A stretch of DNA of 64,000 nt. It comes from Solwaraspora sp. WMMD406 (GTDB lineage: Bacteria > Actinomycetota > Actinomycetes > Mycobacteriales > Micromonosporaceae). Shown piece by piece: positions 1 to 64,000 of this stretch. The position numbers were made by a program, and so were the translations under genes. The notes beneath the pieces are model-generated. The model was not told where the DNA came from. It was given only the letters and a program-made list of their open reading frames with translations, and ran no database searches. The stretch lies in assembly GCF_029626025.1 (NCBI RefSeq), contig NZ_JARUBF010000001.1:5054001-5118000 (forward strand), given 5' to 3'. Each line of letters starts with the position of its first letter. The stretch's first letter is position 1.

Positions 1-12
1 AGGAGTGGCGCG

Positions 13-1038
13 TCACGGCGTATCGATCGCCGGCGTCACCGCTGGTTCTATCGTCACGTCCCCGCCAAGTCTGCCGTGCTCGGGCCGGCGGCGGGCCGCA
101 CCGGCGGCGAGCAACTCGGCCACGGCCCGGTTGGCGTCGGCGGCCCGATGGATCGTCTCGGTGACCGCGAACCGCCGCAGCTCGGCGACGGTCAGCGGCC
201 CGGTTCGGGTGAGCCGCGCCAGCAGCGTCTCCGGCAGCGATCCGGACCGGTCGGTCATCGAGCCCGGCGGCGGATCCTGCGTCGACGGACCGCCGGTGAG
301 GCGCGGATCCCGCAGCGTCATGCCGTTGCCGGCCGCCACCGACCAGATCGCGTCCTTGACCGCCTCGATCCGCTTGCCCGAGGTGGTGGCGAAGAACAGC
401 CCGAGCGCCGTGTCCGGGCCCGGCCCGCCAGCCGGGTCGATGCCTGGTACCAGCCCGCCAGCCGGGTCGCTGCCTGGTACCAGATCGACCATCGTGACCA
501 GTGGAAGTTCGCTCGCGTCCGGTGCGCTACTCGGGCCACCGGCACCGCGCGCACCGGCGGTGCTCAGGAGCAGGATCTCGGTGGGGTGCCCGGCGGCCAT
601 CGCCCGCCACACGGTCGGGTCGGGCACCTGCTCGGCAACATGGTCGAGGTATACGAACAGCGGTGCCCGAGCCGCTGACGCGGCGGCGAGAGCCACCGGG
701 ATCCGCTGGGCGCCACCGGGCAGCAGGTGCACCGACACCCCGGCCGGCAGCGCCGCCTGGGCGGCACCGAGCCGGGTCGCCAGGTCGAGCGGATCGCGCC
801 CGGCCGCCGGGCCGCCGTCCGCCGGGCCGGCGAGGGTGACCACGGTCAGGTGGCAGCCGCTCGGCAGGTCGGCGGATGCGGCGATCACCCGCAGGGCGGC
901 GTCGGCCGTGCCCGCGTCCGCGCCGGCGTACGCCTGGACGAAGGTGGCCCGGCGGGAGCGGTGCAGCGTCGACAGCCAGGTGCCCAGGTGGCGAAGGAGT
1001 AGGTCGCGGCGCGCGGCGGCGCACGGGTCGGTGGTCAC
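13..1038 (-). CDS. TcmP-like protein with C-terminal winged helix
   Basis: A 341-residue protein. The N-terminal part (about 9-50) has a FVQAYAG segment and the middle ends in a FFATTSGKRIEAVKDAIW motif near residues 210-230. This arrangement recalls three-Cys-motif partner (TcmP) proteins, which have a methyltransferase-like fold. The last 90 residues look like a winged helix (LTVAELRRFAVTE). A short tandem duplication gives two copies of VPGxDPAGG near residue 190. No three-Cys partner gene is visible next to it. Family placement rests on motif recognition only; its substrate is unknown. It faces the VOC gene in the same direction, 32 bp away, so the two could be co-transcribed. Confidence 0.55.
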   Translation of the reverse strand: MTTDPCAAARRDLLLRHLGTWLSTLHRSRRATFVQAYAGADAGTADAALRVIAASADLPSGCHLTVVTLAGPADGGPAAGRDPLDLATRLGAAQAALPAGVSVHLLPGGAQRIPVALAAASAARAPLFVYLDHVAEQVPDPTVWRAMAAGHPTEILLLSTAGARGAGGPSSAPDASELPLVTMVDLVPGSDPAGGLVPGIDPAGGPGPDTALGLFFATTSGKRIEAVKDAIWSVAAGNGMTLRDPRLTGGPSTQDPPPGSMTDRSGSLPETLLARLTRTGPLTVAELRRFAVTETIHRAADANRAVAELLAAGAARRRPEHGRLGGDVTIEPAVTPAIDTP

Positions 1039-1070
1039 CTCACCGTTCTACCCGTCGCGAGCCGGCCGGT

Positions 1071-1592
1071 TCAGACCGGTACGGAGACTCCCACTCCGCC
1101 ACGGGTCTGGCCGCCGTACCGCTGCTTCTCCCGGGCCAGGTCGAGTGGGCGGATCCGCTTGCGCGCGGCGAGGGCCTGCTCGTCGAGCCGGTCGGCCGGC
1201 ACCAACCAGACGACCTCGAACTCCAGGCCGTCCGGGTCCTTGCCGTAGAGGCTCTTGGTGGTGCCGTGGTCGGAGCTGCCGGCCAGCGCTCCGGCCTCCG
1301 CCAAGCGGGCGGCGAGGGCGTCGAGCTCGTCGAGCGTGTCGACTTCCCAGGCCAGGTGGTAGAGACCGACGGCGCTGCGACCGGCCGGGGAGGCGGCGGC
1401 GTGCGCGCCGATCTCGAACAGTCCGAGGTCGTGGTCGTTGGTGGAGCCGGGAGCCTGCAGGAAGGCGGCACCGGCGAAGCCGTCCGGGGTCATCGGGACG
1501 AGCCGGAAGTCGAGCACGTCCCGGTAGAACGCGACGCTGCGGTCGAGTCGGGAGACGAACAGTACGGCGTGGTTGAGGCGGTGGATTCCCAT
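1071..1592 (-). CDS. VOC family (glyoxalase/extradiol dioxygenase-like) protein
   Basis: A 173-residue single-chain vicinal-oxygen-chelate protein. It starts MGIHRLNHAVLFV, where the first metal-ligand His of the fold is expected, and contains LYHLAWEV (second His region) and a terminal LEFEVVW with the Glu ligand. This order H...H...E is typical of metal-binding VOC enzymes. The start at MGIH was preferred over an upstream ATG at 1628 because the family motif begins there and the longer version would run through the palindrome shared with the divergent marR gene. The substrate cannot be deduced. The divergent arrangement suggests that the MarR protein controls it. Confidence 0.8.
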   Translation of the reverse strand: MGIHRLNHAVLFVSRLDRSVAFYRDVLDFRLVPMTPDGFAGAAFLQAPGSTNDHDLGLFEIGAHAAASPAGRSAVGLYHLAWEVDTLDELDALAARLAEAGALAGSSDHGTTKSLYGKDPDGLEFEVVWLVPADRLDEQALAARKRIRPLDLAREKQRYGGQTRGGVGVSVPV

Positions 1593-1615
1593 GTCCACCA
1601 CCGTAGCCCGAACTA

Positions 1616-1644
1616 GTTGAGCATTCAACCAAATTGGGTATGAT
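1616..1644 (+). promoter_or_regulatory. marR promoter with overlapping MarR-type operator
   Basis: The inverted repeat GTTGAGCATTCAAC (1616-1629) fits the TTGA...TCAA pattern bound by many MarR/OhrR-type repressors. It overlaps a candidate -35 TTGAGC (1617-1622), followed after 16 bp by TATGAT (1639-1644). The ATG of marR lies 7 nt past the -10 box with no ribosome binding site, so the transcript is predicted to be leaderless. The same operator sits 24 bp upstream of the divergent VOC start, which points to joint autoregulation. Confidence 0.6.
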
Positions 1645-1651
1645 GGTCGTC

Positions 1652-2116
1652 ATGACCCGCTGGCTCGACGACGACGAACAACGCACCTGGCGCGCCTTTC
1701 TCGCCGCCACCCGGTCACTGATGACCACCCTGGACCGCGAGCTGCACAGCCAGGCCGGCTTGTCGCACGCCTACTACGAGATCCTGGTACGACTCTCCGA
1801 AGCTCCCGAGCGGACCCTGCGGATGAGCGAACTCGCCGAGGCCACCGACTCGTCCCGGAGCCGGCTCTCCCACGCCGTCGCTCGGCTGGAGGCCACCGGC
1901 TGGGTCCAGCGCGAGGACTGCGCCACGGACCGACGCGGCCAGTTCGCCGTCCTCACCGAAGCGGGTTTCACCGCGCTCGCCGACGCCGCGCCGGGACACG
2001 TCGAGGGCGTCCGTCGACACCTTTTCGACCAACTCACCCCGGATCAGATCGAGCAACTTCGCCGAATCAGTGAGGTGGTCATCGCCCATCTGGACGGTAA
2101 CAATCCGCCATCATGA
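1652..2116 (+). CDS. MarR family transcriptional regulator
   Basis: A 154-residue winged-helix regulator. Residues about 45-110 hold the MarR core: LSHAYYEILVRLSEAP, then MSELAEATDSSRSRLSHAVARLE (recognition helix) and the wing with REDCATDRRGQFAVLT. Length is normal for the family. The start ATG at 1652 was chosen because it gives MTRWLDDDE, the usual N-terminus of this subgroup, and fits a leaderless promoter; a TTG at 1634 would lie inside the -10 region. It is divergent from the VOC gene and shares an operator-like palindrome with it. The ligand is unknown. Confidence 0.85.
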   Translation: MTRWLDDDEQRTWRAFLAATRSLMTTLDRELHSQAGLSHAYYEILVRLSEAPERTLRMSELAEATDSSRSRLSHAVARLEATGWVQREDCATDRRGQFAVLTEAGFTALADAAPGHVEGVRRHLFDQLTPDQIEQLRRISEVVIAHLDGNNPPS

Positions 2117-4858
2117 GCAAACTGTCCCACATCAGACCCTTGTACAGACCGTCGTCGGACACGCACGATGGGACGTGTCTCTCGGCCTGGGCGAAATCAC
2201 CACGCAGGCGCACGGCCTGATCAGTGTCGGCGACCTGCCCGCAGCGCGAAACCTGCTCACGGCTGCGTTGGCCGGCACCGATCCCCGACCCGCCCACGCC
2301 AGCGCCGACCACGCCGACGCGGCCGGGTTGCTCGCCCGGGTGACGGTGGCGCTCGGTGACGCCCCGGCGGCTCGCGCCTGGGCCGCCTACGCCTACTCGG
2401 CGAACCAGCGACTACACAGCGCTACCGACGAACGCACCATCGGGGCGGCCGCCACGCTCGCCGCCGTACTGCACCGGGTCGGCAGCCACGCCCGCGCCGC
2501 GCACCTCTACCGGGAGGTGATCGACGAACTCTGCGCCATCGACGGTCCGGAGTCGCTCCGGGTCCTCGCCGCCCACGCCGACCTGGCCACCGTCGAATTC
2601 GCCCACGGCCAGTGCGACATCGCCCGCGACCGGCTGGAGGACGCCTGGGAGCTACACCGCGAGGTGTACGGCGAAGGCCATCCGGCCGGGATCAAGATGC
2701 TCGCCCGACTCGGCTCGATGCAGCGTGACTGTGGGCGTATAACCGAATCCGACGTCAGTCTCGCCCTCGCGGTCGAACTCTGCCGTACCCAGCTAGCCGC
2801 CGACCATCCGCTGGTCGGCCAGGTCGCGGCACTGGCGCAGGCATCCGCCGATCCCGGCCACCAGTGCGGCGGCGACGGTGGACTGGACCAGTACCCGACC
2901 GGCGGACCCGACGACGATCCCGGCGCGGTCACCGGAGACGGAACCGAAGCGTCGATCACCGCCCCTGGGGGGACAGCCGGGGTGGGCGGCACCGCCGCAC
3001 CCGGTCAACGGACCCCGGCCGAGGAGAGGTTCGCCGACACCGGCCAACGTGCGGACGGTCAGTTGACCGCCGCCAGGTCCGACGACGACGACGGCGGCTG
3101 GGCATCCGACGAGCCTGCCGGGGAGCGGTACGACCAGCCGTGGGCCGAGCCGGGTTGGATCGATCCCCAACCGGCCCCGACCGAGCTGACCGATCCGTCA
3201 TGGTCGGCGAACCTGTGGTCCGAGCCGGCGGCCCACTCGACGCCCACGGCCCAACCGGCGTCCACGGCCCAACCGGCGTCCACGGCTCCGGCGCAGACCG
3301 AGGTGCCCTGGCCCGACCTGCCGGACCCGTCGAGGACGCCACCCGAGCGGGGCGCCGACGATCCCTGGGCCCACCAGGGTTGGATCGAGCGGGAGACCAT
3401 CGGCGCCGACACCGACGATCCGGTGTGGTCGCCCAGCGGCTGGCTCGCCGAGGAGCCACGTTCCCACCCGAGACGCGACGACGCCGGCCCGGCGGACGAC
3501 TTCCAGCGGTCAACCGAGGCCGGGCACGTCGGCGGGACGGTTCCGCCGCCCCGACTGGCCGCCGACCACTCCGAACCGACCAACGCCTGGGACACCGGCA
3601 CGTCGGCCGGCCCGCGATGGCCGGACGTCTCCGACCCGCTGACCGCCCCGTCGGCCTACCCGGCGGACGACAACGGCGACGGCCCCGCCGACGACCGCGA
3701 CCCGACCGGCACCGCCGACGACCGCGACGCGACCGGCACCGCCCACAACGGTGACAACGGACGGGCGAACATCCCGCCGCCCCGCCTCCCGGCGGACACC
3801 CGAGGTGCCGAACCACCCCCGGGGTCGGAGACCGGCGCCGACACGTGGCTCTTCGACGAACCGTGGTGGCCACCGGAGTTGACGGTGACCGACGACGAAC
3901 AGTCCTCGTCGGCCGACGGCCCGCCGCCGGACAGCCGGTCGATCAGCCCGTTCGGACCGGTCCGCTACACCGCGACGGGCGGTAGCGGGGCGGCCGGTCC
4001 TGTCGACGCGCCACCTGCCGAGTCCCAGCCGGCCGAGCGGTGGTCCGACGAGCCGCAGCCTGACGAACGGTGGTCGACCGATTCACCGTCGCGCGCCGAT
4101 GCCGGGCCGCAGGGCACGCCGCCCGGCGTACCCGCCTTCGTGCCGAGCCCACGTGGTCCCTACTCGGCCGGTCATCGGGTCGCGCCCGATCCGGTCAACG
4201 AACCGAACACCGGTGACGACCCGAACACCGACGACGACCCGGCCGACCGATGGTACGGCGACCCGCGCGGCGACGGTTCCGCGTCCGACGCCTCCACTCA
4301 CCCTGCGACCACGGCGGGCGAGCGGCCCGGCGGCTCGTCCGGGACGCTGTCGCGGATACCCCCGCGGGAGATCAGTCGCATGCCGGACCGGCGGCGGCAT
4401 CTGCCGGTACGGCGAGCACGCGGCCAACTGGTACCGGTGCACCGGCCGACGGCGTCCGTACCCCGGCCCCGGGCGCCGATGCTGGTCTTCACTGGCATGG
4501 TGGTCGTGCTGCTTGGTGCGGCGGCGGTGGTCGCCGGGGTCAGTCTGGTGGACGAGACACCGCCTGGTCCGGTGGCGGCACCGAACGACCCGGCCGCGAC
4601 GCCGAGCGCGGCGGCCAGTCCGACACCCGAACCCGCTCCACCGGGCACCCCGCCGACCGGCGTCAGCTTGCGGGACAACCGGGACAGCGTCCTGCTGGGC
4701 TGGACCTATCCCCCGGGTGCCGAGGGCCCGGTGCTGATCTCCGGCGGCCGGGCCGACCAGCAGCCCCGCGCGTTCATGGAGCTGAGCCCGGGGGCGACCA
4801 GCTACGTGGCTTACGGGCTGGACCAGTCGACCGACTACTGCTTCACCGTGGCGGTGGT

Positions 4859-6585
<1,727 letters not shown>

Positions 6586-6589
<4 letters not shown>

Positions 6590-7242
6590 GGGCGGAGCCG
6601 GTAGCCGGCGCCGCGTACGGTCTCCAGGCGTTCCCGGCCGATCTTGCGGCGCAGGTAGCCGATGTAGACCTCTACGGCGTTCGGGGCGGTCTCGACGCTC
6701 GCCTCCCAGACGTGGTCCAGCAGTTCGATCTTGGAGACGACCTCCCCGGCCCGACGCATCAGGTACTCCAGCAGGGCGTACTCGCGGGCGGTCAGGGCGA
6801 TCTCGGCGTCGGCCCGGGTGACCCGCCGGCGGGCCGGGTCGAGACTCAGGTCACCGGCGGTGAGCACCACCGGCCGCTGCGGGGCGCCGCGCCGCAGCAG
6901 GGCCCGCAACCGGGCCACCAGCACCACGTACGAGAAGGGTTTGGTCAGGTAGTCGTCGGCGCCGCAGTCCAGGCCGTCGGCCTGGTCGTACTCCCCGTCC
7001 TTGGCCGACAACATGAGCACCGGTAGCCAGTTCTGCTCGGCCCGCAGCTGGCGCACCACCCGATAGCCGGACAACCCGGGCAACATCACGTCGAGGATCA
7101 TCGCGTCGTAGCCGCCGTGGCGGGCAAGTTCCAGTCCGCGCGGACCGCTGCCGGCCACGTCCACCACGAAACCCTCCTCCTGCAATCCGCGACGCAACGC
7201 GTCGGCCAACCGGGCCTCGTCCTCCACCACCAGCACTCGCAC
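6586..7242 (-). CDS. OmpR-family response regulator
   Basis: A 218-residue regulator with an N-terminal receiver (acidic pocket EDE at 7-9, phospho-acceptor Asp51 in LDVMLPG, Lys in TKPFSY) and a C-terminal winged helix (about 125-218; LTAREYALLEYLMRRAGEVVSK and VEVYIGYLRRKIG). It is the first gene of an operon with the kinase. It is divergent from the LolA-like gene, whose upstream region carries two 11-bp-spaced TCTCAGCCC repeats, the usual spacing for an OmpR-type dimer. It therefore probably controls that secreted protein and itself. Confidence 0.9.
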
Positions 7243-7324
7243 CGGTCAAGGGTGCCACCCGGTCGGCATGTCACGGTGCCGACGGACCCGCCACGCTGAG
7301 CGCGTTCACAGGTCGAACCGGCGC

Positions 7325-7345
7325 TCTCAGCCCCTTCTCAGCCCG
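7325..7345 (+). promoter_or_regulatory. Candidate OmpR-type direct-repeat operator
   Basis: Two copies of TCTCAGCCC start at 7325 and 7336, exactly 11 bp apart. They lie between the divergent response regulator (start 7242) and the LolA-like gene (start 7379). One helical turn between half-sites is the classical geometry for OmpR/PhoB dimers. Binding is inferred, not shown. Confidence 0.5.
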
Positions 7346-7378
7346 GCCGGGGCAGCATGGTCACAGGAGGTACGGATG

Positions 7379-8602
7379 ATGTCGGTATTCACATCCCGGC
7401 CGGCGATGCGCTGGCTGGTCCCCGCAGCGGCGGCCGCGGTACTCGTGGGCGGCGGTGCGGCCGTCGGCGCACTCGCGGCGTCGGCCGATCCGGTGCTGCC
7501 GCCCCGCAGCGCCGAGCAGCTTCTGGTCGATCTGCAGTCCGCCGAGGTGGACGGAATGTCCGGTACGGTGGTGCACCGCGCCGAGCTGGGTCTGCCGTCC
7601 GCGATCAACCTGGCCAGCCAGTTCGGTGGCGGGCTGGCGTCCCTCGTCGACGGCACCAACACGGTGCGGGTCTGGTACAGCGGACCCGATCAGGCGCGGA
7701 TCGCCGTGGCGAACACGCTCGGTCAGACCGACGTGATCCGCAACGGTCGGGACGTGTGGACCTGGTCGAGTCAACTGGACAAGGCCAGCCATCACGTGTT
7801 GCCGCAGGACACCGAGGATGCCGAGGGTCGGCCGGCGCCGGAGGATCTGGCCCCGGAGGACTTCGTCACCCCGCAGGCCGCCGCCGATCAGGCCCTGGCC
7901 GCGATCGACGAGAGCACCGAGGTGACGGTCGGCCGGGCGGCCGAGATCGCCGGACGCACCGCGTACGAGCTGATTCTCACCCCGCGTGACCCGGCGTCGC
8001 TGGTCGGGGAGATCCGGATCGCGATCGACTCGGCCGAGTACGTGCCGCTGCGGTTCGCGGTCTACGCCGCCGGTGCCGAACGGGCCGCGATCGAGACGGC
8101 GTTCACGCAGGTCAGCTTCGAGCGTCCGGACGCGGAGCAGTTCGTGTTCAACCCGCCGCCGGGTACCGAGGTCGAGGAGGGTACGGAGTTCTTCGACGAC
8201 CTTGGATCCAAGGAGAAGCACCGGCCGGGTGGCGTGCCGGGTGGCCCGGACGCCGAACTCACCGAGGAGTGGGCGCAGGGCCGGGCCGGCGAGGACGCGG
8301 TGAAGACCGTGGGTGACGGTTGGGCGACGGTGCTGGTGGTGACCCCGCCTGCGGAGCTGGCCGGCCGGTCGGCGGCGGAGGCGGCCGAATCGGCGGCGGA
8401 CGCGGCGGAATCGGCGGACGCGGCCGATCTCGCCGGGGCGCTGCGGATGCTGGGGGATCTGCCGCAGGTCGACGGCGACTGGGGCAGCGGGCAGGTGCTG
8501 TCCAGCGCCCTGTTCACCGTGCTGTTCACCGACGACGGGCGGATCCTCGCCGGGGCGGTCGGCCCCGAGCGGCTGTACGAGGTGGCGGCCGAGACCCGGT
8601 AG
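7379..8602 (+). CDS. Secreted LolA-like protein (sigma-factor-regulatory/lipoprotein-carrier fold)
   Basis: About 407 residues. An N-terminal signal sequence or anchor (MRWLVPAAAAAVLVGGGAAVGALAASA) precedes a domain with LLVDLQSAEVDGMSGTVVHRAELGLP, VWYSGPDQARIAVA, DVWTWSSQ and a C-terminal VLSSALFTVLFTDDGRILAGAV segment. This pattern is that of actinobacterial LolA/RseB-like proteins that bind lipid or membrane ligands outside the membrane. An AGGAGG at 7365-7370 places the start at ATG 7379 (8-nt spacing) or ATG 7376. An Ala/Glu/Ser repeat lies around residues 325-345. It is divergent from the two-component pair and may feed back on its sensor. The ligand is unknown. Confidence 0.7.
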   Translation: MSVFTSRPAMRWLVPAAAAAVLVGGGAAVGALAASADPVLPPRSAEQLLVDLQSAEVDGMSGTVVHRAELGLPSAINLASQFGGGLASLVDGTNTVRVWYSGPDQARIAVANTLGQTDVIRNGRDVWTWSSQLDKASHHVLPQDTEDAEGRPAPEDLAPEDFVTPQAAADQALAAIDESTEVTVGRAAEIAGRTAYELILTPRDPASLVGEIRIAIDSAEYVPLRFAVYAAGAERAAIETAFTQVSFERPDAEQFVFNPPPGTEVEEGTEFFDDLGSKEKHRPGGVPGGPDAELTEEWAQGRAGEDAVKTVGDGWATVLVVTPPAELAGRSAAEAAESAADAAESADAADLAGALRMLGDLPQVDGDWGSGQVLSSALFTVLFTDDGRILAGAVGPERLYEVAAETR

Positions 8603-8643
8603 TCCACGGCCCCCGCCTGGACCGACAACTTGACCGGTCCATC

Positions 8644-8682
8644 ACCGGCGCTGATGCCCTCGCCGAGGGCGTCAGCGCCGGT
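8644..8682 (+). terminator. Terminator hairpin after the LolA-like gene
   Basis: ACCGGCGCTGA (8644-8654) pairs with TCAGCGCCGGT (8672-8682). An inner GCCCTC/GAGGGC stem and a short loop lie between, with one mismatch. It begins 41 nt after the stop codon. There is no T-tract, as is common in actinomycetes. Confidence 0.65.
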
Positions 8683-8751
8683 CTCGTTCGTGGGTGACCG
8701 ACGGGATCCGAAGCCAGCGGCCTCGCAGGTAAGGGCTTTCCAGAGCAGCAA

Positions 8752-8765
8752 CTTAACCGGTTGCG
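8752..8765 (+). promoter_or_regulatory. LacI-type operator half-conserved copy upstream of mannanase
   Basis: CTTAACCGGTTGCG matches the perfect palindrome CTTAACCGGTTAAG found at 11287 in 12 of 14 positions. CG-centred palindromes of this kind are typical of LacI-family repressors of glycoside hydrolase genes. It lies 131 bp upstream of the GH5 start within a 294-bp gene-free stretch that otherwise shows only the terminator at 8644. Confidence 0.45.
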
Positions 8766-8896
8766 TAGCCGCCGGAGACAGGTCTACTCTGATGCCTGCG
8801 CGAAGGGCCGGGGTAGTTACCGACATCGAGTTGACCTTGTCAGCCGGTGTGTCAAGGTCCCCATGCACGGCATGGGGCCGCTACCCGAGGTAGGTC

Positions 8897-10300
8897 ATGA
8901 AGACACGTCTGCGCGTCGCGGCCGCGACGCTCATCGCTCTGTTCGCCTCTATCGTGGTCTTGGTCCAACCGGCGCACGCTGCCGTCGGTCTGCACGTCAG
9001 CGGTGGTCGCCTGGTCGAAGCGAACGGTACGCCGCTGGTCCTGCGCGGGGTCAACCATGCGCACACCTGGTACGCCAGCCAGACCAGCTCGTTCGCCAAC
9101 ATCAAGTCACTGGGTGCCAACTCGGTACGGGTGGTGCTGAGCAACGGCCACCGCTGGACCCGCAACGACGCCAACGACGTCGCCAACGTCATCTCGCTGT
9201 GCAAGGCCAACCGGTTGATCTGCGTCCTGGAGGTGCACGACACCACCGGGTACGGCGAGGAAGGTGCCGCCGCGACCCTGGCGTCCGCGACGGACTACTG
9301 GATCAGCCTGGCCAACGTGCTGCGCGGCCAGGAGAACTACGTGATCATCAACATCGGCAACGAGCCGTTCGGCAACAGCGGCTACCAGAACTGGACCAGC
9401 CACACCACCAGCGCGGTCCAGCGGCTGCGCGGCGCCGGGTTCGAACACGCGATCATGGTCGACGCGCCGAACTGGGGGCAGGACTGGACCTTCACCATGC
9501 GCGACAACGCGCAGTCGGTCTGGAACGCCGACCCGGCCCGCAATCTGATCTTCTCGATCCACATGTACGGCGTGTTCGACACCGCCGCCGAGATCAGCGA
9601 CTACCTGGGCCGGTTCCGGTCGGCGAACCTGCCGATCGTGGTCGGCGAGTTCGGGCACAACCACTCCGACGGCAACCCGGACGAGGACTCGATCCTGGCC
9701 TACACCCAGCAGCACGGGATCGGTTGGCTGGGCTGGTCGTGGAGTGGCAACAGCGGCGGCGTCGAATACCTCGACATGGTCACCAATTTCAACGTCAACG
9801 CCCTGACGTCGTGGGGCCAACGGCTGTTCAACGGTGCCAACGGCATCCAGCAGACGGCCCGGGAGGCGACCATCTACAGCGGCGTCACCCCGACCACCGC
9901 ACCACCCACGACGGCTCCCCCGACCACCGCACCGCCGACCACCGCACCGCCCACGACGGCTCCTCCTACCACCACTCCCCCGACCACTCCGCCGCCGGCC
10001 GGGGCGTGCAGCGCCACGTACTCGGTCATCGGTCAGTGGCAGGGCGGCTTCCAGGGTGACGTACGGGTGACCGCCGGCGGATCGGCGCTGCGTGGCTGGC
10101 GGGTCAGCTGGACCTTCGCCAACGGCCAGACCGTCAACCAGGCGTGGAACGCCACTGTCACCAGCACCGGATCGAGTGTGTCGGCTACCAACGTCAGCTA
10201 CAACGGCAACCTCGGCGCCGGACAGAGCACCACGTTCGGCTTCATCGGCAGCTGGAACGGCACCAACAGCGTTCCGACAGTGAACTGCACCGCCCTGTAG
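8897..10300 (+). CDS. Secreted GH5 (subfamily 8-like) beta-mannanase with CBM2
   Basis: A 467-residue secreted enzyme predicted to cut beta-1,4-mannan. Residues 1-28 are a Sec signal peptide ending AHA. The GH5 barrel follows (29 to about 330) with LRGVNHAHTWY, acid/base Glu156 in NIGNEPFG, IHMYGV, and nucleophile Glu251 in VVGEFGHN. The HTWY and WSWSGN signatures are those of actinobacterial GH5_8 mannanases. A Thr/Pro linker (repeated TTAPP) leads to a CBM2 domain (about 369-467) with the two terminal Cys residues and aromatic strands. Upstream is a LacI-type site; downstream a strong terminator. It belongs with the GH51 gene and the LPMO at 59.7 kb as plant-polysaccharide genes. Confidence 0.88.
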   Translation: MKTRLRVAAATLIALFASIVVLVQPAHAAVGLHVSGGRLVEANGTPLVLRGVNHAHTWYASQTSSFANIKSLGANSVRVVLSNGHRWTRNDANDVANVISLCKANRLICVLEVHDTTGYGEEGAAATLASATDYWISLANVLRGQENYVIINIGNEPFGNSGYQNWTSHTTSAVQRLRGAGFEHAIMVDAPNWGQDWTFTMRDNAQSVWNADPARNLIFSIHMYGVFDTAAEISDYLGRFRSANLPIVVGEFGHNHSDGNPDEDSILAYTQQHGIGWLGWSWSGNSGGVEYLDMVTNFNVNALTSWGQRLFNGANGIQQTAREATIYSGVTPTTAPPTTAPPTTAPPTTAPPTTAPPTTTPPTTPPPAGACSATYSVIGQWQGGFQGDVRVTAGGSALRGWRVSWTFANGQTVNQAWNATVTSTGSSVSATNVSYNGNLGAGQSTTFGFIGSWNGTNSVPTVNCTAL

Positions 10301-10324
10301 GACCACCGACGGCCGCCCAGGACC

Positions 10325-10354
10325 TGGCCGGGCAGCGGTCTCGTTGCCCGGCCA
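10325..10354 (+). terminator. Terminator hairpin after the mannanase gene
   Basis: TGGCCGGGCA (10325-10334) and TGCCCGGCCA (10345-10354) form a perfect 10-bp stem with a 10-nt loop, 24 nt after the stop. It lies between two convergent genes, so it may act in both directions. Confidence 0.65.
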
Positions 10355-10403
10355 CCGGTGGGTCGCGGGCGCTCCGCCCCGGCCCACCCCGACTCACGCC
10401 GGT

Positions 10404-11084
10404 TCACCCCCGGGTGTCGGACTCTGGCCGACCGGCGGCGTCCGGCTCACGCCGCGACGGGTCACACCGGCCGGGGCCGCATTCGCGGCGGGCGACCCGT
10501 ACCCGCCAGACGACGAATCCGACGACCACCACGACCGCGATCACTGCCGCGACCGCCTGACCGGCGACGTCCTCGATCGCCGCGTACGACGTACCGGCGA
10601 GGTAGCCGATCGCGACGGTGCCGGTCCCCCAGATCAGCGCGCCGGCCACGTTGTAGACGAAAAAGCGCCGGTACGGCATGTGCGCCGCGCCGGCCAGGGC
10701 CGGCATGACGGCGTGGAAAAAGGTGACGAACCGGCCGACGAAGACAGCCATCCCACCCCGGGCGGCGAGTCGGTCCTGGGCTCGGCGTACCCATGATTGG
10801 CGGTTGCGCAGGAAGCGCATCCGCAGCAGCCGGGGTCCGAGCGCCCGCCCGATCAGGTAGCTGGCGGTGTCGCCGGCGACGGCGGCGGTGACCACGACCA
10901 CGGTGATGCCGGCGAGGGAGATGGTGCCGAGGCTGGCGGCGACGCCGCCGAGGATGGCGGCGGTCTCGCCGGGGAAGACGAAGCCGACGAAGAGCGCGTC
11001 TTCGGCGAAGACTAGCAGCCAGACCAGCAGGTAGATCAGCATGCCGTCGAGGGACAGCAGCCTCTCCAGCCAGTCACTCAACAC
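10404..11084 (-). CDS. DedA family membrane protein
   Basis: A DedA/SNARE-associated family protein, a group of polyprenyl- or phospholipid-handling membrane proteins. Visible signatures are the membrane-re-entrant FPGETAAILGG and the FVGRFVTFFHAVMPALAGAAHM region, with GRF and the conserved Arg, plus four to five hydrophobic stretches and a basic cytoplasmic tail. The GTG at 11084 is chosen because LSDWLERL begins the conserved part and a GGGGG tract lies just upstream. An ATG at 11132 would add an unconserved, polar extension. A hairpin at 11088-11107 would hide the G-tract, suggesting translational control. It is convergent with the mannanase gene. Confidence 0.82.
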   Translation of the reverse strand: MLSDWLERLLSLDGMLIYLLVWLLVFAEDALFVGFVFPGETAAILGGVAASLGTISLAGITVVVVTAAVAGDTASYLIGRALGPRLLRMRFLRNRQSWVRRAQDRLAARGGMAVFVGRFVTFFHAVMPALAGAAHMPYRRFFVYNVAGALIWGTGTVAIGYLAGTSYAAIEDVAGQAVAAVIAVVVVVGFVVWRVRVARRECGPGRCDPSRREPDAAGRPESDTRG

Positions 11085-11087
11085 GAC

Positions 11088-11107
11088 GCCCCCACTCAGC
11101 GGGGGGC
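11088..11107 (-). other. Hairpin covering the dedA ribosome binding site
   Basis: On the minus strand GCCCCCC is followed after seven bases by GGGGGC, immediately before the GTC-GTG start. The stem would sequester the only G-rich ribosome-binding tract of the DedA gene. Confidence 0.35.
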
Positions 11108-11208
11108 TGCGACTCGTCGAACGTAACAGCATCGCGGCGGCGACCGCACCGGTAACCGCGACGCCGCCGACCGCACAGGTTGGCGCGACGCCGCCCGGCC
11201 GGCGGGGT

Positions 11209-11248
11209 GCCCGTGACGGCCGGCGTCTGGTCGCCGGGCGTCACGGGC
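11209..11248 (-). terminator. Strong hairpin between GH51 and dedA genes
   Basis: The two 17-nt arms (11209-11225 and 11232-11248) pair with one mismatch around a six-base loop; the outer part is GCCCGTGACG/CGTCACGGGC. It lies 159 bp downstream of the arabinofuranosidase stop on the same strand and could end that transcript before dedA. Confidence 0.5.
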
Positions 11249-11286
11249 CCATCCTCCCCACCACAGAGAGGGGCGACACCGGAACC

Positions 11287-11300
11287 CTTAACCGGTTAAG
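11287..11300. promoter_or_regulatory. Perfect LacI-type palindrome without an obvious target gene
   Basis: CTTAACCGGTTAAG is a perfect 14-bp palindrome in the 274-bp gap between the GH51 stop (11407) and the DedA gene. It resembles the site at 8752 upstream of the mannanase. No intact gene begins directly downstream on either strand. Confidence 0.5.
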
Positions 11301-11406
11301 CGCAACGTTACGCCGCCGTCACCGACACCGTCAAGGGAGACATCGATCACCATCTTCACAGTCGGGCTCCCGAGCAGCGGCACCACCCACGCCCCCCGTA
11401 CGGCGC

Positions 11407-12990
11407 TCAGCGGGCCTTCGCCAACCGCAGCATCGACCAGGACACCGGCGGCAACGCGACCTCCAGCCGCCCCTGATCCACCGCCGCACCGGACACCGAC
11501 CGGGGCCGTACCCGATCGGGCCGCGCCGACGTGTTGGCCGCCCGTACGTCCGGATCGGTCAACACACAGCGCTCCGCCAGCTGGTAACCGGGGAACGCCC
11601 GCAGGTCCACGCCGAGGGCGAGCGACTCGGAGCGGCTGCGGTTGACGGCGAACACCGTCAACGCGTCGGCGTCGTCGTCATGGGTGGCCACCGCGTCCAG
11701 CATCGGCACGTCGCCGTACTTCGCCGTGGTCATCAGCGGTGCCCGGCACTCCACCCGCAGCACCTCGCCCCGGGCGTGCCGAGCCGTGTAGGCGAACGGG
11801 TAGAAGATGGTCTGCCGCCAGGCCGGTCCACCCGCTTCGGCCCGGATGCCGGAAATGGTGTTCACCAGTTGCGCCTGGCAGGCCGCCGTCACCCGATCGC
11901 TGCGACGCAGCAGCGTGATCAGCAGCGAACCGACCACCACCGCGTCCGCCAGGGTGTAGTCGTCCTCGCTCAACGCCGGTGCCCGTACCCACTCGCCGGG
12001 CACCCCGTGCTGGAGGAACTCCCGCATGTACCAGACGTTCCACTCGTCGAACGAGATGTTCATCCGCTTGCGCTGACGAGTCTTGGCCCGCACATGGTCG
12101 CAGGTCGCCACGATGTCCGAGATGAAGTTGTCCATCTGCACCGACGAGGCGAGAAAGCTGTCCAGATCCCCGTCGAGCTCCTCGTGATAGAGGTGGGCCG
12201 AGACGAAGTCGACCTGGTCGTAGGTGTGCTCCAGGATGGTGGCCTCCCAGGAACCAAAGGTCGCCATGTCCGGCCCCGAGCTGCCGCAGGCGACCAGTTC
12301 CAGATCCGGATCGATCATCCGCATCGCCCGCGCCGTCTCGGCCGCTTTGCGCCCGTACTCGTCGGCGTTCTGATGGCCGAGTTGCCACGGACCGTCCATC
12401 TCGTTGCCGAGACACCACATCCGGATCCCGTACGGCTTCTCCCGGCCGTGCGCGCGGCGCAGGTCGGACAGGCGGGTGCCACCCGGATGGTTGGCGTACT
12501 CCAGCAGCTCCATGGCTTCCTGCGGACCCCGGGTGCCGAGGTTGACCGCCATCATCGGCTCCACCCCGGCGACTTCCGCCCAGGTCATGAACTCGTCGAG
12601 GCCGAACTCGTTGGTCTCGACGCTGTGCCACGCCGGGTCGAGCCGGGTCGGCCGCTGCTCACGCGGCCCGACCCCGTCCTCCCAGCGGTAGCCGGAGACG
12701 AAGTTGCCGCCGGGGTAGCGCACCACGGTCACGCCCTGTTCCCGGACCAAGTCGAGCACGTCACGGCGCAGTCCGCGCTCGTCCGCCTCGGGGTGCCCCG
12801 GCTCGTAGATCCCGGTGTAGACGCAGCGGCCCATGTGTTCGACGAACGATCCGAAGGTCCGCCGACGCACCGGGGCCACGACGAACGCCGGGTCGATGTG
12901 CATCGTGGCGGTGACCGGCTCGGCCGCCGCCATCAGGACGTCGCTCCCGCCAGCGACCCGCCGCTGTCGGTCGTTAACATCGATAGTCAT
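11407..12990 (-). CDS. GH51 alpha-L-arabinofuranosidase
   Basis: A 527-residue intracellular GH51 enzyme that removes arabinose side chains from arabinoxylan or arabinan oligosaccharides. There is no signal peptide. Family signatures are FGSFVEHMGRCVYTGIYEP near the N-terminus, RYPGGNFVSGY, acid/base Glu197 in LGNEMDGPW, and nucleophile Glu316 in SFDEWNVWY. A C-terminal beta-sandwich ends SWSMLRL. Length is normal. AAAGGA lies 9 nt before the ATG. Two tandem copies of TGTYGAACGCYAAC sit 61 and 85 bp upstream, so a LacI-type repressor probably controls it. With the secreted mannanase it supports hemicellulose use. Confidence 0.92.
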   Translation of the reverse strand: MTIDVNDRQRRVAGGSDVLMAAAEPVTATMHIDPAFVVAPVRRRTFGSFVEHMGRCVYTGIYEPGHPEADERGLRRDVLDLVREQGVTVVRYPGGNFVSGYRWEDGVGPREQRPTRLDPAWHSVETNEFGLDEFMTWAEVAGVEPMMAVNLGTRGPQEAMELLEYANHPGGTRLSDLRRAHGREKPYGIRMWCLGNEMDGPWQLGHQNADEYGRKAAETARAMRMIDPDLELVACGSSGPDMATFGSWEATILEHTYDQVDFVSAHLYHEELDGDLDSFLASSVQMDNFISDIVATCDHVRAKTRQRKRMNISFDEWNVWYMREFLQHGVPGEWVRAPALSEDDYTLADAVVVGSLLITLLRRSDRVTAACQAQLVNTISGIRAEAGGPAWRQTIFYPFAYTARHARGEVLRVECRAPLMTTAKYGDVPMLDAVATHDDDADALTVFAVNRSRSESLALGVDLRAFPGYQLAERCVLTDPDVRAANTSARPDRVRPRSVSGAAVDQGRLEVALPPVSWSMLRLAKAR

Positions 12991-13050
12991 CGCCGATGAT
13001 CCTTTCCGTGCCCCGAGAGGCGGCGACTTGACCGCCCCGAGGACGCACGC

Positions 13051-13088
13051 TGTTGAACGCCAACCGACCCACCGTGTCGAACGCTAAC
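13051..13088 (-). promoter_or_regulatory. Tandem operator upstream of the GH51 gene
   Basis: TGTTGAACGCCAAC (13051-13064) and TGTCGAACGCTAAC (13075-13088) are 12/14 identical and start 24 bp apart. The second is embedded in GTGTCGAACGCTAACAC, whose ends are complementary. CG-centred sites with TGT/ACA arms are typical of LacI-family regulators. They lie in the region divergent to the membrane protein gene at 13196. Confidence 0.5.
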
Positions 13089-13195
13089 ACGCGACCGTCG
13101 GCGCGCCATCGCCGTGCGAGACGGGCAGTCGCGCCCGCGTGAGCCGGTCGATCTGCCTCTGGCGCGGGCCCCGGATCGCCTGGACAATCGGCGAT

Positions 13196-13828
13196 ATGGC
13201 GGTGCTGTGGCTCGGTGGTGCGGTCCTGCTGACGTTCCTCAGCGGCTTTCTGATCGGCCAGGGGTCGGGGTTCCTCATCATCGCGGTCGCACTGGTATGG
13301 GCAAGTGCCGCCGCCTACGTGGTTGCCGCCATTTGGCCAGCTCAGGCACCGTACGATGGGCCGGCCAGCCGGTCGTGGATAGTCGTCAACGCCGGGCGCA
13401 CACTGCTCGGGATCGCGGTCGCGGTGCTCAGCAGCGGTTTCGCCCTCGCCTACGGCGAAGGCAACCTTTCACCGTACGGCGAGCAGGTCACCGCCGAGAT
13501 CACCGAGATCAGTGACGAATGCGCACCGGAGGCCCCTTCGTGCCATCCCAGCTACCGCCTGTCGGTTGCGGGCGACGACCTCGGTTGGGTTCCGGTATGT
13601 GCGCCGGCCGGGCCGGTCGGCACGACGGTCGAGGTTGACGTCGACCCGAACGGTCAGCGACGGCCGTGGCCCACTTCCTGTATCCCCGGGCGAGACAGCG
13701 CACAAACGATCACCACGCTGTGTGTCGGCGGCGTCGGCACCATCGGCCTGGTAGCCGTCGCCGATTCGGGGTGGCGCGCCAACCGTTCCCGGGTCCTTCG
13801 CCGGCGCGGCGACACCGAGCCCGACTGA
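13196..13828 (+). CDS. Putative membrane protein of unknown function
   Basis: A 210-residue protein with two hydrophobic helices near the N-terminus (MAVLWLGGAVLLTFLSGFLI and IIAVALVWASAAAYVVAAIW). A third follows near residue 70 (LLGIAVAVLSSGFALAY) and one near the C-terminus (LCVGGVGTIGLVAV). Between the last two is a roughly 75-residue loop with four Cys residues (CAPEAPSC, VPVCAP, TSCIPG) that looks like a small extracytoplasmic beta domain, similar in layout to DUF3592 proteins. The ATG at 13196 gives a membrane segment at the very start. I do not recognise the family with certainty. It precedes the caspase operon by 146 bp and may be unrelated to it. Confidence 0.55.
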   Translation: MAVLWLGGAVLLTFLSGFLIGQGSGFLIIAVALVWASAAAYVVAAIWPAQAPYDGPASRSWIVVNAGRTLLGIAVAVLSSGFALAYGEGNLSPYGEQVTAEITEISDECAPEAPSCHPSYRLSVAGDDLGWVPVCAPAGPVGTTVEVDVDPNGQRRPWPTSCIPGRDSAQTITTLCVGGVGTIGLVAVADSGWRANRSRVLRRRGDTEPD

Positions 13829-13974
13829 CGTACCAGCACAGCCGTCGACGCCCTGTCGTCGATGGCCAGCTCTGACTCCACGGCACCGTCGGCAGGCGGG
13901 CTCGTCCGGGTGGGCGGGGCATGCTCGTCCGTCAGAGGTCACTGCCAGCACACTTCACCCGGCGGAGGATCGGC

Positions 13975-15342
13975 GTGCGACGCAGTGCCCTACTCATCGG
14001 CTCTCAGACGTACGGCCTCAGCGGCGTCGGCAACGACGTGGACACCATGGCGGACCTGCTCGACCGACGGGGATTCACGGTGACCCGTCGCGAGTGCGCG
14101 CAGGCCACGCGGGCCGAGATCCTCGACGCGTACGAGCGGTTGATCCGCGACACCCGCGCGGACGACGCCGTCGTGCTCTACTACAGCGGGCACGGCGGCC
14201 TCGCGGTGGCCCCGCCCGACCTCGCCCGTGCGAGTCGGACCTCGGGCGCGACCCGGAGCGCCGGGGTGGGACGGGGCGCGCCGCCGAAGCTGCAGTTCAT
14301 CGTGCCGACTGACTACGCCGAATCGACCGAATCCGACTTCCGGGGCATCACTGGCGCGGAGCTCTCGGTGCTGCTCGTCCGGCTGGCGAACGTGACCAAC
14401 AACATCACCGTCGTCGTCGACGCCTGCCACGCCGCGCACGTGTCGCGCGACGACGAACTGGTAGTCAAGGCACTGCGCGGCCGGACGTACATCGACATCG
14501 AAGAACACCTGAGCCGCCTGCGACGCCAGGGCCTGGACACGGCGGTACGGGACGTGCTCGGCAACCAACGCGCCGTACGGGTGGTGGCCTGCGGACGCGA
14601 CCAGTCGGCGTACGAGCACACCAACGCCGCCAGCCGGCGTACCGGAGTTTTCACCGAGGCCCTGGCACGGACGCTGACCGAGACCGGGGAGCAGCCGGCG
14701 ACCTGGGCCGGCCTACTTTCCCGGGTACGCGAGCGGGTCTGGGACGCCGTGCCGTGGCAGCGACCCGAGGCCGAAGGCCCGGCCCACCGGCTGCTCTTCC
14801 AGACTGTCGCCGACCAGCCATCGCCGGTCGAGGACCGGTCCCCGCTGGGGGCTGCGGTCACCGTGGAATGGGGCCGCGTCCACGACGGCCGACCCGCGCC
14901 GCTGCCGGCGGCGGGGGCGACGCTGGCCGACGACGACCACGTGTACGTGCGCGTGCGCAACACCGGCCACGCCACCGTGCACGTGTCGGTCCTCGCGTTC
15001 GACGCGCAGTCGCGGATCTCCGTGGTCACCTCGCTCGACCCGTCAGGTGTCCCGGTCGGTCCGGCCGAGGAACACCTCGTCGGCCGTGACGAGCTGGACG
15101 GACGGCTGGTCGGGTTCCGACTTGCCCGGCTCCCCCGGCTCCCCCGGCTCCCCCGACCGTCCGGCGTCGATGACGGCGACACCCACCGCGACGCCTCCCC
15201 CGAAGCGGCGATGGTCGTCCTGGTCGCCTCGGCCCCGGCCACCCCGGTGAAGGCATACCGGGAGCTTGGCGCAGGTCACCACGGGTCGGTCCGGCACGAC
15301 GTACACCGGATCTCGTTCCGCTGGGCACCGGTCCGTCAGTAA
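13975..15342 (+). CDS. Caspase-like (peptidase C14) protein with C-terminal Ig-like domain
   Basis: A 455-residue protein. Residues 1-250 form a caspase fold: RRSALLIGSQTYG start, YYSGHGG with catalytic His73, and VVVDACHAAH with catalytic Cys151, so the dyad is intact. Residues about 280-455 resemble a DUF4384-type beta domain (LADDDHVYVRVRNTGHATVHV), often fused to bacterial caspases. The GTG at 13975 is chosen because GGAGG lies 6 nt upstream and the fold begins there. An LPRLPRLPR repeat near residue 395 comes from a CCCCCGGCT repeat. It is the first of five collinear genes ending with a second caspase-fold protease (CHAT). The substrate is unknown; a partner encoded in the operon is a plausible target. 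Confidence 0.85.
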   Translation: MRRSALLIGSQTYGLSGVGNDVDTMADLLDRRGFTVTRRECAQATRAEILDAYERLIRDTRADDAVVLYYSGHGGLAVAPPDLARASRTSGATRSAGVGRGAPPKLQFIVPTDYAESTESDFRGITGAELSVLLVRLANVTNNITVVVDACHAAHVSRDDELVVKALRGRTYIDIEEHLSRLRRQGLDTAVRDVLGNQRAVRVVACGRDQSAYEHTNAASRRTGVFTEALARTLTETGEQPATWAGLLSRVRERVWDAVPWQRPEAEGPAHRLLFQTVADQPSPVEDRSPLGAAVTVEWGRVHDGRPAPLPAAGATLADDDHVYVRVRNTGHATVHVSVLAFDAQSRISVVTSLDPSGVPVGPAEEHLVGRDELDGRLVGFRLARLPRLPRLPRPSGVDDGDTHRDASPEAAMVVLVASAPATPVKAYRELGAGHHGSVRHDVHRISFRWAPVRQ

Positions 15343-15425
15343 CCCACATGAGCGCGACAACCGAGGTGTTCGGCGCGGCGGACGCGACCGACGCGACCCG
15401 TGACCCGGATGGAGGATGAGCAGCT

Positions 15426-16988
15426 GTGTCGATCAAGGACTTGTTACTCGGGCAGAAAGACGACACCGTGTACGCCCGCGCGGTGCCGCAGCGGGTCGAG
15501 CTGACCGAGACGTACCGGGTCAGGCAGGACATCTCCAACAATCGGTCGGTTGAGCAGGACGGCGACGGTGCCGGCCGCCTCGAGATCATCGTGCCGTACG
15601 ACGGGCAGCGGTACTTCACCCAGGAGGCCTCCAGCGATGTCGCGCATGCGCTGCCGTCGGGTCCCGGGCCGGACAGCCGGGCCATGATCGGTCATCTTCT
15701 GTTGACTGACCACCACAAGGCGACCCACCTGCCCGCCGAGGTCCACCACCACACCTCGGCCGCTGTCCTCCCGCTCACCGTGCCGCTGACCGACGCGGGT
15801 GCTCCGATCAACCTGACCCTAGACCGCCAGACGTGCGAGATCCGGCACGACTACCAGCTCCAGAACCCGCTGGTCTACCCGGTGGAGTTCACCGTCAACG
15901 TCCACGATCTCGACAGCCTGGAAGACGAACTGGAGGACGCCGCCAGAGTCGCCGACGACCTCGATCCGGAGACGGTACGGGAGAAAGCCTGGGATCGGAT
16001 CAAGGGGAAGTGGTACACCAATCCGCAGCAGATCATCAGCAGGTTCGACCGAAAGGCCAGCTTCACCAACGAGTTGTGGCTGACGTTCGCCCTCCGGATC
16101 GTGCTTCCCGTCGAGCCGCGCCCCCGCCAGCTGTCTCCCGAGATCACGAGCATGTCCATCGACTGGCCGACGCTCACCTCGCTGCGCAGCACCAGGCTCT
16201 CCGTCAAGAATCTCGAGTCGCCGGCGAGTGAGGACCCACTCCGGAAGGTGGTGCGCTACAACCCGGTCGAGCGCCGGCTGGAATGGGACGACGTTCCGGT
16301 GCGCTACCTGGAACCGGAGGAGTCCGGCCACGACGGCACCGTTCAGATGTTCCACAGCGACATCGCCGTGCTCTACGTCGGACATCCGGGTGACCTGTTG
16401 AAGGACGACGTGTTCGAAGTCGACGCGGAGGTCGAGATCCCGGGCTACCTGATGTCCGGGGTGCGGGCCAGGTTGTACGACGCGACCGGACACCCACACG
16501 CGCTGCGGCCGGAGCTGTCGACGAAGCTGGCGATCACGGCGAAGGTGTATCTGGGCGACGTCTTCGCAGGGCGGGCGTTCTCCCCGTACCAGCAGTTCGT
16601 CTTCGACGACATCATCCCGGAGGAAATCCGGATCACGGATATCGAAACCGTGCTACGCAACGCCCGGTTCACGGTCAAGAAACTGCCGGAGGAACCGCAG
16701 AACCCGGCCGCCCCGAGGTGGCTGCTGCTGGCCCGACGCAGCCAAGGACCGGACGACCTCGAACTGCGGATTCTGATCGAGGGCAAACGGACACAGCTTC
16801 TGCGTCAGCAGAAGATGGGCAACACAGTGGTCGAAGGCGCCAAGGAGAGTGGCCGGATCACCGTCTCCATGCTCGGCACGTTGCACCGCGACCACAAGGA
16901 GATCGCCCGCGTGATGAACACCGTGCAGCAGGAAATTCGGGAGCGGTTCGTCTACCACCAGTTGTCGAGAAGGAAAGCAGCCGAGTGA
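15426..16988 (+). CDS. Caspase-operon protein 2, unknown family
   Basis: A 520-residue soluble protein that I do not recognise. It is rich in predicted beta strands. An acidic helical stretch (about 155-185, LEDELEDAARVADDLDPE) and a basic C-terminal helical region (about 455-520) are visible. The segment ERRLEWDDVP followed by GYLMSGVRARLY (around residues 280-355) resembles YREIRWKQV followed by LLSGVTGVGVY in the next gene product, suggesting a shared domain. The GTG start has GGAGGATGAGCAGCT upstream. The stop overlaps the next ATG as TGATG, so the two are translated together. The gap to the caspase gene is 83 bp. A role as substrate, sensor or scaffold for the proteases is inference. Confidence 0.7.
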   Translation: MSIKDLLLGQKDDTVYARAVPQRVELTETYRVRQDISNNRSVEQDGDGAGRLEIIVPYDGQRYFTQEASSDVAHALPSGPGPDSRAMIGHLLLTDHHKATHLPAEVHHHTSAAVLPLTVPLTDAGAPINLTLDRQTCEIRHDYQLQNPLVYPVEFTVNVHDLDSLEDELEDAARVADDLDPETVREKAWDRIKGKWYTNPQQIISRFDRKASFTNELWLTFALRIVLPVEPRPRQLSPEITSMSIDWPTLTSLRSTRLSVKNLESPASEDPLRKVVRYNPVERRLEWDDVPVRYLEPEESGHDGTVQMFHSDIAVLYVGHPGDLLKDDVFEVDAEVEIPGYLMSGVRARLYDATGHPHALRPELSTKLAITAKVYLGDVFAGRAFSPYQQFVFDDIIPEEIRITDIETVLRNARFTVKKLPEEPQNPAAPRWLLLARRSQGPDDLELRILIEGKRTQLLRQQKMGNTVVEGAKESGRITVSMLGTLHRDHKEIARVMNTVQQEIRERFVYHQLSRRKAAE

Positions 16989-19159
16989 TGAACGAGGAAG
17001 TGGTTGGCCGCGCGCCTCGGGCGCGCTGCTACAAGTGCGGACACGACAAGATCGCCTCGCTGTGCCACCATTGCCAACGTCCGATGTGCCGCAAGCACAG
17101 CCCGATGGTGTTCCGGCCGGAGAAATCCCAGGGCGGCACGTCCGGTGGCGGCAGGGCGAAACCGGCCAAACCGATCAGTGCGGAGTTCGCCGGCTTCGGC
17201 CTCGACAGCGCCACAGCGGGCGTCTATCACTGCGACGACCACGATCACGTCGTCAATGGCATCCCGTACCGCTGGATCGCGCTCGGGGCGGCTGCCGCGG
17301 CGCTCGGCACCCTCCTGCTGGCCGTACACCTCGCGACCGGGCTGATCCTGATGCTCGCCGGCCTGGTGACGGCCGGCGGCGCGCTGCTCGTGCACTACCT
17401 GCGGGCCCAGAACGCGACGCGCCCCCCGCTGCCGATCGTGCCTCAGCTGGGCTCTGTCGAGCTCGTCGAACGCCTCAGCGGGTACGTCCGCCTGGACGAC
17501 GCCGGCTACGCCAGCACAGTGGACTCGCTAGCCGGGACGATGACGGTCACCATGTCGACCAACAACGCCTTCGCCGGGATCCAGGCGTACCGCAAACGGT
17601 TCACGCTTCCCCCGTCCGAGCCGGTGCCGTTCTCCTGCGGCTACCTGATGTTCAAGGGAGACGTCGGGCTCGCTTTCCGTCCCGGGCAGACCTCGGTCCT
17701 GCCCGCCGGGACCGGCATCGCACTCGGCGGCGATTCCGCCGACGACAGTCCGCTGCTCCGACCGGCAGCACAGCGGCCACACGACGAGCCGACCTCCGTC
17801 GTCGACTACGAGATCCTGGACAGCCGCACCCCGGGCGGTATCCCCCTGTGGATCGTGCCGTCCCTGGTCCCCACGTCCGATCGCCGTACGCTCGAAATCG
17901 ACCTGCACTGGAATCCGCTCGGGGAGGAGCCGGACAACCTCACGCTGTCGGTGTTCGACCTGATCCAGCTCGAAGTGCCGGCGAGCTGGGGTCACCTGGA
18001 GAACTCCGCACCGGGCCGAGCCGAGGTCAGCCTCCGCGACGACGGGTATCGGGAAATCCGGTGGAAGCAGGTCAAGCCGAGCGCCGCCGCCGGTACCAGC
18101 CGTAGTCTGCCCCTGACGCTACGATTCGAAAATCGCATCACCGAGATGCCCGAAACGGCCGTCGACAGCGACGCCGGGCCTGCCCGGACCGGGGACGACA
18201 GCCCACGGACCAGGCTCACCGTGTCCGGCAAACTCGAGGCGACGTTCGACAAGCTCCTCTCCGGCGTCACCGGCGTCGGTGTCTACCTGCCCGGCGGCGG
18301 AGCCGGACACCGGCTGAAGGCCACGACGCAGACCCGGGTGGCCGTCGCGCTCGACGCCAGTCTCCGCTCGATCCGTTATCAGGAACAGCGGGCGATCCCG
18401 GACGACAAGGCATCCGATCACCCCCGGGCGGACGAGTTCCACGGTGTCGTCCCCGACCACAGCGTGGTGGCGGAACTGACCAACGCCATCAGCTACGACG
18501 ACTACTACGTCAAGAGCGTCGTCGAGCACCTGCCGTATCTCGACGACGCGCGATCCGGGGTGAACCGCGTCTGGGACATTTCCGGCCGGCGGTACATCGG
18601 ACTGTTTCCCATCGACTTCGACATCAACCTGCGCGGCGAGGAGGTCGGTGCCTCGTTCGGAAGCATCGGCAAGACGACCGCCACGGTGACGGTCAAGGGT
18701 ACCCACGCGATGGGCGTCCCGGTCGGGATACGGCCGTCGATCGAGCCGGCCGACGACAGCACCGCGCCGGATACCTCCGGCGACGAGCTGCTCATCCACA
18801 TCGAGAACACCTGGGAAAGCCTGCGCGACCGGGTCACCCGGTTGCTCGCCGCCCGCGCCGCTGGCGCCGCCGACCCCCGCGCGCTGCCGTCGGCGGAGAC
18901 GACCGTCGCACCGGACGACGTGATCGACGGGCAGACCTGGCCGGACGACACCATCCGGGTCGAGGCCACCGTCGGGCCGGAGTACGGGTCGGACGTCCCG
19001 TTCGCAGCGGACGACCCGAGCCAACGGATCGCCGAACTGCGTCGGCAGCGCGGCGTCGCCGGTGAGGCGGTGGTCTCGGGACGCATCTCGGAAGAGACCT
19101 ATCGATCGGTCGTCGCGCAGATCGACGCCGAGCTAGCCGGATTGGAGTGCGAACGATGA
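16988..19159 (+). CDS. Caspase-operon protein 3: zinc-finger membrane protein
   Basis: About 723 residues. The N-terminus has a B-box-like zinc cluster (CYKCGHDK, then LCHHCQRPMCRKHS), and a further CDDHDH lies before two membrane helices (IALGAAAAALGTLLLAVHL and LILMLAGLVTAGGALLV, about residues 98-137). The rest is a large beta-rich region sharing the W-x-x-V then L-x-SGV pattern with the preceding protein. The last 40 residues (GRISEETYRSVVAQIDAELAGLE) form a short helical tail like SHOCT-type tails. Both termini should be cytoplasmic. The ATG overlaps the previous stop. CHHCxxPxCRxH recurs in the next protein. The family is unknown; it would anchor the system to the membrane. Confidence 0.7.
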   Translation: MNEEVVGRAPRARCYKCGHDKIASLCHHCQRPMCRKHSPMVFRPEKSQGGTSGGGRAKPAKPISAEFAGFGLDSATAGVYHCDDHDHVVNGIPYRWIALGAAAAALGTLLLAVHLATGLILMLAGLVTAGGALLVHYLRAQNATRPPLPIVPQLGSVELVERLSGYVRLDDAGYASTVDSLAGTMTVTMSTNNAFAGIQAYRKRFTLPPSEPVPFSCGYLMFKGDVGLAFRPGQTSVLPAGTGIALGGDSADDSPLLRPAAQRPHDEPTSVVDYEILDSRTPGGIPLWIVPSLVPTSDRRTLEIDLHWNPLGEEPDNLTLSVFDLIQLEVPASWGHLENSAPGRAEVSLRDDGYREIRWKQVKPSAAAGTSRSLPLTLRFENRITEMPETAVDSDAGPARTGDDSPRTRLTVSGKLEATFDKLLSGVTGVGVYLPGGGAGHRLKATTQTRVAVALDASLRSIRYQEQRAIPDDKASDHPRADEFHGVVPDHSVVAELTNAISYDDYYVKSVVEHLPYLDDARSGVNRVWDISGRRYIGLFPIDFDINLRGEEVGASFGSIGKTTATVTVKGTHAMGVPVGIRPSIEPADDSTAPDTSGDELLIHIENTWESLRDRVTRLLAARAAGAADPRALPSAETTVAPDDVIDGQTWPDDTIRVEATVGPEYGSDVPFAADDPSQRIAELRRQRGVAGEAVVSGRISEETYRSVVAQIDAELAGLECER

Positions 19160-19554
19160 TCGTCACCTGCGGGGGCGGCGGCGAGCCCCTGGAAGACAAG
19201 CAGATCCTGGTGTGCCACCACTGCGGGACGCCGGTCTGCCGGGCCCACGGTCGGATCATCGCCCCCGACCATGCCTTCGCCGACGCTGACGCTGATTCGG
19301 CGGCCCCAGATGGCGTCGATTCCCCGGACCCCGATTCCGATACGCCGAATCCGGTGCCCCACCCGGTGCCGCTTCCCGCGCGGCCGACGACCGCACCCTC
19401 GGCCCGGGGCACCGCCGTGAGCGCGCCGCCCGCTGTGCACTGCGAGAAGTGCGCCAAACGGTTTCACCCGAACGAGATCCGCAGGGAACGGGCGGCCAAC
19501 GTGAAGGAACAGCTGAAGAGGTTCAGCGGGGAACGATCGGCGGGCAGGCCTTGA
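19156..19554 (+). CDS. Caspase-operon protein 4: small double zinc-ribbon protein
   Basis: 132 residues. The N-terminal LVCHHCGTPVCRAHGR repeats the CHHCxxPxCRxH motif of the preceding membrane protein. A central Asp/Pro-rich linker (DADADS, PDPDSDTPNP) leads to a second metal motif CEKCAKRFHP. It lacks membrane segments. The ATG at 19156 overlaps the previous stop as ATGA and its own stop overlaps the next start as TTGA, so it is embedded in a tightly coupled operon. It may bridge the membrane protein and the CHAT protease by zinc-finger pairing; this is inference. Confidence 0.7.
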   Translation: MIVTCGGGGEPLEDKQILVCHHCGTPVCRAHGRIIAPDHAFADADADSAAPDGVDSPDPDSDTPNPVPHPVPLPARPTTAPSARGTAVSAPPAVHCEKCAKRFHPNEIRRERAANVKEQLKRFSGERSAGRP

Positions 19555-20885
19555 TAGCGGTAGCCGTCGTACCGGATGAACTGACCGTCGACCGACGGAC
19601 GTCGCTATCGGTCGTGCTCAGAAACACGGGCCGGGGACCGTGCACCAACGTCGTGTTCAAGCTCCGGATGCCGGCCGGTGTCGTGCTGATGGCCGGCTCC
19701 GACCGGGTCGAGGTCCCGGTGATCCCGCCCGGTCACGCGCACACGCACGAGATCGCGGTGCAGGCGCGGCGGCCGGGCACGTTCCCGCTGACCAGCACCA
19801 ACTTCTCCTACCGCAACGGGTTCGACGTACCGGTCCGGGTGACCGACTTCCGCGCGGACCTGGTGGCGAGGTCCGCGCCGGCGCCCGTGCTGATCCCGCA
19901 GCCCACCGGTCGGCTCCGGGTGTGGTGCGACAACCCCGAGCTCGACCTGGACGCCTGGGACGAGCTGACCATCATGATGAGCAACGACACCGGCGTCGCG
20001 CTGCACGACGTCACCGTGGCGCTGCGGGGGCCGGTCGTCAGCGACGACCGGCGGCGCGGGGTCGCCGTACTCAAGGAGGGCGTGACGGCGCGGTTCACCC
20101 TGCCGGTACGGGCGACCGAGCGCGGCCGACACGTGCCGGTGGTGGTCACCACCCGGTACGGCCACCTGGACCCGTACGGCACCATCCGGACCGTCACACA
20201 GGAGAACGTCGTCGACGTGGCGGTACGGTCGGCCGCGTCGAGTCAGCCGACTGCACCGGTCACCCAGCCGGCCGCGCAACCGGCCCCGCAACCGGCCGCC
20301 GTCGAGCAGACCATCCTCTACCTGGCGGCCAGCCCGCAGGACCTGCCCCGGCTGCGCTCGGACCTGGAGATGCGCAAGGTCCGGGAACGGCTCCGGCTCG
20401 GCAAACAGCAGCACCGATTCCGAATCGACGATTGCACGGCCACGCGGTTCGACGACCTCAGCCAAGCGCTAAAGGACTACGAGCCGCAGGTCGTCCACTT
20501 CTCGGGGCACGGCGACAGGGAAGGATACCTGTACCTGGAGAACGATCTGGGCGATGGGGACTTGATCTCCCCGGAGGGGTTGGCGGAGCTGTTCCGGCTG
20601 CACACGCCGACGCTGCGCTGCGTGATAGTGAACGCGTGTCACTCGGTGCGGCTGGCCGAGGCCGTGTCCCAACACATCGACTACGTGATCGGGATGCGGT
20701 CCGAGATCCTGGACGAGGCGTCGATAGGATTCAGCACGGGCTTCTACGAAGGGCTCTTCGCCGGCTGGACCGTGCCGAAGGCCTTCGCCAATGGCTGCGC
20801 CCACATCCAAGCGCGCCGGGCCTTGGAGGGGCAGCACCGTACCCCGCTGCTCTACTCACGGGGGGCGGAGCCGCAGAGCTGCTGA
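19551..20885 (+). CDS. CHAT-domain protease with N-terminal Ig-like domains
   Basis: About 444 residues. Residues 1-105 and 115-225 look like two Ig/CARDB-like beta domains (LSVVLRNTGRGPCTNVVFKLRMP; ELTIMMSNDTGVALHDVTVAL). A Pro/Ala/Gln linker follows. The C-terminal CHAT domain (about 250-440) has ILYLAASP, catalytic His320 in VVHFSGHGD and Cys363 in VIVNACHS. CHAT domains are caspase-fold proteases, known for example from gRAMP-associated Csx29. The TTG start at 19551 overlaps the preceding stop (TTGA); no better start lies nearby. It is the last gene of the five-gene unit, so the operon encodes two caspase-fold proteases. Confidence 0.82.
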   Translation: MIAVAVVPDELTVDRRTSLSVVLRNTGRGPCTNVVFKLRMPAGVVLMAGSDRVEVPVIPPGHAHTHEIAVQARRPGTFPLTSTNFSYRNGFDVPVRVTDFRADLVARSAPAPVLIPQPTGRLRVWCDNPELDLDAWDELTIMMSNDTGVALHDVTVALRGPVVSDDRRRGVAVLKEGVTARFTLPVRATERGRHVPVVVTTRYGHLDPYGTIRTVTQENVVDVAVRSAASSQPTAPVTQPAAQPAPQPAAVEQTILYLAASPQDLPRLRSDLEMRKVRERLRLGKQQHRFRIDDCTATRFDDLSQALKDYEPQVVHFSGHGDREGYLYLENDLGDGDLISPEGLAELFRLHTPTLRCVIVNACHSVRLAEAVSQHIDYVIGMRSEILDEASIGFSTGFYEGLFAGWTVPKAFANGCAHIQARRALEGQHRTPLLYSRGAEPQSC

Positions 20886-20961
20886 CGAGTTGCGGTATCC
20901 GGGCCGGCCGCGCCGGGGTGGTCGGCGACGGCGTGTCGGTGGGGCGTGGCACCCTGACCGG

Positions 20962-21378
20962 GTGACCGTGGAGGAAGCTGTCCGGCTACGCCGGGCCCGG
21001 GACCTGCTCGACCGGGAGTACGCCCGCCCACTGGACGTGCCGGCGATGGCGCGGGCGGCGTACATGTCGCCGTCGCACTTCAGCCGACTGTTCCGGGCCG
21101 CCTACGGCGAAAGCCCGTACGGCTATCTGTCGACCCGGCGGGTCGAGCGGGCCAAGGCGCTGCTGCGCCGGGGTGATCTGAGCGTCACCGACGTCTGCAT
21201 GGCGGTCGGCTTCACGTCGCTGGGTTCGTTCAGTTCCCGCTTCACCGAGCTGGTCGGCGAGACGCCCAGCGCGTATCGGGCCCGGTCACACACGGCAGGC
21301 GCGGCCATTCCGGCCTGCTACGTCAAAGCCGTCGCCCGACCAACCCGCCCGACGACGCCGCGCATTCCTGTTCGTTGA
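20962..21378 (+). CDS. AraC-family regulator (DNA-binding domain only)
   Basis: A 138-residue protein consisting essentially of the double helix-turn-helix of AraC regulators: ARPLDVPAMARAAYMSPSHFSRLFRAAYGESPYGYL and LSVTDVCMAVGFTSLGSFSSRF followed by the GETPSAYR signature. There is no ligand domain. In many actinomycetes such short AraC proteins sit directly before a VOC gene. Here the VOC gene is 1.06 kb away with two opposite-strand genes in between, which suggests an insertion. The GTG at 20962 is supported by the fold beginning at VEEAVRLRRARDLLDREY. Confidence 0.82.
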   Translation: MTVEEAVRLRRARDLLDREYARPLDVPAMARAAYMSPSHFSRLFRAAYGESPYGYLSTRRVERAKALLRRGDLSVTDVCMAVGFTSLGSFSSRFTELVGETPSAYRARSHTAGAAIPACYVKAVARPTRPTTPRIPVR

Positions 21379-21397
21379 CGGCTGGAACGAGGTAGCG

Positions 21398-21925
21398 CTA
21401 ACCGAACAGCTCACGGATTACGCCCATGGCCCGCGGCGAGATCACTTCGTCCGGGTAGAAGTCGCGGCACAGTCGCACGGCGTCGTCCACCGTCGCGACG
21501 TCGGCCAGTGCCGCGAGGGCACGAAGGTCGTCGACATCGCGTGCTCGTGCCGCGAGAGCCTTCATCGCGAAGATGTGCTCGGGTGACGCCGCCATGACCC
21601 GAATGCCGGGATGGTCGAAGACCCGCCGTCGACCCGGGTCGTCCTTGCCGGACACGTACACGCTGGCCTGCTCGTTGAGCCACCACGGAGGCAGGCCCAG
21701 TTCGTCTGCGACCGCACGCGCTTCGTCGAGTACGACGCCGTGCGGCACGAACATCGCGTCGACGTCCCTGGTAACCCGTTTCGCGTCATAGGCCAGCGCC
21801 ATTGCGGCTCCACCGACGACGAAGATGTCAGCAACGACTCCTCGGCGCACCAGCCGATCGCCCAGGCTACCGAACGCTCGCTCAAGATCCGCGCGCCCCA
21901 TCAGGACGCCGTCCGGCTCGGTCAC
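21398..21925 (-). CDS. DUF6036-type nucleotidyltransferase
   Basis: A 175-residue minimal nucleotidyltransferase. FVVGGAAMALAYDAKRVTRDVDAMF matches the GG(S/A)...DxD core of the polymerase-beta fold as seen in DUF6036 and AbiEii-like proteins. HIFAMKALAARARDVDDLRALA is the helical segment typical of this group. The GTG start overlaps the partner gene's stop as GTGA. Pairing with a small upstream gene, and its position between an AraC and a VOC gene, suggest a mobile toxin-antitoxin-like cassette. Toxicity is inferred only; it could also be a housekeeping nucleotide transferase. Confidence 0.72.
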   Translation of the reverse strand: MTEPDGVLMGRADLERAFGSLGDRLVRRGVVADIFVVGGAAMALAYDAKRVTRDVDAMFVPHGVVLDEARAVADELGLPPWWLNEQASVYVSGKDDPGRRRVFDHPGIRVMAASPEHIFAMKALAARARDVDDLRALAALADVATVDDAVRLCRDFYPDEVISPRAMGVIRELFG

Positions 21926-22329
21926 GCTGCCGCCAGGTCGTGGATCGACAGGTATACCCCATGCTTGCGGAACGCGGCCGGTGCCCATGCCAGCGCATCT
22001 GCCCGGTGGACGGCCAGTTCGGCCGGAAACCATGCCCGGCGCAGCACCCGCGCGTCGACCCATTGCGGCGGGGCGAGGTCCGCCTGAGCGAGCAGATGCT
22101 CCGCGAGTGCCGCGAGCAGTGCGTCCCACCGCTCGTCCCCGGTCCGCTCCGGTTCGTCCATCAGCAGCCTCACCCTGGTCGCCGGCTCCCAGCGGAACTC
22201 CTCCAGGAACTCCCACACCAGCTTCCAACGAGTCTGGTCGGTATCCGCAGATGCGAGATGGGTGGCCAGCACGGCCAGACTCATCGGTTCGTAACCGGAA
22301 CCCACAGCGCGAACCTCACTTTCCACCAC
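21922..22329 (-). CDS. Small partner of the nucleotidyltransferase, unknown family
   Basis: A helical protein of up to 135 residues encoded just before the nucleotidyltransferase with a 4-bp overlap. It contains RWKLVWEFLEEFRWEPATRVRLL and a C-terminal WAPAAFRKHGVYLSIHDLAAA. No known motif is clear. It may act as the antitoxin or regulator of the enzyme. The start could be GTG 22329 or ATG 22284 (MSLAVLATHLAS); the latter gives the more protein-like N-terminus. Confidence 0.6.
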   Translation of the reverse strand: MVESEVRAVGSGYEPMSLAVLATHLASADTDQTRWKLVWEFLEEFRWEPATRVRLLMDEPERTGDERWDALLAALAEHLLAQADLAPPQWVDARVLRRAWFPAELAVHRADALAWAPAAFRKHGVYLSIHDLAAA

Positions 22330-22441
22330 AGCATCGCGTCGTCAGCTTCAGGCTACCGGTCAGCCGCTCGGCCGGGATCGGCCGGCGCATCAAATCGGTT
22401 TGGAGAAGCCCAGGTCAGCCGCCCGGCGTAGCGTCCCTGCC

Positions 22442-22849
22442 ATGGCAATCACGCTTTCTCACACCTTCCTGCTCGTCCACGACCAGGACGAGGCACTCAA
22501 GTTCTACCGCGACCTGCTCGGCCTGGAGGTCCGCACCGACCTGCCGTTCGAGGGCCACCGCTGGCTGACCGTCGGCCCGCCCGGGCAGCCGGACGTCGAG
22601 ATCGTGCTCGAAGTCGCCGCGATGGGTCGCCCCGCCGATCAGGAGACCCTGGATCTGCTGCTCGCCAAGGGCTCGCTCAGCGGGTTGATCTTCCTGGTCG
22701 ACGACGTAGACGCGACGTTCGAGCGGGTGCGGGCCGGCGGCGCGGAGATCATGCAGGAACCTATCGACCAGCCGTACGGGGTACGCGACTGCGGCGTACG
22801 CGACCCGTCCGGCAACAACATCCGTTTCTCCCAGCGCCTGTCCCAGTGA
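22442..22849 (+). CDS. VOC family protein (glyoxalase/bleomycin-resistance fold)
   Basis: A 135-residue two-module VOC protein: ITLSHTFLLVHDQDEALKFYRDLLGLEVRTDL opens it, LIFLVDDVDATFERVRAGGAEI begins the second module and VRDPSGNNIRFSQR closes it. It matches the VOC proteins that normally follow a short AraC regulator in actinomycetes, so it is probably the original partner of the gene at 20962. The ATG at 22442 follows the family pattern. The substrate is unknown. Confidence 0.82.
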   Translation: MAITLSHTFLLVHDQDEALKFYRDLLGLEVRTDLPFEGHRWLTVGPPGQPDVEIVLEVAAMGRPADQETLDLLLAKGSLSGLIFLVDDVDATFERVRAGGAEIMQEPIDQPYGVRDCGVRDPSGNNIRFSQRLSQ

Positions 22850-22984
22850 ACTGACGTCAACGCTGGCCCGATCGAGCTGCCCCGGCTCACCCCGAGGCAG
22901 CCCGGTCGCCGCCGGTAGGCCGGGCCGGGGCATGACCGCGTCGATGCCGCATGAGCCCAGGTGGCAACGGGTATCGGTCACAGC

Positions 22985-23107
22985 ATGAGAATCGGAAACA
23001 CCGAGATCCGACCGCTCGGCGGCGGGATCGGCTGCCTGCTGATGCTGCTGGTCTCGCTCCTACTGTCCGCCCTGCTGACCATCGGCCTCAACGTCATGCT
23101 GCGGTAG
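22985..23107 (+). CDS. Small single-pass membrane protein (40 aa)
   Basis: A 40-residue peptide beginning MRIGNTEIRPLGGGIGCL and continuing into a hydrophobic helix (LLMLLVSLLLSALLTIGLN) with a basic end. I recall near-identical small proteins in other actinomycetes, which, with the clean N-terminal motif and membrane helix, supports a real gene. It is shorter than usual gene-finder cut-offs. The stop is followed 13 bp later by a 60-bp palindrome that would serve as its terminator. Confidence 0.6.
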   Translation: MRIGNTEIRPLGGGIGCLLMLLVSLLLSALLTIGLNVMLR

Positions 23108-23120
23108 CGGCATCGCCGCG

Positions 23121-23180
23121 TCGAGTTGAGGGCTGACGTACGTAATTTTCGAGAATTACGTACGTCAGCCCTCAACTCGA
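23121..23180. repeat. 60-bp near-perfect palindrome, probable bidirectional terminator
   Basis: The arms 23121-23150 and 23151-23180 are complementary at 29 of 30 positions (only T23148/G23153 is a wobble). The outer arms read TCGAGTTGAGGGCTGACG and the inner part ACGTACGTAATT. It lies between the small membrane protein gene and the convergent 91-residue gene. Its length and AT-rich centre are unusual for a terminator in this genome. Confidence 0.7.
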
Positions 23181-23280
23181 TGGCCCGCGTCGGGGAAGAC
23201 TTGCGGTCACGGGTGACGGTGCCTCCGGTCGGCTTGCCGATTCCAGCCGGAGGCACCGTCGGCTTATCTGCGGCGGCAGT

Positions 23281-23556
23281 TCAGAGGTCTTCAGGAATCA
23301 TTTCCACCGGTTGGCCGTCGCGGAGCAGTTCGGCGAGCCGCTGATATGCCGGGAAGTCTTCCACGCGTAGAAATTCCAGCGCGGCATTCATCGGGCGGCA
23401 CCCGTCGGTCAGGCAGGCCGGGCAGCCGGCCCACTCCACCGAGGGCCAGTGATCGATGACGACGCGTCGCGCGTACAGGATGGCGACGTCACGGGTCTGC
23501 TCCTCGCTCAACTCGGGGATGGCTGGCGGTTCGGAGCCTGGCGCCAGGATGCTCAT
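23281..23556 (-). CDS. Small actinobacterial protein with Cys cluster, unknown function
   Basis: A 91-residue protein with a Cys motif in WAGCPACLTDGCRPMNAALEF and a helical C-terminus. It is divergent from the XRE-DUF5753 regulator by 117 bp. Similar short proteins accompany XRE/DUF397 loci in actinomycetes. The ATG at 23556 (MSILAPGSEPP) was chosen as the most protein-like start; an ATG at 23652 would extend into the intergenic promoter region. No function can be given; the Cys cluster could bind zinc. Confidence 0.55.
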   Translation of the reverse strand: MSILAPGSEPPAIPELSEEQTRDVAILYARRVVIDHWPSVEWAGCPACLTDGCRPMNAALEFLRVEDFPAYQRLAELLRDGQPVEMIPEDL

Positions 23557-23673
23557 TTCTGCCCTCCGCTGATCTTCGAAAACTCTCCTGTGAACACTCT
23601 GGACTCTGCAGACCGATCCGGTAAGGATGGAGCGGCATACCGGTGAAATCACTCACGTACGGAGAGGTAAGCC

Positions 23674-24459
23674 GTGCACATGATCATGTGGATTCGCGCG
23701 CTCAAAGCGGCGCGGGTCGCCGCTGACGTAAGCCAGGACGGCCTCGCCGAAAAGATCAACTGGAGCGCGTCAACGATTGCCGCGATCGAGACCGGCCGAC
23801 GCAAGCCGACGTTCAGGTTCGCCGAGGAGGCCGACGAGGCCTTGGACACGGCCGGCCTGCTGACCGAGCTGCTGGACCGCGCCGAACGCCAACGCACTCC
23901 CGCCTGGTTCTTGCCCTGGCTCAAGATCGAATCGGAGGCCAATCGCCTCCGCAACTTCGAGTTGGGCGTCATCCCCGGACTGTTACAAACCGAGGAGTAC
24001 GCCCGAGCGATCATCTCCGCTGGCGGTTTACACACGCCGGACAAGGTAGAGGAGCTGGTCCGGGTGCGGATGGAGCGGCAGGAGCTGCTGACCCGCGACA
24101 ACCCGCCTGAGTGCATCTTCATCCTCGACGAGTCGATGCTGGCCCGGCCGATCGGCGACCATGCCATCCTCGATCGGCAACTGCAGCACCTGCAGAAGGT
24201 CGCCGAGCTGCCGAACGTGCGGCTCCACATCCTGCCAACCGAGGTCGGCGCGCACGTCGGACTACTCGGCGGCTTCATCATCGCCGAGTTGCCCGACGTC
24301 GACCCCGCCGTCTACCTGGAAAACGTTGCCCGTGGCCAAGTCGCCGACGACGAGGAAACAATCGTCCTACTCAACCGAAAGTGGGACTGTCTGCTCGGCG
24401 ACGCCGCGTCCGTCAGCGCGTCGCTCCGCATCATCGCAAAATATAGGCTGACTCCATGA
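23674..24459 (+). CDS. XRE-family HTH regulator with DUF5753 domain
   Basis: A 261-residue protein. Residues 5-60 form the XRE helix-turn-helix (DVSQDGLAEKINWSASTIAAIETGRR). The rest is DUF5753 (ELGVIPGLLQTEEYARAI, VRMERQELL, ILDESMLARPIG, LPNVRLHILPTEVGAH), the usual C-terminal domain of this actinobacterial family. Its stop overlaps the DUF397 gene start as ATGA, the standard pairing. Such pairs are related to WhiJ/AbaA-type developmental regulators and may act like a regulator with a small antagonist. The start may be GTG 23674, ATG 23680 or ATG 23686. Confidence 0.9.
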   Translation: MHMIMWIRALKAARVAADVSQDGLAEKINWSASTIAAIETGRRKPTFRFAEEADEALDTAGLLTELLDRAERQRTPAWFLPWLKIESEANRLRNFELGVIPGLLQTEEYARAIISAGGLHTPDKVEELVRVRMERQELLTRDNPPECIFILDESMLARPIGDHAILDRQLQHLQKVAELPNVRLHILPTEVGAHVGLLGGFIIAELPDVDPAVYLENVARGQVADDEETIVLLNRKWDCLLGDAASVSASLRIIAKYRLTP

Positions 24460-24647
24460 CAACTTCCGATGGTCTGCAGTGGCGCAAGTCCAGCCGCTCT
24501 GGCGACACCGGCGGCAACTGCGTGGAGGTGGCCGACAACCTGCCCGGTCGGGTCCTGGTACGCGACTCGAAGGACCGCGACGGCGGCACCCTCACCTTCT
24601 CCCCCACCGCCTGGACCACCTTCCTCACCCACACCTCCATCCGCTGA
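24456..24647 (+). CDS. DUF397 small protein
   Basis: A 63-residue DUF397 protein: LQWRKSSRSGDTGGNCVEVA near the start, VLVRDSKDRDGGTLTF and AWTTFL at the end are all diagnostic. It overlaps the XRE-DUF5753 stop by four bases and is translationally coupled. In known pairs (WhiJ type) the DUF397 partner modulates the regulator. Confidence 0.92.
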   Translation: MTTSDGLQWRKSSRSGDTGGNCVEVADNLPGRVLVRDSKDRDGGTLTFSPTAWTTFLTHTSIR

Positions 24648-24729
24648 CCCCACCCGTACGTCCGCAGCCGGCCACCGCGCACTCCCGCTGGAGAAACACT
24701 GGCGCGATGGCCAGCTGCGGACTAGCCTA

Positions 24730-24739
24730 CTTAGCTAAG
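24730..24739. promoter_or_regulatory. Palindrome at the phd-vapC translation start
   Basis: CTTAGCTAAG is a perfect 10-bp palindrome ending 10 bp before the antitoxin ATG. A related CTAGCC half lies just upstream. It overlaps the ribosome binding tract AAGGGGG and is a likely autoregulatory site of the toxin-antitoxin operon. Confidence 0.4.
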
Positions 24740-24749
24740 GGGGTGCGAG

Positions 24750-25007
24750 ATGACGAGCGAAGCTCTGGGGCAGTTCAACATTCATGAGGCCAAGACGAAC
24801 CTGTCACGAATCATCGAGCGGGTGGAGCACGGCGAGGAGATCATCATCAGCCGCGCCGGTACTCCTGTAGCGAAGGTCATCCCACTGCACCGCGAGGTCA
24901 TCCGGAAAGGCCGCGGCTCGTTGAAAAACCTTCTGGTCGTCGCTGACGACTGGGACTCGGCAGAGGTCAACGAGGAGATCGCTCGGGACTTCGGGCTGAA
25001 TACGTGA
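24750..25007 (+). CDS. Phd/YefM-type antitoxin
   Basis: An 85-residue antitoxin. FNIHEAKTNLSRIIERVEHGEEIIISRAG is the Phd/YefM N-terminal DNA-binding signature, followed by TPVAKVIPL and an acidic C-terminus (WDSAEVNEEIARDFGL) that would wrap the toxin. AAGGGGG lies 6 nt before the ATG. Its stop overlaps the toxin start, giving coupled translation. It neutralises the VapC-type toxin and autorepresses the operon, as known for the family. Confidence 0.92.
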   Translation: MTSEALGQFNIHEAKTNLSRIIERVEHGEEIIISRAGTPVAKVIPLHREVIRKGRGSLKNLLVVADDWDSAEVNEEIARDFGLNT

Positions 25008-25378
25008 TGCTGCTCCTCGACACACACGTTGTCATCTGGTGGTTCACCGACGACCCCACCCTTGCCGACGACATCAAAGACCAACTGGACCGCGACCCAG
25101 GCGTGCATCTCAGCCCGATCAGTCTCTGGGAGATAGGGATAAAACAGGCCACCGGCAAGCTCAAGGGCCCGGATGACCTGGTGGAACGCATCAGGCGGAG
25201 TGGTTTCAAGGAGTTGCCGATCACCGCCGACCATGCGATCGTCGCGGCACGCCTTCCCATGATCCACCGAGACCCCTTCGACCGGATGCTCATCGCGCAG
25301 GCCCAGCACGAAGGGTCAACCATCGTCACCCGTGACGCGGAGATCCGCAAGTACGAAGTGAGCATCCTACCCGTCTGA
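25007..25378 (+). CDS. VapC-type PIN-domain toxin
   Basis: A 123-residue PIN-domain ribonuclease. LLLDTHVVIWW carries the first catalytic Asp (residue 5), SLWEIGIKQATGKL the conserved Glu, and HRDPFDRMLIAQA with VTRDAEIRKY the remaining acidic residues. All expected acidic positions are present, so the toxin looks active. The start is ATG 25007 (or GTG 25004), overlapping the antitoxin stop. The last codon lies only 13 bp before the first CRISPR repeat, so this TA pair borders the trailing end of the array. Confidence 0.92.
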   Translation: MLLLDTHVVIWWFTDDPTLADDIKDQLDRDPGVHLSPISLWEIGIKQATGKLKGPDDLVERIRRSGFKELPITADHAIVAARLPMIHRDPFDRMLIAQAQHEGSTIVTRDAEIRKYEVSILPV

Positions 25379-25391
25379 ACAGTTGCCTTCC

Positions 25392-27609
25392 GTCGCAATG
25401 GAGACCGGCCCTCGCGGGCCGGTGACGGCGTCGGGCGGACGGCGAGGCGTCGATCGCCAGCCCTTTGTCGCAATGGAGACTGGCCCTCGCGGGTCGGTGA
25501 AGGACCGCAGCCGCGATCAGCTCGCCGAGCACGTCCTCGGCCCGTCGCAATGGAGACCGGCTCTCGCGGGTCGGTTAAGGTCGAGGCCTACGCCGGCTGA
25601 CCGGTCCCAAACGCACAGTCGCAATGGAGACCGACCCTCGCGGGCCGGTGATGGTGCGCCTGATCCGCGCCCGGCTCGGGCAGGGGTGTGCCGTCGCAAT
25701 GGAGACCGACCCTCGCGGGCCGGTGATGGCACTGTGTGGCAGCCCGGTCCCGGTGGCAGATCACCCGGTCGCAATGGAGACCGACCCTCGCGGGCCGGTG
25801 ATGGGGGTCGTGCTCGCGGCCCACCGCGCCGCACCAGCGGACGTCGCAATGGAGACCGACCCTCGCGGGCCGGTGATGGCACGGCCGTTGGCGTCCGCCA
25901 GCAGGGCACGCAGCGTCGCAATGGAGACCGACCCTCGCGGGCCGGTGATGGCTGGTCGGCTCGGTGGCGAAGCGGTTCGGTATTCGGGAGTCGCAATGGA
26001 GACCGACCCTCGCGGGCCGGTGATGGGGCTGCCCGCGATCCTCGGCCAGCCAGTTCGGCTTGTGGTCGCAATGGAGACCGACCCTCGCGGGCCGGTGATG
26101 GGCACCTTGCCGCACTACGCGCCGCTGCGGTCGCCACCCGTCGCAATGGAGACCGACCCTCGCGGGCCGGTGATGGGCCAGCCGCCGGTTCTCGCTCACA
26201 GCGCCTCCCGTCACAGTCGCAATGAAGACCGACCCTCGCGGGCCGGTGATGGCCATCAGACGTTCCGGCAGACGTACGCCACGCGGCCGTCGCAATGGAG
26301 ACCGACCCTCGCGGGCCGGTGATGGTGGAAGGCTGAGGCCCGCAAGTGGGAGACCAGAGCGTCGCAATGGAGACCGACCCTCGCGGGCCGGTGATGGCCG
26401 CCAACTCGCGCCAGGAATCAGGATCGAGGTCACACCATGTCGCAATGGAGACCGACCCTCGCGGGCCGGTGATGGTGGACCATTTCCCGGTCGGTGTAGT
26501 CCGTGCCCGCGTAGTGTCGCAATGGAGACCGACCCTCGCGGGCCGGTGATGGCGGCGAGACGAAACCGCGCGGGGAGTTCTCCCGGAATAAGTCGCAATG
26601 GAGACCGACCCTCGCGGGCCGGTGATGGATGTTTGGCTTCTATCCAGAGTGGGGCGACTTCTACATGGCGTCGCAATGGAGACCGACCCTCGCGGGCCGG
26701 TGATGGGGGCCGGGCAGTACTCGAAAGCTGTCTATGAGGCGCAGTCGCAATGGAGACCGACCCTCGCGGGCCGGTGATGGAGATCGTGGAGCCCTCGGAT
26801 GAGTGAGCCTGGAGCGTCGCAATGGAGACCGACCCTCGCGGGCCGGTGATGGTCCGGGACCACTTCGGGCTGGGTGCCTCGTGACCGAGTCGGTCGCAAT
26901 GGAGACCGACCCTCGCGGGCCGGTGATGGGAGAAAGTCGCCAAGCAACGCACTGTCGCTGACTCCCTCGTCGCAATGGAGACCGACCCTCGCGGGCCGGT
27001 GATGGCACTGAGGCCCGCACCCTGCCAGGGGTACGGGCCTCAGCGTCGCAATGGAGACCGACCCTCGCGGGCCGGTGATGGCTCGACCTTACGATCTGGG
27101 ACCTGTTCCCACCCAGGGGTGTCGCAATGGAGACCGACCCTCGCGGGCCGGTGATGGCTCGACCTTACGATCTGGGACCTGTTCCCACCCAGGGGTGTCG
27201 CAATGGAGACCGACCCTCGCGGGCCGGTGATGGCTTCGGGCACCCCTGGTTCCGGGTCGACCCGAGTGCCGAGTCGCAATGGAGACCGACCCTCGCGGGC
27301 CGGTGATGGCTGACCGACGCGCAGCGCACCCTCAGCATCGACCAGGCGTCGCAATGGAGACCGACCCTCGCGGGCCGGTGATGGCATGGGGTGGACAGGG
27401 TGGACGTGTCCACCCTACCGGTCGCAATGGAGACCGACCCTCGCGGGCCGGTGATGGGCCTTTGTCTCCAGCTTGCTCGCGCCGCGACGCCGGTCGGGTC
27501 GCAATGGAGACCGACCCTCGCGGGCCGGTGATGGGCCCGGTCGGTACGGTCCTCGGCGATCAGCCAGCCGTAGTCGCAATGGAGACCGACCCTCGCGGGC
27601 CGGTGATGG
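25392..27609 (-). CRISPR. CRISPR array, 30 repeats and 29 spacers, type I-G
   Basis: Thirty 37-bp repeats start on the plus strand with GTCGCAATGGAG and end with CGGTGATGG. Spacers are 35-41 bp. The repeat can form ACCGaCCC-TCGC-GGGcCGGT. Transcription is judged to be on the minus strand for four reasons: the cas operon is on that strand; the three degenerate repeats (25392, 25467, 25544) lie at the far end; the leader with a promoter is at 27.6 kb; and on that strand the repeat ends ATTGCGAC, like the ATTGAAAC 5' handles of other type I systems. The spacers at 27082-27120 and 27158-27196 are identical. One repeat (26216) has a single A substitution. Confidence 0.97.
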
Positions 27610-27612
27610 GGC

Positions 27613-27652
27613 TCGTGAACTGGCTATATAGCCAGTTCACGATGGAGTTCAA
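27613..27652 (-). promoter_or_regulatory. CRISPR leader promoter inside a 30-bp perfect palindrome
   Basis: Positions 27613-27642 form a perfect 30-bp palindrome (core GAACTGGCTATATAGCCAG) beginning 4 bp from the leader-proximal repeat. On the minus strand TTGAAC (27652-27647), a 16-bp spacer and TATATA (27630-27625) form a good sigma-70-like promoter. Its start would fall just before the first repeat. The palindrome covers the -10 box and likely start point, as expected for a repressor site or a conserved leader anchor. Confidence 0.65.
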
Positions 27653-27699
27653 GCAGATCACCAGCCGGGTTGGTCCGATTTGGTGGCATATCCAGGTTA

Positions 27700-27736
27700 G
27701 GAACCTCCCGCGTGAAGCGTGTCCACTGGAGGTTCC
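27700..27736. repeat. Inverted repeat in the CRISPR leader
   Basis: GGAACCTCC (27700-27708) and GGAGGTTCC (27728-27736) are a perfect 9-bp inverted repeat with 19 bp between. It lies in the 279-bp leader between the array and the last cas gene; no other structure was seen in the remaining leader. Confidence 0.45.
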
Positions 27737-27888
27737 GAAGCTGGGGGACGTGTCGGACGCATCTGTTCATTTGTCAAGTAAACGACTCCAGGACCGTCAG
27801 CGCGGCAGGAGCGAGGTCAGCGTACTCGGCGGCACCGACGGAACTGGCTGGCGTCGTTTGGGGCGGCTGGTGCCCGTACCCCCGGTCG

Positions 27889-28893
27889 TCAGGGTTTTGT
27901 GGGTGTCGGACCGGTGATGGTGACCGGGATCGGGGCGAGCACACCAGCTGATTTGCGGCCCTCGACGGGTTGACGAGCGGCGGCGGCAACGGCGAAGACG
28001 CCGAGCGGCGGCCACCTGGCCGGGTTGACGGTGACGGCGTTGGGCACGGCGTTCGGGACACCGTCCCGGCGGCGGTCCGGGCGCAGCTCGCGGTGTTCGA
28101 GCAGGGCGGTGACGGCGTGCCTGTCCAGGGATTGCCGCCACAGTGGCCACAGCATGACCGGCTGACGTCGGCCGGCCACCTGATGCCAGCCGGTCGCCGC
28201 CACGGTGCTGCCGTCGCCGGTCAACCGCAGCATCGGCAGCGCCATGATGGCCAGCCAGGTGGCACCGGGCACGCCGGCTTCGACGGACTTGCCGGACGGG
28301 TGGTCGGCCGCGCCGCGTACCACCCGGTGGTCGAGGTATTCGCCGGTGTAGCCGTCGACCCGCCGCCAGCCGGCGAACGCCTGTCGGATCAGCGTCGCCG
28401 GGTCCTTGCGTACCTCGTCGAGGGGTTTGGCGAAAAACGAACGCAGGCTCTGCTGACCGGCCGGCGCGGTGAACGGGGTGAGCGCGGCCCGGCCTTTGGC
28501 GTCGGCGGCGAGGTCGGTGACGAGTGCGGCCAGCCACCGTACGGCGGCCGGGTCGCCGCTGGTCAACCTGTCGGCCGCGGCTCGGAACTCGTCGCGGGCG
28601 ACCCGCATCGGGTCAGGCGCGGTGCCGACCTTCGCAGCGGGCAGCGTCGCCGGTGCGGCGGGGATCACCCCGTCGGGCGGAACGGTGGCGACGATGTCGA
28701 TCACTGTGGATACAAGGTCGTCGAGGGAGGTCAGCCGGGCGGTGTGCAGTCGGGCGACGGCGGTCTGCTCGTCGAACGACAGCGCGGCGGCCGGATCGTG
28801 GTGGTCGGCCAGGAGCCGCAGGGTGCCCAGCGCCGCGAGGAACCCGAGCGGGTCCCGCCCGTCCAGGGCCGGCAGCTCGATCGGGTCGCTCAC
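27889..28893 (-). CDS. Type I-G CRISPR large-subunit-like / Cas3-extension family protein
   Basis: A 334-residue protein, last gene of the cas operon. It starts IELPALDGRDPLGFLAALGTLRLL, the N-terminal signature of Csb3/Csx17-like and Cas3-extension proteins of type I-U/I-G systems. WLAIMALPMLRLTGDG and ILWPLW-like strands (VMLWPLWRQSL) are also typical. It probably serves as the Cascade large subunit or a Cas3 partner; which of the named families it belongs to cannot be settled by eye. The GTG start overlaps the stop that cas3 would have without its frameshift (GTGA). The 279-bp leader and array follow directly. Confidence 0.7.
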   Translation of the reverse strand: MSDPIELPALDGRDPLGFLAALGTLRLLADHHDPAAALSFDEQTAVARLHTARLTSLDDLVSTVIDIVATVPPDGVIPAAPATLPAAKVGTAPDPMRVARDEFRAAADRLTSGDPAAVRWLAALVTDLAADAKGRAALTPFTAPAGQQSLRSFFAKPLDEVRKDPATLIRQAFAGWRRVDGYTGEYLDHRVVRGAADHPSGKSVEAGVPGATWLAIMALPMLRLTGDGSTVAATGWHQVAGRRQPVMLWPLWRQSLDRHAVTALLEHRELRPDRRRDGVPNAVPNAVTVNPARWPPLGVFAVAAAARQPVEGRKSAGVLAPIPVTITGPTPTKP

Positions 28894-31800
28894 GGGTCGG
28901 TCCCTTCGTCGTCACCGGCGGGTGTTTCCTCGTCGCGGGCGGACGCCCAGATGTCGGCCAGCCGTACGACGGTTTCAGCAGCGCCAGACCCCACCGGCCG
29001 TACGCGTCGTTGAGCTGCGCGAACCGGACCGGAGCCGACCAGTCGACGGTGTCGGCCGAGTCGAACATTGGCAGCAACCCGGGCACGGCGACCTTGACCG
29101 ACCGGTCGTCGACGACCGGTGGCAGCAGCGGTCGGTTGCGGCCGTGATGGCTGGCGACCAGGTGGACGACCAGTTCCGGGTCGAGGTCGCCGGGGTGCTC
29201 GGCGAGTCGGGCGGCGACGATCCGTGCCGACAGTGCTTCGTGCCGCATCCCCTTGGGGTAGCCGGCGGCGTCCCGGGCCCGGCGCGCTTCGGCGAAGTTG
29301 GCCGGGTCGATGCCAGACTTGGCCAGCGGCTGCAGGGCGAGTTCGGCGAGCTCCGGGCGGCCGGCGTGCAGCATCGTCTGGAAGCGGGGGTCGCGTTTGC
29401 CGTCGTCGTGCCAGCGGGCGGCGGTTTCGACGCTGGCGACCAGCGGCGCGGGCAGGCCGAGGTTGCGGGCCATTTCGGCGGCGCGGGCGGCGACCGCCCG
29501 TTGATGGTCGTCGAGGTTGATGCGCCGGCCGGGGTACGCGCTGGCGGAGCTGCCCGCTTCCGAGTCGTCCTCGGCCTGCCGGTAACTGGGACCCTGGCCG
29601 GCCGAGCCCCGCGCCGTGGTGAGCAGCACCGGGAACGGCGGCTGCCAGGTCCGGCCGGTCTGGGCGTCCAAAACCGTGGCGGTACGGGTGACCAGCGGCT
29701 TGGCCTCGATCATCGGTTTCAGGGTGTCGAGCAGCGGATGGCGGGGCGGCAGCGCGGTGGCGAGCGCGCGAAGGAGGTCGCGGTAGCCGGCCGCGTCGGT
29801 CGGTTCCTGCTCACCGGCTGAGTCTGCGGCCGGGTCGGCGAGCAGCGCGTCGAGCGCCGCGTCGACATCGGGGCCTGGTGGTGCCAGCGGGTCGGCCAGG
29901 TAGGCGACGAGCGGGCGCAGCTGGGTGCCGATCCGCAGCAGCGGCCGGCCTCGGCGCTTGGCGAGGTCGGCGACGTCGACGACTGGTTCCCGGCTTGCCG
30001 GGTGCCAGCCGAACCGGTCGCAGCCGCCGTACTCGACCGGCATGACGATGGTGTCGCCGGGCCGGATCCTGGACGCCCGGATCATCTCGCCGCCGCCCCG
30101 GCGCGGGTAGCGCAGCACCAGCGGGTCGGCCGTACCGCCGGGTGTCGGGTTTTGCTCGTCCGGGGTGACCGCGAGCGCGACATCGGCGGTCAGGTCGGCC
30201 GGGTCGGTGCCGGTCAGCAGGCGGCGGAGCGCGTGGATCGGCACCTCGATGGCTTCGTCGGCGACCGGCGGCACGATGTCGACCGTGGCCGGCCAGTGGT
30301 CGGTCTGCCCGGTGTCCAGTCCGGCTCGCCAGACGACGGTGACGGCGGGCGGTTCGGCGTCGAGGCCGTGCAGGAACGGGGCGACCGGCGGGTCCGGGTG
30401 CGGCGGCGGTGAGCTGCGGGTCCAGGCGTCCAGGATGGCCGGGTCGAGCAGCGGCACGTACCGCTCGATGGTGGTGACGGCCGCTGCCGGGGCCTGGGCG
30501 CGCAGGTCGCGCAGCGCGATCGGGGACACGTCGCGGACGTCGCCCTGGTGGGGATTGGCCGGGGTGGCCGGGGTGATCCGCCCGGCCAGCCACTGCCAGG
30601 TGGCGAGGCGGGCCGGCCCGTAGACCGGGTCGTCGGCGTCGACGGTGCTGTCGTGCACCAGGTACGCCGGGGCGGGTTCGTCGTGGTGGCCGAGCCGATT
30701 GAGCCGGCCGAGTCGCTGGATCAGCGCGGGCAGCGGCGCTGATTCGCTGATCAGCGCGTCGGCATCGATGTTGGCTCCCACCTCGATCGTCTGGGTCGCG
30801 ACGATCACGAACGGGCGAGGGTCGGAGCGGCCAGGGTCGGCCTTGATCCGCTGGTAGTGGCGTTTCAGCAGCAGATCCCGGTCGATCGGGCGGATCCGCC
30901 CGGTCAGCAGGACGGCGTCGGTGCCGACGGGCAGCCGGTCGAACACGCCGCGGGCGCGGGCGACCGTGTTGGCGACGACGGCCACCACGCCCTGGTCGGC
31001 CAGCCGTACGGCGAGGTCGGCCATCACCTGCGGCACCTCGGTGTCGGCTTTGCGCCGGTTGGTGTCGACGTGGACGAGGCGTAGTCGCTTGCCGGCACGC
31101 AACCGCTGTCCGGCCATCGGGTGATCGAGGTCGGCGGCGCTGATCGTGTGCACCGTCGGCGTACCAATGTCAGAGGCCGCCGTCGGCGTACCGATGTCGA
31201 AGGCCGCCGGCCGGTCGTCGTCGGCCGGGTTGGTCGCGGACATGGTGACCAGCGTCGGCCGTCGGGCGATCGGCCACCGGTCCAGGTCGAACGCGGCGCG
31301 GGCGGTGGTGTGGAACGCGGTGGCCAGGTGGGCTTCGTCGACGACGATCAGACTGTCCGTGCCGACGAGGGCGGCGTCGATCGGGCGGGCGTACTCGCTG
31401 ACGCCGTAGCCGCGCATCAGCAGCCGGCTGCCGACCTGGTCGATGGTGCCGGTGATGATCGCCCGCCGGTCGGGGCGTTCCAGCCAGATGCGGTCCCAGG
31501 TGACGCCGCCGCGCATCCGGGCGACGGTCAGCACGTCACCGGGGTCGCCCACGGCGCGCAGCCGGTCGGCGACCTCGCGGCACACCGGCCCGGCGGCGGT
31601 GCCGGTCAACGCCGCCTGGATGGCGGTGGCGTGTTCGTCGGCTTCGTCGACGACGAGACGCCGGTCGACGACGAAAAACGTCCGCCGGGGTGCGAGGTCG
31701 GGGCGCAGCGCGGCGACGAACACGGCGACGTCGAGCACGGTCGTCTTGCCGAGTCCGGTCGGTACGTCGATGACGTCGGGCCAGCGCCCGTCGGCGAGGA

Positions 31801-31954
31801 TCCGGTCGAGCAGGGCCTGCTGCCAGGGGAACGGCTCGCGTCCGGCGTGGGCCTCGGCGACGAACGCGGCGAAGTCGGCGGCGGTCAGCGCCGCGACGGT
31901 GTCTTGTCGGCCGAGGCCGGCCGCTGGCCGGTCGGCATGTTCAGGGGCGGGCAA
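28613..31954 (-). CDS. cas3: Type I-G Cas3 helicase-nuclease, C-terminal frameshift
   Basis: The helicase part is complete: PFPWQQALLD (Q motif), Walker A VPTGLGKT (about 64-71), DEAH in VVDEAHLATAF, SAT in VTMSATNPA, and QRLGRLNRLG (motif VI). The HD nuclease is at the C-terminus (RWHDDGKRD, GMRHEAL, ASHHGRNRP), as usual for type I-U/I-G. The TTG at 31954 has GGAGG 6 nt upstream and overlaps the csb2 end. After GRWGLALL the frame runs into about 120 Arg/Pro-rich codons to 28613. Adding one base at about 28975/28976 restores ETVVRLADIWASARDEETP and a stop at 28890-28892 overlapping the next start. Only the last 27-28 residues are affected, so activity may survive. Confidence 0.85.
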   Translation of the reverse strand: MPAPEHADRPAAGLGRQDTVAALTAADFAAFVAEAHAGREPFPWQQALLDRILADGRWPDVIDVPTGLGKTTVLDVAVFVAALRPDLAPRRTFFVVDRRLVVDEADEHATAIQAALTGTAAGPVCREVADRLRAVGDPGDVLTVARMRGGVTWDRIWLERPDRRAIITGTIDQVGSRLLMRGYGVSEYARPIDAALVGTDSLIVVDEAHLATAFHTTARAAFDLDRWPIARRPTLVTMSATNPADDDRPAAFDIGTPTAASDIGTPTVHTISAADLDHPMAGQRLRAGKRLRLVHVDTNRRKADTEVPQVMADLAVRLADQGVVAVVANTVARARGVFDRLPVGTDAVLLTGRIRPIDRDLLLKRHYQRIKADPGRSDPRPFVIVATQTIEVGANIDADALISESAPLPALIQRLGRLNRLGHHDEPAPAYLVHDSTVDADDPVYGPARLATWQWLAGRITPATPANPHQGDVRDVSPIALRDLRAQAPAAAVTTIERYVPLLDPAILDAWTRSSPPPHPDPPVAPFLHGLDAEPPAVTVVWRAGLDTGQTDHWPATVDIVPPVADEAIEVPIHALRRLLTGTDPADLTADVALAVTPDEQNPTPGGTADPLVLRYPRRGGGEMIRASRIRPGDTIVMPVEYGGCDRFGWHPASREPVVDVADLAKRRGRPLLRIGTQLRPLVAYLADPLAPPGPDVDAALDALLADPAADSAGEQEPTDAAGYRDLLRALATALPPRHPLLDTLKPMIEAKPLVTRTATVLDAQTGRTWQPPFPVLLTTARGSAGQGPSYRQAEDDSEAGSSASAYPGRRINLDDHQRAVAARAAEMARNLGLPAPLVASVETAARWHDDGKRDPRFQTMLHAGRPELAELALQPLAKSGIDPANFAEARRARDAAGYPKGMRHEALSARIVAARLAEHPGDLDPELVVHLVASHHGRNRPLLPPVVDDRSVKVAVPGLLPMFDSADTVDWSAPVRFAQLNDAYGRWGLALLKPSYGWPTSGRPPATRKHPPVTTKGPTRERPDRAAGPGRAGPARVPRGAGHPAAPGRPPRSGRRAVVRRADRRRPTAHRPADLPRRPCIHSDRHRRHRSARRGDPRRTGDAARCEGRHRA

Positions 31955-33383
31955 CGGGTACCTCCGGGACGAACACGCCGCAGCCCAGGTAGCGCAGGGC
32001 ACCGGCGATGACCGGGCCGCGTACCTGTTCGGCGAAACTGATCCGGCAGTGCACCAGCGGTCGGGACGGCCGCTGCCGGGGCAGGGTGCCGCGCCGGGGT
32101 GCGCTGATCGCGCCGCGCAGCACCGGGGCGTCGAGCACGGTCACCGACACCGGCCGGGGATAGCCGGCGGTGACGAGTCCGTCGGCGACGATGTCGGCGG
32201 CGTCGCGGCTGCGATTGGGAAAATGGTCCAGCATCATCGGGCTGGCGGTCACCCACCGTTGTACGCCGGACGGTGGTCCGGTCCACCGGTCGGCCCGCAC
32301 ACCCCACGTCGTCGGCGGCTCGGCCGGGTCGGCGAGTTGCACCGGGCCGAACTGGTTGCCGTTCAACGTCTGGATCGGGTCGTCGCCGGTCGGGCCGAAC
32401 AGTCCGGTCAGTACCGCCCGGCGGTCGGTGTCGGGCAGGTCGGTGGGCAGCGCGACGGCGACGCCCAGCAGGTGTCCGTCGGCGTGGCGGTGGCCGACGT
32501 CGAGCAGCGGCAGGTATGCCACGTGCGGCCGGCCGTCGGCGCCGTGGCCGCTGACCTGGGCCGGCAGCGGATCGGCCACCCGGTCCATCACGGTACGCCG
32601 CAGCAGGCCGGCGACCTGCAGGATCCGGTCGCCCCGGATCGGCACGTGTCCGCGTCGTACCGGCCAGACCAGCAGTGTCCGGTACGGGCCGGGCGCTTCC
32701 ACCGGTGGTGGCTCCGCCGGCTGCGGCAGGGTCTCGACGGTGTAGGCGATCGACCGGGCGGTTTCCCAGGCCCGCTGGCCGGTGTCGTACGCGGCGATCA
32801 GCTGGTCGGTGTAGCCGGGGTACGGCACCCGCGGCGCGATCGACCCCGGCGCGCCGATCCGGGTCGGCCGGTACGTCGTCCACCTCGGACGCGGCGGCGC
32901 CTCCTCGTCGTGCACGGTGATTTCGACGTTGCCGGTGGACCGGCCCAGGTACGGCACCCGCCGGGCCAGCTTGGTCAGCCGCCACAGCACGCCGTCGTCG
33001 GGCTCGGCGGTCGGCCAGACGAACGCGAACCGGTCGTCGGCGGGCAGGGCGCTGCTGCGGCTGCTCGACCGGTTGGTGCGGCCCGGCCAGAACGTGCTGC
33101 CCGAATGGGTTTCGGTCGCGTTGGTCACCACGAATCCGCTGCGGACGCTGGTGTGTATGTCGGTCGGGGCGACCGCCGCGACCAGCGGTGGACCGGCCTG
33201 TTCGAGCCAGCGCAGCGCCGCCAGGTCGGCGTCCTCGGGTGGGTTGCCGCTGCCGTGTTCGACGGCTGCGACCAGCGCGTTGAACAGGCGCGCCGGATGT
33301 GGTGGCCACTCCGGGTCGGCGGGGGTGGTCGCGGCCGCGTCGTAGCGGGCTTCCCTCAGCCGTACGGTGATGCTGAGCGCCAC
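31941..33383 (-). CDS. csb2: Type I-G Csb2 (Cas5-Cas6 fusion, GSU0054 family)
   Basis: A 480-residue RAMP protein. It opens VALSITVRLREARYDAA with PEWPPHPARLFNALVAA, the GSU0054/Csb2 signature. The Cas5-like half runs to about residue 240 and a Cas6-like half ends in a Gly-rich GALRYLGCGVFVPE loop. It would process the pre-crRNA and cap the 5' end in Cascade. The GTG at 33383 lies 6 bp after the csb1 stop. The Cas3 start overlaps its 3' end. One possible catalytic His lies in PLVHCRISF. Confidence 0.88.
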   Translation of the reverse strand: MALSITVRLREARYDAAATTPADPEWPPHPARLFNALVAAVEHGSGNPPEDADLAALRWLEQAGPPLVAAVAPTDIHTSVRSGFVVTNATETHSGSTFWPGRTNRSSSRSSALPADDRFAFVWPTAEPDDGVLWRLTKLARRVPYLGRSTGNVEITVHDEEAPPRPRWTTYRPTRIGAPGSIAPRVPYPGYTDQLIAAYDTGQRAWETARSIAYTVETLPQPAEPPPVEAPGPYRTLLVWPVRRGHVPIRGDRILQVAGLLRRTVMDRVADPLPAQVSGHGADGRPHVAYLPLLDVGHRHADGHLLGVAVALPTDLPDTDRRAVLTGLFGPTGDDPIQTLNGNQFGPVQLADPAEPPTTWGVRADRWTGPPSGVQRWVTASPMMLDHFPNRSRDAADIVADGLVTAGYPRPVSVTVLDAPVLRGAISAPRRGTLPRQRPSRPLVHCRISFAEQVRGPVIAGALRYLGCGVFVPEVPVARP

Positions 33384-33388
33384 CGGTC

Positions 33389-34567
33389 CTACGCCTCTTC
33401 CGCTGCGGACTGGGTGAGGGCGTGCCGGATCGCTTCGGCGAGCGAGATGATCGGGGTGATCGCGATGACGTCGTCGTCCATGCGGATGCCGGCGGCCGTC
33501 GCCCGGCCGCGCAGCTCCCGGAAGGTGTCGATCGCCTCGGCGGTCGACACGTCGATCGGGTCGAGTGTGCCGCCGTCGCCTTCGAAGGCGACGGTCTCCC
33601 GGTGGCGGGTCAGGTCGCAGCCGGAGCGGAGCCACAGCGAGGCCCGCCCGAACGCGAGCCGGTCGCCGACCAGGGCCAGGGCGGCGAGCGTCGCCCGGGC
33701 CGCCGTCGCGGCTTCGGCCGACGCGTCGCCGAACCGCAGCCGTTCCAGGCCAGCCAGGGAGATCCAGCCGTACCGGCGGATTTCCCGCACCGTCACCCCG
33801 CCGTGCACCGTGTTGGGCGCGATGTGTCCGTGCCCGATCTCGCTGAGCTTGCCGCCCTTGGCTTTCGTGCCCTCCGGCAGGTAACGCCAGTCGCGTTCGG
33901 CTTTGCCCTTGTCGTCGATGGCGCCGGTCAGGTTGACCGGGTCGACCTTGCCGGCCCGCCGGTCCCCGATCGACCAGTCGATGCCGAACATCGACGACGA
34001 GTAGACGCGCGGGAACTTCGGCCAGCGTCCCTTGCGGTGCGAATCCCAGGCCCCGAAGATCAACGAGTACGGTTCCCGGCGGTAGAGCGGCCGTACGTCG
34101 GTGGCCGAGGTCGCCCGCAACGCCTTACCGACCGGGCTACGGTCGAAGCGTTCGCCGTCCACGTCGCTGTCGCGTAGGTAGGCGTCGGCGTAGCGGTGCG
34201 GGAAGTCCAGCGACGTCAGCCGGACGCCTTCCTCTTTCATGGTCAGTTCGAAGATCGGCAGGTCGAGTCGGCCGCCGTCACGGGCTGCCAGCAGCGCCTC
34301 TTCGACCCGGTTGGCCTGCGAAGGCACCTGGTCGACGATGACGGTGTCGCGCAGCGTGTCGTCGATCAGTCGGCGTTCTGTCGCGTACGGCACGGGCTCG
34401 CGGCCTTCACGTCGGGCGGCGGCCTGCTCCGAGTCGGGAATCGGGAACGTCGGCGGCATGATCTTGCCGCCCGGCCCGCCCACCGGCTGATACACCCCGT
34501 TGAACACGATCCCCGCGTGCGAGCGGTCTTCACGAACCGCGTCGAGCAGGCGGTCGGCAAGCGACAT
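33389..34567 (-). CDS. csb1: Type I-G Csb1 (Cas7 backbone, GSU0053 family)
   Basis: A 392-residue Cas7-type RAMP protein that forms the crRNA-binding backbone. Signatures are VFNGVYQPVGGPGGKIMPPTFP, SQANRVEEAL, SLDFPHRYADAYLRDS and RVYSSSMFGIDWSIGDRRAGK. AGGAG lies 8 nt before ATG 34567, which is preferred over GTG 34576. It is the first gene of the operon csb1-csb2-cas3-large subunit. About 200 bp upstream is the IS110-family element, and no cas1, cas2 or cas4 follows on either side. Confidence 0.9.
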   Translation of the reverse strand: MSLADRLLDAVREDRSHAGIVFNGVYQPVGGPGGKIMPPTFPIPDSEQAAARREGREPVPYATERRLIDDTLRDTVIVDQVPSQANRVEEALLAARDGGRLDLPIFELTMKEEGVRLTSLDFPHRYADAYLRDSDVDGERFDRSPVGKALRATSATDVRPLYRREPYSLIFGAWDSHRKGRWPKFPRVYSSSMFGIDWSIGDRRAGKVDPVNLTGAIDDKGKAERDWRYLPEGTKAKGGKLSEIGHGHIAPNTVHGGVTVREIRRYGWISLAGLERLRFGDASAEAATAARATLAALALVGDRLAFGRASLWLRSGCDLTRHRETVAFEGDGGTLDPIDVSTAEAIDTFRELRGRATAAGIRMDDDVIAITPIISLAEAIRHALTQSAAEEA

Positions 34568-34764
34568 CCGTGGCACTCCTCATTGGTGTCGAAAGTAGAT
34601 CGAGCATGTCTACCCGACGGGTGCGACATTTGGCATCAGGAGCAGCGGCGACCGGACCGACGTACCGTCCCCTTCTCCCCCGCCGCCGATCAGACGACCT
34701 CTCCCCCGTTACCTTTTTGATCGTCCCCAGCCGGGGACTGCTCGGTCGCCCGGCTCGGTATGAC

Positions 34765-34945
34765 TGAATGCCCCTGTCGTACGCATGATCCGGGGGGTGT
34801 TGTCGCCGAGCCGGGTGGCGTCGGCGGACCGCTGATAGGGACCCGGCCACCCCGTCGTGGGGTAGGTCTCTCCGTAACGTGGATGCCGGCAGTCCGACGC
34901 TATGACCAGCGGCCGAGCCAGGCCATCGCCGTGAGGAGGCAAGCT
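34765..34945 (+). ncRNA. Candidate bridge RNA region of the IS110 element
   Basis: IS110-group elements such as IS621 express a bridge RNA from the non-coding end before the recombinase gene. This gap contains stable hairpins, for example ACCCC-GTCGT-GGGGT (34849-34863) and GCCGA/TCGGC near 34806-34826. The guide loops could not be assigned by eye. Confidence 0.35.
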
Positions 34946-36151
34946 GTGCACGACGGGTTCGGCGTCTTCATCGGACTCGACGTCGGCAAGGAAGGACACC
35001 ACGCGGTCGCGTTGAACCGCGACGGCAAGCGGCTGCACGACGCGACGCTGCCCAACACCGAAACCGGGCTGCGGAAACTGTTCGACAAACTCGCCCGGCA
35101 CGGCCAGATCCTGGCCGTGGTCGACCAGCCCGCCTCGATCGGCGCGCTGCCCGTCGCGGTCGCCCGCGCCTGCGGCCACCAGGTCGCCTACCTGCCCGGT
35201 CTGGTCATGCGCCGCCTGGCCGACCTGCACCCCGGCACCGCGAAGACCGACGCCCGCGACGCCTACGTCATCGCCGACGCCGCCCGCACCCTGCCCCACA
35301 CCCTGCGCCGGGTCGACACCGGCGACGACGCCCTGGCCGAGCTGGAGGTGATGGTCGGCTACGACGACGACCTCGCCGGCGAGGTCACCCGCGTCGCCAA
35401 CCGCATCCGGGGCCTGCTCACCCAGATCCACCCACCCCTGGAACGCGTCCTCGGCCCGAAACTGCAGCACCCCGCCGTCCTGGAAGCCATCTCGCGGTGC
35501 GGCGGACCCACCGGCATCCGCAAGGCAGGCCGGGCGAAACTCACCGAGATCGTCAAGGCCCGCGCGCCACGCATGGGCGCCCGCCTGGTCGACCAGATCT
35601 TCACCGCGCTCGACGCGCAGACCGTCGTGGTTCCCGGCACCACCGCCGCCGAGACCGTCCTTCCCCGACTCGCCGACAACCTGCGTGACCTGCTGCGCCA
35701 ACGCGACAAGGTCGCCGAACAGGTCGAAGGGATGCTTGATGCGCACCCTCTTGCCCCGGTCCTGACCTCGATGCCCGGCATCGGCGTCAGGACCGCGGCC
35801 CGCATCCTGCTCGAAGTCGGCGACGGCACCTCGTTCCCCACCCCCGGCCACCTGGCCGCCTACGCCGGCCTGGCCCCGGTCACCCGCCGCTCCGGCACCA
35901 GCATCCGTGGCGAACACCCACCCAAGGGCGGCAACAAGCAGCTGAAACGCGCGTTCTTCCTGTCCGCGTTCGCCGCTCTCGCCGACCCGCTCAGCCGCGC
36001 CTACTACGACCGCAAACGCGCTGAGGGCAAGAAACACAACGCCGCCCTCATCTGCCTCGCCCGCCGCCGCGTCGACGTCCTCCACGCCATGCTCCGCACC
36101 CAACGGCCATACCAGCCCAAACCGGCGGACGAACCCCGCCTCGCTGCTTGA
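34946..36151 (+). CDS. IS110-family transposase (DEDD recombinase)
   Basis: A 401-residue recombinase. The N-terminal RuvC-like DEDD domain shows IGLDVGKEGHHAVAL (first Asp), VVDQPASIGALPVAVARA, and AKTDARDAYVIADAAR (Asp pair). The C-terminal IS116/IS110/IS902 domain has LTSMPGIGVRTAARILLEVGDGTSF, FPTPGHLAAYAGLAPVTRRSGTS with the catalytic Ser region, and GGNKQLKRAFF. The GTG at 34946 follows AGGAGG by 6 nt. The reading frame is intact, so the element may be active. It would act with a guide RNA from its own left end. Confidence 0.93.
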   Translation: MHDGFGVFIGLDVGKEGHHAVALNRDGKRLHDATLPNTETGLRKLFDKLARHGQILAVVDQPASIGALPVAVARACGHQVAYLPGLVMRRLADLHPGTAKTDARDAYVIADAARTLPHTLRRVDTGDDALAELEVMVGYDDDLAGEVTRVANRIRGLLTQIHPPLERVLGPKLQHPAVLEAISRCGGPTGIRKAGRAKLTEIVKARAPRMGARLVDQIFTALDAQTVVVPGTTAAETVLPRLADNLRDLLRQRDKVAEQVEGMLDAHPLAPVLTSMPGIGVRTAARILLEVGDGTSFPTPGHLAAYAGLAPVTRRSGTSIRGEHPPKGGNKQLKRAFFLSAFAALADPLSRAYYDRKRAEGKKHNAALICLARRRVDVLHAMLRTQRPYQPKPADEPRLAA

Positions 36152-36221
36152 CAGAACCCATAGGGACACCCCCCACCGCCCCGCTGGCGTCGCCGTCCCG
36201 CGAATGAGGAAGAATGCTCAC

Positions 36222-37028
36222 ATGACCGAGGAACGGGAGCTTCCCTCAGGCTCCAAGCTGGACACCACGGTTCCGCACTCGGCGCGGATCTGGAACTACT
36301 GGCTGGGCGGCAAGGACAACTTCGCGGTCGACCGGGCCGCCGGCGACGAGGTGATCGCCCACATCCCGGACATTCCGATCGGGGCCAAGGCCGAACGCGC
36401 GTTCCTCAAGCGGGTGGTCCGGTTCCTCGTCACCGACGCCGGCATCCGTCAGTTCCTCGACGTCGGCACCGGGCTGCCGTCGGCGGACAACACCCACGAG
36501 GTCGCGCAGTCCCTCGACCCGCGCTGCCGGGTGGTCTACATCGACAACGACCCGCTCGTCATGGCACACGCGCGGGCGCTGCTGACCAGTACGCCGGACG
36601 GCAGCTGCGACTACGTCGAAGCCGACCTGCGGCAGCCGGACTCGATCCTGGAGTCCGCGCGGCGGACGCTCGACCTCTCGCAGCCAATCGGGCTGATGCT
36701 CCTCGGCGTCGTCAACCACATCATGGACGACGAGGTGGCGTACGGCTCGGTCGCGCACCTGGTGCGTGCCATGCCCGCCGGCAGTTACCTGGTGCTCACC
36801 CACTCCACTGCGGAGATCCACGGTGAGCCGATGCTGCGGGTGATGCGGGAAACCACCGAGCGCGGCGGTACGCCGATCCGCGCGAGGACGAGGGTGGAGC
36901 TCGAAGGCTTCTTCGAGGGGTTGGACCTGCTGGAGCCCGGCGTCGTCACCTGCTCGCGGTGGCGGCCCGACCCGGATTCCGACGAGCCGGAGGTCTACCT
37001 TTTCGGCGGGGTCGGCCGGATCGGTTGA
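36222..37028 (+). CDS. DUF574 SAM-dependent methyltransferase, copy 1
   Basis: A 268-residue member of the actinobacterial DUF574 methyltransferase family. Diagnostic segments are ARIWNYWLGGKDNFAVDRAAG, FLDVGTGLPSADNTHEVAQ (SAM-binding GxG), VVYIDNDPLVMAHARALL, and PIGLMLLGVVNHIMDD. GAGGAAG lies 8 nt before ATG 36222. It directly follows the IS110 element. A second copy faces it on the other strand. DUF574 families are expanded in actinomycetes; substrates are unknown. Confidence 0.9.
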   Translation: MTEERELPSGSKLDTTVPHSARIWNYWLGGKDNFAVDRAAGDEVIAHIPDIPIGAKAERAFLKRVVRFLVTDAGIRQFLDVGTGLPSADNTHEVAQSLDPRCRVVYIDNDPLVMAHARALLTSTPDGSCDYVEADLRQPDSILESARRTLDLSQPIGLMLLGVVNHIMDDEVAYGSVAHLVRAMPAGSYLVLTHSTAEIHGEPMLRVMRETTERGGTPIRARTRVELEGFFEGLDLLEPGVVTCSRWRPDPDSDEPEVYLFGGVGRIG

Positions 37029-37155
37029 GCTGTCGCTGTCGGTCCCGACGCCGGTCGGCCATGACGCCGGTCGGTCCCGACGCCGGTCAGCTATGACGGC
37101 GGCCGGCCGGCCGGCCTCGATTGAGGTCTACGACCGGCCGCCACTCGTCACCTGG

Positions 37156-37983
37156 TCAGGGTTTGCGGGCGACCCCGCCGACGAAGGTGTAGTAGGTGTC
37201 GGTCTGGGCCGTCGGCTCCTCGTCCGGGTCGGTACGCCACTCCGGGACCGGCACCAAGCCCGGCTCCAGCAGCTGGAAGTCGCCGAAGTAGCCGAGGATC
37301 TCGTCGCGCTGGCGCCACCGGCCGGTGCCGAGCGTCTGGTTGAAGATCTTTTCCACGGTCAGCGCCTTCTTGGCGGCCTCCGGGTGCGCCTCGCCCGGGT
37401 TGTGGAAGTGCGAAACCACCATGAAGCTGCCGGACGGGACGGCGTCGCGGAAGGTCGCGGCGACACCGCTCGGGTCCTCGTCGTCGTTGATGTGATGCAG
37501 GATGGCGAAGAGCAGCAGCCCGACCGGCTGCGAGAAGTCGATCAGCGCTCGGACGTCGGGGTCGGCGAGGATCTGCTCGGGGTGGCGGGCGTCGGCCTGC
37601 ACGACCGTGGTGTACGGCGAGTTGCCGAGCAGCGCCCGGCCGTGTGCCAGCACCATCGGGTCGCTGTCGACGTAGGCGACCCGCACCTCGGGGTCGATCT
37701 GGTGGGCGATCTCGTGCACGTTGCCCTGGGTGGGCAGCCCGGATCCGATGTCGAGGAACTGGCGGATTCCTTCCTTGGCGACCAGGTGCCGGATCACCCG
37801 GCCCAGAAAGGCGCGGTTGGCCTTGCCGGCCGCCGGCCCGTCCGGGGTCACCTGCAGCGCCATCTGGGCAGCCTGCCGGTCGACCGCGAAGTTGTCCTTG
37901 CCGCCGAGAAAGTAGTCGTAGACCCGGGCCACGCTCGGCCGTGTGGTGTCCACTCCGACCGGTGCCCGTTCCTCGCTGCTCAT
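37156..37983 (-). CDS. DUF574 SAM-dependent methyltransferase, copy 2
   Basis: A 275-residue paralogue of the previous gene: ARVYDYFLGGKDNFAVDRQAA, IRQFLDIGSGLPTQGNVHEIA, VAYVDSDPMVLAHGRALL and PVGLLLFAILHHINDDED. It is convergent with copy 1 across a 127-bp gap that contains GACGCCGGTCGG-type short repeats and no clear terminator. Sequence divergence is clear, so it is not a recent duplicate. Confidence 0.9.
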   Translation of the reverse strand: MSSEERAPVGVDTTRPSVARVYDYFLGGKDNFAVDRQAAQMALQVTPDGPAAGKANRAFLGRVIRHLVAKEGIRQFLDIGSGLPTQGNVHEIAHQIDPEVRVAYVDSDPMVLAHGRALLGNSPYTTVVQADARHPEQILADPDVRALIDFSQPVGLLLFAILHHINDDEDPSGVAATFRDAVPSGSFMVVSHFHNPGEAHPEAAKKALTVEKIFNQTLGTGRWRQRDEILGYFGDFQLLEPGLVPVPEWRTDPDEEPTAQTDTYYTFVGGVARKP

Positions 37984-38091
37984 CGTCAGGACCTCCGGCT
38001 GTCGGGCTGGCGTACGGGCGCCAGCTGGGAGCGCTACCGGACCGCAGTCTAGAGGATCTGTGCCGGCTGGAACGTCCCACCCCGGTGGCGT

Positions 38092-38676
38092 TCAGGCGGC
38101 TGGCCGCAGGGCGTTGCGCACCCAGTGATCCACTGTGTCTGGATCGACTCCGGCGGCCATGATGGCCGCGACGGCCGGTCCTCGACCGTCTCTGAGCAGG
38201 CCCAGCAGGAGGTGCTCGGTGCCGATGTGCCGGTGCCGCAACCGCAGCGCCTCGCGCAGTGACAGTTCCAGGATCTTGCGGGCCTGTGGGGTGAAGGTGC
38301 CACCGGCGGTCCGTCGCCACCAGGGCCGCCGGGCCGGCTCCGGCGGCCGCAAGGCTCCCGCGCCGAACGTCCGCTCGACGGCGGCGCGTACCGAGTCGAG
38401 GTCGATGCCGATCTCGCGCAACGCGGCGGCGTCGGCCTCGCCGAGCGGTACGGTCGTCGGCTCGGCCGCCCGGGCCGCGTCCGCCGCCCGCGACCGCAGG
38501 TCGGCCAGGTCGGCGCCGGCGTCGCGCAGCACTCGTACGCAGAGGTCGTTCTCGTGGGCGAGCAGGGCGACGAGCAGGTGCTCGGCTCCGGCTCTCGGGT
38601 GTCGCAGCCGGTCGGCCTCGGCGCGGGCGGCACGTACCACCTGTCGGGCCTGGTCGGTGAACCGTTCGAACATCAT
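38092..38676 (-). CDS. Clp N-terminal-domain protein (ClpC/ClpA adaptor-like, no AAA domain)
   Basis: A 194-residue protein with two Clp_N repeats: FERFTDQARQVVRAARAEADRLRHPRAGAEHLLVALLAHE and FTPQARKILELSLREALRLRHRHIGTEHLLLGLLRDG. There is no ATPase domain. It overlaps the small HTH gene upstream (ATGA), a frequent actinobacterial pair. Proteins of this type may bind ClpC substrates or adaptors or inhibit ClpC; this is inference. It would be expressed from the operator-controlled promoter before the HTH gene. Confidence 0.88.
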   Translation of the reverse strand: MMFERFTDQARQVVRAARAEADRLRHPRAGAEHLLVALLAHENDLCVRVLRDAGADLADLRSRAADAARAAEPTTVPLGEADAAALREIGIDLDSVRAAVERTFGAGALRPPEPARRPWWRRTAGGTFTPQARKILELSLREALRLRHRHIGTEHLLLGLLRDGRGPAVAAIMAAGVDPDTVDHWVRNALRPAA

Positions 38677-38909
38677 GCCTCCCCGGACGGGCTGACCGCG
38701 GGTCGTCCCGCGTGTTTCTTGTGGACGGCTTGTCGGGTGACGTCGAGGATGTCGGCGATCTCCTGCCAGGACCATCCCTGGCGACGGGCGTTGTCGACCT
38801 GGATGGCCTCGAGGCTCTCCAGTAGCCGGCGCAGCGCGACGACCGCACGGAGGCCGACCAGCGGATCGGCGCTTCCGGCGGCGGCGGCGAGGTCCGTTGC
38901 CTGACTCAT
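38673..38909 (-). CDS. Small HTH regulator paired with Clp-N protein
   Basis: A 78-residue protein with a helix-turn-helix WSWQEIADILDVTRQAVHKKHAGR at residues 46-69. It begins at an ATG with no ribosome binding site, 6 nt after a -10 box, so it is probably leaderless. Two GTCAA-N6-TTGAC palindromes overlap its promoter, the probable autoregulatory sites. The stop overlaps the Clp_N gene start. Confidence 0.85.
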   Translation of the reverse strand: MSQATDLAAAAGSADPLVGLRAVVALRRLLESLEAIQVDNARRQGWSWQEIADILDVTRQAVHKKHAGRPAVSPSGEA

Positions 38910-38912
38910 CCC

Positions 38913-38956
38913 GTCAATCTACGTTGACAACCCGCGTCACGTCAACCTGAGTTGAC
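38913..38956 (-). promoter_or_regulatory. Leaderless promoter with two operators for the HTH/Clp-N operon
   Basis: GTCAATCTACGTTGAC (38913-38928) and GTCAACCTGAGTTGAC (38941-38956) are matching inverted repeats 28 bp apart. On the minus strand TTGACG (38945-38940), an 18-bp spacer and TAGATT (38921-38916) form a promoter, with the ATG 6 nt after the -10 box. One operator covers the -35 box and the other the -10 box. Confidence 0.65.
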
Positions 38957-39020
38957 AGCGGTCGGCTGTCCCCGGGTGTCCGGCGGTCGGTCCGGCGGCA
39001 ATCCGGCGGCTATCCGGCGG

Positions 39021-39695
39021 CTATCCGGCGGTCGGTCCGGCGGAGCCGAGCGACAGCACGCGGTCCACCGTCAGCTCGGCCAGGTCGTCGATGACCAGGG
39101 CGGCCCGCGCCAGCGCGTCCTCGGCCGGCGGGTAGTCCCGATGCGGCACGGCGACCACGACCATGCCGGCGTTGGCCGCCGAGCGCAGCCCGTTGCTGGA
39201 GTCCTCCACCGCCAGACACCGGTCGGTGGGCATCCCGAGACCCCGCGCCGAGACCTCGTACACCTCGGGGTCGGGTTTGCCGGCCCGGCACTCCTCGGTC
39301 GACACGCTCACCTGGAAGGCGTCGGTGATGCCGGCGCTGGCGAGCACCTGGTCGATCAGTTGGCGGGGCGACGAACTCGCCAACGCCAGCGGGAACCGGG
39401 CGGCGAGCCGGCGGACCGCCGCGACGGCTCCGGGGATCAACGGCAGGTCGGCGCGGTAGCGCTCGGCCATCCGGTCGATCACCTCCTGGGCGACCCGATC
39501 GGCGCCGCGACCGACGCCGAGATCGTCATCCAGATAGCGCGACCACTCTCCGGTGCTCATCCCCATCAGCCGGCTCTGGGTCTCCGGCAGCCACCGCCCG
39601 CCGGCCCGCGCGACGTAGTCGCGGCGGACCTCCTCCCACACGGGCTCGGTGTCGATGAGTACGCCATCCATGTCGAACACCACGGCGGAGATCAT
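39021..39695 (-). CDS. HAD-superfamily phosphatase (beta-phosphoglucomutase-like)
   Basis: A 224-residue HAD hydrolase. Motif I is VFDMDGVLIDTEP with the nucleophile and acid/base Asp pair, motif II LASSSPRQ, motif III the Lys in CRAGKPDPEVY, and motif IV AVEDSSNGLRSA. The helical cap with MGMSTGEWSRYL places it in the HAD-IA group of sugar-phosphate phosphatases and phosphoglucomutases. The start is ATG 39695 (MISAVVFDMDG) or 39701. It is divergent from the first universal stress protein gene. A run of CTATCCGGCGG repeats lies just after the stop. Confidence 0.85.
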   Translation of the reverse strand: MISAVVFDMDGVLIDTEPVWEEVRRDYVARAGGRWLPETQSRLMGMSTGEWSRYLDDDLGVGRGADRVAQEVIDRMAERYRADLPLIPGAVAAVRRLAARFPLALASSSPRQLIDQVLASAGITDAFQVSVSTEECRAGKPDPEVYEVSARGLGMPTDRCLAVEDSSNGLRSAANAGMVVVAVPHRDYPPAEDALARAALVIDDLAELTVDRVLSLGSAGPTAG

Positions 39696-39875
39696 GAACA
39701 CATCCTGCCTGGGCTGGGCGAATCGACACCGCGCGGGGTGGTCGCGGGCTAATCTCGAATCGAGCTCCCACTCGGTCGCGGCTCGTCGGTGTGGCGTACC
39801 ACATCGCCGGCCGCGCCACGCGTCACGCGCGGAGTCGCGCCACGCGACACGCGCAGAGTGCAGAAAGGGGCGACC

Positions 39876-40739
39876 ATGTCAGATCACCCCACGCCCGTAC
39901 GGGACCGGATCGCGGTCGGCGTCGACGACTCCGCGTCCGCCTGGGCCGCCGTCGCGTTGGCTGCCCGGGAAGCCGCCGTCCAGCACCGCCCGCTGCGACT
40001 GGTGCACGCGATGCACTGGACCGCCGACGCGCCGTCGACCGGCGCCGGCGACGACCGCCCCGACACCCAGCACCTCCTCGAAAAGGCGACCCGGCTCGTC
40101 GACGACGTCGCCCCCGACGTCGAGGTCAGCGTCGAGGTGTCGGAGAGCACACCCACCACCGCACTGCTGCGGGAATCCCGGATGGCGTCGCTCGTCGTGC
40201 TCGGCGACGGCGATCTCGCCCGATGGACCTGTCTGCCGCTGGACGCGCTCGCCGTGGAGGTCGCGGCCCGGGCGGACTGCAGTGTGCTGGTCGCGCGGGC
40301 CCCGGGCGGTCAGCGCCCCGATCCCGGCGGACCGGTGCTGGTCGGGGTGGACGGCTCGGCCGGGTCGGAACGGGCACTCGGACTCGCCTTCGACATGGCG
40401 GCCCAGCGCGGAAGCGAACTGACCGTCGTCCGGGCCTGGGAAAGCGAGCTGCGCTGGGCGGACACCTCGGCCGTCGCGCACGCCGAACTGACCGAGGCCG
40501 TGGCACCGTGGCAGGAGAAACACCCGGAGGTCACCGTACGGCTGCAGGTGGTCAACGGCGCGCCCGGACGGGTGCTCATCGACCGGTCGGCGGACGCCGG
40601 TGTGGTGGTCGTCGGTGCGCGCGGCGACCACCCGCTGCGGGTGCCGCTGGGCGCGGTCAGCCAGGCCGTGCTGCACCACGCCCGCTGCGCGACGGTGATC
40701 GTCCGGGAATGCGCCCCGCCGCCGGCCGTCGGCGACTGA
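39876..40739 (+). CDS. Universal stress protein, tandem Usp domains
   Basis: A 287-residue protein with two Usp domains. Domain 1 (IAVGVDDSASAWAAVALA) has a degenerate second motif (VVLGDGDLARW), so it may not bind ATP. Domain 2 (VLVGVDGSAGSERALGLAF) has the near-standard VVVGARGDHPLRVPLGAVSQAVLHHARCATVIVR. It is the first gene of the hypoxia-type island. AAAGGGGCGACC precedes the ATG. Confidence 0.88.
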   Translation: MSDHPTPVRDRIAVGVDDSASAWAAVALAAREAAVQHRPLRLVHAMHWTADAPSTGAGDDRPDTQHLLEKATRLVDDVAPDVEVSVEVSESTPTTALLRESRMASLVVLGDGDLARWTCLPLDALAVEVAARADCSVLVARAPGGQRPDPGGPVLVGVDGSAGSERALGLAFDMAAQRGSELTVVRAWESELRWADTSAVAHAELTEAVAPWQEKHPEVTVRLQVVNGAPGRVLIDRSADAGVVVVGARGDHPLRVPLGAVSQAVLHHARCATVIVRECAPPPAVGD

Positions 40740-40799
40740 CCTCCCGATCCGCCCGGCGACCGCCTGATCGGCCCCCCGGGAAACCAGCGGTCGGCCCCC

Positions 40800-40813
40800 G
40801 GGACCAACGGCCC
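40800..40813. promoter_or_regulatory. Candidate DevR/DosR-like box
   Basis: GGGACCAACGGCCC matches the known mycobacterial pattern GGGACTTTCGGCCC in 11 of 14 positions. It lies in the 291-bp gap between a universal stress gene and the winged-helix gene at 41031, rather far (217 bp) from the latter's start. The gap shows nothing else beyond a -10-like TATGAT at 41019. Confidence 0.35.
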
Positions 40814-41030
40814 ACGGCGGTCCCCGACCGGCCCGGCCGGCCGCCGCGCGTCGTCGACGGTCCTCGGCCCTGGTGGGCCTGGCTGCTGCGGGCCAGCAGG
40901 CTGGCCGGCTCCGGCCGCTCCACCGTGGCGAGAGGTCGCTGAGCGGCCGTCCGTACGGTCCGGCGGGGTAGGCGACGAGGTGTCACCGATGTGCACGATG
41001 TTCACGTATTGGTACTCATATGATTACCCT

Positions 41031-41522
41031 GTGACAACCCCCGACACCTTGCGCCTACCGGCCTGGACCTTGCTGACGAACCACGGGCACGTGCTGCTCG
41101 CCATCGCCCGCGACCCCCAGGCCCGGCTGCGGGACGTGGCGGCACGGGTCGGGATAACCGAACGGGCCGCGCACACCATCGTGGCCGACCTGGAGGAAGC
41201 CGGATATCTGACCCGACACCGGGTCGGCCGCCGCAACGAATACACCGTCGACCCGATGGTGCCGTTCCGGCATCCGGCCGAACGGGACCACCTAGTCGGC
41301 GAGCTGCTCGCGCTGTTCACCGACGTCGGCCCCCACGGCACAGCGGCCACCGCCACCGACGACTCCGCCCGCGCTGACGGCGGCGCCGGTGACCGGGGCG
41401 GCCAAGGCGGCCAGGCGCACGTCGTGACGGCAGGACCCCAGTCCCGCAACGGCGGGTCGTTCGCATCTGTGCCGCACCCCGCGCCAGGTATGGACTGGGT
41501 GCAGGTGCAGTCGAAGGAGTGA
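41031..41522 (+). CDS. Winged-helix regulator, leaderless
   Basis: A 163-residue protein whose first 90 residues form a MarR/ArsR-like winged helix (GHVLLAIARDPQARLRDVAARVGITERAAHTIVADLEEAGYL, wing TRHRVGRRNEYTVD). The C-terminal half is Gly/Ala-rich and looks unstructured. The GTG start lies 6 nt after TATGAT (41019-41024) with no ribosome binding site, so the mRNA is probably leaderless. It is followed after 5 bp by a universal stress gene and probably regulates the adjoining island genes. Confidence 0.8.
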   Translation: MTTPDTLRLPAWTLLTNHGHVLLAIARDPQARLRDVAARVGITERAAHTIVADLEEAGYLTRHRVGRRNEYTVDPMVPFRHPAERDHLVGELLALFTDVGPHGTAATATDDSARADGGAGDRGGQGGQAHVVTAGPQSRNGGSFASVPHPAPGMDWVQVQSKE

Positions 41523-41527
41523 GCACG

Positions 41528-41986
41528 ATGAACGCCAACCATCTGATCGTCGTCGGCATCGACGGCTCCGACGGAGCCCGCCGAGCGCTGGACTGGGCGG
41601 CCCAGGAGGCCGCGACCCGGGGCGGAACGCTGCGAGTGGTGACCGCGTGGCGCTGGGACTCCGGCACCGTGGTCAGCCCTGTCGAAGAACGCCAACGGGC
41701 CAACAAGCTGCTCGACCAGGAACTGGCCGCGTCGACCGCCCGACACGGCGCGGCGCTGCCGGTCGTCGGCGAGGTCCATGAGGGACGCGCCGCCGACGTG
41801 TTGACCCTCGCCGCCCGCTCCGCCGACCTGCTCGTGCTGGGCAGCCACGGACACAGCCGGCTGCACCACACCGTACTCGGCTCGGTCAGCGAGGAGTGCA
41901 TCCGCAAGGCGACCTGTCCGGTCGTGGTGATTCCCGTCCCCGCCCCGGCCACCCCGGCACCGGCCGGGGCCGTGGCCGTCGGCTGA
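41528..41986 (+). CDS. Universal stress protein, single domain
   Basis: A 152-residue Usp protein: IVVGIDGSDGARRALDWAAQEA at the start and LVLGSHGHSRLHHTVLGSVSEECIRKATCPVVVIP at the end, matching the ATP-binding G-x2-G-x9-G-S pattern. AAGGAG lies 8 nt before the ATG at 41528. It follows the winged-helix gene and precedes the truncated Usp gene by 17 bp in what looks like one operon leading to the PFL genes. Confidence 0.92.
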   Translation: MNANHLIVVGIDGSDGARRALDWAAQEAATRGGTLRVVTAWRWDSGTVVSPVEERQRANKLLDQELAASTARHGAALPVVGEVHEGRAADVLTLAARSADLLVLGSHGHSRLHHTVLGSVSEECIRKATCPVVVIPVPAPATPAPAGAVAVG

Positions 41987-42003
41987 CCCGAGTGGAGGAC
42001 GTC

Positions 42004-42333
42004 ATGACCAGCAGACCGATCGTGGTCGGCTACGACGGCTCGGCCAGCGCCGACGCCGCCGTCGACTGGGCGGTGGCCGAGGCCGTCCGCACCGGAACCC
42101 CGGTCCAGCTCGCCTACGCCTTCGAGTGGCTGACCGGTGCCGGCCCGATCATCCCCGGACCGGCCGACCGACCAACGGCACCGACGGCCGCCCGACGACC
42201 AACGGCACCAACTGCCGCCCGACGACCAACGGCACCACCAACGGCCCGACGGGCCGTGGGCCACGACCGCCCCGCCGAGCGTGATCACGCTCGGCACGGC
42301 CGCCTGAGCGCGGCCCGACTCGATGGAGGCTGA
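42004..42333 (+). pseudogene. Truncated universal stress protein gene
   Basis: The first 48 residues (IVVGYDGSASADAAVDWAVAEAVRTG and VQLAYAFEWLTGAGP) are a normal Usp N-terminus. After residue 50 the sequence collapses into three imperfect 27-bp repeats encoding PTAPTAARR units. The rest of the domain, including the ATP-binding GxxG motif, is missing. A 22-bp palindrome lies inside its 3' end. It overlaps the upstream region of the PFL gene. Probably a remnant that now serves mainly as the PFL promoter region. Confidence 0.65.
42274..42295. promoter_or_regulatory. 22-bp perfect palindrome upstream of PFL
   Basis: The palindrome has arms GCCGAGCGTGA and TCACGCTCGGC and a central GTGATCAC. It ends 42 bp before the pflB start. 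It may be an operator (the GTGA/TCAC core resembles Crp/Fnr-type half-sites) or a hairpin in the transcript from the upstream Usp genes. Confidence 0.5.
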
Positions 42334-42337
42334 CGTG

Positions 42338-44578
42338 ATGGCTGAACAGATCCGCGACCCGTGGCGGACGTTCCAGGGGCGGCACTGGCGGGACACGATC
42401 GACGTGGCGTCGTTCATCCAGCACAACTACACGCCGTACACCGGCGACGCCGGCTTCCTCGCCGGCCCCACCGCCCGGACCAGCGCGCTCTGGGACCAGC
42501 TCCGCGCGATGTTCGTCGAGGAACGCCGCCGGGGCGTCTACGACATCGACCAGAGCACACCGTCGACGATCACCGCCCACGCCCCCGGCTACATCGACCA
42601 GGACCGGGAACTGATCGTCGGGCTGCAGACCGACGCGCCGCTGCGGCGGGCGATCATGCCCGGTGGCGGTCTGCGGATGGTGGAGAACGCGCTGGACGCG
42701 TACGGCTACGAACCCGACCCGGTCGTACACCGGATCTTCTCCACCTACCGTAAGACCCACAACGACGCGGTCTTCGACGCCTACCCGGCGGACGTGCTGG
42801 CCGCCCGCCGCTCGCACATCGTCACCGGCCTGCCGGACGCGTACGGCCGGGGTCGGATCATCGGCGACTACCGGCGGTTGGCGCTCTACGGCGCCGACCG
42901 GCTGATCGCCGAACGGCGCGCCCACCGGGCCGCGTTGGACCAGCGTCCCTCCACCGACGACGTGATCCGCGACCGGGAGGAGCTGGCCGAGCAGATCCGC
43001 GCCCTGGGCGAACTGGTCCGGATGGCCGCGTCCTACGGGTTCGACGTCACCCGCCCAGCCGTCGACGGCCGGGAAGCGATCCAGTGGCTGTACTTCGCCT
43101 ACCTCGCCGCCACCAAGGAGCAGAACGGCGCGGCGATGTCGCTGGGCCGTACCGCCACGTTCGTCGACATCTACCTGCAGCGTGACATCGCCGAGGGCCG
43201 GCTGACCGAGATGGCCGCGCAGGAACTCGTCGACGACTTCGTGATCAAGCTGCGGATCATCCGGTTCCTGCGCACCCCCGAGTACGACCAGCTCTTCTCC
43301 GGCGACCCGACCTGGGTGACCGAGGCGCTGGGCGGCACCGGAACCGACGGTCGGACGCTGGTCACCCGTACCTCGTTCCGCTACCTGCAGACCCTGTACA
43401 ACCTGGGCCCGGCCCCGGAGCCCAACCTGACGGTGCTCTGGTCGCCGACCCTGCCCGACGGGTTCAAGCGGTTCTGCGCCCAGGTGTCGCTGGACACCAG
43501 CGCCATCCAGTACGAGAACGACGACACCCTGCGGTCCTGGTACGACGACGACACGGCAATCGCCTGCTGCGTGTCGGCGATGCGGGTCGGCCGCGACATG
43601 CAGTTCTTCGGCGCCCGCGCCAACCTGGCCAAGGCGCTGCTGTACGCCATCAACGGCGGCCGGGACGAGATCAGCGGCGAACAGGTCGCCCCGGCGACAC
43701 CGCCGGTCGGCGGCGAGATCCTCGACTACGACGAGGTGCTGGCCGCGTTCGACAAGACGATGGACTGGCTGGCCGCGACGTACGTGACCGCGCTCAACGT
43801 CATCCACCACATGCACGACAAGTACGCGTACGAGCGGCTGGAGATGGCGCTGCACGACTACCCGGTGCATCGCTTCCTGGCCTGCGGGATCGCGGGCCTG
43901 TCGGTGGCGGTGGACAGCCTGTCTGCGATCCGACACGCCCGGGTCAAGGTGTTGCGCGACGAGACCGGGCTGGTCGTCGACTACGCGGTCGACGGCGACT
44001 ACCCGAGCTTCGGCAACAACGACGACCGGGCTGACGAGATCGCGGTGTGGCTGGTCGAAACGTTCATGGCGAAGCTGCGCCGGCAGCCGGCCTACCGCGA
44101 CGCGGAGCACAGCCTGTCGGTGCTCACCATCACCTCCAACGTGGTGTACGGCAAGCACACCGGTCACACCCCGGACGGCCGGCGGGCCGGCGAACCGTTC
44201 GCACCGGGCGCGAATCCGATGAACGGTCGCGACCGGCACGGACTGGTCGCCGCGGCCCTGTCGGTGGCGAAGCTGCCGTACGACTGCGCGCGGGACGGGA
44301 TCTCGTTGACCACCACGGTCACCCCGGAGGGTCTGGGCCGCACCGCGCAGGAGCGGGTGACGAACCTGGTCGGCGTGTTGGACGGCTACACCGACGCCGG
44401 CGGGTTCCACCTCAACGTCAACGTGCTGGACCGGGCCACCCTGGAAGACGCGATGGAACACCCGGAGCGGTATCCGCAGCTGACGATCCGGGTCTCCGGG
44501 TACGCCGTCAACTTCGTGCGGCTCACCGCCGAACAGCAACGGGACGTGATCTCCCGGACCTTCCACACGGGGCTGTGA
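42338..44578 (+). CDS. pflB: Pyruvate formate-lyase (formate C-acetyltransferase)
   Basis: A 746-residue glycyl-radical enzyme converting pyruvate and CoA to formate and acetyl-CoA without oxygen. All key parts are present: the adjacent catalytic cysteines Cys410-Cys411 in [26 protein letters not shown], and the glycyl-radical site Gly721 in RVSGYAVNF near the C-terminus. The paired cysteines separate true PFL from diol dehydratase-type relatives. GGAGG lies 9 nt before ATG 42338. The activating enzyme gene follows after 5 bp. Context with DevS/DevR and stress proteins points to use under hypoxia. The enzyme is oxygen-labile, which is notable in a mainly aerobic lineage. Confidence 0.95.
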
Positions 44579-44583
44579 GCGCG

Positions 44584-45417
44584 ATGACGACCACGGCTCG
44601 CCAACCGGCCGGGGCCACGGCCCGCCAGCCGATCGGGGCGAGCGCCCCGGTCCGGACCGGACGCCCGGTCCGGACCGGGCGTCCGGTCCGGACCGGGGCG
44701 GTCCACTCCTTCGACCTGTCGATCGGAGTGGACGGCCCTGGCACCCGGTTCGTCGCGTTCCTCGCCGGCTGCCCGCTGCGCTGCCGGTTCTGCCACAGCC
44801 CGGACACCTGGTACCGGCGTAGCGGCCGGTCGATGTCGGTCGACGACCTGCTGGCCGAGGTACGGCGATACCAGCGGTTCATCTCGGTCGCCGGCGGCGG
44901 CGTCACGCTCAGCGGCGGCGAGCCGCTGATGCAGCCGGACTTCGTCCGCGAGGTGCTGCGGGGCTGCCGGTCGATGGGCCTGCACACCGCGCTGGACACG
45001 TCGGGCTTTCTCGGTGCCCGCGCCGACGACGATCTGCTCGACCTGACCGACCTGGTGCTGCTGGACGTCAAGTCGGCGGATCCGGCGACCTATCGCCAGG
45101 TGACCCGGACCGGGCGGCTCGCGCCGACGCTACGCTTCGCGCGGCGGCTCGCCGATCGCGGCATCCCGATCTGGATCCGGTTCGTGCTCGTGCCGGGACT
45201 GACCGACGCGGTGGACAACGTCGCCGGGGTGGCCGAGGTGGCGGCCGGCCTGTCCACCCTGGCCAGGGTCGAGGTGCTGCCGTTCCACCGGCTCGGCGCC
45301 CACAAGTACGCCGAGCTCGGGCTGAACTTCCCGTTGGCCTGGACCGCGCCACCCGACGTGGCGCTACTCGACCGGGTACGGGGCCAGTTCCGCGAGCGCG
45401 GCCTCACCGTCTACTGA
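44584..45417 (+). CDS. pflA: Pyruvate formate-lyase activating enzyme (radical SAM)
   Basis: A 277-residue radical-SAM enzyme that installs the glycyl radical on PFL. It has the CX3CX2C cluster motif (Cys63, Cys67, Cys70 in GCPLRCRFC), followed by HSPDTWYRR, VTLSGGEPLMQPDF and LDTSGF, all typical of PflA. The first 40 residues contain a VRTGRP repeat (three times) not found in most relatives. It is encoded 5 bp after pflB. The 3' end overlaps the convergent flavoprotein gene by 14 bp. Confidence 0.93.
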   Translation: MTTTARQPAGATARQPIGASAPVRTGRPVRTGRPVRTGAVHSFDLSIGVDGPGTRFVAFLAGCPLRCRFCHSPDTWYRRSGRSMSVDDLLAEVRRYQRFISVAGGGVTLSGGEPLMQPDFVREVLRGCRSMGLHTALDTSGFLGARADDDLLDLTDLVLLDVKSADPATYRQVTRTGRLAPTLRFARRLADRGIPIWIRFVLVPGLTDAVDNVAGVAEVAAGLSTLARVEVLPFHRLGAHKYAELGLNFPLAWTAPPDVALLDRVRGQFRERGLTVY

Positions 45418-46801
45418 CCGACCCGGACGCGCGACTGTCAGCGCGGTGCCCGGTGATGCTGTCAGCCGGGTGCCCGGTGATCGGCAACGGCCCGGTCCAG
45501 CGGCCCGTCGACCAGCGACGGTGGACGGTGCCGCCGCGCCCGTGGCGGGCGAGGTGCAGGGTGATCGCCTCCACCTGGCGGTACCCGGTCGCCAGTAGGA
45601 ACGCCGAGGCCCGACCGTAGCTCTTGACGCCGGCGACGAAGTAGTCCGGTTCGGGGTGGCTGAGCTCGGCCACCCCGTGCGGCGGGGGCCCGGACCACGG
45701 CAACCGGGGCCGTTCCGGATCGATCAGGGTGGCCAGCCCCCGGCTCGTGCCGAGCACCGGATCGAGGTCCAGCCGCAACTCGGCCGCGATCCGGTGCTCG
45801 GCGCGGAATCCGGTCGCCACGACGACCCGGTCGGCGTCGATCGTCCGCCCGTCGCGGGCCACCAACCGCACCTGCGGATCGTGGGCCGGGCGCACCCGAG
45901 GGTCGTGAGCCGGCCGGCGGTCGCCGACGGTCTCCACCCGGTGGGTGACGAATCCCCTGGCCAGCGTGATCAGACCGGCGGCGATGAACCGGGGCAGGTC
46001 GGTGCCGGCCGCCGCGCGGGCGGGCAGGACATCGCCGACACCGCGCGGCAGCACCGGGTCCGTACCGGCCCGGCGCACCGCCCAGGTCACCCGGGTACCC
46101 GGATGCCGGCGGGCCAACTCGACCAGCGCGAGCAGCGTGTTCGCCGCCGAGTGTCCGGCTCCGACGACGACGGTGTGCCGGCCGGCGTGCGCGTCGCGGT
46201 CGGTACCCAGCACGTCGGGCAGGGAGAAGTCGAGACGGTCGGCCGCCGCCGGCTCGCCGATCGCCGGCAGCCCGTCGCCGCCGAGCCGGTTGGGCGTGTC
46301 CCAGGTGCCGGTGGTGTCGATCACCGCCCGGGCCAGGTGCTCGGTGCCGTCGGCGAGGCGGAGCACGAACGGCGTCGTCGCCCGCCCGGCGCCACGGGTA
46401 CGGTCCAGGCCGAGCCGGCCGATCCCGATCACCTGGCACCCGTAGCGAATCCACGGCGCCAGCTGCGGCGATCGCGCCAGCGGCAGCAGGTAGTCCTCGA
46501 TCAGCTCGGCCCCGGTCGGCCGGTCACCCGGTGCCGGCGTACGCCAGCCGCCGGCGTCGAGCAGCCGCGCGGCCACCGGGTCGACGTTGCGGTGCCACGC
46601 GCTGAACAGCCGCACGTGCTGCCAGTTGCGGATCGTGGTGCCGGCCGTGGTGCCGGCTTCCAGCACCAGTGGGACGGCACCCAGCTCGACGAGCCGGGCG
46701 GCGGCGGCCAGCCCGACCGGACCGGCCCCGATCACAGCCACCGGCAGCCGCCGGTCGGCGGACGAACGGTCGGCGTGGTGCTTGACGTAGTCGATGGTCA
46801 T
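45404..46801 (-). CDS. FAD-dependent NAD(P)-binding oxidoreductase
   Basis: A 465-residue flavoprotein with an N-terminal FAD-binding motif (VAVIGAGPVGLAAAARL), an NAD(P)-binding motif in the middle (TVVVGAGHSAANTLLALVELAR) and VVVATGFRAE near the end. Its domain order is like flavin monooxygenases and related reductases. The substrate is unknown. ATG 46801 (MTIDYVKHH) is chosen because the fold begins about 20 residues later; a longer version from 46879 would add a Cys-rich stretch. It is divergent from nothing nearby but lies between the PFL operon and the cyclic-nucleotide-binding gene. Confidence 0.8.
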   Translation of the reverse strand: MTIDYVKHHADRSSADRRLPVAVIGAGPVGLAAAARLVELGAVPLVLEAGTTAGTTIRNWQHVRLFSAWHRNVDPVAARLLDAGGWRTPAPGDRPTGAELIEDYLLPLARSPQLAPWIRYGCQVIGIGRLGLDRTRGAGRATTPFVLRLADGTEHLARAVIDTTGTWDTPNRLGGDGLPAIGEPAAADRLDFSLPDVLGTDRDAHAGRHTVVVGAGHSAANTLLALVELARRHPGTRVTWAVRRAGTDPVLPRGVGDVLPARAAAGTDLPRFIAAGLITLARGFVTHRVETVGDRRPAHDPRVRPAHDPQVRLVARDGRTIDADRVVVATGFRAEHRIAAELRLDLDPVLGTSRGLATLIDPERPRLPWSGPPPHGVAELSHPEPDYFVAGVKSYGRASAFLLATGYRQVEAITLHLARHGRGGTVHRRWSTGRWTGPLPITGHPADSITGHRADSRASGSVSRR

Positions 46802-46996
46802 CTGTCTCCTCGCGACGACGTGGCAGCCGGCCGAGGAGCACACGGGTCGGGAGGACCGGGAGTCACACCCGTCACCCAACAGCGAGGTCGATGCTTGTCG
46901 GCGCAGAGCATCATGCGGTACCGCGCGCTGAGCTCCGGCTCGGCAGACACGCGTCCAACGACGAAGCGACCACGAAGATGCGCACAGCGGGTGTGT

Positions 46997-47542
46997 CTAG
47001 CCGCCGATGACCTGTCCGCCGGTGCCGCCGACGGTCGGTCCGCCGACAACTCGACCGTCGGCGGCGCCGTCCGCGCCCGGGCCGGGCGGGTACCCGTACA
47101 GCTCCATCAGCCGGCTCCGCGCGGCGTGCAACCGGTCGACGACCACCTGCATGAACCGGGTGGTCAACTCCCGGCCGAGCGCCTCTTCCTGGCTGATCAG
47201 CCGCCGGGTCCCGGCCGCGTCGAACTCGATCATCAGGGTCCGGTCGACCGCGACCGCGCCGAACTGCCACTGGTACGGCGGGAAGAGCCACGACCAGCCG
47301 AGCACACTGCCGGCGGCGATGGTCTCGATCCCGACGTCACCCCGGCCCGGCACGTGGAAGTCCAGCGCCACCTGCCCGGACCGCAACAGCCAGAACCGGT
47401 CGGCCCGGTGACCTTCCTGGAAGATCCGCTGTCCGCTGTGCCGCACTCCCGGTCGCGCCTGGTAGGACAGCCGTTCCAGCCAGGGTCGGGGCAGCCCGGC
47501 CAGAAACGGGTGGGAGTCGAGCAGATCAATCGTACGGATCAT
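46997..47542 (-). CDS. Cyclic-nucleotide-binding-domain protein without HTH
   Basis: A 181-residue protein. Residues 1-120 form a Crp-type cyclic nucleotide-binding domain (HPFLAGLPRPWLERLSYQARPGVRHSGQRIFQEGHRADRFWLL, GSVLGWSWLFPPYQWQF). A helix follows (RRLISQEEALGRELTTRFMQVVVDRLHAARSRLMELY), then a Gly-rich end. The DNA-binding winged helix of Crp/Fnr is absent, so it is a stand-alone sensor or subunit. GGAGGAG precedes the ATG. It is divergent from the first nitroreductase with two DevR-like boxes in between. Confidence 0.82.
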   Translation of the reverse strand: MIRTIDLLDSHPFLAGLPRPWLERLSYQARPGVRHSGQRIFQEGHRADRFWLLRSGQVALDFHVPGRGDVGIETIAAGSVLGWSWLFPPYQWQFGAVAVDRTLMIEFDAAGTRRLISQEEALGRELTTRFMQVVVDRLHAARSRLMELYGYPPGPGADGAADGRVVGGPTVGGTGGQVIGG

Positions 47543-47623
47543 CGCTCCTCCAGTGTCGCCGCTCGATCCACCGGCGTGGCGTCGATATCCCTTATCGCAG
47601 CCCTGTCGGCAGCGTCGACACCA

Positions 47624-47659
47624 GGGCCGGAGGTCCCGGTGCCACGGGACCCGCGCCCC
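47624..47659. promoter_or_regulatory. Two candidate DevR/DosR-like boxes between divergent genes
   Basis: GGGCCGGAGGTCCC (47624-47637) matches the mycobacterial reverse pattern GGGCCGAAAGTCCC at 12 of 14 positions. GGGACCCGCGCCCC (47646-47659) matches the forward pattern at 10 of 14. They start 22 bp apart, two helical turns, as seen in tandem DosR sites. The divergent genes are the nucleotide-binding protein and an Acg-type nitroreductase. Confidence 0.6.
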
Positions 47660-47819
47660 CCGCACGCGCGGCGTTTCGCCCCTGCCCCGCCGGCCTCGAT
47701 CGGACGAGGCTGAAGGCAGGCACAGCCAGGAAGGCAGGCACAGCCAGGCACGAAGCGATGATCCCGGCCGCACCGGTGCGACGTCCCGGCCGGACGGGGA
47801 AGAGGGACGGTGGGTGGAG

Positions 47820-48953
47820 ATGAACACCGGTTGGGTCTGGACCGAGCAGCCGGGACCGCTGATGGCGGCCTGTCTGGAAGCCGCCGCGGCGGCGCCGTCG
47901 GTGCACAACAGCCAGCCGTGGCGGTTCCGACCACACCAGGACGGGGTGGAGGTCGGCGTGGAGGTCCTCGCCGACCGCAGCCGCCAGGCCGGCCTGGTCG
48001 ACCCGACCGGCCGGGAGCTGACGATCAGCATCGGGGCGGCGGTGTTCAACCTGCGGGTGGCGATGCTGGCCCACGGCCGGGTGCCGATGCTGCGGCTGCT
48101 GCCGGCCCCGGACGACCCGGACCTGCTGGCCCGGATCACGGTGGGTCCGGTCACCGAGACCGACGAGACGGTACGACTGCTCGCCCGGGCCATCCCGCAC
48201 CGCCGGACGAATCGGCGTCCGTTCGCCGAGCTGCCGGTCCCGCCGGAGGTGAGTGACGAACTCGTCGCGGCCGCGCGCACCGAACACGGACAGCTGGCGA
48301 TGGTCGACCCGATGGTGCTCGACTCGGTGCTGGCGTTGATCCGCAGCGCCGAGGACCGTCGTCGGGCGGATCCGGCGTACTGGACCGAGCTGGAGCGCTG
48401 GACCCGGGACCGACCGGGCCGCCTCGACGGCGTACCGCCACAGGCGTTCGGGCCGTGGCCGGTGCCGCGCTCGGTGCCGGTCCGGGACTTCGGGCTGGTC
48501 TGGCCGGCCCGGCGGCGGGTCGCCGCGTTCGAGACCGAACCGACGCTGGCGGTGCTCTACACCGTCGGCGACGGCCCCCGGGACTGGCTGCGGGCCGGGC
48601 AGGCGCTGCAGCGGGTGTTGCTGACCGCGACCGTACGCGGACTGTCCACCACGCTGCTGACCCAGCCGCTGGAGTTCCCGGAACTTCGGGACCTGCTCGG
48701 CGGGCGCGACGACGGTCGGCGGGCGCAGGCGATCGTCCGGATCGGCTACGGTCCGCTGAGCCCGCCGGTGCCGCGCCGCCCGGTGGCCGAGCTGCTCGAC
48801 CCGCCGGTCGGTCTACCGGTGCCCGTCGGTGACCGCCGTAGCGGCGGTGCCCGGACTGGTGTTACATCTGTCCCGGAGCGGGAACGGAAGCGCATCGGGT
48901 CCGAATCCCGCTCCGGGCCGCCCGACAGTCGCGCGGCCCGGCAGCAGACCTGA
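47820..48953 (+). CDS. Acg-type nitroreductase-family protein 1
   Basis: A 377-residue protein of the Acg family (Rv2032-like), a divergent double nitroreductase fold. Signatures are AAAAPSVHNSQPWRFR near the start, ELTISIGAAVFNLRVAM, RTNRRPF, and AGQALQRVLLTATVRGLSTTLLTQPLE. In mycobacteria Acg is a DosR-regulated dormancy protein that may store flavin. A C-terminal basic tail of about 45 residues is low in complexity. The start is ATG 47820 or GTG 47814. It begins a run of genes to the DevS-like kinase. Confidence 0.85.
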   Translation: MNTGWVWTEQPGPLMAACLEAAAAAPSVHNSQPWRFRPHQDGVEVGVEVLADRSRQAGLVDPTGRELTISIGAAVFNLRVAMLAHGRVPMLRLLPAPDDPDLLARITVGPVTETDETVRLLARAIPHRRTNRRPFAELPVPPEVSDELVAAARTEHGQLAMVDPMVLDSVLALIRSAEDRRRADPAYWTELERWTRDRPGRLDGVPPQAFGPWPVPRSVPVRDFGLVWPARRRVAAFETEPTLAVLYTVGDGPRDWLRAGQALQRVLLTATVRGLSTTLLTQPLEFPELRDLLGGRDDGRRAQAIVRIGYGPLSPPVPRRPVAELLDPPVGLPVPVGDRRSGGARTGVTSVPERERKRIGSESRSGPPDSRAARQQT

Positions 48954-48969
48954 CCAGAAGGGGCGCCTG

Positions 48970-50025
48970 ATGGACGACGCGACGACGACCGACACCACGG
49001 ACCGGGACCGGCCGATCGCCGTCATGCTCGCCGAGGCCGCTGGCGCGGCCGGCTACGCGCCGTCGGTGCACAACACCCAGCCGTGGCAGTGGCGGGTCCG
49101 GGCCGACCGGTTGGAGCTGTTCGCGGCGCGTGACCGCCAGCTGCCGGCCACCGATTCCGACGGCCGGCTGCTGACCCTCAGCTGCGGTGCCGCGCTGCAC
49201 CACGCCCGGATCGCGCTGGCCGCCCGGGGCGTGCGCGCCGAGGTGGACCGGCTGCCGGACCCTGACGCCGCCGATCTGCTCGCCGTCGTCCGGCCGACCG
49301 GCCGGATCGCCGTCCAGCCGGAAACGATGCGGCTGGTGCAGGCGATGCAGGTCCGGCACACCGACCGCCGGCCGGTCAGCGACGAGCCGCTGCCGGTGGC
49401 GTCGGTCACCGCGATCGCGGCGGCCGCCGGTTCCACCGTACGGATGCAGATCCTCAGCTCTGACCAGGTGATGCTGCTGGCCGCCGCCGCCAGCCGGGCC
49501 GAGGAGGTCACCTCCGAGGATCCGCAGATCCGGGAGGAGCTGGCCTACTGGACGGGGTTGGCCGCGCCGGACGGTACCGGCCTGCCGGACGGTACCGGTC
49601 TGCCGGAGACCGTGCTGCCGGAGCAGCCGGCGCAGACCACGGTGCCGGGACGCGACTTCGGCCGGGCCGGCACGCTGCCGGTCGGTGGTGGTCACGACCG
49701 GGCCGCCGTCTACGCGCTGCTGTTCGGTGACGACGACGAGCCGGCGTCCTGGCTGGCCGCCGGGGAGGCGCTCTCCGCGGCCTGGCTGACCGCCACCGAA
49801 CTCGGGGTCTCGGTGGTCCCGTTGAGCGGGGCGGTCGAGGTGACCAGCACCCGGCAGACGTTGCGCCGTGTTCTCGCCGACCTCGGATACCCGTACCTGG
49901 TGCTGCGGCTCGGCATTTCCAGCGCCGACCACGCCGGACCGCCGCACACCCCTCGGATGCCGGCCGCGCAGGTGGTGGACACCAGCGACGTACGGCTGAC
50001 GGAGCCGGACCAACCTGAGGAGTGA
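48970..50025 (+). CDS. Acg-type nitroreductase-family protein 2
   Basis: A 351-residue Acg-family protein: GYAPSVHNTQPWQWRV, LLTLSCGAALHHARIAL, RHTDRRPVSDEPL, and AGEALSAAWLTATELGVSVVPLSGAVE. An imperfect short repeat (DGTGLP, twice) lies near residue 205. It follows copy 1 by 16 bp and precedes the universal stress gene by 0 bp, consistent with one transcript. Confidence 0.85.
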   Translation: MDDATTTDTTDRDRPIAVMLAEAAGAAGYAPSVHNTQPWQWRVRADRLELFAARDRQLPATDSDGRLLTLSCGAALHHARIALAARGVRAEVDRLPDPDAADLLAVVRPTGRIAVQPETMRLVQAMQVRHTDRRPVSDEPLPVASVTAIAAAAGSTVRMQILSSDQVMLLAAAASRAEEVTSEDPQIREELAYWTGLAAPDGTGLPDGTGLPETVLPEQPAQTTVPGRDFGRAGTLPVGGGHDRAAVYALLFGDDDEPASWLAAGEALSAAWLTATELGVSVVPLSGAVEVTSTRQTLRRVLADLGYPYLVLRLGISSADHAGPPHTPRMPAAQVVDTSDVRLTEPDQPEE

Positions 50026-50985
50026 GTGACCTTGACTGTCTCCGCAAACAGCTCCGAGAACGGCCACAGGAACGGCTCCGGGAACGGCTCCGGCCGGGCG
50101 CCGATCCTCGTCGGCGTCGACGGTTCGCCGTCAGCGGTGGCGGCGACGGGGTTCGCCGCCCGCGAAGCGGACCTGCGGGGGCTGCCACTGCGCGTCGTGC
50201 ACGCCTTCACCTGGCCGGCGATGCGGATGCCGATGGGCTCGGCGCCGATGGGCCTGGCCGCGATGGTGCCGCCGGAGACCGAGGTCAAGCGCTACACCCA
50301 GGACATCGTCGACGAGGCGGCGGCCGCCGCGACGAAAGCCGCGCCGCAGATCGACGTCACGACCCGGGTGATCGACGGTGCCGCCGCGCCCGTGCTGCTC
50401 GCCGAATCCCGCTCCGCCGCCCTGGTCGTCCTCGGCGACCAGGGTTTCGGACCCATCTCCGGTGCGCTGATCGGCTCGGTCGCCTCGCAGGTCGCCACCC
50501 ACGCCGAGTGCCCGGTGCTGGTGATCCGCGCGGCCGGCGACCCGGACGGCCCGGTGATCGTCGGCGTCGACGGGTCGGAACTGTCCGAGCGGGCCGTCGA
50601 GTTCGCCGCCGCCGAGGCCAGCCTGCGCGGGGCCGACCTGCTGGCGGTGCACACCTGGACCCATCCCCCGTCGATCGGACCCGGCGACATGCAACCGCTG
50701 GTGTACGACGTCGAGGCGCTGCGGGCCGAAGAGGAGCTGGTGCTGGCCGAGTCGGTGGCCGGCGTCCGGCAACGCTACCCGGACCTGACCGTCCGGCAGG
50801 TGTGCACCCAGGGGCGGGCGACGAAGGTGCTGGTCGAGGAGTCCGACCGGGGGCAGCTGCTGGTCGTCGGGGCGCGGGGTCGGGGCGGATTCACCGGCCT
50901 GCTGCTCGGGTCGGTGAGCAACTCCCTGCTCTACCAGAGCCGCTGCCCGCTGGCGGTGGTCCGGGTCCCGAAGGACAAGGGCTGA
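50026..50985 (+). CDS. Universal stress protein, tandem Usp domains
   Basis: A 319-residue protein. Two Usp domains start at ILVGVDGSPSAVAATGFA and VIVGVDGSELSERAVEFA. The second ends with VVGARGRGGFTGLLLGSVSNSLLYQSRCPLAVVR, a complete ATP-binding motif; the first has LGDQGFGPISGALIGSVASQVATHAECPVLVIR. GAGGAG lies 3 nt before GTG 50026 or 9 nt before TTG 50032, so TTG may be the true start. A Met-rich stretch (MRMPMGSAPMGLAAM) lies in domain 1. Confidence 0.9.
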   Translation: MTLTVSANSSENGHRNGSGNGSGRAPILVGVDGSPSAVAATGFAAREADLRGLPLRVVHAFTWPAMRMPMGSAPMGLAAMVPPETEVKRYTQDIVDEAAAAATKAAPQIDVTTRVIDGAAAPVLLAESRSAALVVLGDQGFGPISGALIGSVASQVATHAECPVLVIRAAGDPDGPVIVGVDGSELSERAVEFAAAEASLRGADLLAVHTWTHPPSIGPGDMQPLVYDVEALRAEEELVLAESVAGVRQRYPDLTVRQVCTQGRATKVLVEESDRGQLLVVGARGRGGFTGLLLGSVSNSLLYQSRCPLAVVRVPKDKG

Positions 50986-50994
50986 GCACAGTGA

Positions 50995-52785
<1,791 letters not shown>

Positions 52786-52835
52786 CCTGGTCGGCCGCGC
52801 GGCGGTCGGCCGGTCAGCCGGCTGCGGGGTTCGGC

Positions 52836-53474
52836 TCAGTGCCGCTGGCCGAGCAGCCGGGTGGCCAGCACCGCCGCCTGGGTACGACGCTCCAGCCCCA
52901 GCTTGGCCAGCAGGCTGGACACGTAGTTCTTGACCGTCTTCTCGGCCAGGAACATCTTGCCGGCGATTTCCCGGTTGGTGAGCCCTTCGGCGACGTACTC
53001 CAGGATCCGCCGTTCCTGGTCGGTGAGCGACTTGAGCTCGTGCGGTTCCTCGACGCCGCTGCGGATGCGTTCCAGCACCCGGCGGGTGACGGCAGGGTCG
53101 AGCAGCGACTGCCCGGCGGCGACCCGGCGGACCGCGTCGACCAGGTCGGTGCCCCGGATCTGCTTGAGGACGTAGCCGGCGGCACCGGCCATGATCGCGG
53201 CGAACAGGGCCTCGTCGTCCTCGTACGAGGTGAGGATCAGGCCGTTGATCGACGAGTCGACGGCCCGGATGTCGCGGCAGACGTCGATGCCGTTGCCGTC
53301 GGGGAGTCGGGCGTCGAGGATCGCCACGTCCGGCCGCAGCGCCGGGATGCGACGGGTCGCTTCCTGCGCGGACCCGGACTCGCCGACGACTTCGATGTCA
53401 CCGCTGCTCTGCAGCAGGTCGGCGAGGCCGCGGCGGACGACTTCGTGGTCGTCGAGCAGAAAGACACGGATCAT
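52836..53474 (-). CDS. DevR/DosR-like NarL-family response regulator
   Basis: A 212-residue regulator. The receiver has DDHEVVRRGL, phospho-acceptor Asp54 (same position as in mycobacterial DevR) in AILDARLPDG, and the Lys in YVLKQIRG. The LuxR-type HTH is LTDQERRILEYVAEGLTNREIAGKMFLAEKTVKNYVSSLLAKLGLERRTQAAV, nearly identical to DevR. A perfect DevR-type box lies 37 bp upstream of its start. It is convergent with the kinase gene. Confidence 0.93.
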   Translation of the reverse strand: MIRVFLLDDHEVVRRGLADLLQSSGDIEVVGESGSAQEATRRIPALRPDVAILDARLPDGNGIDVCRDIRAVDSSINGLILTSYEDDEALFAAIMAGAAGYVLKQIRGTDLVDAVRRVAAGQSLLDPAVTRRVLERIRSGVEEPHELKSLTDQERRILEYVAEGLTNREIAGKMFLAEKTVKNYVSSLLAKLGLERRTQAAVLATRLLGQRH

Positions 53475-53510
53475 CTCCCGTTTCTACCCTGTGCCGACCG
53501 GTGTTGCCCA

Positions 53511-53524
53511 GGGCCGAAAGTCCC
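53511..53524. promoter_or_regulatory. DevR/DosR-type box between devR-like and nitroreductase genes
   Basis: GGGCCGAAAGTCCC reads on the other strand as GGGACTTTCGGCCC, the form found at mycobacterial DosR promoters. It starts 37 bp upstream of the DevR-like gene and 165 bp upstream of the divergent Acg-type gene, so it can serve autoregulation and the divergent promoter. Confidence 0.75.
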
Positions 53525-53688
53525 GCGAGTCGCGCACACCAGCCGCGCGAGCGCACGCGCCGCGCGCCCCCCGCGACCGCCGGGCCGGGTGCGGCTGGGC
53601 CCACCGATTCGGGACGTCCGACCCTGCCCGTGCCCGCGCCGAAGGCGCATGGTGGTCATCTGAGACGACGACCGCAGGGACGGTACCG

Positions 53689-54666
53689 ATGCTGACTTCC
53701 ACGTTCACCGAGGCGGAGTTGCGAACGGCGGTCGCCGCCGCGATCCGGGCACCGTCGCTGCACAACAGCCAGCCCTGGCGGTTCCGGCTCGCCGGCGGCG
53801 CGATCGAGTTGCGCCTCGACCCGGGTCGACGGTTGCCGGCCTGCGATCCGACGGGCTGGGCGGCCCGGATCAGTTGCGGCGCGGCACTGTTCAACCTGCG
53901 GCTGGCGTTGGCCGTCGCCGGAGCACCCGCCGAGGTGCGGTTGCGGCCCGAACCGGCCGAGCCGGCGATCCTGGCGCGGCTGGTGCCCGGACCGCCCCGT
54001 CCGGCGACGCCGACCGAGACCCGGCTGTACGCGGCGATCGGCCGACGCCACAGCAACCGGCTGCCGTTCCTACCGGAACCGGTGCCCGCCGAGGCGCGGC
54101 ACCGGATGATCGAGGCGGCACGGGCCGAGGGCGGCTGGCTGGAGCTGGTGATCGGGTCCACCGCTGTCGGCGCGGTCGCCGAGATCGCGATGAGCGCCAA
54201 CCGGGTGCTCGACCGGGATCCCGACTACCGCGACGAGCTCGCCCGCTGGACCCGGCACGGGCCGGCGTCGGACGGCGTCCCGGCGCTCGCCGGCGGCCCG
54301 GTCGCCGAACCGCAGGACCTACTGCCGCAACGGCCGTTCGGCGACCAGCGGCGGGCACCCGGCCGGGACTTCGAGACCGAACCGCTGGTCGGTGTGCTCG
54401 GCGCGCCCGGCAACAGCACCAACGACCAGCTCGCCGCCGGACAGGCCCTGCAGCGGGTGCTGTTGACCGTCACCGACGCCGGACTGGCCGCGTCGATGCT
54501 GTCCCAGCCGATCGAGGTGCCGCAGGCCCGGGAACAGCTGCGGCGCGCGCTCGGCCGGTTCGGATCCCCCCAAATGGTGCTCCGGATCGGATACGGTCAG
54601 CCCGGTCGACCGACGCCACGTCGGGAACCGGCCGACGTGATCGACCTGGTCCTGGAGGACACATGA
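53689..54666 (+). CDS. Acg-type nitroreductase-family protein 3
   Basis: A 325-residue Acg-family protein: AAAIRAPSLHNSQPWRFRL, WAARISCGAALFNLRLAL, RHSNRLPF, and AGQALQRVLLTVTDAGLAASMLSQPIEVP. It is closer to copy 1 than to copy 2 by these motifs. It overlaps the following universal stress gene start (ATGA) and is divergent from the DevR-like gene with the box at 53511 in between. Confidence 0.87.
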   Translation: MLTSTFTEAELRTAVAAAIRAPSLHNSQPWRFRLAGGAIELRLDPGRRLPACDPTGWAARISCGAALFNLRLALAVAGAPAEVRLRPEPAEPAILARLVPGPPRPATPTETRLYAAIGRRHSNRLPFLPEPVPAEARHRMIEAARAEGGWLELVIGSTAVGAVAEIAMSANRVLDRDPDYRDELARWTRHGPASDGVPALAGGPVAEPQDLLPQRPFGDQRRAPGRDFETEPLVGVLGAPGNSTNDQLAAGQALQRVLLTVTDAGLAASMLSQPIEVPQAREQLRRALGRFGSPQMVLRIGYGQPGRPTPRREPADVIDLVLEDT

Positions 54667-55538
54667 GCGACCCGATCATCGCGGGTGTGGACGGATCACC
54701 GGCGAGCCTGGGCGCGGCGCGGCACGCCGCCGACGCGGCCCACCGGCGCGACGCCCCGCTGGTGCTGGTCCACGGCTACCTGCACGCGTTCGGGTACGGC
54801 ATTCCGATCAACCCGTACGACGGCGAGCTGCCCGGCCCCAACGAGGACGGCGAACGGATGCTGGTCGAGACCGCGGCGGCGTTGCGCGCCGACCGGCCCG
54901 GTCTGGCAGTGCAGACCCGTCAGGTGGCGGCCGGTGGCGCGCCCACCCTGATCGAGGAGTCGCGGCACGCCGAGCTCGTCGTGGTCGGCAGCCGGGGCCA
55001 CGGCGGCTTCGCCGGGCTGCTGCTCGGCTCGGTGAGTTCCCAGGTCGCCGGGCACGCGCACTGCCCGGTGCTGGTGGTCCGTCCGCCCGAGGCGCCGGTG
55101 GACGCCGACGGGCCGGTGCTGGTCGGCGTGGACGGCTCGGCGCACGCCGACACGGCGCTGCACGTGGCGGCGGACGAGGCGGCGTCGCGCGGCACCACGC
55201 TCGCGCTGCTGCACGTCTGGTGGCCGAGTTCGATGCGGGACACCACCGAGGTGGTGGCCGCCGACGGCGCCCGGCGGGAGGCCGGCGAGGTGCTCGACTC
55301 GGCGACGGCCACGGTCCGGCGCCGCCACCCGGATCTGCCGGTCGACCAGCGGCCGGTGGAGGGGGTGGAGGCGGACGCGGTGATGGTGGAGGCCAGCCGC
55401 AAGGCATCGCTGGTGGTCGTCGGTTCGCGGGGCCGGGGTGGTTTCGCCGGGCTGCTACTCGGATCGGTCAGCCAGACCCTGGTGCATCACGCGCACTGCC
55501 CGGTCCTGGTGGCCCGCCCGCACTCGCACCGGGCCTGA
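54663..55538 (+). CDS. Universal stress protein, tandem Usp domains
   Basis: A 291-residue protein with two complete Usp domains: IIAGVDGSPASLGAARHA with VVVGSRGHGGFAGLLLGSVSSQVAGHAHCPVLVV, and VLVGVDGSAHADTALHVA with VVVGSRGRGGFAGLLLGSVSQTLVHHAHCPVLVA. Both ATP motifs are intact. The ATG overlaps the nitroreductase stop. A strong hairpin follows its stop. Confidence 0.93.
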   Translation: MSDPIIAGVDGSPASLGAARHAADAAHRRDAPLVLVHGYLHAFGYGIPINPYDGELPGPNEDGERMLVETAAALRADRPGLAVQTRQVAAGGAPTLIEESRHAELVVVGSRGHGGFAGLLLGSVSSQVAGHAHCPVLVVRPPEAPVDADGPVLVGVDGSAHADTALHVAADEAASRGTTLALLHVWWPSSMRDTTEVVAADGARREAGEVLDSATATVRRRHPDLPVDQRPVEGVEADAVMVEASRKASLVVVGSRGRGGFAGLLLGSVSQTLVHHAHCPVLVARPHSHRA

Positions 55539-55539
55539 C

Positions 55540-55565
55540 GGTGTGACGGCAGGTGCCGTCACACC
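55540..55565. terminator. Bidirectional terminator
   Basis: GGTGTGACGGCA and TGCCGTCACACC form a perfect 12-bp stem with a 2-nt loop, located in the 52-bp gap between two convergent genes (universal stress protein and eRF1-like protein). Confidence 0.8.
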
Positions 55566-55590
55566 GGCGGCGCGGCGGGCTCGGGATCGG

Positions 55591-56694
55591 TCACGTCGTG
55601 TACCGCAGGATCGCGCCGATCCCGTCCGGCACCTGGTCGGCGAGGTCGGCCGGCACGCTCAACACCTGGGCGCCACCGGCCAGGGCGGCCCGGGTCGCGA
55701 CGTCGCCGAGCGAGGCACGGACCGGGTCGGTCGCGCCGAGCGCGTTCACCTCGGCGCTGGTCGTCCCGACCTGGTCGGGCCGGTCGCCGGCGTACGCCGG
55801 CCGCTCCAGCAGATCCGGGTCGTCGACGAGCATCAGGGTCGCCACCTGGTGCCGGGCCAGGGTGGCCAGGGTGTCGGACGCCCCGCCGGTCGCCCGGTCG
55901 GCCTGACCGCGCTCCCGCTGATAGGCGTCGACGGCCTCGGCGACGTCCGCGTCAGCCAGCCGACGTACCACCTCGACGGCTTGTTCCACCGCCGCGTCGG
56001 TGGTGTCGTAGGCGCCCTGGACCTCGTGCAGCAGGTCGGCGACCCGACTCGGGGCCTTGTCCCGCAGGAACTGCACAGCGCGCACGTCGCCGGTGACGAC
56101 GATGACCCGGGGACGGAGTTCGTCCACCAGGTCGGCGAGCCGGTCGGCCACCAGGGTGGCGTTCGCCTCCCAGCGGTCCTCGGCCCGCTGCTGGAACCGA
56201 CGTTGGGACCATCCGCCGGGGTGGGACCGGGTGATGTGCAGCGTCTCCCCGGTCACGCTCTCAGTGATCTCGTCACCGTCGGGCCGCATCGCGACCAGCT
56301 CGGCACCGGTCCGGTCGGTCGCCACCACGAGCACCGGCAGTTGCCGTTGGTCCCACCGCAGCAGGGGCAGCAGATGCGGGACCGGACCGTAGCGGGCGAC
56401 CTCCCGGGGCGGCGCGTCGGGCAGCTGCCGGGCCACCCGTACGCCGGTGGCGTCGGCGAGCACGACGAGGGTGTCGCCGTCGGGGTGCGACCGCGTGGTC
56501 AGCGGCTCGATCTGGTCGAGCAGGTCCTCGGGTGCCCCGTCGTCGGCGAGTCGGCGGCGGGCGGCCCGCCAGCGGAGTTCGACCTGCCGGGCCGTGTCGG
56601 CGCTCTGGCCGCTGGTGTCGAGGTAGAGCGACACGAACGGGCCGTCGGCGTGGGCGAGTTCCGCGACCGTGGTACGCACCTGAGTCGAGGTCAT
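55591..56694 (-). CDS. Rv2629/Balon-like eRF1-fold protein (Vms1/baeRF family)
   Basis: A 367-residue protein with the domain order of bacterial eRF1-like proteins: an N-terminal domain (GPFVSLYLDTSGQSADT), a central domain with HITRSHPGGWSQRRFQQRAEDRWEANA, VIVVTGDVRAVQFLRDKAP, and a C-terminal L7Ae-like domain with TLMLVDD, VNALGATDPVRASLGDVATRAAL. This matches Vms1/baeRF and mycobacterial Rv2629-type proteins. Rv2629 is DosR-induced and related to the ribosome hibernation factor Balon. The position beside the DevR-like island fits a role in ribosome protection in dormancy, but no clear DevR box was found before it. Confidence 0.75.
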   Translation of the reverse strand: MTSTQVRTTVAELAHADGPFVSLYLDTSGQSADTARQVELRWRAARRRLADDGAPEDLLDQIEPLTTRSHPDGDTLVVLADATGVRVARQLPDAPPREVARYGPVPHLLPLLRWDQRQLPVLVVATDRTGAELVAMRPDGDEITESVTGETLHITRSHPGGWSQRRFQQRAEDRWEANATLVADRLADLVDELRPRVIVVTGDVRAVQFLRDKAPSRVADLLHEVQGAYDTTDAAVEQAVEVVRRLADADVAEAVDAYQRERGQADRATGGASDTLATLARHQVATLMLVDDPDLLERPAYAGDRPDQVGTTSAEVNALGATDPVRASLGDVATRAALAGGAQVLSVPADLADQVPDGIGAILRYTT

Positions 56695-56811
56695 GGTTCG
56701 TCCTCTCCGTCGTTTCCGTCGTTGGGCGGGTGGGCTGAATTGGACCCTCTACCCGCTGGGGCCGGCGGCTACTCCCGCCGCCCCGCCCGTACGAGCGGCC
56801 GCCGAGGTCGG

Positions 56812-58860
56812 TCAGTGACCTCGGCCGAAGGCGTCGACCACGCCCCAGCGTCCGGGAATGTCGAGCAGTTCGATCCGGCCGATGTCGCTCGGCAGGTGCG
56901 GGCGGACGATCAGATGTTCACCTTTGGGTTCCAGGCCGAGCATGCCGCGCAGGAACATCAGGATCGACCCGGCGGACCAGGAGTGCGGGCTGCACGCCGC
57001 CGGATACTGGACCGGGTACTTGGTCAACGTCCGGTCGTAGCCGGCGAACGCGCCGGGCAGCCGGCCGTCGAAGAACCGGGCCGCGTCGATCATCGACCCG
57101 GCGATCCGGGCGGCCTGTTCGTCGAAGCCGTACCGGCGCATGCCGAGTGCGATCAACGAGTTGTCGAAGGGCCAGACCGTACCGGTGTGGTAGCCGACCG
57201 GGCTGTATCTCCCCTCCCCCTCGGCGAGGCTGCGCACCCCCCAGCCGGAGAAGAGCCGGCGGTCCATCAGGTGTCCGACGATCCGCTGGGCCTTGTCCCG
57301 GTCGACGATCCCGCTCCACAGCAGGTGCCCCATGTTGGAGGCGTACGCGTCCAGCAGGTTGCCGTCGGCGTCCATGCCCAGCGCGAAGTATTCCCGGTCG
57401 GCGATCCAGAAGTCGCGGTTGAACCGCAGTTTCAGCTCCGCTGCTTCCCGCTCCAGCTGATCGGCGTACGCCGGATCGTCCCAGATCTCGCGGGCGAGCC
57501 GCGCCCCGCGCCGTTTCGCGTCGTAGACGTAGCCCTGCAGTTCACAGGTCGCCCGGGGGCCGACCGGCAGCCGTCCGTCGCTGAACGAGATGCCGTCGGG
57601 AGAGTCCTTCCAGCACTGGTTCTCCGCGCCCAGTCGGTCGTTGCGGCGGGCATACCACAGGTATCCGTCGCCCATGATGTCGCCGTACGCGTCGATCCAC
57701 CGCAACGCCTGCCGGGTGTGGAATTCGAGTTCGCGGACGAGCTTCAGGTCGCCGGTCCAGCGCTCGTACTCGTCGACGGCGATCACGAACAGCGGGGTGG
57801 TGTCGGCACCACCGTAGTAGGGGCAGGCCGCGATCTCCTCGAATCCGGCCCGTTCGCCGTACCGGAACTCCTGGAGGATCTTGCCCGGTTCCTCTTCGGT
57901 GAAGTCGTCGAGCCGGTTGCCCTGCGCGTCGGCGAGGCCGTGCAGGATGGCCGGCACGATCTGCGGGACGAAGGGCAGCACCTGCAGGCAGGTGATCAGG
58001 CTGTCGCGTCCGAAGAGACCCATCAGCCAGGGCAGGCCGGCGGCGAGGATCTTCTCGCCCCGGGTGTTGGCCATGTAGCGCAAGGCCGCCAGATCGATGA
58101 GACTTCGCCGGTACGCCTCGGCGAGCGCGGTCGAGTCACATGTCAGGGTTGGTGCGGCGACGAGCCACTCGGTCAGCAGCCGACCCATCTCGACTTTGGC
58201 CGGGGTGTCGTAGGTGGGGACCGCCTCGCGGATGTCGCGACCCTCCGCACCTCGGGTCCAGACCACCACCTGGAAGGTGGTGGTCCACGCCTCATGCGGC
58301 GGTATCCGCACGTCGAAGGTCATTCCGTGGTCGTCGACCGTGCCTTCGACGCTGCTGGAGATCACCACTTCGCGGCGCTGGCTCTCGCGGGTGTAGAGCA
58401 GCCGTAGCGTGCCGCGGTCCACCGCCGTGGAGATCTTGCCTTTCTTGCGCACGTCGCCGGTCTCGGTGATGTCGGCGAAGTCGGTACCCATGTCGATGCG
58501 GATCCGCAGGTCCACGTCGACGGTCCGGTGGTTGAGCACGGTCAACTGTTCCAGGAGGAGCCCGCCGCCGACCGACCGTTGGCGGATCACGGACAGGTCC
58601 GCGTCGACGTAGTGGGTGGGTTCACCCGGTACCAGGAAGTAACGTGACTCGAAGTACTGCAGATCGTCGATGGACAACGCGGTCAACCGCTCGCCGTTGA
58701 CGGTCAGGTCCCAGGTCGACAGTAGGCGCATGTCGTAGGCGAACAGGCCGGTCGGCAGCTCCGTGGAGGCGAGAATGTCCCCCCGGTTGTCGCTGACCAT
58801 GAACATCACGCCGTCGACGATGCTGGTGTAGCTGAGACTTCTCACCTGGCTCGCCTCCAT
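56812..58860 (-). CDS. Glycogen debranching-type enzyme (GDE N-terminal domain plus alpha/alpha barrel)
   Basis: A 682-residue protein. Residues 15-230 match the bacterial GDE_N_bis domain (SDNRGDILASTELPTGLFAYDMRLLSTWDLTVNG). The rest is an amylo-alpha-1,6-glucosidase-like (alpha/alpha)6 barrel with AAGLPWLMGLFGRDSLITCLQ, CPYYGGADTTPLFV, QGYVYDAKRRGARLA, GYHTGTVWPFDNSLIALGMRRYG and CSPHSWSAGSIL. It likely trims branches of glycogen or related glucans, inside the cell since no signal peptide is seen. It overlaps the SCP2-domain gene by 19 bp. Confidence 0.82.
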   Translation of the reverse strand: MEASQVRSLSYTSIVDGVMFMVSDNRGDILASTELPTGLFAYDMRLLSTWDLTVNGERLTALSIDDLQYFESRYFLVPGEPTHYVDADLSVIRQRSVGGGLLLEQLTVLNHRTVDVDLRIRIDMGTDFADITETGDVRKKGKISTAVDRGTLRLLYTRESQRREVVISSSVEGTVDDHGMTFDVRIPPHEAWTTTFQVVVWTRGAEGRDIREAVPTYDTPAKVEMGRLLTEWLVAAPTLTCDSTALAEAYRRSLIDLAALRYMANTRGEKILAAGLPWLMGLFGRDSLITCLQVLPFVPQIVPAILHGLADAQGNRLDDFTEEEPGKILQEFRYGERAGFEEIAACPYYGGADTTPLFVIAVDEYERWTGDLKLVRELEFHTRQALRWIDAYGDIMGDGYLWYARRNDRLGAENQCWKDSPDGISFSDGRLPVGPRATCELQGYVYDAKRRGARLAREIWDDPAYADQLEREAAELKLRFNRDFWIADREYFALGMDADGNLLDAYASNMGHLLWSGIVDRDKAQRIVGHLMDRRLFSGWGVRSLAEGEGRYSPVGYHTGTVWPFDNSLIALGMRRYGFDEQAARIAGSMIDAARFFDGRLPGAFAGYDRTLTKYPVQYPAACSPHSWSAGSILMFLRGMLGLEPKGEHLIVRPHLPSDIGRIELLDIPGRWGVVDAFGRGH

Positions 58861-59219
58861 CCGTCGGCCATCTGGCGGGGATGACGCGCGCCGGGGGTGT
58901 CCGGCAGCAACCGACGGAACATCAGAATCAGCGGGAACATCCCTTCGAGGCCCAGGGCGTAGCGGACGACCGCCGGATCGATGCGTTCCCGGCTCTGGAG
59001 GATCTGGTCGAACAGTTCGCTGTCGACGGTGACCACGCAGTCGGCGGGACCGTCGGTTTCCTCGGACCGCACGTCGCCGTGCTCCATCCGCAGAAGCCAG
59101 TGGCGGACCTGGTCACCGTCGCGGACGTCGAAACGCAACGTGCCGTCCATCATCGGTGGGACCCGTTGCGCACCGTTGCGGTTGACCTCGGCGAAGAAGG
59201 CTCGCGCGACCGCCGACAT
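58842..59219 (-). CDS. SCP2 sterol-binding-fold protein
   Basis: A 125-residue SCP2-like domain: GTLRFDVRDGDQVRHWLLRMEHGDV, GPADCVVTVDSELFDQILQSRERIDPAVV and GLEGMFPLILMFRRLLP. The fold binds lipids or acyl groups, but the ligand is unknown. ATG 59219 (MSAVARAFFAEVN) was preferred over 59234. It is the first gene of a two-gene operon with the debranching-type enzyme. Confidence 0.78.
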   Translation of the reverse strand: MSAVARAFFAEVNRNGAQRVPPMMDGTLRFDVRDGDQVRHWLLRMEHGDVRSEETDGPADCVVTVDSELFDQILQSRERIDPAVVRYALGLEGMFPLILMFRRLLPDTPGARHPRQMADGWRRAR

Positions 59220-59717
59220 CCGCCACCTCCACATTCCGTCGCGTTTCGGACGCGTGTCCTCCCGTCGGATTCTCCCGCCGAGCCGGGTCGGGGGCCGACG
59301 TGACAGCAGAATTCACCCTCGGAGTACGACCTTCCGCCTCCATGGCGAACCAGCCACCGGCGGCACCTGTGACCATGATCGGCCGGTAACAGCACGGTGA
59401 CCCCGGTGGCAGGGGCGACGCACGCACCAGCGATCGCCCCGCCACCCGTGCCGACCGATCAGCGGCCGGCCAGACCTGACCAGTGATTGACATGAGTCGA
59501 TTTTGATGTCAGCCTCGTGGCAGGTCTGCTGCGGGAGCCAGCAGCGGTGTGGAGAGCAGGGCAACTCTCCGCCGGACCGGGTGTCGACCCCGACCGTGCA
59601 CGCACCGCGTCTGAGCCGGACCGCGCGCACAGCGACGGCCGTCCCCTTCTGGGCACGCAGCATCTCACCCTGACCGCGCCCGGCGCAGCCGGCGCACCAA
59701 CCGAGGTTGGAGTCTTC
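59220..59717. promoter_or_regulatory. 498-bp divergent intergenic region with operator-like repeat and 5' UTR hairpins
   Basis: No convincing gene was found. It holds the promoters of the SCP2 operon and the LPMO gene. TGACAT (59488-59493) and ATGTCA (59506-59511) form an inverted repeat. Downstream hairpins CTGCTG/CAGCAG (59526-59544) and GGAGAG/CTCTCC (59551-59570) lie in the probable LPMO leader. Confidence 0.4.
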
Positions 59718-60833
59718 ATGTCCTCTGTCACCACCACCCGACGACCGATAGGGCTGTACGCCCTGGTCGTCGCCGTCGCGGCCGCGCTGCTGCTCACCAC
59801 CGCGCTGGCCAACGTCGCCTCGGCGCATGGTTCGGTCGTCAGCCCCGCATCGCGCAACTACGGCTGCCTGGAGCGCTGGGGCGACAACCACATGGCGCCC
59901 GAGATGGCCGCCGAAGACCCGATGTGCTACCAGGCCTGGCAGGCCAACGCCGCCGCCATGTGGAACTGGAACGGCCTCTACCGGGAAGGCGTCGGCGGCA
60001 ACCACCAGGGCGCCATACCGAACGGCCAGCTCTGCAGCGGCGGCCGCACCGAAGGCGGCCGCTACAACGCCATGGACACGATCGGCAACTGGCACGCCAC
60101 GTCGATCGGCAACTCGTTCAACCTGCGCCTGTTCGACCAGGCCAGCCACGGCGCCGACTACATCCGGGTGTACGTCACCCGGCAGGGCTTCAACCCCGTC
60201 ACCCAGGCCCTGGGCTGGGGCAACCTGGAACTGGTCGCGCAGATCGGCAACACCCCCGCGTCGCGCTGGCAGAGCGTGCCCAGCGGGGTGCAGATCGACA
60301 TCCCGGTCAACGCGCCGGGACGCACCGGCCGGCACATGGTCTACACGATCTGGCAGGCCAGCCACATGGACCAGTCCTACTACTTCTGCAGTGACGTGAA
60401 CTTCGGCGGTACGAGCACCCCGCCGCCGACCACCGCCCCACCGACCACTCCCCCGCCGACCACTCCCCCGCCGACCACTCCCCCGCCGACCACCGCCCCG
60501 CCGACCACCGCCCCGCCGACCACGCCGCCGCCCGGCTCGGCCGGCTGCACCGCCACCTACAGCGTCGCCTCGACCTGGTCCGGCGGCTTCCAGGGCGACG
60601 TACGGGTGACCGCCGGCTCCTCGGCGATCAGCGGCTGGACGGTCACCCTGGCCTACCCCGGCGGGCAGACCGTGCAGCAGGCGTGGAACGCCACCGTCTC
60701 AGCCAGCGGGTCGACGGTGACTGCCCGTAACGTCAGCTACAACGGCAGCCTCGGCGCCGGTGCCAGCACCAGCTTCGGGTTCATCGGTGGGACCTCCGGC
60801 GGCACTCCGTCGGTGACCTGCACCGCCTCCTGA
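59718..60833 (+). CDS. AA10 lytic polysaccharide monooxygenase with CBM2
   Basis: A 371-residue secreted copper enzyme that oxidatively cleaves chitin or cellulose. The signal peptide ends at Ala36, leaving His37 as the mature N-terminus (HGSVVSPASRNYGCLERWG), which is essential for the copper histidine brace. The catalytic domain (37 to about 235) has DPMCYQAWQ, GLYREGVGGNHQ, SHGADYIRVYVTRQGF and GRHMVYTIWQASHMDQSYYFC, close to Streptomyces LPMO10B. A Thr/Pro linker (TTPPP repeats) joins a CBM2 (about 275-371). The long 5' leader contains hairpins. A 19-bp-stem terminator follows. Confidence 0.93.
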   Translation: MSSVTTTRRPIGLYALVVAVAAALLLTTALANVASAHGSVVSPASRNYGCLERWGDNHMAPEMAAEDPMCYQAWQANAAAMWNWNGLYREGVGGNHQGAIPNGQLCSGGRTEGGRYNAMDTIGNWHATSIGNSFNLRLFDQASHGADYIRVYVTRQGFNPVTQALGWGNLELVAQIGNTPASRWQSVPSGVQIDIPVNAPGRTGRHMVYTIWQASHMDQSYYFCSDVNFGGTSTPPPTTAPPTTPPPTTPPPTTPPPTTAPPTTAPPTTPPPGSAGCTATYSVASTWSGGFQGDVRVTAGSSAISGWTVTLAYPGGQTVQQAWNATVSASGSTVTARNVSYNGSLGAGASTSFGFIGGTSGGTPSVTCTAS

Positions 60834-60863
60834 GGCACCCCCGGTCAGTACGTCAGCACGCCC

Positions 60864-60902
60864 GTACGGGGCGGTGTCGCGAGTCGCGACACCGCCCCGT
60901 AC
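60864..60902. terminator. Terminator after the LPMO gene
   Basis: Arms 60864-60882 and 60884-60902 are perfectly complementary over 19 bp around a single central base (outer part GTACGGGGCGGTGTCGC). It lies 31 bp after the LPMO stop. The remaining 220 bp before the next gene show only a possible promoter area. Confidence 0.75.
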
Positions 60903-61124
60903 CGCGTCCGGTCGATGATCGACATCCGTCGACGGTGGTTGACCGCATTACACGTCCGAAACAGCCGGTAACACGCACATGATTGTCAGCGATTGCCGGC
61001 GTGGTTACAGTCGTACCTTCGCTACGCCCGGAAGCGCCAGGTCACCCACGGATCGGCCGACGCGCCGACCGCGTCGCGAGTGGATCGAGCACGCCGGACC
61101 GTCACCGGGCAGGAAGGATCCGTC

Positions 61125-61967
61125 ATGTCACAGGTCATCCGGGCCGCCATCGTCCAGACCAGCTGGACCGGCGACAAGGAATCCATGATCAAGGCGCACG
61201 AGGACTACGTCCGGCAGGCCGCTGCCCAGGGCGCCAAGATCATCTGCTTCCAGGAGCTGTTCTACGGGCCGTACTTCTGCCAGGTACAGGAAAGCGAGTA
61301 CTACGACTACGCCGAGTCGATCCCGGGGCCGACCACCGAACGCTTCGCCGCCCTGGCCGCCGAGCACGGCATGGTGATGGTGCTGCCGATGTACGAACGG
61401 GAGCAGGCCGGCATCCTCTACAACACCGCCGCCGTGATCGACGCCGACGGCAGCTACCTGGGCAAGTTCCGCAAGACCCACATCCCCAACGTCAAGGGCT
61501 TCTGGGAGAAGTTCTACTTCCGCCCCGGCAACCTCGGCTACCCGGTCTTCGACACCGCCGTCGGCCGCGTCGGCGTCTACATCTGCTACGACCGGCACTT
61601 CCCCGAAGGCTGGCGGGCGCTGGGCCTGGCCGGCGCGCAGATCGTGTTCAATCCGTCGGCGACCAGCCGCAGCCTCTCGTCGTACCTGTGGAAGCTGGAG
61701 CAGCCGGCGGCGGCGGTGGCCAACGAGTACTTCATCGCCGCGATCAACCGGGTCGGCGTCGAAGCCGACTACGGCGACAACGACTTCTACGGCACCTCCT
61801 ACTTCGTCGACCCGGAAGGCAAGTTCGTCGGCGACACCGGAGACCCGTACCAGCCGGAGTTGATCGTCCGGGACCTCGACCTCGATCTGATCGAGACGGT
61901 CCGCAACCGCTGGGCGTTCTACCGCGACCGCCGCCCGGACGCCTACGGCGACCTGGTCCAACCCTGA
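61125..61967 (+). CDS. Nitrilase-superfamily amidohydrolase (beta-ureidopropionase/N-carbamoyl type)
   Basis: A 280-residue C-N hydrolase. The catalytic triad is visible: Glu in CFQELFYGPYF, Lys in FRKTHIPNV and Cys in VYICYDRHFPEGWR. It likely hydrolyses N-carbamoyl-beta-alanine or a related N-carbamoyl amino acid made by the next gene's product. AGGAAGGATC precedes the ATG at 61125. The dihydropyrimidinase gene follows after 16 bp, forming the classical reductive pyrimidine degradation pair. Confidence 0.88.
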   Translation: MSQVIRAAIVQTSWTGDKESMIKAHEDYVRQAAAQGAKIICFQELFYGPYFCQVQESEYYDYAESIPGPTTERFAALAAEHGMVMVLPMYEREQAGILYNTAAVIDADGSYLGKFRKTHIPNVKGFWEKFYFRPGNLGYPVFDTAVGRVGVYICYDRHFPEGWRALGLAGAQIVFNPSATSRSLSSYLWKLEQPAAAVANEYFIAAINRVGVEADYGDNDFYGTSYFVDPEGKFVGDTGDPYQPELIVRDLDLDLIETVRNRWAFYRDRRPDAYGDLVQP

Positions 61968-61983
61968 GCCGGCGGAGGAAGCC

Positions 61984-63390
61984 ATGGCACTGCTGATCAC
62001 CGGCGGCACCGTCGTCGGACCGACCGGACCGTACGCCGCCGACGTGCTCGTCGACGGCGAGACGATCGCCGCGCTCTACTCCCCCGGCGCCGGACCGGCC
62101 GACGGGGTCGAGGTCCTCGACGCGGCAGGCAAGTACGTCATCCCCGGCGGCGTCGACGTGCACACCCACATGGAGCTGCCGTTCGGCGGCACGTTCGCTT
62201 CCGACACCTTCGACACCGGCACGAAGGCCGCGGCGTTCGGCGGCACCACCACGATCATCGACTTCGCCGTGCAGCGCGCCGGTGAGGTGGTCGGCGACGG
62301 GCTGGCCGCCTGGCATGCCAAGGCGCAGGGCAACTGCCACGTCGACTACGGCTTCCACATGATCATCGGCGGGGTGGACGACGAGTCGCTCAAGGCGATG
62401 GACTCGCTGGTCGCCACCGAGGGCATCACCAGCTTCAAGCTGTTCATGGCGTACCCCGGGGTGTTCTACAGCGACGACGGGCAGATCCTGCGGGCGATGC
62501 AGAAGGCCCGCGACAACGGCGCGATGATCATGATGCACGCCGAGAACGGCATCGCGATCGACGTCCTGATCGGCCAGGCCCTCGCCCGGGGCGAGACCGA
62601 CCCGATCCACCACGGACTGACCCGCCCGGCCGCGCTGGAGGCCGAAGCGACCAGCCGGGCCATCGCCCTGGCCGGGGTCGCCGCCGACTGCCCGCTCTAC
62701 ATCGTGCATCTGTCCGCCAGCGAAGCCCTCGCCGCCGTCGCGACCGCCCGCGACGCCGGCCGCAACGTCTTCGCCGAGACCTGCCCGCAGTACCTCTACC
62801 TGACCCTGGAGGACCAGCTCGGCGCGCCCGGTTTCGAAGGCGCCAAATGGGTCTGCTCCACCCCGCTGCGCGGCAAACACGAACCCCACCGCGCCGACCT
62901 GTGGCGTGGGCTGCGCACCAACGACCTGGCGGTGGTCTCCACCGACCACTGCCCGTTTTGCTTCAAGGACCAGAAGGAACTCGGCCTCGGCGACTTCTCC
63001 AAGATCCCCAACGGGATCGGCGGCGTCGAACACCGGGTCGACCTGGTCTACCAAGGTGTCGTCGACGGCAAGCTGTCGCTGGCCCGTTGGGTGGAGACGA
63101 TCGCCACCACCCCGGCCCGGATGTTCGGCCTCTACCCGCGCAAGGGCGTCATCGCCCCCGGCTCCGACGCCGACATCGTCGTCTACGACCCGGCCGGGCG
63201 GACCACCATCTCGGCGGCCACCCACCACATGAACATGGACCACTCGGCGTACGAAGGGTTCGAGATCACCGGCAAGGTCGACACCGTACTGTCACGCGGC
63301 ACCGTGCTGGTCACCGACGACGGGACGTACCACGGGCGCGCCGGCCACGGCCGCTACCTGCGCCGCGGCCTGTCGGACTACCTGATCTGA
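61984..63390 (+). CDS. hydA: Dihydropyrimidinase / D-hydantoinase
   Basis: A 468-residue cyclic amidohydrolase of the dihydropyrimidinase family that opens dihydrouracil or hydantoin rings. It has the metal ligands His-x-His in GGVDVHTHMELPFGG, carbamylatable Lys in SFKLFMAYPG, His in MMHAENG, YIVHLSASEAL, and Asp in VSTDHCPF. SAATHHMNMDHSAYEG near the end is typical of hydantoinases. It works before the amidohydrolase at 61125. GGAGGAAGCC precedes the ATG. Confidence 0.93.
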   Translation: MALLITGGTVVGPTGPYAADVLVDGETIAALYSPGAGPADGVEVLDAAGKYVIPGGVDVHTHMELPFGGTFASDTFDTGTKAAAFGGTTTIIDFAVQRAGEVVGDGLAAWHAKAQGNCHVDYGFHMIIGGVDDESLKAMDSLVATEGITSFKLFMAYPGVFYSDDGQILRAMQKARDNGAMIMMHAENGIAIDVLIGQALARGETDPIHHGLTRPAALEAEATSRAIALAGVAADCPLYIVHLSASEALAAVATARDAGRNVFAETCPQYLYLTLEDQLGAPGFEGAKWVCSTPLRGKHEPHRADLWRGLRTNDLAVVSTDHCPFCFKDQKELGLGDFSKIPNGIGGVEHRVDLVYQGVVDGKLSLARWVETIATTPARMFGLYPRKGVIAPGSDADIVVYDPAGRTTISAATHHMNMDHSAYEGFEITGKVDTVLSRGTVLVTDDGTYHGRAGHGRYLRRGLSDYLI

Positions 63391-63403
63391 AGGGGGTACG
63401 GAG

Positions 63404-64000
63404 ATGGACTTCGGCGTCGTGTTCCAGTGTGACCCGCCCGGCCGGGAGCTGGTGTCGTTGGCCCAGCAGGCCGAGCAGGCCGGCTTCAGCCACGTGTGGA
63501 CGTTCGACTCGCATGTGCTGTGGCAGGAGCCGTTCGTCATCTACAGCCAGATCCTCGCCGCCACCTCGTCGGTGACGGTCGGGCCGATGGTGACCAACCC
63601 CAGCACCCGGGACTGGACCGTCACCGCGTCGATGTTCGCCACCCTCAACGAAATGTACGGCAACCGGACGGTCTGCGGCATCGGCCGGGGCGACTCGGCC
63701 GTCCGGGTCCTCGGCGCGCGCCCCACCACCCTCGCCGAGCTGCGGGACTGCGTCACCGTCATCCGGGACCTGGCCGCCGGGCGGACCGTGCGTTACCGCG
63801 ACCGGGACATCACCCTGCCGTGGGTCAGTGACGGGGCGCTGGAGGTGTGGGTCGCCGCGTACGGGCCGAAGGCGCTCGCCCTGGCCGGCGAGGTCGGCGA
63901 CGGCTACATCCTGCAGCTCGCCGACCCGGACATCGCCGCCTGGATGATCGGCGCGGTCCGGGCCGCCGCCGAACGCGCCGGCCGCGACCCCGACGCGGTC
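63404..64000 (+). CDS. LLM-class flavin-dependent oxidoreductase (TIGR03842-like), partial
   Basis: The first 199 residues of a bacterial-luciferase-like flavoenzyme, cut by the window end. It begins MDFGVVFQCDPPGRELVSLA and has FSHVWTFDSHVLWQEPFV, VTNPSTRDWTVTASMFATL, CGIGRGDSAVRVLG and VAAYGPKALALAG. This subgroup commonly sits next to dihydropyrimidinase and N-carbamoyl hydrolases in actinomycetes, so it is likely part of the same catabolic operon, possibly using F420 or FMN. AAGGGGG lies 8 nt or so before the ATG. Confidence 0.85.
   Translation, partial: MDFGVVFQCDPPGRELVSLAQQAEQAGFSHVWTFDSHVLWQEPFVIYSQILAATSSVTVGPMVTNPSTRDWTVTASMFATLNEMYGNRTVCGIGRGDSAVRVLGARPTTLAELRDCVTVIRDLAAGRTVRYRDRDITLPWVSDGALEVWVAAYGPKALALAGEVGDGYILQLADPDIAAWMIGAVRAAAERAGRDPDAV

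Follow-up and report, generated by a model that had tools for sequence, protein, structure and literature searches.

The genes g2 to g5, located on a single strand in the 64,000-nucleotide stretch of Solwaraspora sp. WMMD406 DNA that was analysed (hereafter the window), form a compact cassette whose gene order is conserved at eight loci within the family Micromonosporaceae. The cassette encodes a CHAT protease (g5), two zinc-finger proteins, of which one has a predicted membrane hairpin (g3 and g4), and a soluble protein that is predicted to adopt a fold known from clathrin adaptors (g2). In the window it is preceded by a gene for a caspase-like protease (g1). We consider the chances evenly balanced that the products of the cassette assemble into a CHAT protease complex docked at the membrane, in which an adaptor-like subunit does the targeting and a caspase is optional, and which probably serves in conflict or regulated death.

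Proteases of the CHAT and caspase types hold a central place in the conflict and cell-death systems of bacteria, and most of the known ones are under the control of RNA-guided complexes, NTPases or EAD domains. The composition of the cassette suggests that here a membrane zinc-finger protein and an adaptor-like subunit exert the control and that the protease is a module that can be swapped; judged from sequence and structural models, the cassette would be a bacterial protease alarm of a novel design.

Gene organization

Positions 13975-20885 of the window contain five ORFs on a single strand, all of which were confirmed and show coding-like codon usage. These genes, and one possible additional small ORF, are the following:

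13975..15342, + strand: g1, stand-alone caspase-like protease of 455 aa (Peptidase_C14 in Pfam; GTG start with GGAGGA upstream)
15349..15420, + strand: possible small ORF between g1 and g2, 23 aa, MSATTEVFGAADATDATRDPDGG (an in-frame counterpart, of 28 aa and ending in DATRGPDGG, is present only in the congener G702, locus L044)
15426..16988, + strand: g2, soluble protein of 520 aa without a sequence family, a constant part of the cassette (GTG start; kept in 8 loci)
16988..19159, + strand: g3, zinc-finger membrane protein of 723 aa with a large C-terminal beta-rich part (kept in 8 loci)
19156..19554, + strand: g4, small zinc-finger protein of 132 aa with a finger similar to that of g3 (alignment; hhalign of g3 vs g4)
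19551..20885, + strand: g5, Ig-like/NEW3-type N-terminal region followed by a CHAT protease, 444 aa (TTG start; Pfam CHAT 1.2e-9, NPCBM_assoc 2.7e-5)

The original prediction, made from the sequence of the window, described four of the genes as coupled by overlaps of 1 or 4 bp, and these read exactly as claimed: g2/g3 share 1 bp (TGATG), g3/g4 4 bp (ATGA) and g4/g5 4 bp (TTGA). Between the upstream gene g1 and g2 there is a gap of 83 bp, in which a sequence scan revealed no consensus promoter or terminator, a weak argument at this high GC content. The small ORF in this gap, whose stop codon is located 6 nt ahead of the g2 start, is possibly a leader peptide, or just the RBS region.

The two proteases

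According to Pfam, g1 is a member of caspase family C14 (Peptidase_C14, 66.7 bits at a cut-off of 21.4, E 3.1e-18) and g5 is a CHAT protease (38.5 bits at a cut-off of 24, E 1.2e-9). The catalytic pairs that had been proposed for the two, His73/Cys151 and His320/Cys363, are correct, and both active sites are intact:

14191..14193, + strand: g1 catalytic His73 codon (GHG; from the sequence)
14425..14427, + strand: g1 catalytic Cys151 codon, in the DACHA motif (from the sequence)
within g1, + strand: C14 domain at residues ~2-256 (Pfam) and C-terminal beta domain at residues ~285-384, also present in larger caspases (C-terminal match to these)
20283..20870, + strand: g5 CHAT domain, residues ~245-440 (Pfam), of a different CHAT lineage in genome G713
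20508..20510, + strand: g5 catalytic His320 codon, invariant in 9/9 aligned rows
20637..20639, + strand: g5 catalytic Cys363 codon, invariant in 9/9 aligned rows

The DACHA motif of g1 resembles metacaspase-type sites, which cleave after Arg or Lys, and cleavage after these residues is predicted for g1 from that motif. The larger caspases, of 820-860 aa, were considered as members of the same system and ruled out: they are paralogues that adjoin large ATPase-like genes. At loci L086-L090 (G699, G498, G401, G476, G000) a ~1000-aa ATPase-like gene, a gene for a caspase of 820-860 aa and a ~75-aa gene recur together, with a ~340-aa gene nearby; from its sequence this unit appears to be a conserved caspase system of its own in Micromonosporaceae.

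The g5 of G713 (L045 13834-15123) is 51-62% identical to the other g5s over residues 1-228 and 28-31% identical to them in the CHAT domain, which groups with another CHAT clade in the tree and has retained the catalytic His and Cys. By its sequence it is a natural protease-domain swap, in which the Ig-like part was kept and a foreign CHAT domain acquired. The pattern displayed by g5 is that of a protease that can be exchanged on a putative constant delivery platform made up of g2-g4 and the Ig part.

Elsewhere, the CHAT-only relatives of g5 have short repeat-rich N-termini, and several of them adjoin small membrane proteins with similar repeats. At L051, L052 and L053 such CHAT-only genes are paired with ~100-aa membrane proteins that have a GNVYATQxG-like motif in common (identified by eye), and the pair is adjoined by vWA-, phosphatase- and kinase-like genes (named by eye). 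At L054 7878-10594 (G485) GDK-type repeats are found in the N-terminus of the CHAT protein (GDKINGDKIVGDKV) and in the C-terminus of the neighbouring DUF6232 membrane protein, which suggests homotypic docking of the two. On the basis of these sequences, the membrane-partnered CHAT protease seems to be a recurring theme in Micromonosporaceae.

A predicted adaptor-like fold in g2

The three middle products had been said to belong to no recognised family. This holds at the level of sequence families, as g2, g3 and g4 have no credible match in Pfam, NCBIfam or PADLOC; it does not hold for the structure of g2, which has a predicted mu-homology-domain (MHD), i.e. clathrin-adaptor-like, fold. The AlphaFold (AF2) model of g2, based on an alignment of 8 sequences, is of medium confidence (mean pLDDT 68, pTM 0.60) and contains two regions:

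15483..16550, + strand: g2 residues ~20-375, predicted MHD-like fold (AF2 model, VIA, Foldseek)
16587..16985, + strand: g2 residues ~388-520, C-terminal alpha+beta domain, possibly START/SRPBCC-like (weak; Foldseek 2d4r, 3tfz and PYL3, E 0.016-0.2)

Comparison of the model with known structures by VIA-align yielded Z-scores of 10-13, with MHDs making up 50 of the 50 entries listed, and Foldseek also returned MHD matches (E down to 8.6e-8, prob 1.00), which span the clathrin/COPI adaptors and the muniscins. As a whole the model superposes badly on MHDs (Foldseek rmsd around 9 A), and the arrangement of the two sub-domains in g2 is therefore not reliable. No sequence similarity to Adap_comp_sub or muHD was found in Pfam for the 8 g2 members at E<=10, and a PDB sequence search with the g2 and g3 profiles returned nothing credible. 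We regard an MHD fold for g2 as likely, on a model of medium confidence, and homology to MHDs as possible. Were the fold real, bacteria would possess a cargo-binding fold of the clathrin-adaptor type; we encountered no description of a bacterial MHD in the open-access literature searched. For the C-terminal 130 residues, weak Foldseek matches point to a possible START/SRPBCC-like domain. A distant kinship between g2 and g3 was rejected (hhalign probability 0.3%).

Zinc fingers of g3 and g4 and a predicted membrane hairpin in g3

The description of g3 as a zinc-finger membrane protein is borne out by a Cys/His-rich N-terminus and a predicted hairpin:

17027..17098, + strand: g3 N-terminal zinc-finger core with invariant C14, C17, C26, C29, C34 and H37 (g3 alignment)
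17267..17410, + strand: g3 predicted transmembrane hairpin, residues ~94-141 (hydropathy, with a hydrophobic stretch at 95-138; two AF2 helices)

Downstream of the finger core, H81, C82, H85 and H87 are also invariant in the alignment. Since the two hairpin ends face one side of the membrane and a cytosolic location is expected for the finger, the large beta-rich part of g3 is probably cytosolic as well. The AF2 model of g3 (pLDDT 38) was not used for fold assignment, and SHOCT-like helices seen by eye at the C-terminus were discarded for want of Pfam support. The small protein g4, for which Pfam returned weak zinc-finger model matches alone, was likewise rightly taken for a zinc-finger (zinc-ribbon) protein, and carries a CHHCxxPxCxxH finger in common with g3 (hhalign E 4e-6).

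Conservation of the cassette

In a search of 355 Micromonosporaceae genomes, g2 was found in 8, distributed over 5 genera; a ninth match, at 19 bits, is noise and was excluded. The order g2-g3-g4-g5 is identical at all eight loci, including those of Dactylosporangium fulvum, D. roseum and Symbioplanes lichenis, and all eight cassettes have 4-bp overlaps at both g3/g4 and g4/g5, while g2 and g3 overlap by 1-4 bp or are 7 bp apart. Searches outside the family, at class level (395 and 297 genomes) and at phylum level (246 genomes), detected no relatives of g2 or g3, and no relatives of g3 were found on plasmids; matches in G110, G719 and G077 (18-19 bits) were dismissed as noise. Within the window's genus only two of the members searched have the cassette. 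Its distribution is thus rare, patchy and of narrow taxonomic range, and we found no report of it in the open-access literature searched.

The original prediction treated the five genes as one operon. The gene-order search refutes a chance arrangement of g2-g5, which are conserved beyond the window (eight genomes), but g1-g5 do not constitute a conserved unit: the five-gene order is present in two genomes only, those of the window and of G702, and an adjacent caspase is missing at 6 of the 8 cassettes. No caspase is encoded in the at least 6 kb read upstream of the cassette in L003, L004, L005 and L047; in G476 a contig end lies directly upstream of the cassette, and in G713, with its sparse upstream gene calls, the absence of a caspase rests on a sequence comparison that covered the adjoining 1.5 kb.

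Values of dN/dS, calculated between the window and G702, are 0.33-0.62 for the five genes and 0.15-0.30 for three comparison genes, i.e. g1-g5 evolve fast under purifying selection; g1 itself is 81% identical (dN/dS 0.33). An empty-site comparison of the two loci showed that the upstream flanks differ and that a downstream pair of an HTH gene and a 91-aa gene is common to both. A YcaO gene is located directly upstream of the caspase in G702 (L044 12945-14258) and is absent upstream of that in the window.

Linkage between the short caspase and CHAT proteases

Full-length relatives of the short caspase g1 occur in 4 of 311 genomes (the window's, G702, G503 and G485), and the four caspases form one clade in the tree (100/98). 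In G485, which represents a third genus, the caspase gene precedes a 242-aa CHAT gene by 7 bp, in a locus without g2-g4, and this CHAT protein belongs to a different clade from g5. Either members of the caspase clade have therefore become linked to CHAT genes on two or more occasions, or one CHAT partner has been replaced by another. In G503 (an assembly that is 10% contaminated) the short caspase is solitary and an orphan g5 is found elsewhere. The co-occurrence of caspase and g5 has a Fisher p of about 2e-6, an exploratory value as the threshold was post hoc and the genome sets differ slightly. Re-pairing with a CHAT of another lineage, as read from the G485 sequence, supports a functional link between caspase and CHAT protease.

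Comparison with known systems

PADLOC identified no full described system; g1 and g5 match its generic caspase, CHAT and SAVED-CHAT models and, marginally, HEC-01B. The earlier observation that no gasdermin, NTPase or death/effector-associated domain is visible in the unit agrees with the Pfam, NCBIfam and PADLOC results. Craspase (type III-E gRAMP/Cas7-11 with TPR-CHAT/Csx29; PMC9729208, PMC10028731) resembles the cassette in that a CHAT protease is retained in an assembly of several subunits by which its substrate is delivered or controlled, an assembly that we infer for the cassette. The cassette has no TPR repeats or gRAMP/Cas7-11 and Craspase has no counterparts of g2-g4; the cassette instead has an Ig-like region and CHAT domain with membrane, zinc-finger and MHD-like partners. 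It is not a type III-E system, as the N-terminus of g5 is a NEW3-type Ig and not TPR, and no Cas7-11 was recognised among the neighbours. Bacterial gasdermin systems (a caspase-like protease and a gasdermin; PMC9612521) also have a caspase-fold protease beside a membrane protein, but g3 combines a zinc finger, a hairpin and a beta-rich part, and sequence profiles gave no Pfam gasdermin match in g2-g4; a gasdermin fold is still conceivable for g3, whose model has a pLDDT of 38. The likeness of g2 to the medium subunits of clathrin/COPI adaptors and to muniscins (AP mu1-4, delta-COP, FCHO, SGIP1) lies in the predicted fold of residues ~20-375; unlike these, g2 has no detectable sequence similarity or visible longin domain, is bacterial and is encoded beside a protease.

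Proposed mechanism and alternative explanations

We propose that the products of g2-g5 would form one membrane-docked protease complex. Herein g3 would anchor the complex at the inner membrane face, in the order zinc finger, hairpin, beta-rich cytosolic part, and g4, with the same finger, might bridge to g3 or compete with it. The MHD-like surface of g2 would recruit a target protein, and g5 would be the replaceable catalytic subunit, of which the Ig-like part docks on the complex and the CHAT domain cuts the recruited target. The caspase g1, added in the window's genus, could act as a second protease, an upstream activator or a backup of the CHAT protease. The complex would most likely serve in an accessory conflict or regulated-death response. 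A bolder formulation, which we put forward tentatively and lean somewhat against, is that a genuine cargo adaptor of the mu-homology type exists in bacteria and delivers targets to a membrane-bound, caspase-triggerable CHAT protease, unlike any described system.

The main rival to the favoured defence or regulated-death reading is the regulation of membrane proteins. The unit would then be a dedicated proteolytic regulator or quality control of membrane or envelope proteins (in development or stress), with the caspase as accessory regulator and no role in defence or suicide. Substrate delivery of this kind would suit an MHD-like cargo-binding fold combined with a membrane anchor, no nuclease, pore-former or NAD-consuming effector was recognised in the unit by Pfam, NCBIfam or PADLOC, and the other cassette loci have no consistent defence neighbours. 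Nevertheless, we regard it as rather unlikely, for the cassette is rare and patchy (8/355, with two genus members only among those searched) and CHAT exchange and raised dN/dS are more usual in conflict genes.

Whether g1 belongs to the system at all has to be considered too, since the 83-bp gap contrasts with the overlapping g2-g5, six other cassettes have no caspase and the flanking genes differ. That g1 is a chance neighbour of a system consisting of g2-g5 only is nonetheless improbable: it is kept in both congeners under purifying selection, a caspase of the same clade directly precedes a CHAT gene in another genus, and a g5 is likewise present in the fourth genome with a short caspase. 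Still less credence, to the point of being very improbable, is given to a variant of the EACC1-caspase membrane conflict systems with CHAT as the effector. These two-gene systems are actinobacterial and consist of a caspase gene and, 5' of it, an EACC1 gene whose product has a single TM helix (Kaur et al. 2020, PMC7159879), and the cassette is like them in being actinobacterial and in its caspase with a membrane partner; moreover, members of the g1 clade weakly match the EACC1-type caspase model (36-50 bits). These scores, 36.4 bits for g1, are far under the curated cut-off of 140 bits, Pfam and NCBIfam reveal no EACC1-like single-TM gene 5' of the caspase (the neighbour of g1 in the window has no match in either, and in G702 the position is taken by YcaO), and CHAT is a separate gene.

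Genomic neighbourhood

Further downstream, the window contains a CRISPR array in which a 37-bp repeat (GTCGCAATGGAGACCGACCCTCGCGGGCCGGTGATGG) occurs in ~30 copies, beside the type I-G genes Cas3g, Cas5/6g (Csb2) and Cas7g (Csb1), at 25392-27609 and 28613-34567; no adaptation genes were noticed adjoining the array. This CRISPR locus is separate from the cassette and is not of type III-E. Between an HTH gene and the array, at 24750-25378, lies a small two-gene unit that by eye resembles a Phd-type antitoxin and a PIN-type toxin.
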